Assembly: GCA_028713655.1 (NCBI GenBank)
Contig: JAQTNW010000033.1
Location: forward strand, 1-38,227
Reading direction: 5' to 3'
Origin: Candidatus Methylacidiphilales bacterium
GTDB lineage: Bacteria; Verrucomicrobiota; Verrucomicrobiia; Methylacidiphilales; JAAUTS01
Length of the DNA: 38,227 nucleotides
Below are positions 1 to 38,227 of the stretch, piece by piece. The stretch's first letter is position 1. Each line of letters starts with the position of its first letter. The notes under the pieces are model-generated. The model searched no databases. It saw nothing but the letters and a program-made list of their open reading frames with translations, and was not told where the DNA came from. Made by a program: the position numbers and the translations under genes.

Positions 1-51
1 GGTCGATGGGCTGTGGGCTTGGAATGAAACAACAAAACTGGAGTTTGTCGG

Positions 52-705
52 ATGAAAACAAAAATAGGATTGCTCGCCGCGTGCGCGGCGCTTACATTGG
101 GCGTCATGAACCTCTCACAGGCCGCTGACAGCCGGGAGCTGAAAGCTGATAGCTTTTTCTTCACCGGCAAACCCTATGTGGTCGAGCTGGGCGCGTATAG
201 TTTCCAGTTCCGGAATTACAACCCCGAGCTGCAGCGCTGGACCACCGCCGATCCCTCCGGCTTCCCCGATGGAGCGAATAATTATGGGTATGCGCCAATA
301 CCTACCAACTCAATGGATTTATATGGACTGGAGACAAGATGGATTTATGGCACTGCCGTTTTGAATACAAACTGGACTGAAAAGGAACATTTTCAATTCT
401 TTGGCAATACATCATATTCAGTTAGTGTAAATTTCCCCTGGGGCGTTAGCGCATCAGTAAATGTGTCACCTGGATGGTTTTGGATGCAAGATAGTGGCGC
501 TGCCACCAAGCTTGTCGAGGGATGTTATGCCACCGAGGCGAAATTGCCCGGCCCTGAGTGGCATTGGATTCCTGAAACAATTACAGAGGTTTCTAGAGAA
601 ATTAGTCCTGTACGGTATATTGGCGAGTATTCGATAGGTGAGGATTCATACCGTGGAGCACTGATCGTTACACAAGTACAATGGAAGCGTGAAGCCGAGG
701 AATAA
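52..705 (+). CDS. Short exported Rhs-tip protein with a variable C-terminal domain
   Basis: The 217-residue product starts with a signal peptide (residues 1-24, cleavage near SQA-A). Residues about 48-93 match the conserved end of the Rhs repeat-associated core: YNPELQRWTTADPSG, then NNYGY, then the closing DLYGLE. None of the YD repeats that normally precede this core is present, so the leader is joined almost directly to the tip. After DLYGLE comes about 120 residues of aromatic-rich sequence I do not recognise. That is where Rhs proteins carry their variable, often toxic, module. The start is supported by GGAG at 40-43, 8 nt upstream. The stop is 1 nt from the next gene's ATG, so the two are probably co-transcribed. 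The domain call is firm; a toxin role is only inference. It may instead be a degenerate or secreted structural protein. Confidence 0.75.
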   Translation: MKTKIGLLAACAALTLGVMNLSQAADSRELKADSFFFTGKPYVVELGAYSFQFRNYNPELQRWTTADPSGFPDGANNYGYAPIPTNSMDLYGLETRWIYGTAVLNTNWTEKEHFQFFGNTSYSVSVNFPWGVSASVNVSPGWFWMQDSGAATKLVEGCYATEAKLPGPEWHWIPETITEVSREISPVRYIGEYSIGEDSYRGALIVTQVQWKREAEE

Positions 706-706
706 A

Positions 707-1351
707 ATGAAATCAATACCTAATTATGTAATAGCGCCATTTCTTTTTGCCTCATTTATTGCTTTAATAATGGCTTGCGGCCAGGAGTCAAGCCATCCAA
801 ATACAGGTGAGGTGGCAGCGCTAAATTTGTTGCCAGAATCAAGTATTCCAAGTGAACGTGGTTTGAATGCCAGAGCGCATGATTATTATAATACTTTGGC
901 AAAAAATAATTATGAAAAAGCTCTAAAATTCATGAATCCCGACATCCATAAAATGTCAATAATGAAGGAAGCGCTAGTGGACTGGCTTTTGAAGATTAAA
1001 ATGGTGGATGGGATGATATCTGGATGGCATCTGGTATCTTGTGATCAAGATCGAATGTCGCAAGGTTCAAAAATAGATAATAAATCGATTTATCTTAAAA
1101 TCATGTTTTCGATTCAAAAGCCGAGCAGATTCAGCAAAACGCAAGTCAAATCAATGCAGGGTTTCGTGTTATATAATCAAGTGTACATGGATAAGTGGGA
1201 TTATTCGATCTCTGATAATCAATGGTATGTGACCCCGGAATGGTTTTGCAGAATGAGTGCGGATGAAATTGCTAGTGCCAAAGGCATTACATTTCCAATT
1301 GTAGATGGTAAGATCATCAAGTATGAGGATGTCTTTCTAAAGAATAGATGA
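707..1351 (+). CDS. Lipoprotein of unknown function, possible partner of the Rhs-tip protein
   Basis: The 214-residue product has a type II signal peptide with lipobox LIMAC (Cys24), so it should be lipidated and membrane-anchored. An in-frame GTG lies at 689, but the ATG at 707 gives a standard lipoprotein leader and nearly abuts the preceding stop codon. The region YYNTLAKNNYEKALKFMNP resembles the first helices of NTF2-like domains seen in other small lipoproteins; that is a weak, pattern-level impression. It shares the AT-rich composition of its upstream neighbour. Placement right after a variable Rhs tip fits an immunity protein, but nothing in the sequence proves this. Confidence 0.7.
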   Translation: MKSIPNYVIAPFLFASFIALIMACGQESSHPNTGEVAALNLLPESSIPSERGLNARAHDYYNTLAKNNYEKALKFMNPDIHKMSIMKEALVDWLLKIKMVDGMISGWHLVSCDQDRMSQGSKIDNKSIYLKIMFSIQKPSRFSKTQVKSMQGFVLYNQVYMDKWDYSISDNQWYVTPEWFCRMSADEIASAKGITFPIVDGKIIKYEDVFLKNR

Positions 1352-1677
1352 TTTTGCCTGGTAAGCACGTCAGTTTTTGATCAAGACAGGCATAACGTGG
1401 TCAATTTATGCAATATAACTCAAAATTGATCTGAAACCCATCAAAAGTATATTCAAGTTATGGTTGACTCTACCTTAGTGACAGCCATTGCAATACCTGG
1501 GACGCCCCTTTACTATTCGAACAGTACGGATAATGGCTCTCTAACGTTGAGTGCCTCAACAGAATGGTATGAATAAAATAACACTTTATGATTCTCGCAT
1601 AGATATAAAAACGAGATTTTGGAATATTATTAGAAACAATCAATTATTTGAGGGAAATTAAGGAAAGAAACAAAAGC
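1352..1677. other. AT-rich intergenic stretch with a possible 38-codon remnant
   Basis: No convincing gene. A plus-strand frame from ATG 1460 to TAA 1576 encodes 38 residues (ending STEWYE) and is open back to a stop at 1427. Its threonine/serine-rich make-up resembles the tail of an exported protein, so it may be the broken end of a former gene. I see no ribosome-binding site, terminator or repeat. Confidence 0.3.
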
Positions 1678-1866
1678 ATGATTACTATATTAAGATTTCT
1701 ACCTGTGCTCTGCGTCGTTTGGGGGTTTTGGCTGTTAGTATCACTTGGCTTGTCCTTCGTGGGCAGCGTTGAGAGAAGGAGGAAATTTAGAGAGCTGTTT
1801 GTATACAGCGCCATATTTGGGATTGGCGTACTGATTTTGATTGTGATTGTAGTTGCGATTGTTTGA
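1678..1866 (+). CDS. Small two-helix membrane protein
   Basis: The 62-residue product is almost all membrane: helix 1 spans about residues 3-25 and helix 2 about 41-61, with a basic loop (ERRRKFRE) between them. The ATG at 1678 is preferred to a TTG at 1648 because AGGAAAG at 1661-1667 precedes it at about 10 nt, and because the extra 10 residues are highly charged. It lies in the AT-rich island downstream of the Rhs-tip/lipoprotein pair. No family is recognised. Confidence 0.5.
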   Translation: MITILRFLPVLCVVWGFWLLVSLGLSFVGSVERRRKFRELFVYSAIFGIGVLILIVIVVAIV

Positions 1867-1940
1867 TTGAGACTAGATACACAGCTTTTAGCAGTGTTGA
1901 TTGGATTTTTTACTTCAGAAGAGCATTTGTGAGTAAGATA

Positions 1941-2162
1941 ATGAGAATTCTGAAAATTATTGGCATTGCCATCTCATGCTTTATACGCATTTCGATCATC
2001 CTGTTTTTATTTAGAACGTTTGTAAAATATCTAGGCCAAACTCAAGCTCCATCCCCATCACCCGCCTCGGAAGTATATTGGCTCAGCGGCAGCGCCGACA
2101 AGCCCTCCAGCGGGCGGCGGATTTCGAACAGGCCCGGCACGACCTGTTCCTTCCCGGCATAG
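1941..2162 (+). CDS. Possible small membrane protein fused to antisense sequence
   Basis: From ATG 1941 the first 30 or so residues form a hydrophobic helix (ISCFIRISIILFLF). The frame then crosses about position 2040 into DNA that is the antisense of the OB-HD gene, and the composition changes abruptly to polar, proline/serine-rich residues. The hydrophobic part may be the start of a gene cut off at the right edge of the AT-rich island. An upstream TTG (1863) would lengthen it. Low confidence that it is a functional gene. Confidence 0.25.
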   Translation: MRILKIIGIAISCFIRISIILFLFRTFVKYLGQTQAPSPSPASEVYWLSGSADKPSSGRRISNRPGTTCSFPA

Positions 2163-3091
2163 GCGCAGCGCAGCATCTCGATCTTGGCGTCCAGGTTGTC
2201 GATATGATGCAACAACCAGCCCTCGGGTGTACGCGGCGTGACGGGCGAACCAAACTCGCGCGAACCGTGGTGCGAGGCGATCAAGTGCAGGAGATGATCG
2301 CGCAGCACGTCGGAAGGCGGGCTGACCGCTTCGCCAAACAATTCCGGATGCTGTTCCTTCGCCTGGTTCCAATATTTGTTGACGACTTCGATGCCGATGG
2401 AGATGTGCCCGATGAGCTCGCCGGTCCGGTTGGGTTTTGAAACAAAGCCTTTTTCCGGGTAATCGTTTTCCCACAATTTCCCAACATCATGAAACAGCAC
2501 GCCGCAGTAGAGCAGGTCGGGCGTCACCTCGGGATACAGCGGCGCCAGCGCCACCGCGCAACGCAGCATCTGGCTGGTATGCTCCAACAGGCCGCCGCGC
2601 CGGGCGTGATGATAATTCCGGGCCGCGGCAGCGCGGCGCCATTTCTTTTCGTTGGATTCAAGGGCGAGCGAGGCGACCTCTTTCAGTCTTGAATCCTTCA
2701 AGCCGGAAACAATTCCGAGCAGATAGTTCCAGTTTTCCTGGTTCTGCTTCAACACCTCGGGCGAGCCGGCAAGAAAGAGCTCCATCTCGGCATCGGTCAA
2801 ATGGCGCAGGGCCGGGCGATTCACATTCAAGCCGTAGGCATTGACAAAAAAGCGCCCGCTCAACTCACAGGAATCGCCTTCCTTGAGGTCGCGGCATACG
2901 GCAAAGGCTTCGGTCTCCGACCAAATCTTGAAGCGCGCCTTGCCCTGGCCGTCCACCACTTCGAGATCGTAAAACGGTTTGTCGTTTTGCGTACGGCCCA
3001 GCCGGGCATGTTCGATTTGGATCCAGATCTTTTCTGAAATTTCCTCCCCGCCTGCCGCCAATTGTTTTGTCAGGTCTGAGAGTGTCTGCAT
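2042..3091 (-). CDS. OB-fold/HD-domain 3'-5' exoribonuclease, YhaM-like
   Basis: The 349-residue product has an N-terminal OB-like nucleic-acid-binding domain (about 18-95) and a C-terminal metal-dependent HD domain. HD ligands visible are H161, the pair H191-D192 in FHDVGK, H264-H265 in IASHHG and D288 in HHIDNLD. YhaM-family proteins are 3'-5' exoribonucleases of about 315-350 residues with this order, which supports the call, though other HD phosphohydrolases share the fold. The open frame extends upstream to 3280, but that extension is a dispersed repeat, so the ATG at 3091 (MQTLSDL) was chosen. No strong ribosome-binding site is visible. Monocistronic, with 248 bp to the GNAT gene upstream. 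Confidence 0.75.
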   Translation of the reverse strand: MQTLSDLTKQLAAGGEEISEKIWIQIEHARLGRTQNDKPFYDLEVVDGQGKARFKIWSETEAFAVCRDLKEGDSCELSGRFFVNAYGLNVNRPALRHLTDAEMELFLAGSPEVLKQNQENWNYLLGIVSGLKDSRLKEVASLALESNEKKWRRAAAARNYHHARRGGLLEHTSQMLRCAVALAPLYPEVTPDLLYCGVLFHDVGKLWENDYPEKGFVSKPNRTGELIGHISIGIEVVNKYWNQAKEQHPELFGEAVSPPSDVLRDHLLHLIASHHGSREFGSPVTPRTPEGWLLHHIDNLDAKIEMLRCAYAGKEQVVPGLFEIRRPLEGLSALPLSQYTSEAGDGDGA

Positions 3092-3192
3092 TCCAAAAGT
3101 AAAGCGATTTAAAAACGGGCTGGCAAGATCAAGTGACGCCAAAGAAAAGTCAGAGAAAGCAGAGGTCGGGAAGGCTATGGCAGACACGCAAG

Positions 3193-3288
3193 TTCCAAGT
3201 TCGCGCTCGGCGAATCCGTCCTTTGCCGGATTTGTAAGTTTTAAGCCAGCGATTCCCCATCCGTGTTTATCCGCGTTCATCCGCGGTT
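3193..3288 (+). repeat. Composite dispersed repeat, copy A
   Basis: This 96-bp element begins TTCCAAGTTCGC, continues CGGCGAATCCGTCCT at 3208-3222, and ends with a triple ATCCGTG/ATCCGCG run at 3259-3288. The same blocks in the same order occur on the minus strand at 33917-34010. It is non-coding and only extends the OB-HD reading frame artificially. Confidence 0.8.
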
Positions 3289-3339
3289 CTGTTCAATTTT
3301 CTGAATTCTTAATTCTGGCTTCTCAGCAGGAAAAATCGT

Positions 3340-3840
3340 TCATGTCAAAAGCTTGCCCATGATCCATTCATCCACATACGCATTGCCCAGGATGCGCGAC
3401 TGCCGTTTGACGCCCTCCCGTTCGTACCCGAGATTTTCATAAAACGCGATGGCTTCCTGGTTTGTGGAAAGCACGGTTAGTTCCAGCCGGTGCAGCGGCA
3501 CCTCGCGGGCCCAGAATTCCAACTGTCCCATCAATGCCCGCCCAAACCCCTTCCGCCGAAAATCCTTCAGGATTTCCATAACGACAATCGCCGTGGCGGT
3601 ATCGATGTGAAATTCACCCCCCAGAGCCATGGCATAACCCGCCAGATCATCGCCCGAAAACGCCAGCAGGAAACTTCGGTTGGGGGCCTGTTGCATCCAG
3701 CGAATTTGTTCCGCCTGATCTTCGGCGGTCGCAAGGGTTTCCCCGGGCAAAAACTGGCTTTCGTCACGCTCCTGCTCGATGGTTCTCATCAGGGCCAGGA
3801 CCGCTTCGGCATCCGTCTCCTCGGCCGGGCGTATGGTCAT
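3340..3840 (-). CDS. GNAT family N-acetyltransferase
   Basis: The 166-residue product fits a single GNAT domain, which transfers an acetyl group from acetyl-CoA to an amine. The acetyl-CoA loop is RRKGFGRALM (the R/Q-x-x-G-x-G/A signature), after the beta-strand AIVVMEILKDF. The C-terminal motif NQEAIAFYENLGYERE is the usual motif B. The ATG at 3840 (MTIRPAEETD) is the typical GNAT opening; an upstream TTG at 3876 adds 12 unrelated residues. There is no strong ribosome-binding site. The substrate cannot be read from the sequence; amino-acid, antibiotic and protein N-terminal acetylation are all possible. Confidence 0.85.
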   Translation of the reverse strand: MTIRPAEETDAEAVLALMRTIEQERDESQFLPGETLATAEDQAEQIRWMQQAPNRSFLLAFSGDDLAGYAMALGGEFHIDTATAIVVMEILKDFRRKGFGRALMGQLEFWAREVPLHRLELTVLSTNQEAIAFYENLGYEREGVKRQSRILGNAYVDEWIMGKLLT

Positions 3841-3902
3841 GAAACTAACTTGCCAAAAATAGGGAAAATAAACCAACGCGAAATCATTGTTAGCTTTGGT
3901 TA

Positions 3903-4592
3903 TTAACGGATTTCCGTGGAATTCACCGGGATCGCCCGCGGGGGATTCATGGCGAGTTGAGGAATCGTGTTTGCCGACGACTCTTGTTTGAAGACCCGCC
4001 CGAATCCGACAAATTGCGCCCGGCGTACGGTGTCGCCCCAGAAATTTTTCACCCCGCCCATGTTCGCGTTCGGGTCAAATTCATAAATGTCCACCCCGCC
4101 GGATCGCGTCAGCTCGCCGCGCGCGCGCGTGGCGGAACCCACCATTTTGGGCGTTCCATCGGCGGTCCGGCCGAGATAGATCATGACATGCGTGATCGGC
4201 GGGCGGCGGTCGATGTCATAAGTCCACTCCCAAAAAAGCAGGTCACCGGAGCGGAGCTGGGCGAGCAGGGCGTCGCGGTCCACCTTACCATCAGCGAAGC
4301 GCGGCGCGTAGGTGATTTTCCCGGCCAGTTTGAGGTCGTAATATTGGTCAGAAGCCACGCGTGGAAGCTTGATGCCGAAGACGCTCCAATAAATGTAACG
4401 GGCTGTATTGGAGCAATCCATCATCCAAGCCTCCTGGCTTTGGGGAGGGACCCAGTTCTCGCTGTAAGCGATGTGTTGATGCGTCAGTTCGCGGACCTTA
4501 TCCACGAGCAAGGTATGCTGGGCTGGGCTCAACTGCGCGGAAGCAGGAAGAACCAGTCCGAACAAAACAAAAATGGCGACGCAGACCCTCAT
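3903..4592 (-). CDS. Exported NlpC/P60-like cysteine hydrolase
   Basis: The 229-residue precursor has a signal peptide (1-19, cleavage after ASA). The NlpC/P60-type core shows the catalytic cysteine in MDCSNTARY (Cys60), a GDLLFWEW strand, and the histidine in ITHVMIYLG (His135). These enzymes usually cut peptide bonds in the peptidoglycan stem, so a periplasmic cell-wall role is likely. A second GSATRARGELTRSGG stretch and a 35-residue proline-rich tail follow. The gene runs co-directionally with the GNAT gene, 62 bp away, but nothing suggests a shared function. Confidence 0.75.
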   Translation of the reverse strand: MRVCVAIFVLFGLVLPASAQLSPAQHTLLVDKVRELTHQHIAYSENWVPPQSQEAWMMDCSNTARYIYWSVFGIKLPRVASDQYYDLKLAGKITYAPRFADGKVDRDALLAQLRSGDLLFWEWTYDIDRRPPITHVMIYLGRTADGTPKMVGSATRARGELTRSGGVDIYEFDPNANMGGVKNFWGDTVRRAQFVGFGRVFKQESSANTIPQLAMNPPRAIPVNSTEIR

Positions 4593-4949
4593 TTTTACTT
4601 ATTATATAGTAAAAAATACTCCGGTCAAATAGTTCCAGCTCAGTTTTGACTTGAACAATAAAGTCGTTCCAAAATTGCTGCGTAAGTCCTTCATAATCAA
4701 CAAGACCATTTTCGCCCCAGAAAATAAAGTCTGTCAATATTGACTTAAGTATCTGATTTCAAACAGCTTAAACGTTATTTTTGAGAGTCAGCTTAAGGAG
4801 GATGTCCGCCGCTGATATTTGGGGATTAGTTATGGGAAGCGCCGTCCAAGGTTTGCAATACTAACGGGTCATCGTCCTCCAGGAGTATTCCCATCGCAAT
4901 TTATCTGACAAGCTTGTTGCGCCTCACCGTAGAAATTAGTCAAATGTAA
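4593..4949. other. AT-rich intergenic region with nested inverted repeats
   Basis: No convincing gene. A direct repeat CAGCTTAA lies at 4764-4771 and 4789-4796. An outer inverted repeat GGAGGA (4797-4802) / TCCTCC (4875-4880) encloses an inner pair TTAGT (4826-4830) / ACTAA (4860-4864). It lies downstream of the lipase gene (minus strand), so it could hold a transcript end or structured RNA, though there is no U-run. A minus-strand open frame (4737 to about 4600) reads like protein but overlaps the NlpC/P60 gene. Confidence 0.3.
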
Positions 4950-5816
4950 TTAAGCCTGACCAGGCGTGATTTTCGACGCGATATGGAGTTTTGGGTTTCT
5001 GGCCTCGGCGTAATTTTCAAGTACGGCCACGTATCCATCCATTGAATGATCCACTGCCAAGGCGAATTTCCATTTTGTTATCAACGCCCATATAACGCTA
5101 GAACAAAGATAGAAAAAGCGGTGGATGCTACGATTTAGCCGCCCATGACTGTCAAAGTAACGGACATCTCCCACATGGTGAAAATGGAAGAATAAGAAAG
5201 GAAATGGCACCAGAGTAACTCCATCGACCTTGTTTACGACCCTGTAAACTGGCGTCTTAATTTCCCAGTCAAGCCGATAGTCGCCCACCCGGGGGCTGCC
5301 AAACGTGTAGCATGCTGCCAAATTGTCTCCCTCAAGATCACGCGCCGCCAAAGTGGCAAGCGCAGCGCCGAGCGAGTGCCCAGTAACGTAAAACGGCATG
5401 TTTAACTCATTGGTAGCCTTCCGGCATTCTTCCCTGGTGGATTCCCACGCTTCGTTGAAGCCACTGTGGATTTCCGAGCCTTTGCTTAAAATTGGCCAAA
5501 GGTCCAAATCCGTGCGTAAATCTACGCCGCAAATCTCCGTGCCTCTGAACACGAGGACACCGAAGAGATTATTGTGGCAGAGATAGGCCTGCGTGCCTGT
5601 TTTGGTAGTATTGAATGTCCGTACAAGTTGAAAACCTCCGCTTCCCAGGCAGGACTTAAGCTCATTTAGATTATCATCCGAGATTTCAAATGGATTGTAG
5701 GCAAGCAGGGCCAATTTTCCCATCAGCCATGCTGTACGGTCGGAATACGCTGCCCTGGCAATGGGTGCTTGAAGCAATTCCTCAGGGGAAAAATAGGGTG
5801 TATCTTGGGAATTCAT
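4950..5816 (-). CDS. Class 3 (fungal-type) lipase/esterase
   Basis: The 288-residue protein is an alpha/beta hydrolase of the lipase 3 family, which hydrolyses acylglycerol or phospholipid esters. The nucleophile elbow is TGHSLGAA with Ser148. The likely acid is Asp198 in NKVDGVTLVP, the usual (D-x-V/I-P) site, and the likely base is His257 in VDHSMDGY. The oxyanion-region strand LVFRGTE (about 88-94) is also present. It has no signal peptide. A hydrophobic stretch near 229-245 could touch a membrane. It lies 18 bp downstream of a small multi-pass membrane protein on the same strand, so the two are probably one operon. The low GC relative to flanking genes hints at acquisition. Confidence 0.85.
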   Translation of the reverse strand: MNSQDTPYFSPEELLQAPIARAAYSDRTAWLMGKLALLAYNPFEISDDNLNELKSCLGSGGFQLVRTFNTTKTGTQAYLCHNNLFGVLVFRGTEICGVDLRTDLDLWPILSKGSEIHSGFNEAWESTREECRKATNELNMPFYVTGHSLGAALATLAARDLEGDNLAACYTFGSPRVGDYRLDWEIKTPVYRVVNKVDGVTLVPFPFLFFHFHHVGDVRYFDSHGRLNRSIHRFFYLCSSVIWALITKWKFALAVDHSMDGYVAVLENYAEARNPKLHIASKITPGQA

Positions 5817-5834
5817 GGTTTGGTTCGTCGGTTT

Positions 5835-6338
5835 TTAAACTCCTGAAAACATCAATCGGATAAATGCTCCGGCAAGAAGAGAAGCCCCAAAAACAAGTAG
5901 GCCCGAAGTAATTCTCAAGAAAGCGTGGCATTGTTGGAATTTGGCTTCCCGCATGCACAGGTTTGTGTCCACTTCGCCACCAAGCGAGGAATCTTTTAGC
6001 AGGAGGAGCTTGATAACCTGGAGATGATGAAAATTTGCGCTTGAGGCGTAGAACCGATGCAAAAGGGCAAACCCAGCAGAAAGCGCAAATGAGATAACGG
6101 AAGCTGAAAACAAGGCCTTGAGGAGAGTGTCGTCGAATATCCGCGCCAAACGATCCTTGGGAAAATTGACCAGAAGAAATCCGACTACCGCAATGCCCGC
6201 CAAGGCAAGCTTGAGCAGTTCGCCTGAGAATTGCAGTGAACGGTCATAATGCTCCATGTCGGGTCGAAAGCGTGCTTCCGGAACTTCGAGCTGAGCAAGG
6301 CGGCGTTCAATAGATTCCGTTTTCGGTCTCGCTTTCAT
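5835..6338 (-). CDS. Small multi-pass membrane protein paired with the lipase
   Basis: The 167-residue product has a charged N-terminus (about 1-40) and then three hydrophobic segments: about 41-59, 74-92 and 143-163. The long loop between helices 2 and 3 is amphipathic. This layout, with an N-terminal soluble part and paired helices, recalls SLATT-type proteins from bacterial conflict systems, but I cannot confirm homology. It is the first gene of a two-gene unit with the lipase. Plausible roles are membrane anchor, immunity or pore partner; none is demonstrated by sequence. Confidence 0.6.
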   Translation of the reverse strand: MKARPKTESIERRLAQLEVPEARFRPDMEHYDRSLQFSGELLKLALAGIAVVGFLLVNFPKDRLARIFDDTLLKALFSASVISFALSAGFALLHRFYASSANFHHLQVIKLLLLKDSSLGGEVDTNLCMREAKFQQCHAFLRITSGLLVFGASLLAGAFIRLMFSGV

Positions 6339-6480
6339 AACAAGAATTCAGTGACCTAACGTATCTTAGAGAGGTTGGGGTTGTGGCTATTCTGTGTCCA
6401 TCCAACCAAAACGCTGGAAACATGTCGAATCCAGAAATGTTACAATTACTGCCGACAGAAGGACGGAACAGATTGATCTA

Positions 6481-6567
6481 GCCTGCATATTTCATACTCA
6501 TTTCAATGGTCAACCTGTTAGCGCCGGGACGTAACAGCGGAAAGACACGAGCTGGGCATATGCAGGC
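6481..6567. repeat. Perfect 10-bp inverted repeat with a nested stem, possible structured RNA
   Basis: GCCTGCATAT (6481-6490) is exactly complementary to ATATGCAGGC (6558-6567). Inside, CTGTTA (6515-6520) pairs with TAACAG (6532-6537). It lies in the 400-bp gap between the divergent membrane-protein and HipA-family genes. There is no U-run, so it does not look like an ordinary terminator. The rest of the gap holds nothing else I can identify apart from the operator-like repeats listed separately. Confidence 0.4.
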
Positions 6568-6681
6568 TTTTGCAAAGCTCCGGCAACGGAAGAATGCCTC
6601 GTTTATCCTTTGCGCAAAACTCAGCAGAAAGGGAGACTACAATCTATTCACAAAATAATTCAAATTCTAATTTATTAAGCA

Positions 6682-6752
6682 TAAGATCTTTTTTATGAAT
6701 ATCTTACAAATAATTATGTATTGACTTGCTATATTCATTATCTATTCATTAT
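6682..6752 (+). promoter_or_regulatory. Operator-like repeats upstream of the HipA-family gene
   Basis: TAAGAT (6682-6687) and ATCTTA (6701-6706) form an inverted repeat. Further down, TATTCATTAT occurs twice exactly (6732-6741 and 6743-6752), 11 bp or one helical turn apart. A third, inverted TATTCATA lies at 6694-6701. These abut the proposed start codon, where a self-repressing DNA-binding protein would be expected to bind. The gene product has its own N-terminal winged-helix region. Confidence 0.45.
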
Positions 6753-6755
6753 GCT

Positions 6756-8123
6756 GTGAGAGCAAACGAGCAAATTCTGTCCCAGGAGCTGCGGCAACGC
6801 GGCCTGGCCGCTTCGTCTGAACTGACCCAGGCTTGCCGGATCAGCCAGCCCACCGTCTCGCGTACCATTCATTCCTTTGGGTCTGCCGTTTTTAGGACCG
6901 GAGCCGGCCCCAGCACCCGCTATGGCCTTTATCGGGGTGTTCGTTCCCACGGGCGGCAATGGCCTTTGTATGTGGTGGATTCGGAAGGAGAACCGCATCA
7001 CGGAGGCGCCCTCACGTCCATGCACGAACGTTATTTTCACATTAGCGCCAATGAGCCGCTTCACCCGCTGCTTGCCGGAGAATTCGCGTCGGGATTGTTC
7101 CGGGACCTTCCCTGGTTTTTGCAGGACCTGCGCCCGCAAGGCTTTCTTGGCCGCGCGTTTGCGCGAACCCATCACCTCGAATTGTCGGCCCCGCAGGATC
7201 CCCGGCTATGGATGGCGGATGATATTCTGAGCGGGCTGCTAGTCAACGGCCATGACAATTCCGGAAACATTATTGTCGGGGACAAATCTCTTAATCTGTT
7301 CATGTCGGAACGCGCGTCCGGCATCACCCCAATTCCAGCCAGCCAGAAACTGCAGCATTACGATCCGCTCGCAAACAGGACGATTGCCGGAGAACCTTGC
7401 GGTTCCACCGCTGCGGGCGAACAACCCAAGTTTTGCGCCTGCATAGAGGATGACAATGGCGCCATGCGGCGCGTGATCGTAAAATTCTCCCCGCCCAGGA
7501 ACAGCCCCGCGGGTGTGCGATGGGCCGATCTCCTGTGCTCCGAGCAGACCGCCCTGTCCATCCTGGCGCAAAACGGAATGCCCGCAGCGGAGGCCCGTCT
7601 CCTGCAGGGAGAAAACCGGACTTATTTTGAATCGACCCGATTCGACCGTTTGGGCGCGCATGGACGCAGGGGCATGGTCTCATTGGCCGCGGTGGATGCA
7701 GCCTATTTTGGCGAGGAGCAAACACCCTGGTACAATTGCGCGGAACGATTGGAACAGTTTGGTAAGTTAGGTGAAAACGAGGCTGCAACGCTCAGGGCCT
7801 ATTATTGGTACGGGCAATTGATTGCCAACAGCGACATGCACTACGGCAATGCCAGCCTGTTCTGGGACAATGCGGGATTCAGAACCGCGCCATGCTACGA
7901 CATGCTGCCAATGGCCTATTCCCCGCGTGAAGGCGGCGAAATCGTCAACCCGGAATTCCGGCCCGTTCCTGCTCCTCCTCAATACCGGGAGGAATGGCAA
8001 CGGGCAGGACAATGGGCGTGCGACTTCTGGGCAGCCATGGCGGATGACGCCCGTGTCAGCCCGGAGTTTCGCGGGATCAGCGGCGCGAATCTTCGGGCTG
8101 TGAAAGACGTATTAAGAAATTAA
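6756..8123 (+). CDS. hipH: Stand-alone HipA-family kinase toxin, YjjJ/HipH type
   Basis: The 455-residue product resembles YjjJ (HipH): an N-terminal winged-helix part (about 1-45, ISQPTVSRTIHSFG) fused to a HipA-like serine/threonine kinase. The kinase core shows AAGEQPKF, a VKFSPP strand, the catalytic Asp in NSDMHYGN (Asp360) and the metal-binding Asp in CYDMLPM (Asp382). The 22-residue spacing between these two is close to that of classical HipA. No HipB-like gene lies nearby, as expected if the DNA-binding half is built in. GTG 6756 is preferred because the TTG at 6726 lies inside the direct-repeat region; neither has a clear ribosome-binding site. HipA-type kinases can halt translation by phosphorylating targets such as aminoacyl-tRNA synthetases; the target here is unknown. 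Confidence 0.85.
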   Translation: MRANEQILSQELRQRGLAASSELTQACRISQPTVSRTIHSFGSAVFRTGAGPSTRYGLYRGVRSHGRQWPLYVVDSEGEPHHGGALTSMHERYFHISANEPLHPLLAGEFASGLFRDLPWFLQDLRPQGFLGRAFARTHHLELSAPQDPRLWMADDILSGLLVNGHDNSGNIIVGDKSLNLFMSERASGITPIPASQKLQHYDPLANRTIAGEPCGSTAAGEQPKFCACIEDDNGAMRRVIVKFSPPRNSPAGVRWADLLCSEQTALSILAQNGMPAAEARLLQGENRTYFESTRFDRLGAHGRRGMVSLAAVDAAYFGEEQTPWYNCAERLEQFGKLGENEAATLRAYYWYGQLIANSDMHYGNASLFWDNAGFRTAPCYDMLPMAYSPREGGEIVNPEFRPVPAPPQYREEWQRAGQWACDFWAAMADDARVSPEFRGISGANLRAVKDVLRN

Positions 8124-8833
8124 AACGACAGCGTTCCGCCGGACTGCAAGCCGCTTATGATTTTGCGGAGCAGTTCCTCCCGCTGTCTCGGATCTTCAGG
8201 AAGCGGATAGACCACTTCCACTGACCGCGAAAGCGGGCCTCCCGGACGCAGCACATGCACCACGCCCTTTTCGTCGTCAAACCATATCCGGGCCTTGGGA
8301 TGATTGTTCCATCCGCTCTTTTGCCAATCGGAAAATTCGTCCTCCTTTTCAAAGGTCCTGACCGTCACCTGCCGCTGCAATCCGGAAGGCAAAGCATCCT
8401 GTTCCCCGCGCACGGCGTACCCCGCATAGGAGCCGAACTCGACCGGGCCCGATCCCACCCAAATTGACTGCCACAGCAGCATCCCTAAAATAGCAGCGCA
8501 GGCTCCCGACAACATGAATGCCGGCGCAGGTCGAAAAATGGTACGCCATGAAAAAAACGGAGCCCGCTCCTCGGCGAATTTTTGCGGAAACACCCTTCGC
8601 ACGGCCGCCCTTAATTCCGGCAGACGATAAGCGGGCAGTTTGTCCGTCTGGGCTTCCAAAGCCTGCAGCGAAGGCACGATCGCACGCGCAATCCGTAGGG
8701 CTTCCTTCAACTCCAGCCATTGCTCCATTTTCCCGGGGTCTTCGGCAATCACCCGCTGCAACAGCGCCGTTTCTTCGGCATTGGCTGTTCCTTCCAATAC
8801 CTTCAACACCAGGGATTCAAATTCCGGGTCCAT
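8120..8833 (-). CDS. Putative membrane anti-sigma factor
   Basis: The 237-residue product starts 6 nt after the ECF sigma gene ends, the usual layout for a sigma/anti-sigma operon. The N-terminal half (about 1-90) is helical and acidic (ANAEETALLQRVIAEDP), like the sigma-binding domain of membrane anti-sigma factors. One transmembrane helix follows (about 104-127), then a 110-residue periplasmic part. A canonical zinc-binding HxxxCxxC motif is absent. The function is inferred mainly from context and topology. Its stop overlaps the end of the convergent HipA-family gene by 4 bp. Confidence 0.7.
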   Translation of the reverse strand: MDPEFESLVLKVLEGTANAEETALLQRVIAEDPGKMEQWLELKEALRIARAIVPSLQALEAQTDKLPAYRLPELRAAVRRVFPQKFAEERAPFFSWRTIFRPAPAFMLSGACAAILGMLLWQSIWVGSGPVEFGSYAGYAVRGEQDALPSGLQRQVTVRTFEKEDEFSDWQKSGWNNHPKARIWFDDEKGVVHVLRPGGPLSRSVEVVYPLPEDPRQREELLRKIISGLQSGGTLSF

Positions 8834-8839
8834 ACTAAA

Positions 8840-9454
8840 TTATCGCAAAAAGTTGCGGATTTCTTTCAACAATCGCGGTTTTTGTTCGATCCCCTGCCTG
8901 ATTTTTCTGAGACCGCGGGACAGATGGACGCCCACACTGCCAATGGGGATCTCGTGCTTTTCGGCCAGTTCCTTGTACGGAATGCCTTCCACCAAGTAAT
9001 CATAAATCAGCCACCGGGTCAGCGGTTCGAGGGGTTCCATTGCTTCCCGCAACAAGACCGAGAGCTCCTTCAAATCGCGGGGTTGCAGGTTTTCCGCCAG
9101 CCGTTCCGCCGGTTCGAACGCGCCTTCGCTTTCCTCCTGCAATTGCTCAATGCTGCCGACCTGCCCGCCGCCGCGCTTTTGGGCGGTGGCTTTGCGCTTT
9201 TCGGAAATCGCCCGGCGTGCCGACATTGTCACAGCGAGACAACGCAGCCCTTCCCAATCCGACGCCGTTTGCACTTTCGTGATCAGTTCGGTCAGCGTCT
9301 CGATGGCCACATCCTCAGCTTCCGAGGGTGTGAGTCCTGCGAGCGGATGCCGGGCCGCTGCAAAAACACAGGGATACAAGAGCTGAAACGCCTCTTCCCA
9401 GGCGGCCTCGCTGCCTTTCCGCAATGCCTGCAACAATTCCATTTCCGGCGCCAT
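8840..9454 (-). CDS. ECF-type RNA polymerase sigma factor
   Basis: The 204-residue protein has the sigma-70 family region 2 (about 20-85, including LTPSEAEDVAIETLTELI) and a C-terminal region 4 helix-turn-helix (about 155-190, GIPYKELAEKHEIPIGSVG then RGLRKIRQ). Region 3 is absent, as in ECF sigma factors. The linker (about 95-130) is long and glutamate-rich. It is the first gene of a two-gene operon with the anti-sigma factor and diverges from the TPR-CHAT gene across about 260 bp, which could hold a promoter it controls itself. An internal ATG four codons in (MELLQAL) is an alternative start. Confidence 0.85.
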   Translation of the reverse strand: MAPEMELLQALRKGSEAAWEEAFQLLYPCVFAAARHPLAGLTPSEAEDVAIETLTELITKVQTASDWEGLRCLAVTMSARRAISEKRKATAQKRGGGQVGSIEQLQEESEGAFEPAERLAENLQPRDLKELSVLLREAMEPLEPLTRWLIYDYLVEGIPYKELAEKHEIPIGSVGVHLSRGLRKIRQGIEQKPRLLKEIRNFLR

Positions 9455-9618
9455 CCCGCACGATGCTGAGTCAAACTGGCAGGTCTATCAAGAGCCAAAG
9501 GGGGGCCTGGAAATTGTTCTTAGTTTCCAGTTCTTTGTTGCCGGTGTTAAACCGCTAAAATGATTTTTTCTTCCTTCGCGTCTCGCGCAAGGCTTGATGT
9601 TTAAATTTGAAAAGATTC

Positions 9619-9637
9619 CTTGGGCGAGCCGCCCAAG
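9619..9637. repeat. Perfect hairpin CTTGGGCG-AGC-CGCCCAAG
   Basis: An 8-bp perfect stem with a 3-nt loop lies in the divergent region between the ECF sigma and TPR-CHAT genes. It is not followed by a U-run on either strand. It resembles short palindromic intergenic repeats more than a terminator. Confidence 0.5.
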
Positions 9638-9715
9638 CCACACTGGAAAATGAAGGCGCGCTTGCGGTAGTATAAAATGCCAAGCATAATGATATCGCAC
9701 AATGAGTGGCCTTCT

Positions 9716-12667
9716 GTGAAACCGGCTTTATTTCTATTTCTGGCGCTTCTTTCCGTCCATCCGGCGGCGCCAACTTCAATAGACTGGCAAACGCGCTATC
9801 AAGAAGTCAGTCAACTCGAAAAATCCGGCCAGGCCGATCAGGCGCAGGCCCTGGCCGAAAACATCGCCTCGGAGGCGGAAAATCGTGTCGGCCCGCAATC
9901 CAGCGAGCTTGTCCCCGTCCTGAAAGAACTCAGCCAGCTTTACCTTCGACGGCATCTGTATCCGAAAGCAGAAGCTCTTCTCCAGCGCATGCTTGAAATT
10001 CAGGAAAAGAATTTCGGGCCGGACGATCCCAAGACCGCCGACGCCGTTTCGGATCTTGGCTGGTATTACCAAAACATGGCCGATTACCCCCGCGCCCGGA
10101 AACTCCTGCAACGCTCGCTGGAAATCCGCGAGGCAAAATTGGGGCGCCGGCATGAGGCGGTCGCCGATTCCCTGAACAGCCTGGGCGTCCTTTCGGAAAA
10201 TCTCGGCGAGTTCAAGCAATCGGAACAATACTATCTCGAAGCGCTGCAAATCCGGCGCGAACTGCTGGGCCCGGACCACCCCTCCACCGGCACCACCACC
10301 AATAATCTGGCGACCCTGTATTGGAGCCTCGGCGATTATGGCCGGGCCGAACAATATTTCAACGAAGCCCTGCGCATCCGGGAAAAGGATTTCGGGCCGC
10401 TCGCCCTCAGCACCGCGACCAGCATGAATAATCTCGCCCTGCTCTACCGCAGCATGGGCGATTACAGCCGCGCCCGTCCGCTATATTTGAAGGTCCTGGC
10501 CATTCGCGAAGCCAAACTCGGGCCCGAGCATCCCTTCACTCTCACCACAGTCCATCAACTCGCCCTGCTCTATGCCGATCTCGGCGATTATCCAAAAGCC
10601 GAACAGCTCCTGCTCCGGGCTGTGCGCGGACGCGAGAAAGTCTTCGGTTCCGAACATCCGGACACGGCCCGCAGCCTTTTCCATCTGGCCTGGCTCTACG
10701 ACCGCGAAAAGGAGTACGACCAGGCCGAACCGCTGCATCTCAAGGCTTTGGCGCTACGAATCAAAGTGCTCGGTGAAAAACATCCCGAGACAGCCGGCAG
10801 CTATGGTTATCTCGCCCGGCATTACCATCTTCAGGGCAAACTCGCCGAGGCGGAGCCTCTTTATAAGAAGGCGCTGGATTTGCAAATCCAGTTGTTGGGG
10901 GAAAACGCCCCTGACACGCTCAAGACCGTGGAAAACCTGGCCTGCCTCTACCTCGACGAAAACAAGCCTGACCTGAGCCTGTCCTATGCACGCAAAGCCA
11001 TGCAGACCCGCGAATCCATGCTGCAAAATCTTTTCACCTTCACCTCCGAACACCAGCGCATCGATTTCCAAAAAACGCTCAGCCTCTATAACCTGCCGGC
11101 CAGCCTTGGGAATCCCGACGACATCGCGCGCGTCGCCTTCCGCACCAAGGGCGTTGTGCTGGATTCCATGATCGAAGACCAGATCGCGGCCCGTGCTTCC
11201 AAAGACCCCGACGTCGCCCGCCTTTTCGACCAATTGCAATCGGTTTCCAGGCGCCTGCTTCGTGCCGAAATGCGTCTGCCGGAAGATCCGGGAGCAACTC
11301 CGCCGGGCGGAGGAAGTGAACTTGAGAAACTGCAACAGGAGGAAAATGTCCTGCAGGCGGGGTTTGCGAGAAAAATCTCAGGCAACAGTTCCGCGCGCCG
11401 CGCGTTGCAGATCGACCCCGGACAAATCCGCAAAGCCATTCCAAAAAACTCCGTTCTGATCGAATGGCTGCGCTACGAAGCCTATCAAAAAAATCTTCAA
11501 ACCAAAACCGCCTATGGCGCGCTCGTTCTTGCGCCCGGAATGCCGGACCGCTGGGTGCCGCTCGGCGACGCCGCGGAAATCGATTCATTGGTTCGCAGCT
11601 ACCAAAAATACATGCACCATCGCGTCCGCGATGCCGCAGTCGATCGCGTCACGAGTGATTTGTCCGAAAAAACCTGGGCGCCACTGGCGTCTGTTTTCCC
11701 GCCAGGCACCGAACAGGTTATTCTCAGCCCGGATGGCCCGTTGAATTTTGTATCCTTTGCCGCATTGCCCATGCAGGACGGCAGGTTCTGGGCGGAAAAA
11801 TATTTCTTCACCTATGTTTCCAGCGGACGTGATCTGCTGCGAAAAAATCAACCACCGGCAAACGATCAAAAAATCGCGGTTTTTGCCAATCCGGATTACA
11901 AACTCCGCACAGCACCCGCCAACGCAATACCCGCCGTGGCTTCCGGCGGCGATCTCCTGCGACAGTTCGACGGCATTGAATTGTCGCCGCTGTCCGGTTC
12001 CGAGGACGAGGCCCGCTTTCTGGTCCAGCGCAGTGTTCCCTGGAAATGCGACACAGTCTGTTATCTGGGGAAGCAAGCCACAGAATCCAACCTTTCCGCG
12101 CTGCATTCCCCGCTTGTTCTGCACATGGCCACGCATGGCTTGTTTTTGCCTGAGCCGGGCTCACCTGTTGTTTCTTCGGTCCCGGACCGTTCGGGCAATC
12201 CCAAGCCGTCCATTGTACTGGCTGATCCCATGCAGCGCAGCATGTTGCTGCTGGCGGGCGCACAACGCACTTTCGACGCCTGGCAGAAAGGCATTGTTCC
12301 GCCAACCGAGAACGACGGCATTGTCAGCGCCGGGGAAGTCGGCGGGCTCGATCTTCAGGGAACCTGGCTCGTTGTTTTGTCCGCCTGCGACACCGGGCAG
12401 GGCGAGGCCCGGGCTGGAGAAGGGGTGTTAGGCCTGCGGCGGGGGTTTGTCATGGCCGGGGCTCAGAATTTGTTGCTTACGCTTTGGCCTGTGGGCGATT
12501 CCGAAACAGTGTCATTGATGGAATCCTTTTATGACAAGGCGTTCGAGACACGAGACGCACCGCGGGCGCTGGCTTTGGTCCAGCGTGAGCGATTGGAGTT
12601 GTTGCGAAAAAAATACGGCCTGGGCCAGGCCATCCGGCTCTCCGGTCCGTTTATTTTGAGTTTTTGA
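9716..12667 (+). CDS. Exported TPR-CHAT protein (caspase-like peptidase domain)
   Basis: The 983-residue product begins with a signal peptide (MKPALFLFLALLSVHPAAP). About nine tandem 42-residue tetratricopeptide repeats follow (roughly 60-430; repeated pattern LAxLYxxxGDYxxAExLxxxAL). A helical linker leads to a C-terminal CHAT domain. The caspase-like dyad is visible as His807 in HMATHGLFL and Cys891 in VVLSACDTGQGE, followed by the family's GEGVLGLRRGFVMAGA and LWPVGD motifs. GTG 9716 is chosen because it gives a clean signal peptide. An ATG at 9677 adds 13 residues but lies right on a TATAAA box (9671-9676) that could be its promoter. It diverges from an ECF sigma/anti-sigma operon. Some TPR-CHAT proteins are proteases in signalling or defence; the substrate here is unknown. 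Confidence 0.85.
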   Translation: MKPALFLFLALLSVHPAAPTSIDWQTRYQEVSQLEKSGQADQAQALAENIASEAENRVGPQSSELVPVLKELSQLYLRRHLYPKAEALLQRMLEIQEKNFGPDDPKTADAVSDLGWYYQNMADYPRARKLLQRSLEIREAKLGRRHEAVADSLNSLGVLSENLGEFKQSEQYYLEALQIRRELLGPDHPSTGTTTNNLATLYWSLGDYGRAEQYFNEALRIREKDFGPLALSTATSMNNLALLYRSMGDYSRARPLYLKVLAIREAKLGPEHPFTLTTVHQLALLYADLGDYPKAEQLLLRAVRGREKVFGSEHPDTARSLFHLAWLYDREKEYDQAEPLHLKALALRIKVLGEKHPETAGSYGYLARHYHLQGKLAEAEPLYKKALDLQIQLLGENAPDTLKTVENLACLYLDENKPDLSLSYARKAMQTRESMLQNLFTFTSEHQRIDFQKTLSLYNLPASLGNPDDIARVAFRTKGVVLDSMIEDQIAARASKDPDVARLFDQLQSVSRRLLRAEMRLPEDPGATPPGGGSELEKLQQEENVLQAGFARKISGNSSARRALQIDPGQIRKAIPKNSVLIEWLRYEAYQKNLQTKTAYGALVLAPGMPDRWVPLGDAAEIDSLVRSYQKYMHHRVRDAAVDRVTSDLSEKTWAPLASVFPPGTEQVILSPDGPLNFVSFAALPMQDGRFWAEKYFFTYVSSGRDLLRKNQPPANDQKIAVFANPDYKLRTAPANAIPAVASGGDLLRQFDGIELSPLSGSEDEARFLVQRSVPWKCDTVCYLGKQATESNLSALHSPLVLHMATHGLFLPEPGSPVVSSVPDRSGNPKPSIVLADPMQRSMLLLAGAQRTFDAWQKGIVPPTENDGIVSAGEVGGLDLQGTWLVVLSACDTGQGEARAGEGVLGLRRGFVMAGAQNLLLTLWPVGDSETVSLMESFYDKAFETRDAPRALALVQRERLELLRKKYGLGQAIRLSGPFILSF

Positions 12668-12747
12668 ACAGCCTTGGAATTTTCATATGCAAGGCACGAA
12701 GCGCTGAAGGGTTTGCATCCATACAAGGTCTCCCACAAAGAGGAAAA

Positions 12748-14541
12748 TCAGTTTCCATGCCGTCTCCGGATGCCGACATGGTCTTCAATCCAATGGGCAA
12801 GTCTTCCGGACACCTTTTCCGCCTGCAATTCATGGGCCGACACCCAGTCGTGGCGTGCCAGCCGGGAAAGATAAACGGGACAGTTGCTGCAGGGGATGTC
12901 ATCCTCCGCATTGCGCAGGCCAAGCAGCATTTCGCGGGCGCGCGTCATTTTTTCACCGGCCAAAGCCCGCTCCAATCCCCCTTGGAATACATTACCGTAA
13001 TCTGAACCATGGTTCAGGCAGCAGCCTAACAACCTCCCGTCGTAGTTGATCTGCGGCGAATTCCACATTTGATGGCAGGCTTTCTGGATGTAATTCTTTT
13101 TGTGCTTTTCCTCATATTCCGCCCGGTCTGACGCACCCAGGCCGCCCTGGCTGCGAATTTGCTCCCTGTCCCGCACCGGTGAGAACGGCCTTCCATACAG
13201 GTCTTCCCAGGACAACTTGAGGAAAAATTCCATGTTCAACTCTCCGGCCATGACCCGGGCCTGTTCGATCTCGTGTTCATTGTGCCCGAAGGCAACAAAC
13301 TGCCAGCGCAACGCCGGATAAGGCGAACGGTATTTCCGCTTCAGCGCGTTGAGGGCGCGAATGTGGCCAATCACGCGCTCAAAATCGCCTCCCACACGAT
13401 ATACGGCGTAGGTTTCCTGAGAGGCGCCATCGATGGAACAGGAAAGATGCCGCACCTTGTAGCGAACCAGGGACTCGAGTGCCTCAGGCGCGGCCTTGTT
13501 CAAGTTGGCCCCGTTCTGGATGCAGATGCGGATCCCATTTTGGCAGGCGTGTTTTAGAATGTCAGGCAGCTCGGGATTTAGAAAAATCTCGCCCCAGTTC
13601 GACAGCTCAATCTGTGACACCCAGGGGTGCCGTTTGACAAATGCACGGAAGGCTTCGGCCCGCAAAAGCCCGGTGCCAAGACTTTTGCCGACTTCACCGC
13701 CGGCCGTGGGACAGCTCGGGCATTTCAACTGGCAGGCGGTCGAAGCATCCAGGCGGACCATGGCGGGCTTTTGCAGGGTTTCCCAAAATCGTTTCAACGG
13801 ACGGGAGCCTCGTTTCAGCCTGCGCCGGGCGGCCCGGATTTCAGGACCCAGCGCTGGCTCCTGTGAAAGCGACTGATTGTTCCGCCTGATGGCAGTTCGC
13901 CCGCCTTGAATGAGCTCATCGGTTGTTTGCAACAGCGCCATTTTGCGCTCCACTCCAACGGTCCAATTGGCGTGAAAGACCAGCGGGTTCTCCGGAACAT
14001 GGAAATGTGTACCCGGCTCCCAATGCCTGGCCTTGAAAGTGCCCGTTCCAAAAAAGCCTTCCGGCAGGTATCCCCAGCGAAGTTCTGTCATGACACGCAG
14101 CAGGCGGTTGAATTCAATTTGGTCCCGCCGCATTTTCGGGAGAGCCGCCAGCACGCGGGTCCATAGGAGATGCGTAACGGCGTTTGCCCGCATGGCCATG
14201 AAGCCGGTGCATAAATTTCCGCCGGGATCGTCCAAGTGGCAAACAATATCGCAGCCGTCCAGCGCCCGCCATACAGCAGGCAAAGTCGGCCCATAGAAGC
14301 GTACATCCACATCTGAATAGACAAAGCATTCGCCCGGATGCCGTTCGATCACACCCAGGATTTGTTTGCTTTTGAATTGCACGGCTTCCTGCCAGTCCGC
14401 TTCCAGAAATGTGCCCCGGCTTGCGCCGTCCGGCTCCGGGCAGTTGCGCACATCAACGTCATATTCATGGCGGACAGAAGGCAGAAACCACCTTTGCGCC
14501 AAACAGGCATGACTGGGGGAATAAATGCAGAGCAGCTTCAT
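12748..14541 (-). CDS. Glycosyltransferase-like / radical SAM-SPASM fusion
   Basis: This 597-residue protein joins two domains. Residues about 1-220 look like a nucleotide-diphospho-sugar transferase: MKLLCIYSPSH start, a metal-binding DxD in YSDVDVRF (Asp77, Asp79), and GFMAMRAN. From about 260 there is a radical SAM core with CQLKCPSC, a C-x3-C-x2-C [4Fe-4S] motif (Cys270, 274, 277), then LSNWGEIFLNPEL and a barrel strand LSCSIDGASQETY. The C-terminal SPASM-type region has GRLLGCCLNHG and CSNCPVY cysteines for extra clusters. Domain identity is clear; the substrate is not. Such fusions may modify a peptide or a sugar on an exported product. It is the last gene of a minus-strand run and convergent with the TPR-CHAT gene. 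Confidence 0.8.
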   Translation of the reverse strand: MKLLCIYSPSHACLAQRWFLPSVRHEYDVDVRNCPEPDGASRGTFLEADWQEAVQFKSKQILGVIERHPGECFVYSDVDVRFYGPTLPAVWRALDGCDIVCHLDDPGGNLCTGFMAMRANAVTHLLWTRVLAALPKMRRDQIEFNRLLRVMTELRWGYLPEGFFGTGTFKARHWEPGTHFHVPENPLVFHANWTVGVERKMALLQTTDELIQGGRTAIRRNNQSLSQEPALGPEIRAARRRLKRGSRPLKRFWETLQKPAMVRLDASTACQLKCPSCPTAGGEVGKSLGTGLLRAEAFRAFVKRHPWVSQIELSNWGEIFLNPELPDILKHACQNGIRICIQNGANLNKAAPEALESLVRYKVRHLSCSIDGASQETYAVYRVGGDFERVIGHIRALNALKRKYRSPYPALRWQFVAFGHNEHEIEQARVMAGELNMEFFLKLSWEDLYGRPFSPVRDREQIRSQGGLGASDRAEYEEKHKKNYIQKACHQMWNSPQINYDGRLLGCCLNHGSDYGNVFQGGLERALAGEKMTRAREMLLGLRNAEDDIPCSNCPVYLSRLARHDWVSAHELQAEKVSGRLAHWIEDHVGIRRRHGN

Positions 14542-14585
14542 CAGTAGTGTTCCGCTAGGCTAGCTGGCCCCAGCCCGCAGCGTCA

Positions 14586-14602
14586 ATGGATTGAAAATCC
14601 AT
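14586..14602. repeat. Short perfect hairpin between co-directional genes
   Basis: ATGGATT and AATCCAT form a 7-bp perfect stem with a GAA loop, in the 115-bp gap between the cyclic-nucleotide-binding gene and the glycosyltransferase/radical-SAM gene. Without a U-run it is a weak candidate for an RNA processing or attenuation site. Confidence 0.3.
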
Positions 14603-14656
14603 CTTGTGACAGGAGTTGCTCCACTATTCGATTGATAGAGCCCGCCCCTTTTTCGA

Positions 14657-15172
14657 TCAGGAATTTTCCAGGAAACGGCGGTCGAGTTCGCGCAGGAATT
14701 CGTCCCCTTCCTCCGCTCCGGGATGCTCGGAGCCGTGGCTGATGACCATGTCGCCCGCGTGTGCCTTGCCTTTTCCCGATGGGGCTTGCTCCAGAGCATC
14801 GGCAAGGCGATGGGTCGTTTCGCGCAGGCGTTGCACCATTGTGCGGATCAGGATGGCCTCCCAGGGCGGCATCTGCTGCAGGTGTTGTTGAAAAGCGGCG
14901 CGGCTGATGAAAACAAGCCGGGTCGGCCCGAGCGCCCGGGCGGATGCGCTGCGCGGCTGGTGATCGATGATCCCCATCTCGCCGAAGATCCCGCGCGCGC
15001 CGACTTTCCCCAGAATAATTTCCACCGGGCCTTTTTCCGACTGGATGGTTTGGAATATTTCCACCAGGCCCTCCTTGACGATGAAAAGCCCGTCGGGCCG
15101 TTCGTGCTCGCGACAAATGATGGCTCCCACCGGATACGTGCGTTCTTCCTGGCTTGTCAACATGGGTGCCAT
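14657..15172 (-). CDS. Cyclic-nucleotide-binding domain protein without a DNA-binding domain
   Basis: The 171-residue product is one CRP-type cNMP-binding beta-roll (about 12-125). The phosphate-binding cassette region reads GIFGEMGIIDHQPRSASARA, matching the conserved FGE...L/I...RSA pattern. The C-terminal 45 residues are helical and charged and contain no helix-turn-helix, so it is probably a sensor or partner protein, not a transcription factor. Two nearby ATGs (15172 and 15163) could start it; neither has a good ribosome-binding site. It lies 69 bp downstream of dsbD on the same strand. Confidence 0.8.
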   Translation of the reverse strand: MAPMLTSQEERTYPVGAIICREHERPDGLFIVKEGLVEIFQTIQSEKGPVEIILGKVGARGIFGEMGIIDHQPRSASARALGPTRLVFISRAAFQQHLQQMPPWEAILIRTMVQRLRETTHRLADALEQAPSGKGKAHAGDMVISHGSEHPGAEEGDEFLRELDRRFLENS

Positions 15173-15241
15173 TTTGGAGGAAGGCTCAAAATAATTCGAT
15201 GGAAAAATGGCCTCACCCTGTGATTTTGCGGCGTGATTGGA

Positions 15242-17023
15242 TTATTTTACCGGAGGCTGCAAGGCGTCGAGCACAATCCCCGGCGTCAGGAGTTCGGGCA
15301 ACTGGATGGGTTCATCTCTTCCCGGCAAATACAGCAGGTCAAAGGGCACGGCGGAACGGCCCCAGCGCGCGAGTTCCCGGGTGATGGCGGGATTCCGGCT
15401 GGTCCAGTCGGCCCTCAACGCCACAACTCCAAGTTCATGGAACTTTTTCAAAACCTCGCTGGATCCAAAGACAAGCGCCTTGTTGGTTTGGCACGTTGCG
15501 CACCAGCGCGCGGTGAAATCAATATAAACAGGTTTGCCCAGGGCCCGGAATTTTTCCACCGCTTCGGGCGACCATTCCAGCCACTGGATTGACGGGGCCT
15601 CCGGGTTCGACGCGGGCTGTCCCGCCGATGTCGGCCAACTGAACCAGAGCCCGCCCGCCAGCAGGAGAAGTCCGGCGGCAGTTGAAGCCCGGCGCGCCCC
15701 AGCCGGCCGGCCCGGACCCGACCAGCGGCCGTAAATCCAGACGGCCAGGCCTAACACACTGATTGAAATCAAAATGCGCAGAAAGACGGCCTCCGAAACC
15801 TGCCCGTCCAAAACCCAGAGCAGGAAGGCGGCTGTCGCATAAAGCGGGAAAGCCATGAACTGGCGGAAGCTTTCCATCCAGGCGCCGGGCCGGGGTAAAA
15901 TCCGGAGCAATCCGGGATTGATGGAAAGCAAAAGATAGGGGGTCGAAAGACCGAGGCCAATGCAGGTGAAAAGCAACAGGGAAGGCGCCGGACTCAAGGC
16001 CAGCGCCGCTCCGAGCGCAGGAGCCAAAAACGGGGCCGCACAGGGCGTGGCAACGACGGTTGCGAGGACGCCGGAAAAAAAAGTGCCGATCCAGGTCCGC
16101 TGCGAAGCCAGCGATGCGCCGGCGCCGATCAACGACGCGCCGATTTCAAAAATACCGCTCAAATTCAGCGCAAATAGAAATACGATAACGACAAGGAAAT
16201 AAACGAAACCGGGGGATTGAAGTTGAAAGCCCCAGCCGAGCTGTTGTCCGCCGGCACGGAGCGCGATCAAGATCCCCGCCAAAACCCAGAACGAAAGAAG
16301 AACTCCCGAGGTGAAGATCAATCCGTGAAGCGCTATTTTTCGTTTGTCTTCCCCCGCTTGATTGACAAAGCCGAGGATTTTGATGCCGAGCACGGGAAAG
16401 ACGCAGGGCATGAGATTGAGGATCATGCCTCCGAGAAATGCGAGGACCATGCTCCAGATAAAGCCGGCCCTGGAGAATCCGGCTTTCGAAGGTGGGCCGT
16501 TGTCCGAAATTGTTTTTCTGATTTGTTCGAAAAGGGCCTGGTTTGCGGACGGCTGCGGTGTCGTGCCTGTTGCCAGGTCAAGCGACAACGCCGCTTCGCC
16601 GGGAACGCACACATCGGCACAGGCGATCCATTGGGCTTTCGCCTGGAGTTTGACTGTGCCGCCCGGTTGCAGGTTGTCAGGCGGCGTGATGGTGACAAGA
16701 TGATAAGCATCCCCTTCATATCCGAAGCTTGTCAGGCCGCCTGTGACAAAGCGTTTGGGTGCCGACCATCGGATTTCCCCCGCGCGAAATCCCGGAGGAA
16801 GATCCCAGATGATACTGGTGGGCAACCCTGCATCGCCGGGATCACGCCCGTAGGTGTGCCAGTGCTCGTCGATTTTCAGGTGCAAGGCCACATCGAAAGG
16901 CCGGCCCGGGGCGATCGTCTCAAGTTCTGAAATGAGTCCGGCCTGGACATGCGGGTTTTGAGCGGGCAAGGCGCAGGCGGTGAGGGCGAGAAAAAAGAGC
17001 GCAGCGGCAATTTTGGATTTCAT
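15242..17023 (-). CDS. dsbD: Thiol:disulfide interchange protein DsbD
   Basis: The 593-residue protein has the three-part DsbD layout: a signal peptide and N-terminal periplasmic domain (about 20-170), a central membrane domain of about eight helices (about 190-450), and a C-terminal thioredoxin-like domain. The membrane domain carries NLMPCVFPVLGIKIL and TPCAAPFLAPALGAAL, whose cysteines move electrons across the membrane. The C-terminal WCATC (Cys508, Cys511) is the redox pair. DsbD passes reducing power from cytoplasmic thioredoxin to periplasmic thiol proteins. The ATG at 17023 (MKSKIAAALFF) gives a proper signal peptide; an upstream GTG adds 8 residues. It lies 46 bp downstream of the phosphatase-superfamily gene. 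Confidence 0.9.
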   Translation of the reverse strand: MKSKIAAALFFLALTACALPAQNPHVQAGLISELETIAPGRPFDVALHLKIDEHWHTYGRDPGDAGLPTSIIWDLPPGFRAGEIRWSAPKRFVTGGLTSFGYEGDAYHLVTITPPDNLQPGGTVKLQAKAQWIACADVCVPGEAALSLDLATGTTPQPSANQALFEQIRKTISDNGPPSKAGFSRAGFIWSMVLAFLGGMILNLMPCVFPVLGIKILGFVNQAGEDKRKIALHGLIFTSGVLLSFWVLAGILIALRAGGQQLGWGFQLQSPGFVYFLVVIVFLFALNLSGIFEIGASLIGAGASLASQRTWIGTFFSGVLATVVATPCAAPFLAPALGAALALSPAPSLLLFTCIGLGLSTPYLLLSINPGLLRILPRPGAWMESFRQFMAFPLYATAAFLLWVLDGQVSEAVFLRILISISVLGLAVWIYGRWSGPGRPAGARRASTAAGLLLLAGGLWFSWPTSAGQPASNPEAPSIQWLEWSPEAVEKFRALGKPVYIDFTARWCATCQTNKALVFGSSEVLKKFHELGVVALRADWTSRNPAITRELARWGRSAVPFDLLYLPGRDEPIQLPELLTPGIVLDALQPPVK

Positions 17024-17069
17024 TGCTTCGTTACCAGTATGAGGCACGAACCGGACATTTCATTCCTTT

Positions 17070-18686
17070 TTATGGATTGGCTTTGAATCTGGCAAGCAGT
17101 GAGCGTCCTTCCAACAGGGCAACCGGAGCGACTCCCATCAGGTCAAGCAAAGTGGGATGGATGTCAAGGACATGGGCGGACGGCAATCTGCTGCCGCGCG
17201 GAATCCTCGGGCCTGAGATCATCATGAATCCCTCGGGAACATGTTGGCCGGCGCGAATTCCCGGAAATGGGCCAAGCGGGCCAAGCCGGCTGTGAACATG
17301 GCCGCAGGGATGGGGATGATCCCAAAGAACCACCAAATCGGCGGAGGGCAGCTTGGCATCTTCTTTTTGGCCTTCCTTGCGCGTGCGGATGATTTTTTTG
17401 ACCACCGACCGCCCTGTTTCCGGATGTTTCAACTCCATCAGGAGTTCCTCCAATTCGGAACAAATGCTGTCGTAAGATGCCGGATCCACCACACCATGCT
17501 TTTCCCTTCCCCGAAGATTGATGCGGATGAAGCCGTCGGAAAATGAGGGCAGGGCGAAGGCCTTCATCTGTTGCCAGTACGAGCGATACCACAGGGCGGG
17601 CTGATAGTTCATTCCTTCGATGGTTGCAGGATGCTCCAGATATCCGTCCGCCCTGAAGAACTGCTCGATGCGCTGCGCCTGTTCCAGGGAAAGTTTTGAG
17701 CGCAGCCATTTGGCCCAACGGGGCATCCGGCAGCGCAGGTTCCAGGCTTCCATGACCCAGTCAAAAATTCCAGCCCGGCTTTCCGGTGACGGCTGTACGT
17801 TTTCAAAGTCCATGGCCTTGCGACCGGGAAACGAAAAGCGGAACAGCAGTTCCGGGAGTATGGCAATGCTGGACACCTCATCCGAGTTTTCCCGGATGCC
17901 TTCCACCGAAAAAAGAGCGAGATGCATGTCAGGCTCCATCCAGCCCCTCATTTTTCCAATGGCCGCGTCGGTTTTGATATAGATATTGCGCAGATAATCC
18001 CGGTTGTTGCCGCGTTGAAGGTAGTCTCGATTGGCCGCATGCTCGAAGAGATAGTGTCCTGCCAGATGAATTTCGCTGAATATGCCGAGGAACAAATCCC
18101 AGGGGCCTTGATCCCAGACCAGCCGGTACAGTTTTTCCCTCATTTCAACGCCCTGCAGGAGCCTTTCATGCAGGGCATCCAGGCTCTTTTTGTCCTGCAG
18201 AACCGCAAAATCGTGGCCGTTGCCGGGATGCATTCCCACTTCGCGGCGTATGGTCTCGGCCCAACCGGAAGGCTGCGCCGCAAACCCGCACATGGGCGCA
18301 TGCGCACCCCAGCCGCGCAGTTGCAGGCCGTTGACCCCCTCGTGAAAATTCATTTGGGGCAAATCCAGCACGCAGACCCTGTGTCCCGGGCCTAACGCAT
18401 AAAATGGAGGATATTCCGCAAGGTCGTATAAAGGCGCGTCGATGAGGGAATAATTGGACGGATCGAAGCGGAACTGCGACCAGTATCCGGTGCGTTCGGG
18501 GCTTTGCCCGGTGATGATGAATTGCTGGGCGGTCTCGGCCAGGGAATGTTCAAAGCTTTGCAGGGGAACGTAAAGCCCTTCGTCGCGGATTGAAGCCAAA
18601 TGCGGCAGATGGCCCTGGTCCATCCATTGATTGACCAGCGCAACATCCGCTGAATCGAACGATAAAGCCACTACTCTTTTCGACAT
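17070..18686 (-). CDS. Alkaline-phosphatase-superfamily phosphodiesterase/nucleotide pyrophosphatase-like protein
   Basis: The 538-residue protein has the type I phosphodiesterase/nucleotide pyrophosphatase fold pattern. It opens VVALSFDSADVALVNQW (metal-binding Asp), followed by LPHLASIRDEG, then a serine/threonine-rich stretch AETAQQFIITGQSPERTGY holding the probable nucleophile. Later metal-site motifs include LGIFSEIHLAGHYLFEH and, near the C-terminus, SAHVLDIHPTLLDLMGV. There is no signal peptide, so it is probably cytoplasmic. The ATG at 18686 has AAAGGTG 5 nt upstream, better than a GTG at 18692. It immediately follows an aldo/keto reductase remnant. The substrate is unknown; phosphodiester or phosphonate bonds are typical. 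Confidence 0.75.
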   Translation of the reverse strand: MSKRVVALSFDSADVALVNQWMDQGHLPHLASIRDEGLYVPLQSFEHSLAETAQQFIITGQSPERTGYWSQFRFDPSNYSLIDAPLYDLAEYPPFYALGPGHRVCVLDLPQMNFHEGVNGLQLRGWGAHAPMCGFAAQPSGWAETIRREVGMHPGNGHDFAVLQDKKSLDALHERLLQGVEMREKLYRLVWDQGPWDLFLGIFSEIHLAGHYLFEHAANRDYLQRGNNRDYLRNIYIKTDAAIGKMRGWMEPDMHLALFSVEGIRENSDEVSSIAILPELLFRFSFPGRKAMDFENVQPSPESRAGIFDWVMEAWNLRCRMPRWAKWLRSKLSLEQAQRIEQFFRADGYLEHPATIEGMNYQPALWYRSYWQQMKAFALPSFSDGFIRINLRGREKHGVVDPASYDSICSELEELLMELKHPETGRSVVKKIIRTRKEGQKEDAKLPSADLVVLWDHPHPCGHVHSRLGPLGPFPGIRAGQHVPEGFMMISGPRIPRGSRLPSAHVLDIHPTLLDLMGVAPVALLEGRSLLARFKANP

Positions 18687-18695
18687 GGACACCTT

Positions 18696-18971
18696 TCAAG
18701 AGCCTGACACATGTTCCAAATGGCCGAAGTGCCGGGCGAGTTCCTGAAGCAACTCCGCCGGCAACGGACCTTTGCCGACAGAGCGTATATTTTCACGCAG
18801 ATGCTTCACGCTTCCCGTTCCCACCAAAACGGTGGCAATATTGGCACAGTAGGCTGCATATCGATAGCCCAGCTCCACAGTTGAGTCCACATCATAACGG
18901 GCAACATGGAAAATCGGCGAAAAATGGAGGGAAGCACCTATGTAATCAGACATGCTTCCCTGCGGCGTCAA
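18696..18971 (-). pseudogene. C-terminal remnant of an aldo/keto reductase
   Basis: The frame encodes up to 91 residues. The part from about residue 30 on (ANIATVLVGTGSVKHLREN, then PLPAELLQEL) matches the final strand and cofactor-binding helix of aldo/keto reductases. The rest of the roughly 300-residue barrel, including the catalytic Tyr-Lys region, is missing, so it cannot be an active enzyme. The first 28 residues do not look like the family. It ends 9 nt before the next gene's ATG and diverges from the MBOAT gene. A 5' deletion probably removed the rest. Confidence 0.6.
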
Positions 18972-19037
18972 CCTGACATGCGTTACTATATTATTGATTG
19001 ATGAATCAGGCGTCCCGTAGCATCACCGGCCACAACG

Positions 19038-20522
19038 ATGCTTTTCAATTCCTTCCCCTTCATTTTCTGTTTTCTGCCGTTGGCGGTTCTGGGCTTTTAT
19101 TTGCTGGGCCGCTTCAGCCATCAATTGGCGGGTTTGTGGCTCTGCGCCGCTTCGCTCTATTTTTACAGCCAGTGGAACTCCCATTACGTTTGGTTGCTGC
19201 TCATTTCCATTACGGTGAACTATGGGTTCGGCTACGGGATCGCCCGCCTTGGCCACAGCCGGGCTCGGGCTCTCCTGATCGTGGCGATTGTTTTCAATCT
19301 GCTGCTGCTCGGGTATTACAAATACGCCGGTTTTTTCATCCACGCCTTTGACTCCGTGCTCGGAACAGGCTGGTCCCTTGGCCAAATCATTTTACCCCTG
19401 GGTATTTCGTTTTTCACATTTACACAAATCACCTTTCTGGTGGACAGCTACAAGGGCAAGGCCAGGGAATACAATTTTGTCCATTACCTGCTTTTCGTGA
19501 CCTATTTCCCCCATCTCATTGCAGGCCCGATCCTGCACCACGCGCAAATGATGCCGCAGTTCGCTCTGCGACAAACCTATCGCATCAACTGGGAAAACAA
19601 AACCAGGGGCCTGATGGTTTTCACCGTGGGCCTTGCCAAAAAAATCCTGCTGGCCGACACCTTCAGCGCCTACGTCACCCCGGTTTTTGATTCGGCCCAC
19701 ACGGGCGCCACACCGCTGCTGTTGGAGTCGTGGATTGCCGTGCTGGCCTTTGCCTTGCAGCTTTATTTTGATTTTTCAGGTTATTGCGACATGGCCGTCG
19801 GCATTTCCTATCTCTTCAACATCAAGCTGCCGCTGAATTTCAATTCGCCTTACAAAGCGGCCAATATCATCGATTTTTGGCGGCGCTGGCACATGACCTT
19901 GTCCGCGTTTTTGCGCGACTATCTGTACATTCCCTTGGGCGGGAACCGGCACGGCAAAGCGCGGCGCTGGTTCAATGTCATGGCAACCATGCTGTTAGGC
20001 GGGCTTTGGCATGGCGCGGGATGGACTTTTGTCATTTGGGGCGGATTGCACGGCATTTATTTGGTCATCAACCACGCCTTTCAAAATCTCCGCCAGCGGA
20101 TGGGATGGGATGAAGGCCGCTGGGGCTGGCGGGGGCGAATCCTGTCCACCGCCGCCACCTTCCTGGCGGTGACCGTTGCCTGGGTGTTCTTTCGGTCGCC
20201 AGACCTTAAAACCGCGGGCCACATGCTTTCGGGCATGATCGGCGGCAACCCTCTTACCTGGCATGCGAAGACGCATCTGGATCATTACTTTTCGGTCTAT
20301 TTTGGATTGCTCGCGGTGTGGCTGTTGCCGAACACGCAACAGTGGCTGCGCCTGCGACAGGGGGATGAAAAAGAACCCGGGTTGAAGTCCGAACCGTCCG
20401 GATGGCTGGAGTGGAATCCGGACCGCTGGTGGAACTGGGTTTTGCCGGGAATTGTCCTGGCGATTGCCATTCTGATGCTTACCAACGGCAAGCCGTCGGA
20501 ATTCCTCTATTTCCAATTTTAG
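19038..20522 (+). CDS. MBOAT family membrane O-acyltransferase (AlgI-like)
   Basis: The 494-residue protein has about ten transmembrane helices and the MBOAT signatures: DFSGYCDMAVGIS, FWRRWHMTLSAFLRDYLYIPLGG, and LLGGLWHGAGWTF with the catalytic histidine at about residue 325. AlgI-type MBOATs move acyl groups across the inner membrane so that an exported polysaccharide can be O-acylated. The next gene starts 10 nt downstream and encodes an SGNH-like protein, the usual periplasmic partner. The start MLFNSFPFIF is typical of the family. No clear ribosome-binding site is seen. The acceptor glycan is not identified in this window. Confidence 0.9.
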   Translation: MLFNSFPFIFCFLPLAVLGFYLLGRFSHQLAGLWLCAASLYFYSQWNSHYVWLLLISITVNYGFGYGIARLGHSRARALLIVAIVFNLLLLGYYKYAGFFIHAFDSVLGTGWSLGQIILPLGISFFTFTQITFLVDSYKGKAREYNFVHYLLFVTYFPHLIAGPILHHAQMMPQFALRQTYRINWENKTRGLMVFTVGLAKKILLADTFSAYVTPVFDSAHTGATPLLLESWIAVLAFALQLYFDFSGYCDMAVGISYLFNIKLPLNFNSPYKAANIIDFWRRWHMTLSAFLRDYLYIPLGGNRHGKARRWFNVMATMLLGGLWHGAGWTFVIWGGLHGIYLVINHAFQNLRQRMGWDEGRWGWRGRILSTAATFLAVTVAWVFFRSPDLKTAGHMLSGMIGGNPLTWHAKTHLDHYFSVYFGLLAVWLLPNTQQWLRLRQGDEKEPGLKSEPSGWLEWNPDRWWNWVLPGIVLAIAILMLTNGKPSEFLYFQF

Positions 20523-20532
20523 CGTGGGTTAT

Positions 20533-21564
20533 ATGAAAGCCTGCTTCTTTAAAATTCTGTTCACGGCGCTGGCGGTCTTTGCACTGTACTTCCTGATTTT
20601 GTATGAGGTGCGCAGCCCGATCGCGGCCGAATACTGGGTGCATGAACTCATCGTCGTGAAGCGGCACCTGAGCGCGGACATGCCATCCCCAAAAATTATT
20701 CTTTTATCCGGTTCCAACACTCTTTTCGGGATTGACGCATCCGAAATGGAAAAGGAACTTAAGATTCCCGCGATTAATTTCGGACTCCATGGCGGGATGC
20801 GGCTGGAATGGCTGCTTGACGAGGGCCGGTCGCTGGCGAAACCGGGCGATATTCTCTTGCTTCCACTGGAGGCAGGATATTACGACGGAAGAGATTGGCA
20901 GGAATGGGAATTGAGAAATGTCCTGGCGTGGAACTCTCGATGGGTGGACAGCCTCAGCATGCCGAAACGCTTCTCGATTTTTTGCAAGGCCGGATCATTC
21001 GACATGGCGTTTGAGCTCGCGCAGGTAAAGACACTGCTGCTGTTTTCCCATGGCAAGTTTCCCGAACGCCTGCAAGCTCTCGAGCCTGAAGACAAAATAT
21101 TTGCTCGGTTTAAAAGTGAACAGGGTCCGCCGTTGACCTTTGCCTACGGATTGAAGATGGACGATCACGGCACAATTCTGGGTGCGGACGACAGCCAATA
21201 CACCGGCCCGTCAGAGCCAATGTCTTATCCCTCCGCCATTTCCCCCATGCCTAAAAAGCTCCTGGCGGAATTTGTGGCCGAGATGAAAGCGCGCAAGGTC
21301 CGGGTCTATTTTGCCCACAGCCCCTATGTGATGGATGGCAAGGCCGGGCCGGGATGGGAAGGTGCGGAGCGGAAGTTTCAAAAGGAAATCCGAGACTTGG
21401 GGTCCGAGGTGATTGACCGGCGGGAACAGCTTTTTTTTCCACGAGAATACTTTTTTAATACGAAATATCATCTCAACACACGGGGGAAGGAAGCGCGCAC
21501 CAAAATTTTGATCGAGGCGTTGCGCGAAAAACTGGAGGAACAAAAGGTGGAGCCAACTCCTTGA
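20533..21564 (+). CDS. SGNH-hydrolase-like membrane-anchored partner of the MBOAT protein
   Basis: The 343-residue product has one N-terminal membrane helix (about 6-24), so most of it should be periplasmic. The SGNH-type core begins LLSGSNTLFGID, with candidate nucleophile Ser61, continues NFGLHGG (block II Gly) and ends YHLNTRG with the candidate histidine. In similar AlgJ/DltD-like proteins an Asp usually precedes this His; here the position looks like Asn (NTKYH), so activity is uncertain. The ATG at 20533 is preferred to a GTG at 20524 because it starts right before the hydrophobic helix. Tight coupling to the MBOAT gene suggests transfer of the acyl group to an exported polymer. Confidence 0.7.
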   Translation: MKACFFKILFTALAVFALYFLILYEVRSPIAAEYWVHELIVVKRHLSADMPSPKIILLSGSNTLFGIDASEMEKELKIPAINFGLHGGMRLEWLLDEGRSLAKPGDILLLPLEAGYYDGRDWQEWELRNVLAWNSRWVDSLSMPKRFSIFCKAGSFDMAFELAQVKTLLLFSHGKFPERLQALEPEDKIFARFKSEQGPPLTFAYGLKMDDHGTILGADDSQYTGPSEPMSYPSAISPMPKKLLAEFVAEMKARKVRVYFAHSPYVMDGKAGPGWEGAERKFQKEIRDLGSEVIDRREQLFFPREYFFNTKYHLNTRGKEARTKILIEALREKLEEQKVEPTP

Positions 21565-21626
21565 AGTTCGCATTCATTTGAATGGGGTCAGCCCATGACA
21601 AGTGACGGATTAGTGCAAACAATTCT

Positions 21627-21990
21627 ATGAAAAGAATGAGTTTTATCGCGGTGTGCGTTGGCTTTTCGATATCGATTGGTTTCCTCATGGCGGAGCCACC
21701 AACGGTTGCTCCTCAAACGGCCGTGCCGAGTGCCGCTGCTGGATCGCAAACACAGACAGCAAGCGCCGGCAACATTCGTGTTGACGGCATGGTGGATTGT
21801 CCCGGGTCATGATCCCAATACGTTGTGGATGATATTTTTCGATGAGGATGGTAAAGGAAATATGGCATGGAGCCAACAGCACATCGGCCAGGTGCCCCAA
21901 TATCAAAATGGCCATGCCGGTTCCACGACATGCGTCGCGAGCGGGCTTCTTGACGTTGACAGATTAATTGACTTTAGTTTTCCGGCATGT
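21627..21990 (+). pseudogene. Small exported protein gene interrupted by a frameshift
   Basis: From ATG 21627 the frame gives a signal peptide (MKRMSFIAVCVGFSISIGF) and a Thr/Ala/Gln-rich linker, ending at a stop at 21810 after VDGMVDCPGS. In the +1 frame protein-like sequence continues from about 21808: HDPNTLWMIFFDEDGKG, then NMAWSQQHIGQVPQY, then GSTTCVASGLLDVD. Joined, they would make one secreted protein of roughly 115-120 residues. This suggests a one-base indel near 21805, either a real mutation or a sequencing error. The family is not recognised. The remaining DNA up to 22009 holds nothing clear. Confidence 0.4.
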
Positions 21991-22009
21991 CACGGCCCCC
22001 TTTTGCTTT

Positions 22010-22492
22010 TTAATTTCCGTTTTTCTTTTTGTTCCTGGCATCGTTGAGTTTTTGTTTGAGCTTGAGGGTTCGTTTCAGCACTGGGAGTGTGCTGAGATCC
22101 TTGTCACGCCCGGCAGCGGTCTTGCTGGCAATGACCCGTGATAAAGGTAAAACACGGACGGGATAGCCTCCAACATGCGAGATTCTGCATCCCACAAGCT
22201 CGGCGGCAAACGATCTTAGTCCGGAAGGCTCGAACACAACATTCACCTGGGTGCCGTCCTTCAACTCGTAAAAAGTGGGGGCGAGCAAAGTTCCTCCGCA
22301 CTTTTGAACAATCTGATAGATGCGAACCACTTTCCTTTTGGGCAATTGTATCCAGAAATCATAATCCAGCGTGGACAAAGGAGCGCCTTGATCAACTGCC
22401 GCCATCATCCCGATCAGGATTGACGGAATTTTTTCCTGGTCGAGCGCTTGAAGGAATTCACCAAGCGCGCTGAATGAAGGCTGATTCGGCAT
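22010..22492 (-). CDS. Nucleotidyltransferase-like protein (AbiEii/DUF6036-type)
   Basis: The 160-residue product looks like a small nucleotidyltransferase-superfamily protein. ILIGMMAAVDQG is a variant of the usual G-G-x-A loop, followed by STLDYDFWIQLP with the paired acidic residues Asp43 and Asp45. LLAPTFYELKDGTQVNVVFEP supplies the third strand. It ends in a lysine-rich tail. The ATG at 22492 has GAGGAA just upstream. It overlaps a smaller upstream gene on the same strand, and such two-gene units are often toxin-antitoxin-like. The first glycine motif is weakened (GMMAA), so catalytic activity is uncertain. Confidence 0.6.
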   Translation of the reverse strand: MPNQPSFSALGEFLQALDQEKIPSILIGMMAAVDQGAPLSTLDYDFWIQLPKRKVVRIYQIVQKCGGTLLAPTFYELKDGTQVNVVFEPSGLRSFAAELVGCRISHVGGYPVRVLPLSRVIASKTAAGRDKDLSTLPVLKRTLKLKQKLNDARNKKKNGN

Positions 22493-22614
22493 CGTTCCTC
22501 GGGTGTTTTAGAGAAAAAAACGGCATGCTGCCATAGTTCGTCTTCGCTGACTCCCCTTGTACCCTGCAAGGCTTTAAAAATTTTACGAGCCGATTGTTGA
22601 ATGTCGCTCTGCAT
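22414..22614 (-). CDS. Small partner protein of the nucleotidyltransferase-like gene
   Basis: The 66-residue product begins MQSDIQQSARKIFKALQG, continues DELWQHAVFFSKTPEERC and ends in a basic tail. The EELWQ...TPEERW-like pattern occurs in small proteins encoded just upstream of nucleotidyltransferase-like proteins. It overlaps the next gene by 79 bp; the last 20 residues could be an out-of-frame extension after a frameshift. Its role is unknown, and antitoxin or partner is inference from position. Confidence 0.5.
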   Translation of the reverse strand: MQSDIQQSARKIFKALQGTRGVSEDELWQHAVFFSKTPEERCRISLHSARLVNSFKRSTRKKFRQS

Positions 22615-22679
22615 TAAATAAATCCTAAGTAAAGCAATGTATGAAGGCGAGAATTTCTTTTTGGAAAGGAGTCAGGAGT

Positions 22680-22810
22680 GAGTGACGCTAACACTGGCGG
22701 TCTTTGGGATGAGACTACTGGGCCGCCCTTACAGGGCTTGCGAAACCATTTAATCCACTCGTACCCAGGGCGAATGCCCTGGGCTGGTGTTGGGTTGCCC
22801 CCTGAAAAGC
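22680..22810. repeat. Dispersed-type intergenic element with two hairpins
   Basis: The element contains GCCCT-TAC-AGGGC (22725-22737) and CCCAGGGC-GAAT-GCCCTGGG (22764-22783, a perfect 8-bp stem), then TTGCCCCCTGAAAAG. An apparent plus-strand reading frame across it is only the repeat. I recall similar double-hairpin repeats being common in Planctomycetes and Verrucomicrobia genomes, but cannot verify that here. It fills the gap between the nucleotidyltransferase unit and uvrC. Confidence 0.55.
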
Positions 22811-22882
22811 GGTGTCGTGCCATTGCATTCCAAATGTGCCCCGCATCTTCCGGCCTGCTTTCACTCGCCTTGTTTATAAGTA

Positions 22883-22891
22883 TGATATACT
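22883..22891 (+). promoter_or_regulatory. Extended -10 promoter directly before the uvrC start codon
   Basis: TGATATACT matches the extended -10 form TGnTATAnT. Transcription would be expected to begin about 7 nt further, at or next to the GTG at 22898, so the transcript could lack a leader. No good -35 is visible, which is tolerable for an extended -10. Confidence 0.4.
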
Positions 22892-22897
22892 AGCCGG

Positions 22898-24454
22898 GTG
22901 AGCGAAGCTTCGAAATCCACCAGGACAGAACGCCCCGATCTGGGCCCCCAGGTGAGGCAATTGCCGCACAAGCCCGGCGTGTATCTGTTCCGCGACCGGC
23001 TGAACCGCGTAATCTACGTCGGCAAGGCACGGGATCTGCACAAGCGCGTATCCCAATATTTTCATCCCTCGCGCCGGATGTCGGCCGACCTGAAAACCCG
23101 CGCCCTGCTTGAAAGCATCTGGAACCTGGAAACCCATGTGGTCAAATCGGAACCGGAATCGATCCTGCTGGAGGGGCAGTTGATCAAGGAATACCGGCCC
23201 CGCTACAACATCAGCTTCCGAGACGACAAGCGCTTTTTGCTTGTTAAAGTCAATCTGAACGACCCGTTTCCACGCTTCCATCTGACACGGATCAAGAAGG
23301 ACGACGGGGCTCGTTACTTCGGGCCGTTTGCGCATTCGGGCGCGTTGCGCAGCACCTTGAACCTGATGAAACGCAAATTTCATCTGAGGTCCTGCCACCC
23401 GGTCATCCCGGACGAAGGCGACTACAGGCATTGCCTGGACCATATTATTAAAAATTGTTCCGCCCCCTGTGTGAACAAGATCACCCGGGCGGGCTATCTG
23501 GCGCAGGTCAGACAGGCCTGTGAATTTCTCGAAGGCCAATCGGCGGAGATGCTGAAGGCGGTCGAGGATGAAATGAAGCGCGCGGCAACGGCATTGAATT
23601 TTGAGAAGGCCGCTTCTTTGCGCAACATGCTGGACGACATCAAGCTCACAACCAAACCTCAGCGCAAATTTGTACGCGAACTGCCCACAACCGTCCTGCC
23701 CGTGAAGGACATGGAAGCCTTGCGCGATGCGTTGCAATTGCCCGCCGTCCCGGCGGTGATCGAGTGCTTTGACATTTCCAACATATCGGTCACCCACAAG
23801 GTTGCGTCGATGGTTTGCTTTCGCAACGGCCATCCGGACCGCGACCATTACCGCCGCTACCGGATCAAGTCGGTGGAGGGCCAGGACGATTTTGCCAGCA
23901 TGGCGGAGGTGGTTGGGCGCCGCTACACCCGGGTCTTGCGCGAGGAAGGTAAAATGCCGGACTTGATCGTGGTGGATGGAGGAAAGGGGCAGTTGGGGGC
24001 CGCGTTGAAAGAGTTGCAGAGGCTCGGACAATACAGCCAGCCGATCATCGGCCTGGCAAAGCAGAATGAGGAAGTTTTCCGGCCCATGAGCCCCTATCCG
24101 CTTGTCATGCCGCCGGAATCGGGGGCGTTACGACTGTTGCAGCGCATCCGCGATGAAGCGCATCGCGTGGCCAACGGTTATCATCAGCTTTTGATGAAAA
24201 AGCGGGTGGGCGAAAGCATCCTGGATGATTGTCCCGGCATGAGCCAGCGCAAGAAACTCGCGTTGCTGCGGCATTTCGGGTCGATTGATAAAATCCGCAA
24301 ATTATCGCTGAAAGAACTACAAGAGGTTGAAGGCATCGGGCCAAAATTGGCGGGAAGCCTTGTGGATTTCTTGAGCCGGATCAAACACGATTTACCCCGG
24401 GAGACCGTGGTTCCGGGAAGTGTGGACTATGTGTTGAAGCGAAGCGGGGCCTGA
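22898..24454 (+). CDS. uvrC: Excinuclease ABC subunit C (short form)
   Basis: UvrC makes both incisions around DNA lesions with UvrA and UvrB. The GIY-YIG nuclease domain for the 3' cut is at the N-terminus (KPGVYLFRD, then VIYVGKARDLHKR). A UVR motif for UvrB contact lies near 200-240 (MKRAATALNFEKAASLR). The RNase H-like domain for the 5' cut has ECFDISN, VVDGGKGQLG and RDEAHRVANG, carrying the expected acidic residues and histidine. A helix-hairpin-helix ends the protein (LQEVEGIGPKLAGSL). At 518 residues it is about 90 shorter than E. coli UvrC. Compared from memory, the missing part lies between the UVR motif and ECFDIS. Catalytic motifs look intact, so it is probably functional. Confidence 0.93.
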   Translation: MSEASKSTRTERPDLGPQVRQLPHKPGVYLFRDRLNRVIYVGKARDLHKRVSQYFHPSRRMSADLKTRALLESIWNLETHVVKSEPESILLEGQLIKEYRPRYNISFRDDKRFLLVKVNLNDPFPRFHLTRIKKDDGARYFGPFAHSGALRSTLNLMKRKFHLRSCHPVIPDEGDYRHCLDHIIKNCSAPCVNKITRAGYLAQVRQACEFLEGQSAEMLKAVEDEMKRAATALNFEKAASLRNMLDDIKLTTKPQRKFVRELPTTVLPVKDMEALRDALQLPAVPAVIECFDISNISVTHKVASMVCFRNGHPDRDHYRRYRIKSVEGQDDFASMAEVVGRRYTRVLREEGKMPDLIVVDGGKGQLGAALKELQRLGQYSQPIIGLAKQNEEVFRPMSPYPLVMPPESGALRLLQRIRDEAHRVANGYHQLLMKKRVGESILDDCPGMSQRKKLALLRHFGSIDKIRKLSLKELQEVEGIGPKLAGSLVDFLSRIKHDLPRETVVPGSVDYVLKRSGA

Positions 24455-24517
24455 GCATGATAAATGTGGTCCATTGTCACATTGCGGAACTTAAAGTTTT
24501 GCATTATAAGAAGAGGT

Positions 24518-24847
24518 ATGAAAGGCATGTGCCGCCAGGCGCCTTCACTCGAAGCCGTCCGTACTGCTGTAAAATCGGCATGCAAAGGACGTCCGATACG
24601 TCGTGTCGAAATTTTTGGTTCTGTGGCACGAGGAGAAGGCCATGCTTGCAGTGATGTTGATTTACTCGTGGATTTTTTGCCGGAAGCGAAGGTTGGACTT
24701 TTTGAAATGGGCGCGTTGAAGGAGGATCTCGAGGAAATGCTCGGTTGTGCCGTCGATCTTGTCAGCCGGCGCGCCATCGAGAAAAGCGCCAATCCCTATC
24801 GCCAAAGGGCAATTCTCGCCGCACCGGTTACGATCTATGCCCGATGA
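24518..24847 (+). CDS. mntA: MntA-type nucleotidyltransferase antitoxin
   Basis: The 109-residue product is a minimal nucleotidyltransferase with the exact motif GS-x10-D-x-D: Gly34-Ser35, then Asp46 and Asp48 (GSVARGEG, SDVDLLVDF), and a third Asp near 80 (AVDLVS). In characterised MntA-HepT systems the antitoxin adds AMP residues to a tyrosine of HepT and neutralises it. The gene overlaps the HepT gene by 11 bp. ATG 24518 and ATG 24527 are both possible starts; AGAAGAGG just upstream fits 24527 better in spacing, 24518 was kept for length. Confidence 0.9.
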   Translation: MKGMCRQAPSLEAVRTAVKSACKGRPIRRVEIFGSVARGEGHACSDVDLLVDFLPEAKVGLFEMGALKEDLEEMLGCAVDLVSRRAIEKSANPYRQRAILAAPVTIYAR

Positions 24848-25181
24848 GAAGCAAAACGGGCTATTAAAGGACATTTTTGATTCCGCGAGAGCTATCCGGC
24901 AATATCTCACAGGTGTAACCTGGGATGACTTTTTTAAAAATCCGGAAAAACAAGACGCAATATTGCGTCGGTTTGAAATTATCGGCGAAGCTGCAGGCCG
25001 CCTGGCACCTGAAACTCAGACGGCTTTCCCACAACTGCCATTCCGCAGCATGAAAGGAATGCGCAACATCATTGCTCATGATTATGGCGAGGTTGATTTG
25101 GACCAGGTGTGGAAAACGGCAACACGTGATCTTGACGGATTGATTGATACGCTGGAAAAGCATTTTGCCGCTTTACAATGA
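24837..25181 (+). CDS. hepT: HepT-type HEPN ribonuclease toxin
   Basis: The 114-residue HEPN protein carries the RNase motif with the AMP-acceptor tyrosine: Arg76-NIIA-His81-Asp-Tyr83 (R-x4-H-x-Y). The preceding helix, RRFEIIGEAAGRL, is also typical. HepT cleaves RNA when free and is silenced by AMP addition at the tyrosine by MntA. The start overlaps the end of mntA, so translation is coupled. No damage to either gene is visible, and the pair looks intact and functional. Confidence 0.92.
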   Translation: MPDEKQNGLLKDIFDSARAIRQYLTGVTWDDFFKNPEKQDAILRRFEIIGEAAGRLAPETQTAFPQLPFRSMKGMRNIIAHDYGEVDLDQVWKTATRDLDGLIDTLEKHFAALQ

Positions 25182-25283
25182 GTTTCTGGCCGCGCCACGC
25201 TGGCGCACAAGACGATCCTGGAAGAGGGGGCGATGGGGAAAAGCGTATTTATCCGCAGACAGACGCAGATTTGCATAGATGGA

Positions 25284-25304
25284 GAGATGACCTTGTGTCA
25301 TCTC
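25284..25304. terminator. Hairpin between convergent hepT and vapC
   Basis: GAGATGAC and GTCATCTC form a perfect 8-bp stem with a 5-nt loop, in the gap between two converging genes, a logical place for a bidirectional terminator. Neither side is followed by a proper U-run, so the assignment is tentative. Upstream of it, ATCCGCAGACAGACGCAGAT (from 25251) belongs to the dispersed-repeat style seen elsewhere in the window. Confidence 0.35.
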
Positions 25305-25385
25305 ATATCAAATAATTGAGTTCTTGCGCAAAGCATCCCAAGAGGAATTCGTCTAGCGACTGCCGGACGTGAAAACACTATTGTT

Positions 25386-25841
25386 TCAGTTCAAAGCTGG
25401 AAGTTTGCGCGGAACAACTTTCAGCCCCGCCTGCGCGGCAACTTTCCGTTGCCGTTCATCGAAGGAAACAAATTCTTTGCATCCGATCTCGCATGCCGTG
25501 GCCACATGCAGGATGTCCGCCGACCGGGCAAGGGTGCGGGCCGTATTTTTGGCCGAAAGCCCTTCCGCCCGATGAAAGACCGAAGCCAGATCGTAGTTGG
25601 GTTTCGACAGGATGCCACCAGTCAGATCCGCGTGAAGCAATCCCAATGCCCCCCGCAATTCCGATTCTGTGATGTCCCTGCGTCCGTGTTTCAGCCGGAG
25701 AGCATTGCGAATCTCCAACTCCAAAAGATGGGGGAAAGGTATGGGCGGAGCCGTTGCCTGGATGAGCGCCACCGCTTCCGTGCTGGCGGTTTCGCGGATA
25801 TACACTTTCAACAAAACCGAGGTGTCGAAATAAGCGTTCAA
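25386..25841 (-). CDS. vapC: PIN-domain ribonuclease toxin, VapC-like
   Basis: The 151-residue protein is a PIN-domain nuclease, probably cutting RNA. Its acidic site is visible: Asp6 in YFDTSVLLK, Glu43 in LLELEIRNAL, Asp109 in RSADILHVATA and Asp128 in FVSFDERQ. All four metal-binding positions are present, so the enzyme looks competent. It starts 4 nt after the antitoxin gene, so they form one operon on the minus strand. The target RNA cannot be inferred. Confidence 0.9.
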   Translation of the reverse strand: MNAYFDTSVLLKVYIRETASTEAVALIQATAPPIPFPHLLELEIRNALRLKHGRRDITESELRGALGLLHADLTGGILSKPNYDLASVFHRAEGLSAKNTARTLARSADILHVATACEIGCKEFVSFDERQRKVAAQAGLKVVPRKLPALN

Positions 25842-25845
25842 ACGT

Positions 25846-26094
25846 TTAGTAGTCGCCTCTCATGTAGTCCACAATTTCACGCGTCGAGGCACCCTTTACC
25901 GGGCCGCGCGGAAACACTTTTGCGAGCCGGCCTTCAAAGTCGGGCCAGTCGATCTTCGCCTTTTTCTTGCGGGCGGGGGAAAGCGTGGCAAAAAAGCGTC
26001 CGCGCTTTTTGATTTCAACGGGCTCGCCTTCTTCAATCCATCGCGAGACTGCTGCGAAATTGTTCCTCAAATCCGCAACCGAGGCTGTCTTCAT
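25846..26094 (-). CDS. Phd/YefM-type antitoxin for the PIN toxin
   Basis: The 82-residue protein starts MKTASVADLRNNFAAVSRWI, the standard Phd/YefM fold opening, with GEPVEIKKRGRFFATLSP following. The C-terminal 35 residues, which should bind and inhibit the toxin, end in TREIVDYMRGDY. The frame could extend to 26130, but the Phd fold begins at Met 26094, which lies inside a perfect palindrome, typical of an autoregulated antitoxin operator. Confidence 0.85.
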   Translation of the reverse strand: MKTASVADLRNNFAAVSRWIEEGEPVEIKKRGRFFATLSPARKKKAKIDWPDFEGRLAKVFPRGPVKGASTREIVDYMRGDY

Positions 26095-26112
26095 GATAGA
26101 TAATCTATCATG
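26092..26112. promoter_or_regulatory. Perfect 21-bp palindromic operator over the antitoxin start codon
   Basis: CATGATAGAT, then a single A, then ATCTATCATG: two perfect 10-bp arms. The minus-strand start codon of the Phd-like antitoxin is the first three bases (26092-26094). A bound antitoxin/toxin complex here would block both transcription and translation start. Confidence 0.75.
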
Positions 26113-26144
26113 GGACAGCATAACGGGCAAGCCTCGGTTTTTTA

Positions 26145-26193
26145 CCCACGTCCATCCGTTTAAATCCGTGAGATCCGTGGTAAAAATAGTTTT
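26145..26193. repeat. ATCCGTG-type dispersed repeat
   Basis: TTACCCACGTCCATCCG, then AAATCCGTGAGATCCGTGG within about 50 bp. It is the same motif family as the 3' part of the composite repeat, here without the TTCCAAGTTCGC part. It lies between the antitoxin operator and the dehydrogenase gene. Confidence 0.6.
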
Positions 26194-26294
26194 TCTCCGC
26201 GTCCTTGATTTTTTTTAAAACCTGTCTTTACTCACGCAACGGGAAAAGGTAGATGATCCCTCCTTCAATTTTAAATTCCAACCCTGGAGAAAAA

Positions 26295-27194
26295 ATGAGT
26301 GCTAAAATATCGAATCAAGTGGGTGTTGTTGGCGTTGGCCGGATGGGCGCCAATATGGCGCGGCGCCTGGCCGAAAAAGGATTCCAGATAGCGGCGGTCT
26401 ATGATGTGCGCCGTGAAGCCGCCGTTGAACTGGCAAAGGAACTCAAATGCCACGCGGCTGAAAAACTGGCCGAGGTCACGGCGGAAGCCGGGTTCATCCT
26501 CACCGTTGTTTCCGACGACAAGGCGATGCGGAGCATTTTTACGGATCCGGGAGACAACCTGCTCAGCGGCGCCGAAGGACGCACCTTCATCAATTTCGCC
26601 ACGGTTTCCCCGCAGGTGCATCTCGATGTGGAAAAAGCAGCCCAGAGTGCGGGCGCGGCGGCAATCGAAGCCTGCATGGCCTCAAGCATCACGCAGGCCC
26701 GGCAGGGGACCCTATATCTGATCCTCGCAGGCGATTCCGCCGTGGTCAAGAAGGCGACTCCGATGTTGGAAGCTCTCAGCATCGCGCGCCGCTACGTGGG
26801 TGAAACGGGCCGGGCGGCCCAGGTGAAAGCATTGGTCAACATGGTGATGAACATCAACACCGCGGGACTGGCCGAAGGGCTTGCCGTGGGCGACGCGCTG
26901 GGCCTCGATTTGAATATCCTGCGCGAGATTTTTTCCCAGACCGGCGCCAACTCCCGCGTATTGGAGACCGATGGCGGCGACATGCAAAACCGCGAACACG
27001 ACTGCTACTTTTCCGCAGCCCATGCGGCAAAGGATTCAGGCATTGCCGTCTCGCTGGCCAAGGAGGCCGGGATCAAGGTCCCGCTGGGCGAAGCCACATT
27101 GGGCCAGTATCGCTTGATGATCGAGAAAGGCCTGGGCGAACTCGACAAATCGGGCGTCGCCGAGTTGACCTTCAAGGGGCGCGGCAAGAAATAG
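26295..27194 (+). CDS. NAD(P)-dependent beta-hydroxyacid dehydrogenase (3-hydroxyisobutyrate dehydrogenase family)
   Basis: The 299-residue product oxidises a beta-hydroxyacid with NAD(P). The Rossmann signature GVVGVGRMGANMARRL is at 10-25. The catalytic-lysine helix reads GETGRAAQVKALVNMVMNIN with Lys178 and Asn182. The usual substrate-loop sequence (DAPVSGG) is replaced by EACMASS, so the substrate may not be hydroxyisobutyrate; tartronate semialdehyde or succinic semialdehyde reductases also fall in this family. GGAG at 26286-26289 precedes the ATG by 5 nt. An upstream start at 26253 was rejected as non-family sequence. It ends 9 bp from the convergent isomerase-like gene. Confidence 0.85.
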   Translation: MSAKISNQVGVVGVGRMGANMARRLAEKGFQIAAVYDVRREAAVELAKELKCHAAEKLAEVTAEAGFILTVVSDDKAMRSIFTDPGDNLLSGAEGRTFINFATVSPQVHLDVEKAAQSAGAAAIEACMASSITQARQGTLYLILAGDSAVVKKATPMLEALSIARRYVGETGRAAQVKALVNMVMNINTAGLAEGLAVGDALGLDLNILREIFSQTGANSRVLETDGGDMQNREHDCYFSAAHAAKDSGIAVSLAKEAGIKVPLGEATLGQYRLMIEKGLGELDKSGVAELTFKGRGKK

Positions 27195-27203
27195 CCGCGT
27201 CTT

Positions 27204-28046
27204 TTATTTCCGCCATTTGGCCAGATTCGACTTCCAGATTTCCTCCGTTTTGGCGCGGAGGAAAATGGCGTCCTTCCAGACATCGGGGAAACATCTCAAA
27301 CCATAGCCGCCTCTGATCGGGCCAAACTCGGGGCAGACGTAGATGACTTCGCCGCCCTTTGCTCCCGCCAACCAGCAGGCGATAAGGTCGTTGACGAACT
27401 CGAGGTAGGGTTTGATTTCGGGTGACTCGTTTCCTTTGCCGTCCGTGGCCGGGACCTGGCAGTGGTGGCCATTGAAGGGCCTGAAATGGAATTGCCGCGC
27501 AAGCCGAACCAAATCCGGCTTGACCAGAAGCCGCCCGGCATAGGGCGGGTTCAGATGCTTCACGACCGAGATGTGCGAAAAATCCCAGGAGAAGCGGATT
27601 TTTTTGCCCGTGGCTTTTTTATAGAGCGCGGCGATCTCATAAACTTTTTCGGGTGTTTCCGTGCAGGTGTCCCGGTGGACTTCGAGATCGGCCTGCAACC
27701 CCATTTTTTCCGCAAGCTCGGCCATCTTGACCCAGACGGCGGCGGCTTCCTTCGGCGGCGTGTCGTGGTCGCAGAGTTGCACGTTGATGCGGGCGGGGTT
27801 CACGGCCTTGGCTGCTTCGAGTCTCTCGCGGTAGCTCTTTTTGTTGCCGTCGATGTAGCAGACGTAATCCATGTCGTATTTTTGGCAGAGCGAAACCACT
27901 TCGGGCATGGGTCCGCCGCCCATGGCGTCGAAGCCGGCCTCCCTGGCCTGCTTGAATTTTTCTTCGAGGGACCACTCATTGGCCTTGGAGGGTTGTTCGG
28001 TCAAAGTCCAAAGTCCGGCAAATTGCTTGAGAATGGGGGTTTTCAT
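27204..28046 (-). CDS. Sugar phosphate isomerase/epimerase-like TIM-barrel protein
   Basis: The 280-residue protein has the xylose-isomerase-like/AP-endonuclease-2 barrel pattern. Metal-site residues are suggested by ADLEVHRDT, RFSWDFSHISVVKHL, RPFNGHHCQVP and VCPEFGPIRGG (His, Asp, His and Glu positions). These enzymes isomerise or epimerise sugars or related keto compounds. It converges on the beta-hydroxyacid dehydrogenase with a 9-bp gap, so they are neighbours but not an operon. The substrate is unknown. Confidence 0.8.
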   Translation of the reverse strand: MKTPILKQFAGLWTLTEQPSKANEWSLEEKFKQAREAGFDAMGGGPMPEVVSLCQKYDMDYVCYIDGNKKSYRERLEAAKAVNPARINVQLCDHDTPPKEAAAVWVKMAELAEKMGLQADLEVHRDTCTETPEKVYEIAALYKKATGKKIRFSWDFSHISVVKHLNPPYAGRLLVKPDLVRLARQFHFRPFNGHHCQVPATDGKGNESPEIKPYLEFVNDLIACWLAGAKGGEVIYVCPEFGPIRGGYGLRCFPDVWKDAIFLRAKTEEIWKSNLAKWRK

Positions 28047-28069
28047 GGGATGGCAAAATTGAAGCGTGC

Positions 28070-28088
28070 GGGCTGGAAAAGCCAGCCC
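28070..28088. repeat. Hairpin GGGCTGG-AAAAG-CCAGCCC
   Basis: A perfect 7-bp stem with a 5-nt loop lies 24 bp upstream of the isomerase-like gene. On the minus strand it falls in the expected leader, where it could be a structured RNA or just a dispersed palindrome. There is no U-run, so no terminator call is made. Confidence 0.45.
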
Positions 28089-28126
28089 ATTTTACGGGGA
28101 CTCAAATCACACAAAGAGGCAGCCTG

Positions 28127-28225
28127 TTAACCACCAAAGACACGAAAATCACGAACGGAAAACGGGGATTTAAACGTTCCTCGCGATCTTTCTGTAAAAT
28201 GGTTTCCTGCTGTCTTCGTGGTTAA
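28127..28225. repeat. 99-bp element with near-perfect terminal inverted repeats
   Basis: TTAACCAC-CA-AAGACA (28127-28142) is complementary to TGTCTT-C-GTGGTTAA (28211-28225), with only a short mismatch in the middle. Between the ends lies ACGAAAATCACGAACGG, which repeats the same motif. It sits in the gap before the large membrane protein's stop. Confidence 0.55.
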
Positions 28226-28242
28226 AAATGTGCCTGGCCTTA

Positions 28243-31200
28243 CTATTTTCCAGCCGACGGAGGCGTAACGATTTTCTTTTTCCACATGCTCCGGAAAAGC
28301 TTGCCGCTGCTGAATTGGTCCCAGCCCCACTTGAGCCAGCGCAGGAGCGAGGAGGCGAGCCAGAGCGCCCAGACCAGCATGAGGAAGCGATACCACCAGA
28401 TGGAAACGGAGAGGCAGCCGGGTTGCGGCAACGCGCCCTCGACCCGGGCCTTATACCATTGGAGCAGGGTGCGGGACGACCCATTGCCCTGGATGAACAT
28501 TTCCGGATCGCCCAGCAATCCTGCTGAGACGACGCTGACAAACACGCCGAGCGCGCCTGCCGTCAGAAGCAGCAATACGATTTGCAGGATGTTATAGACC
28601 CAGGCGGGCAGTTTCTGGAAGGATTCGCGCCCGCGCCACACAAGGAAGAAGAACCAACTGATGACCGCAAGCGAGGCGAAGAGGTTCACCTGGGTGAGCC
28701 CGAGCGCCAGCAGCATCCATTCCAGGGGCCGGAGCGGGGACAAGGTCAGGCGGCCCAGCACCCAGGCCGCAAGCAGCGAGCAGGCGAGAATGCCCCAGAA
28801 CCGCACGGCCGGTCCGCTCTGGGGGCCGTTTGCCCAGAGTACCCATCGATTTTCCGGCACGTGCAGCGCGGTCGTGATGTTGGAGCTTTCAACCGGCAAC
28901 ACAATGGAATCCGCTGCCGCATGCAGGTTTAGCGCCGTGTTGGTTTTCCATTGCACCAAAATCGTCTGGGCTCCGGGCCGGAGCGGGATGATGAGTTTGC
29001 CGCCGTCTTTGCGAACTGGAATGGACATGTTGTTATGTGTCAGGGCCGTGATGTCCGCGTCCTGAGGAAGACCGATTGCAAAGTCTTCGCCCAGGCTGCT
29101 CTCGAGATTGAGATTCAGCGTGGAACTGCGCTGCCGGTCGCCGAGCGCTATGTCATGCTGGACCTTGTGAATGGTGATGGTCGCGCCCTTGACGGCCTCC
29201 GGGCGGTTGATGGCAAGTTCGACATGTTCGCCCGGCCAGGGATGCCAGACGGGGACCAGATCGGCGCTGTTCGCCTGGAAAACGGGAGCAAGCCCGGAAA
29301 GGGTGACATTCCAAACAGGCGACGCCACGAGGAACCAGTGCTCGACCCAGGCATCGTCGGCCTTGGTGGCAAGGTTGAGGTGGTTGGTCACGGGCAGCTC
29401 ACTCTCCCAGCCAAAGTACCCTTCATGCGCGCCGAGGCGCACCTCGATGAAGCCGTTTTTGACTATCATATTTGAAGAGATCACTTTTTCGCCGGGCAAC
29501 AGTGGCACCAGAAGCGAGACAGCCTTGCCTTCGGGAGAGAGGCGGTTGACAGTGTTGTGAACCTGCCAGACCAGGCCGAGTTCGAGATGGCGTTCGAGCG
29601 CGGCAATCGTGTGGTAGTCCTGATGATCGTAACCGGCTTCGCCCGTGGTGGATTTTTGTTTCATGGCGAAGAACACCTGCTGTTCGGGGATGCCGTCGGG
29701 CCGCACACCGGTGTAAGTCCAGCCGGGGGCGTCGATGCTGACGCGCCGCGGCTTGAGCTGGAAAGTCCATTCCCACTCGGTGGCGTCGGCGAGCATTCCC
29801 TCCGCATGCACATGATGCACACCGGCGGGGAGGACCGCCCAGAGATAGCCGTCGTCCCGGCGCAGAACGGCTTCCGTCCTGCCATCGATGAGAACGCTGA
29901 CCGGCGACCACGCGGGCAGGCGCCCGGGCAGGGGCACGGCAACACGGATGGCTGTGTGGATTTCGGTGTCCATGGTGATTTTACGATCTCGCAGTGAGAT
30001 GGAAACCAACGGGATATCAGCAGCGTTCGGATAGGCATCGGGCGCTTCCATGAGGCGGTCGCGTAGAACGTGAAGCATGTCCCTGTCGGGCAACTGCGCC
30101 TGCGCGGACGTTAGGCTTCCAAAACCGATGCCGAAGAGCGCCAGGGCAAATACGGCGGCGCCGGGAATGCGGAAGAAGGGGAGTCGCAAGCGGCGCGCAT
30201 CCAGCAGTACAGCCGCCAGAGCCAGTAAAAGCGCGAGGCGCAGAACGGTAAGCAAGCGTTGTAAAGGCAGGGAAATCAGAATGGGATAGACATGTTGCGT
30301 GGCGGATACCGGGCCGCTCCAGCCGAACTGGACGGCGTTCCATCTCCACTCGGGAATGCCCGGGCCGGTCTGGATCCGCGCCTTGGCATCGTACATCATG
30401 TTGCTGTTTTGGACGGCCTGCTGTAGAGCGCCATCTTTTCTGACTCCTTGCGACGTTACGCCGAATGATCTCCTTTTTGAAACTTCACTCTTCAATTCAT
30501 CCTGGGCTTGAGTTGGTTCCGATACTGATGCTGGAGCAGCAACCGGTGCGCTTGGCGCATTACCATCTGTAAGCGTGGCATCATCTTGTCCAAGCATGGC
30601 ATCTACACGAAATCCCTCGCCCCCACCTGCATTTTCCAACTGTGGATAAATGGCTTGCTGGACTTGGACGGCTACGAAGGGAACCAGCAGGCAAACGAGA
30701 GCCGCAACGGCGATGTATTTCCATGCCACGACGCAACGCCGGCCCCAGCCGGGCGGTACGACGCGGAGCAGCGCAATAGGTATGAGCAGAACCAGCCAGG
30801 CATAACGCGGGGCATCGGGTTCGTGATACGCCAGGGCAAAGGCGAAGAAAGCCAGCAAGCCCGCGGCGATTCCCCACAAGCGATAGACAGCCAGTGAAAA
30901 GATGAGCAGTAAAAAAAGATCCAGCAGCGACCACGCGGTCAGCCAGTCGCCGCGCACCCAATCCGCGCCAAACAGCGCGAACAAGCGCCAGCCGGGAGGC
31001 AGGTTAAGAGTGGCACTGAGAGAGTCCGCATCCGAACGCCAGCCGGTGGCGGAAAGACCCTTCACGCGATCCATGCGGCCGGTGGCTTCCAGGTTGAGGT
31101 TGCGTGTGCGGATTTCGATGCCAGGCGCACCGTTCTGCGGGTTGCGGGTGATGAGCTGGCCTTCGCCGTTGCTGCGCACAGAGCCGAGGTCCTGATTTTC

Positions 31201-32367
31201 AGCGGCGTCGAGCCGCCAGATTTGCTGCATGTTGCCGGTGATGCGGTCGCGGAAAATGAGGCCGCGCCCGTTTTCGTCGAGCCAGAGTTCGCGGGCGATG
31301 CGGAGGCCTTCGGGCTTTTGCAGGCCCATGCCGCGCATGCGTTCTTCCAGTTGGAAGGAGGAGTTGGTTTCCCAGCGATAGACCGGAAACGAACGCCACT
31401 GGTCGGGGAACGTGGTTTGTGAAACATCAATCGACGGCACGCCTTTGACTTCGACCATGCGGAAATCAGGCTGGGCGCGGAAGGCCACGAGTTCCTCGGC
31501 AACCGCGGGCGCCGCGCCCGGGGCATAACGGAATTCGGCAGGGTGAGTCAGGCGGAAGGCATGGGCGCGCACGATCCATTTTCCGGCGCGCACCTGGACT
31601 TTCATGCGGCCCTGTTCGTCCACTGCGACGGGAATGAGGCTATCGACCTTGGCGAGTTGCCATCCTTCGGGCAGGATGGAGCCGAGAGCCTCTTCACGGC
31701 TTTTGCCAGAGACACTTAATTCGACTTCGGTGCGCAGCCACATGGGAATGCCATCTTCGATCACGCGATAAACCTTCACGGCGAGGAAATCCTTGTCCGC
31801 CGTTTCTGTGCGGGCGCGCTTCAGCCAAAGAAATCCTTCGGCATCCCACGCGGGGGCATCCACGCGCCTGCCTTCGAGGGTCAGCGCCAGAATGCCGATC
31901 TCGCGGGGCAGGGCGATCCGCTGGGGCATGTCGTCCCAGTGATAAGCGCCTGTTAAATGATAGCTTCCGGCCGACAGGCGGACGGAAGGGTTGCCGTTGT
32001 GTTCCAGGACGGGAATGGGCGCGCCATTGGATTGCACTTCGAACGGCCAGACCTCGCGGCTGCCCGGCAGGGTGACCCAGGTTTCATTGAAGACGGTCAG
32101 ATTGACATCGAAATGGCCGGCTGTGCGGTCCACCTCCAGCGACATGCGGGAAGGCCAAAAACTCAGGCGTTTGCTTGCATTCTGGTAAGGCGTGGGGGAG
32201 TCGCGGTCTTTGTCGTCCCAAGTGGCCCAGTCCTGCCAGGTTTTGAGGGGGTCGGGGATTTGTTTGCCGGGTTCCGCCGCCCGGGCGATTCCGGCGGGTG
32301 CGAGCGCGAGTACCGACAGCGCGACGAACAACAGTATTTGAATGGTGAGCGGCGTGGATTTTTTCAT
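28243..32367 (-). CDS. 1374-residue multi-domain membrane protein of unknown function
   Basis: The protein starts with a signal peptide (MKKSTPLTIQILLFVALSVL, cleavage after ARA). A large soluble region of beta-sheet character covers about 30-525. A first cluster of transmembrane helices lies near 525-640 (LLDLFLLLIFSLAVY, then ALLRVVPPGW). A linker about 650-750 is rich in Ala, Pro and Gln. Two more helices fall near 765-830, with another export-like SLTSAQAQ. A second beta-rich domain follows, and a final helix cluster about 1190-1340. I do not recognise the family. Symmetry of soluble domain, helix cluster, soluble domain, helix cluster suggests an envelope complex component. The ATG at 32367 was chosen over the long upstream frame because it begins the signal peptide. 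It lies downstream of tRNA-Ser on the same strand. Confidence 0.75.
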   Translation of the reverse strand: MKKSTPLTIQILLFVALSVLALAPAGIARAAEPGKQIPDPLKTWQDWATWDDKDRDSPTPYQNASKRLSFWPSRMSLEVDRTAGHFDVNLTVFNETWVTLPGSREVWPFEVQSNGAPIPVLEHNGNPSVRLSAGSYHLTGAYHWDDMPQRIALPREIGILALTLEGRRVDAPAWDAEGFLWLKRARTETADKDFLAVKVYRVIEDGIPMWLRTEVELSVSGKSREEALGSILPEGWQLAKVDSLIPVAVDEQGRMKVQVRAGKWIVRAHAFRLTHPAEFRYAPGAAPAVAEELVAFRAQPDFRMVEVKGVPSIDVSQTTFPDQWRSFPVYRWETNSSFQLEERMRGMGLQKPEGLRIARELWLDENGRGLIFRDRITGNMQQIWRLDAAENQDLGSVRSNGEGQLITRNPQNGAPGIEIRTRNLNLEATGRMDRVKGLSATGWRSDADSLSATLNLPPGWRLFALFGADWVRGDWLTAWSLLDLFLLLIFSLAVYRLWGIAAGLLAFFAFALAYHEPDAPRYAWLVLLIPIALLRVVPPGWGRRCVVAWKYIAVAALVCLLVPFVAVQVQQAIYPQLENAGGGEGFRVDAMLGQDDATLTDGNAPSAPVAAPASVSEPTQAQDELKSEVSKRRSFGVTSQGVRKDGALQQAVQNSNMMYDAKARIQTGPGIPEWRWNAVQFGWSGPVSATQHVYPILISLPLQRLLTVLRLALLLALAAVLLDARRLRLPFFRIPGAAVFALALFGIGFGSLTSAQAQLPDRDMLHVLRDRLMEAPDAYPNAADIPLVSISLRDRKITMDTEIHTAIRVAVPLPGRLPAWSPVSVLIDGRTEAVLRRDDGYLWAVLPAGVHHVHAEGMLADATEWEWTFQLKPRRVSIDAPGWTYTGVRPDGIPEQQVFFAMKQKSTTGEAGYDHQDYHTIAALERHLELGLVWQVHNTVNRLSPEGKAVSLLVPLLPGEKVISSNMIVKNGFIEVRLGAHEGYFGWESELPVTNHLNLATKADDAWVEHWFLVASPVWNVTLSGLAPVFQANSADLVPVWHPWPGEHVELAINRPEAVKGATITIHKVQHDIALGDRQRSSTLNLNLESSLGEDFAIGLPQDADITALTHNNMSIPVRKDGGKLIIPLRPGAQTILVQWKTNTALNLHAAADSIVLPVESSNITTALHVPENRWVLWANGPQSGPAVRFWGILACSLLAAWVLGRLTLSPLRPLEWMLLALGLTQVNLFASLAVISWFFFLVWRGRESFQKLPAWVYNILQIVLLLLTAGALGVFVSVVSAGLLGDPEMFIQGNGSSRTLLQWYKARVEGALPQPGCLSVSIWWYRFLMLVWALWLASSLLRWLKWGWDQFSSGKLFRSMWKKKIVTPPSAGK

Positions 32368-32562
32368 GATGGTTCCCAAGATAAACAATCCGTTGGATGG
32401 TTTTGTTAGAAGAGAGTGAGGAAAGTGTAAAAAAATTGTGACGGAAAGAAAGAACCATTTTAGCGGCAGATATTCACTTATTGAGAGCCTGTCGCATGGA
32501 TTGCCGTGCCGTATGGCGGGACGCCCAAATATCCGTTGGGTTTTCAACCGGTATTAAACATG

Positions 32563-32647
32563 TGGACGGGGTGAGATTCGAACTCACGGAACCTTGCGGT
32601 TCAACGGTTTTCAAGACCGTCGCATTAAACCACTCTGCCACCCGTCC
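32563..32647 (-). tRNA. tRNA-Ser (anticodon UGA)
   Basis: On the minus strand the cloverleaf is complete: acceptor GGACGGG/CCCGTCC, D arm GCAGAGTGGTTTAATGC, anticodon stem ACGGT-CTTGAAA-ACCGT with anticodon TGA, a long class II variable arm GAACC-GCAA-GGTTC, and T arm GTGAG-TTCGAAT-CTCAC. The 3' CCA is not encoded. The long variable arm and the anticodon both point to serine. Confidence 0.95.
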
Positions 32648-32760
32648 CTTAGATCAAAGGAAGGTAATAACATAGGAGCTCAGGGTCTGAACGGCAAGCG
32701 CGCAAAACCTGGCGTCTTGCGTTAAATTCAGTTTTCCATCCGTGCTAAAATCAGCACATT

Positions 32761-33105
32761 TCAATTATAGATTGTTTCGGGCGGCAATTTGGCGGCCCAC
32801 TTGAGGTAACGCTGGAAACTTTCATCCGCCTGCACTGCTTCGATTGAATCCAGTTGTCGCGCCAACTCGCGGTCCTTGTGAAGCCGGTGCAGTTGGGTGT
32901 GGCATTGCAGGCAGACCGCCACCTCTTCAAATTTCTTTTCCCATTTCATTTTCCGGCGCAGCGACTCGTTCATGTCATGCACGACCGGGCGGGAACAAAA
33001 AATGCAGCAATCCGGCGGGGAGTTCAGACGCCGTTCCTCTTCCTCAACCTCCTGCAGGCGCCGCAGCTCCCGTTCTTCCCTCAGTTTATGTTTGCTCTTG
33101 GACAT
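32761..33105 (-). CDS. Small HNH-like zinc protein
   Basis: The 114-residue product has a lysine/glutamate-rich coiled N-terminus (MSKSKHKLREERELRR), then CCIFCSRPVVHDMNES and VAVCLQCHTQLHRLHK. The two CxxC pairs and C-H-x3-H spacing match the HNH endonuclease or related treble-clef zinc fold, without flanking domains. It may be a small HNH nuclease or only a zinc-binding protein. The long open frame upstream to 33654 is the antisense of PAP2, so the ATG at 33105 was chosen. GTGCT/AGCAC (32742-32757) forms a weak stem just past its stop. Confidence 0.65.
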   Translation of the reverse strand: MSKSKHKLREERELRRLQEVEEEERRLNSPPDCCIFCSRPVVHDMNESLRRKMKWEKKFEEVAVCLQCHTQLHRLHKDRELARQLDSIEAVQADESFQRYLKWAAKLPPETIYN

Positions 33106-33154
33106 GTTAATAATGGATCGCTCCAGACCCGCGGACTTCTTCCTTGTCTTCCAT

Positions 33155-33192
33155 ATGCGCGTATCCGTGAAATCTGCGGTAAATGGTTGGGC
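33155..33192. repeat. ATCCGTG-type dispersed repeat, short copy
   Basis: GCGTATCCGTGAAATCTGCG (33161-33180) then GTAAATGG, a degenerate copy of the ATCCGTG/ATCCGCG motif. It lies between the PAP2 and HNH-like genes. Confidence 0.45.
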
Positions 33193-33194
33193 TT

Positions 33195-33875
33195 TTATTC
33201 CTGTTTGAGTAAAACCGACCGCGCGGCTCTTCCGAATGCGATCCCAAATGCGATGCCAAAAACCGAGCCGACGAGAATATCCGTGGGATAATGGCGGCCC
33301 AGCTCCATCCGCGCCCACCCGACACCGCCCGCGTAAAACAGGCAGGGTATGCCGACTGGCGGCAACGTTACAGCCAGTGCCGTTGCCGTGCCGAAGGAAG
33401 TGGCGGCATGGCCGGAGGGAAAGCTGCGGTACTTGTTGTAATTCCAGCGCGGACCGTACATGCCATCCGCGGTTTCGGCCGACGGGCGCGGGCGGCCCAC
33501 CGCAAAACTCACAAGATTGGCGCCAATTCCGGCAAAACTGGCCGCGAGAATGCAAGCGATGGCGGCGCGGCGCCAGTTTGATTTTTTTAAAATTAAACCC
33601 AGACCGAGGATGATGAGTCCGAACGGGACCGTCCAGGTCAGGTAATCCCCCCAATAACTGAGTTTTCGCGCCATCTGGGTCCAGTATTCCTGATGGGTTT
33701 GCAGTTGTTGAAGCCAGGCTGCGTCATGATGCCAGGTTTTTCGGGCTATTAAAACCAGCAGGCAAAGAACCACCAGGCACCATTTGCGCCAGCGCGCCAC
33801 ATTTCCAAGCCCCTGGCGGAGAATATCCCAGACGTCGGCGCCCGTTTCTTGCAGCCAAGGCGGTAATTTGCTCAT
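33195..33875 (-). CDS. PAP2-family membrane phosphatase
   Basis: The 226-residue membrane protein has the three PAP2 motifs: KxxxxxxRP-like SFAVGRPRP, the PSGHA motif in RSFPSGHAATSFG, and the R-x5-H-x3-D motif in RMELGRHYPTDILVG. About five hydrophobic segments surround them. The family dephosphorylates lipid phosphates such as undecaprenyl pyrophosphate or phosphatidic acid on the outer face of the membrane. The ATG at 33875 (MSKLPP) is used; an upstream start adds only 5 residues. It lies between the HNH-like gene and purL, in the same direction. Confidence 0.9.
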   Translation of the reverse strand: MSKLPPWLQETGADVWDILRQGLGNVARWRKWCLVVLCLLVLIARKTWHHDAAWLQQLQTHQEYWTQMARKLSYWGDYLTWTVPFGLIILGLGLILKKSNWRRAAIACILAASFAGIGANLVSFAVGRPRPSAETADGMYGPRWNYNKYRSFPSGHAATSFGTATALAVTLPPVGIPCLFYAGGVGWARMELGRHYPTDILVGSVFGIAFGIAFGRAARSVLLKQE

Positions 33876-33916
33876 GGCTGAAGCTACCACGGATAAACGT
33901 GGATGGACAACATTTG

Positions 33917-34010
33917 AACCACGGATGACACGGATTTATACGGATAAAAGACCAGAAACTTGAAACTGAAAATCCGCCACAGGACGGATTCGCCGGGTGC
34001 GAACTTGGAA
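33917..34010 (-). repeat. Composite dispersed repeat, copy B (inverted relative to copy A)
   Basis: On the minus strand it begins TTCCAAGTTCGC (34010-33999), continues CGGCGAATCCGTCCT (33995-33981), CGGATTT (33976-33970), and ends in ATCCGTG motifs and ATCCGTGGTT (33926-33917). Block order and length (94 bp) match copy A at 3193-3288 (96 bp). It lies in the gap between purL and the PAP2 gene; the remainder (34019-34065) has CTTTGCG-like repeat sequence. Confidence 0.8.
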
Positions 34011-34069
34011 TCTAAAATTTGGTTAATACCGTCTTCTTAGCGGCTTGGCGTCCTTTGCGCGAGACATTG

Positions 34070-37000
34070 TCATCCCACCCAGGCGCGCGCGTTGCGGAAG
34101 AGGCGCAGCCAGGGGCTGTCTTCACCCCAGGCATCCGGGTGCCAACTCATTTGCAACGTCCGGAAAACACGCTCGGGATGCGGCATCAAAACCGTGAAAC
34201 GCCCGTCCGCGGTGGTGACGGAGGCCAGACCCTGCGGGGAGCCGTTCGGGTTGAACGGATAGATTTCCGTGGCCTTGCCATACGAATCAATAAACCGCAT
34301 GGCTGCTTTTACCTTGGCGATATCGCCTTGTTGTGAGAAGTCGGCATAGCCTTCGCCATGCGCCACGGCAATCGGCGCGCGGGTACCCGCCATGCCCTTG
34401 AAAAAGAGCGAGGGTGATTCCGCCACCTCGACGAACGACAGCCGGGCTTCGAATTTTTCCGATTTGTTGCGCGTAAACTTGGGCCAGGCTTCCGCCCCGG
34501 GAATCATCGATGCCAGGCTGCTCATCATCTGGCAGCCGTTGCAGACGCCAAGGGCAAACACATCCGCCCGATGGAAGAATGCCGAAAACATTTCTGACAA
34601 CTCCGGATGGAACAAAATGGTCTTGGCCCAGCCTTCGCCGGCCCCGAGCACGTCGCCATAGGAAAAGCCGCCGCAAGCCACAAAGCCCTTGAAGTCGGCA
34701 AGCGATGCGCGACCGGCTATCAAATCGCTCATGTGCACATCGTGCGCCTCAAACCCGGCCTTGTCGAAGGCGTAAGCCATTTCGAGGTGTGAATTGACGC
34801 CCTGTTCGCGGAGAATGGCCACCTTGGGTCGTGCGCCTGCCGCGATGTACGGCGCGCTGATGTCCTCCGCGGGATCAAACGACAGATGCGGACACATGCC
34901 TGGATCGGCGGCATCGAGCAGGCTGTTGTATTCGGAATCCGCACAGACGGGATTGTCGCGCAATCTGGAGATGCGCCAGGAAACCTCCGACCAACTGCGC
35001 TGCAATTCGACGCGCGTCGCAGCGTAGAGTTTTGCTCCCGCATAATAAAGCTCCACAGCATCGGATTTGTTCAGGGTCCCAATTTCATGGCTGCAATCCG
35101 CCAGGCCATGTTTTACCAGAACTTGCTCCACGTTTGCGCGGTCCGATTCCCGGATTTGAATGACGGCGCCCAATTCCTCGGAAAACAAACCCGGCAGGAT
35201 TTGAGCCGGAGCGGAGCCGACCGCGATTTTATCCAGGCTCAGTGAAACTCCCACATGCCCGGCAAACGACATTTCGCAGACCGTGGCAAAAAGGCCGCCG
35301 TCGGAGCGGTCGTGATAGGCCAGGATCTTGTTTTCCGTATTGAGCTTTTGGATCGCGTCGAAAAATTGTTTCAGGTCCGTTGCATTATCGGCATCTGGAG
35401 TTTCATTGCCGATCTGTTGCGTGACCTGCGCAAGAATGCTCGCCCCAAGGCGATTTTTGCCACGGCCCAGATCGATGAGGATCAGTAGCGTTCCGTTCTC
35501 AACCCGAAGTTGTGGAGTGAGATGGCGGCGCACGTCCTTTACCGGAGCAAAGGCTGAAACGATCAAGGAAACCGGAGCTGTCACTTCCTTCGCCTGTTTG
35601 CCATCGTTCCATTGCGTGCGCATGGAAAGCGAGTCCTTGCCGACCGGAATTGAAATCCCGAGCGCCGGACAAAATTCCATTCCCACCGTTTTCACGGTGT
35701 CGAACAGTTTTGCGTCCTCGCCCGGCGTGCCGCAGGCCGCCATCCAGTTGGCAGACAATTTTATTTTATCCAATGATTCGATGGGCGCTGAAGCAATGTT
35801 GGTGAGGGCTTCGCCGATGGCCATGCGCGCGGACGCTGGGGCATTGATGACAGCCAGGGGCGTGCGCTCGGAGATGGTCATGGCCTCGCCTCGCCAGCCC
35901 TTGTAACTCATCGCGGCAATCGCGCAGTCCGCCACCGGCGTCTGCCAGGGACCGACCATGGGGTCGCGCACCGACAAGCCGCCGACGGTCCGGTCGCCGA
36001 TGGTAATCAAAAATGATTTGCTGCCCACGGTCGGGTGCCGCAATACAGCGGCGGCGACTTTCTCCAGTTCCAGCCCGTCAAGGTTTATGGGTGGAAATTT
36101 TTCCGCAATATGCGTGGCGTTGCGCTGCATGCGCGGGGGTTTGCCCAACAAAACTTCCATCGGCATATCGACCGGATGCGGCGCGGGCGGGCCGGCATCT
36201 TCCAGCAACTGCAGTTGCAGTTTCTTTGTGGCAGTACCCACAACCGACATGGGGCAACGCTCCCGTTCGCAGATGCGTTGAAAAAGTTCCAGGCTTTCCG
36301 GGGGAATGGCCAGGACATAACGCTCCTGAGCCTCGTTGCTCCAGATTTCCTTCGGGCTCAGACCGCTTTCTTCCAGGGGAACCTTGCGCAGATGGAAACA
36401 GGCACCACGGTTGGCTCCATGGACTAGTTCTGGAAATGCATTCGATAATCCGCCGGCGCCGACATCGTGAATGCTCAGGATTGGATTTTTTTCGTTCAAG
36501 GTCCAGCAGGCATTGATGACTTCCTGCGCGCGCCGCTGGATTTCGGGGTTGCCACGCTGCACAGAATCAAAATCGAGCTCGGCGGTGTTCGAGCCGGAGG
36601 TCATGGAACTTGCCGCGCCGCCGCCCATGCCGATTCGCATGCCCGGCCCGCCTATCTGGATTAGCAGTGTGCCTTCCGGCAGGTCCTCAGATTTAAACGT
36701 GTTCAGGTCGGTAATGTTCCCGATTCCGCCCGCGATCATGATGGGCTTGTGGTATCCAAACACTCTTCCCGCCACGTTTTGTTCGTACACGCGGAAGTAA
36801 CCGCCCAGCACTGGGCGCCCGAATTCGTTGTTGAAAGCCGCGCCACCGAGGGGGCCGTCGATCATGATTTGCAGCGGTGTGGAAATGCGGTCCGGCTGGC
36901 CGTAGCGCCCAGTTTTTTTCTGGGCGTGGGGCTTGGTTGTATCAGCGGCATTTTCCCAAGACTCGACAGCGTTCGGCAGATATAAGTTTGAAACGGTAAA

Positions 37001-38011
37001 GCCTGTCAGCCCGACCTTGGGTTTGGCGCCGCGCCCCGTCGCTCCCTCGTCACGGATCTCGCCGCCCGCGCCGGTGGAAGCCCCGGGAAACGGGGAAATG
37101 GCCGTCGGGTGGTTGTGTGTTTCCACCTTCATGAGTGTGTGCATGAGGCGTTCCCCGCGTTCATACTTATGCGTGGCGCTATCCGGATGCCAGGTATCCA
37201 CAAGCGCGCCTTCCATCACGGAAGCGTTGTCGGAGTAGGCGGACACTGTGCCCGCAGGGTTCAGCTTGTGCGTGTTTTTGATCATCTGGAACAGGGAGAG
37301 ATCCTGCGCCTGGCCGTCGATGGTCCATTGGGCGTTGAAGATTTTATGGCGGCAATGCTCGCTGTTGGCCTGCGCGAACATCATCAGCTCAACGTCCGTG
37401 GGATTGCGTTTCAGCGACGTGAAAGCCTGCACCAGATAATCGATTTCATCCTCCGCGAGCGCCAGCCCGAGCGTACGGTTGGCTTCGACCAATGCGGAAT
37501 GGCCGGCGCCCAGTACATCGACAGTCTGCAGTGGCTTGGCGGGCAGTTCGTCAAAAAGATGCCGCGCGTCGTCACGCGAAGCTGCAACCGATTCGGTCAT
37601 GCGGTCATGCAGAATAGCCGCAAGTTCTTGCCGCGTTTGCGGGTCCAACGTTTTTTTGTTGGAGATGGTATAGGCAATTCCGCGCTCGATGCGGCGCACG
37701 GTGCCGAGGCCGCAGTTATGGGCGATATCGGTGGCTTTGCTGGCCCAGGGGGAAATGGTTCCGAAACGCGGAATGACCAGGAACAACTCGCCGTCGGGTG
37801 CTTTGTCCGCGGGTTCGCCGTAGGCAAGCAGGGCCGTGATTTGTTTTGTTTCGACCGGGTTGAGCGGAGCTGTGCTTGCGACGAAATGTACATATTGGGC
37901 ATGCAGATCCAGGACATCCGCATGGACCTTGCGCAGGGCCGCCAAAAGCCGTTGCTTGCGGAAGTCGGACAGGGCGCAAGCGCCGGGGAAACAGACAATT
38001 GGGCTCATCAT
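34070..38011 (-). CDS. purL: Phosphoribosylformylglycinamidine synthase, single-chain form
   Basis: The 1313-residue enzyme makes FGAM from FGAR, ATP and glutamine in purine synthesis. It is the large form that fuses the synthase and glutaminase. Visible parts are the N-terminal PurS-like region, an ATP-binding core ([35 protein letters not shown]), a second AIR synthase-like half ([10 protein letters not shown]), and a glutamine amidotransferase from about 1050. That last part has its nucleophile Cys1157 in GVCNGCQMM and closing [10 protein letters not shown]. The length is close to the E. coli enzyme. Two consecutive ATGs (38011, 38008) could start it, and no strong ribosome-binding site is visible. 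It appears complete. Confidence 0.97.
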
Positions 38012-38163
38012 GAAGAATGACCATTAAGCTGGAAGAATGCCACGAAGTCAATTCAGCGGGTGGAAGGATAGTGTCCTAATTTGAGAATCTGGTGGTGGCC
38101 TGACCCCCGATTTGGGACAGATCAAAAATATAGTTTGATCCCTTGGTTGATGTTGTTGTTCAT

Positions 38164-38210
38164 GCTGTCAGACGCAGCGGAGGGCGTAGCCCGAAGCGGA
38201 GTCTGACAGC
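38164..38210. repeat. Long hairpin GCTGTCAGAC / GTCTGACAGC upstream of purL
   Basis: Perfect 10-bp arms at 38164-38173 and 38201-38210 enclose a nested GGGC-GTA-GCCC stem (38182-38192). It lies in the 216-bp region before purL. It looks like a dispersed palindrome, not a rho-independent terminator, since no U-run follows. The rest of this end (38012-38160) shows no gene. Confidence 0.5.
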
Positions 38211-38227
38211 GGGCCGCATACTCCTGC

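Follow-up and report, generated by a model that had tools for sequence, protein, structure and literature searches.

An extracytoplasmic function (ECF) sigma factor, a single-pass anti-sigma factor with a predicted cytoplasmic helical domain, transmembrane (TM) helix and conserved periplasmic domain, and a TPR-CHAT protein with a predicted export signal form, as judged from their sequences, a conserved gene set, and the evidence gathered here suggests that the TPR-CHAT protein acts on the periplasmic domain of the anti-sigma factor, by either cutting or gripping it. We identified the set in a stretch of 38,227 nucleotides from a Candidatus Methylacidiphilales bacterium (hereafter the window), where, in agreement with the original prediction for this DNA, the sigma/anti-sigma genes are divergent from the exported TPR-CHAT gene (Table 1). 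We propose that the three proteins constitute an envelope-to-transcription signalling module in which the TPR-CHAT protein would act by cleavage of the anti-sigma factor, a model to which we assign an even chance of being correct. Among the papers searched, we retrieved no description of the three-gene sigma/anti-sigma/TPR-CHAT set. For one class of secreted TPR-CHAT proteins, the set provides both a candidate substrate and an in vivo read-out in the form of sigma activity, and it connects them evolutionarily with the sigma switches of Craspase and DdvA, so that caspase-like control of transcription could be tested as a strategy that is widespread in bacteria and not peculiar to CRISPR.

Table 1. 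Positions of the three genes and of the region between the divergent transcripts in the window.
Feature	Position	Strand	Description
Anti-sigma factor gene	8120..8833	-	237 aa; 6 bp behind the sigma gene; no Pfam family
ECF sigma factor gene	8840..9454	-	204 aa; PF07638, PF08281, TIGR02937
Divergent intergenic region	9455..9676	.	222 bp; perfect 7-bp inverted repeat
Exported TPR-CHAT gene	9677..12667	+	996 aa; signal sequence, TPRs, CHAT domain

Conservation of the gene set across genomes

The window sigma factor is of the ECF type, with sigma2 and sigma4 regions recognized in a Pfam scan (PF07638, E 5e-9; PF08281, E 4e-8) and an NCBIfam match above cut-off (TIGR02937); its homologues are 48-61% identical to it, and a PDB sequence search with the sigma profile gave nothing useful. 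A sigma gene, a single-TM anti-sigma gene and a gene for a TPR-CHAT protein with a signal sequence are found together in about ten families of one phylum, probably Verrucomicrobiota, and in three gene orders: divergent (f1, f9, f10 and f25), sigma/anti-sigma/CHAT on the same strand (f12, f19, f21 and f64), and CHAT/sigma/anti-sigma (f11 and f109, where CHAT and sigma genes are followed by one for a single-TM protein, with f109 lying outside the class). The conserved linkage on which the original prediction depended thus holds across families as well as gene orders, with contig-edge fragments underlying some of the linked loci (L038, L051, L065 and L066). Within the window's own order, f1 (window, G001) and genus g11 of f9 (G014 and G024) show the divergent arrangement with the genes side by side, and in another g11 genome, G039, the contig stops inside the divergent sigma gene. 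At one locus (L047:6843-7525), the divergent sigma and CHAT genes are separated by two small genes that by eye resemble a PIN-domain toxin and its antitoxin.

Co-occurrence extends beyond physical linkage. Among the 62 genomes of the window's order, the anti-sigma factor is present in 12 and the CHAT protein in 9, all of them among the 12; the three genomes with the former and without the latter are 65-83% complete, and otherwise the absence of one coincides with the absence of the other. Genomes of genera g13 and g14 (f9) have the CHAT protein and the sigma/anti-sigma pair all present, yet unlinked. Furthermore, CHAT is found in 16 of the 20 genomes whose anti-sigma factor has a TM helix and periplasmic domain, versus, at the threshold used, none of the 5 whose related anti-sigma factor is devoid of that domain (L072-L076; p 0.002, uncorrected). 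In a phylum-level survey the sigma/anti-sigma pair was rare outside the class. Exported TPR-CHAT proteins commonly have no sigma gene next to them, which weighs against the proposed model.

Sigma70_r4_2 was matched 12 times in the 3.29 Mb of the window genome, from which we estimate that any one gene would be expected to have a sigma gene no more than 2 kb away in about 3% of cases. Of 18 families sampled, about 9 have a sigma gene beside TPR-CHAT, corresponding, with relatedness ignored, to binomial probabilities of about 1e-9 at 3% and about 1e-5 at 9%. In a CHAT tree, the linked members fall in separate clades, and the association is therefore either old with subsequent losses or the product of repeated gains. 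A coincidental neighbourhood, or one inherited as a block of genes that have no functional link, would accord with the fact that all linkage data derive from a single phylum and that the order-level counts are not independent; it is nevertheless very improbable in view of the low chance expectation per locus, the three gene orders, the several separate CHAT clades and the retention of co-occurrence where linkage has been lost.

The TPR-CHAT protein and its active site

The window TPR-CHAT protein contains about 10 TPRs of the kinesin-light-chain type (TPR_12, E 5e-88) and a CHAT domain at residues 660-974 (PF12770, E 4e-51, both from a Pfam scan). The latter carries His820 and Cys904, which place it among the CHAT peptidases with predicted proteolytic activity and bear out the earlier claim of intact His/Cys motifs, and both residues are invariant across 28 aligned CHAT domains (alignment A6, 28 rows). 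The signal peptide previously assigned to the protein also appears probable: the N-terminus of the window copy is hydrophobic, although its cleavage site is weak, and clearer signal peptides are seen in homologues (e.g., MPPRLLLLLLLLALVPGLMWAQS). The linked CHAT proteins, assessed by hydropathy and visual inspection, start with signal-like sequences. A scan of genome contigs with the CHAT protein yielded a single distant Bacteroidia TPR protein.

Foldseek comparison of the CHAT model (pLDDT 86, pTM 0.83) ranks Csx29 first (E 6e-15) and DdvA second (E 8e-14), followed by separase, so that the Csx29 comparison made originally holds at the fold level. In addition, a sequence search of the PDB with the CHAT profile gave a single significant hit, DdvA (8rot; E 3e-4, covering the Cys motif). 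As DdvA is itself both an anti-sigma factor and a CHAT protein, the originally proposed logic has a precedent that is closer than Csx29 and was not cited with it.

Every linked CHAT protein that covers the active site keeps both His and Cys, whereas some unlinked paralogues have lost them (L053 lacks the His, L079 both residues), which suggests that catalysis is under selection. Such retention speaks against a role of TPR-CHAT as a non-proteolytic co-sensor that would bind the periplasmic domain of the anti-sigma factor and, in the manner of RseB acting on RseA, control when other proteases degrade it; we consider this unlikely, even though the linkage and co-occurrence data would fit it equally well, TPR arrays are classic binding modules and the active site of DdvA is reportedly incomplete. 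Active-site retention would be compatible with any proteolytic substrate. The predicted topology, with a one-TM anti-sigma factor that has a conserved periplasmic domain and an exported CHAT protein, fits cleavage of the anti-sigma factor, a plausible mechanism, as do the retained catalytic residues.

Several CHAT proteins of other architectures or lengths were also observed. L068:5782-9417 and L079:5060-8515 are FHA-TM-TPR-CHAT proteins, and TPR and CHAT proteins of >2100 aa are encoded at L054:7115-13582 and L055:3027-9386, the second of which was scanned and contains a Ser/Thr kinase domain. The TPR-CHAT gene of G001 (L031:9466-12155) is split into two overlapping frames, by a frameshift or an assembly error.

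The predicted anti-sigma factor

The gene behind the sigma gene has no match in Pfam or NCBIfam, and its position, its conserved co-occurrence with the sigma gene and the four-helix N-terminal domain, single TM helix and conserved C-terminal domain of its product suggest that it encodes an anti-sigma factor. The N-terminal domain is assigned to residues 1-81, the TM helix to about 103-125 and a predicted periplasmic C-terminal alpha/beta domain to 127-234; in an AlphaFold2 model (mean pLDDT 82) the N-terminus has four helices and the TM helix spans 107-125. The protein is conserved among homologues, C-terminal domain included (alignments A1 and A4). The single membrane helix and periplasmic domain first described for the window protein are a common feature of the linked anti-sigma factors, with which the window model agrees. 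The N-terminal domain, assigned from gene position and a low-specificity fold match to RsiW (5wuq_D; VIA Z 7.0, a score that helical bundles reach by chance), may mediate the predicted sigma binding. In a Foldseek search with the anti-sigma model, the periplasmic domain alone was matched, by anticodon-binding-like structures and in no case at E 0.001 or better, and a PDB sequence search with the anti-sigma profile gave nothing useful and no Csx30 chain. Related anti-sigma N-terminal domains were seen behind what is by eye an FHA-like domain at L074:6204-7583 and L075:5828-7213, in genomes where CHAT was not found at the threshold used.

Intergenic elements and neighbouring genes

The divergent intergenic region harbours its inverted repeat, CTGGAAA-N10-TTTCCAG, at 9507-9530. 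Of the ECF promoter motifs anticipated before both transcripts, the classical GGAAC-type pattern was sought and found before neither, and it is not enriched among the homologous loci (1/22 sigma genes and 1/11 CHAT genes). A CTTGCC element, a pattern picked after viewing the sequences and counted in related genomes, is present upstream of 9/20 sigma genes versus 4/161 control genes, in all 9 cases at 36-39 bp before the start; the window copy lacks it, and it recurs 36 bp before the CHAT gene in L077 and L082.

On the other side of the locus, a gene for the HipA-family toxin YjjJ (NF007297; 6726-8123, + strand) converges on the anti-sigma gene, with a 4-bp overlap of their ends. In genera g11 and g13 of f9, a large, bacterial alpha-2-macroglobulin-like gene directly follows TPR-CHAT (L029:971-6805, L030:13568-19001, L033:10981-12248 and L038:3441-5012), an alpha-2-macroglobulin homologue lies about 1.7 kb from TPR-CHAT in L035, and the one such gene of the window genome is located elsewhere (C20). 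Given this proximity and the unlinked CHAT genes of g13 and g14, the CHAT protein may have another periplasmic partner.

Both observations would also fit a role of TPR-CHAT as an output of the sigma regulon, namely a secreted protease for other envelope or extracellular targets that leaves the anti-sigma factor untouched, as would the divergent or operon layout, which is compatible with co-regulation, and the shared placement of CTTGCC before many sigma genes and two CHAT genes. We nonetheless regard such a role as fairly unlikely, since anti-sigma factors with a TM helix and periplasmic domain track CHAT whereas those without that domain do not, and since DdvA unites both functions in one chain.

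Comparison with known systems and proposed mechanism

The DdvS/DdvA system of Myxococcus xanthus (PDB 8rot and 8rw5) resembles the window set in that the transmembrane anti-sigma factor DdvA is itself a CHAT protein. Whereas anti-sigma factor and TPR-CHAT form a single chain in DdvA, they are encoded by separate genes in the window and at the linked loci, with the window anti-sigma factor having a small periplasmic domain of its own and the separate, exported TPR-CHAT protein carrying both catalytic residues. The periplasmic part of DdvA is reportedly a TPR-CHAT of the separase/craspase type whose active site is incomplete, and cleavage by RseP after autoproteolysis in trans is said to have been proposed for it. 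By analogy, the module described here would correspond to a DdvA split into separate proteins, with the TPR-CHAT part acting in trans. DdvS becomes active upon inactivation of DdvA (PMC4374960) and controls a CBASS/CRISPR defence island (reviewed in PMC12288465); no such island was seen in the window, where PADLOC matched only the generic TPR model PDLC01169 and no curated defence model beyond it.

In type III-E CRISPR systems, Csx29 cleaves Csx30, an inhibitor of a sigma factor, and the same study names RseA/DegS/RseP and RsiW as cases of regulated proteolysis (PMC10028731). The Csx29/Csx30/CASP-sigma system (Craspase) and the window set have in common the TPR-CHAT fold, which in the former belongs to a protease acting on a sigma-factor inhibitor; they differ in that Csx29 is activated by target RNA via Cas7-11, whereas the window CHAT protein is predicted to be exported. 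There was no cas family among the window neighbour genes scanned and there were no tandem repeats at 5-18 kb of the window. In the RseA/DegS/RseP and RsiW systems the first protease is not known to be of the CHAT type; the likeness that we propose to them is the release of a single-pass anti-sigma factor by an extracytoplasmic cut.

In the proposed cleavage mechanism, the anti-sigma factor would hold the sigma factor at the membrane and the periplasmic TPR array would sense an envelope signal or ligand, upon which the CHAT His/Cys centre would make a site-1 cut in the periplasmic domain or in a conserved juxtamembrane stretch of the anti-sigma factor, with intramembrane proteolysis and sigma release to follow. 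In its general form, the proposal is that a family of secreted caspase-like proteases found throughout one phylum makes the site-1 cut in ECF anti-sigma factors in trans, and that Myxococcus DdvA is a fused relative of this family; in this form it is tentative and its probability falls somewhat short of even.

The window's order is probably Methylacidiphilales, in the Verrucomicrobiota, since one of its members, genome G018, encodes a methanol dehydrogenase that matches all 577 residues of 4mae, which we take to be the Methylacidiphilum fumariolicum methanol dehydrogenase, with 1376 bits.
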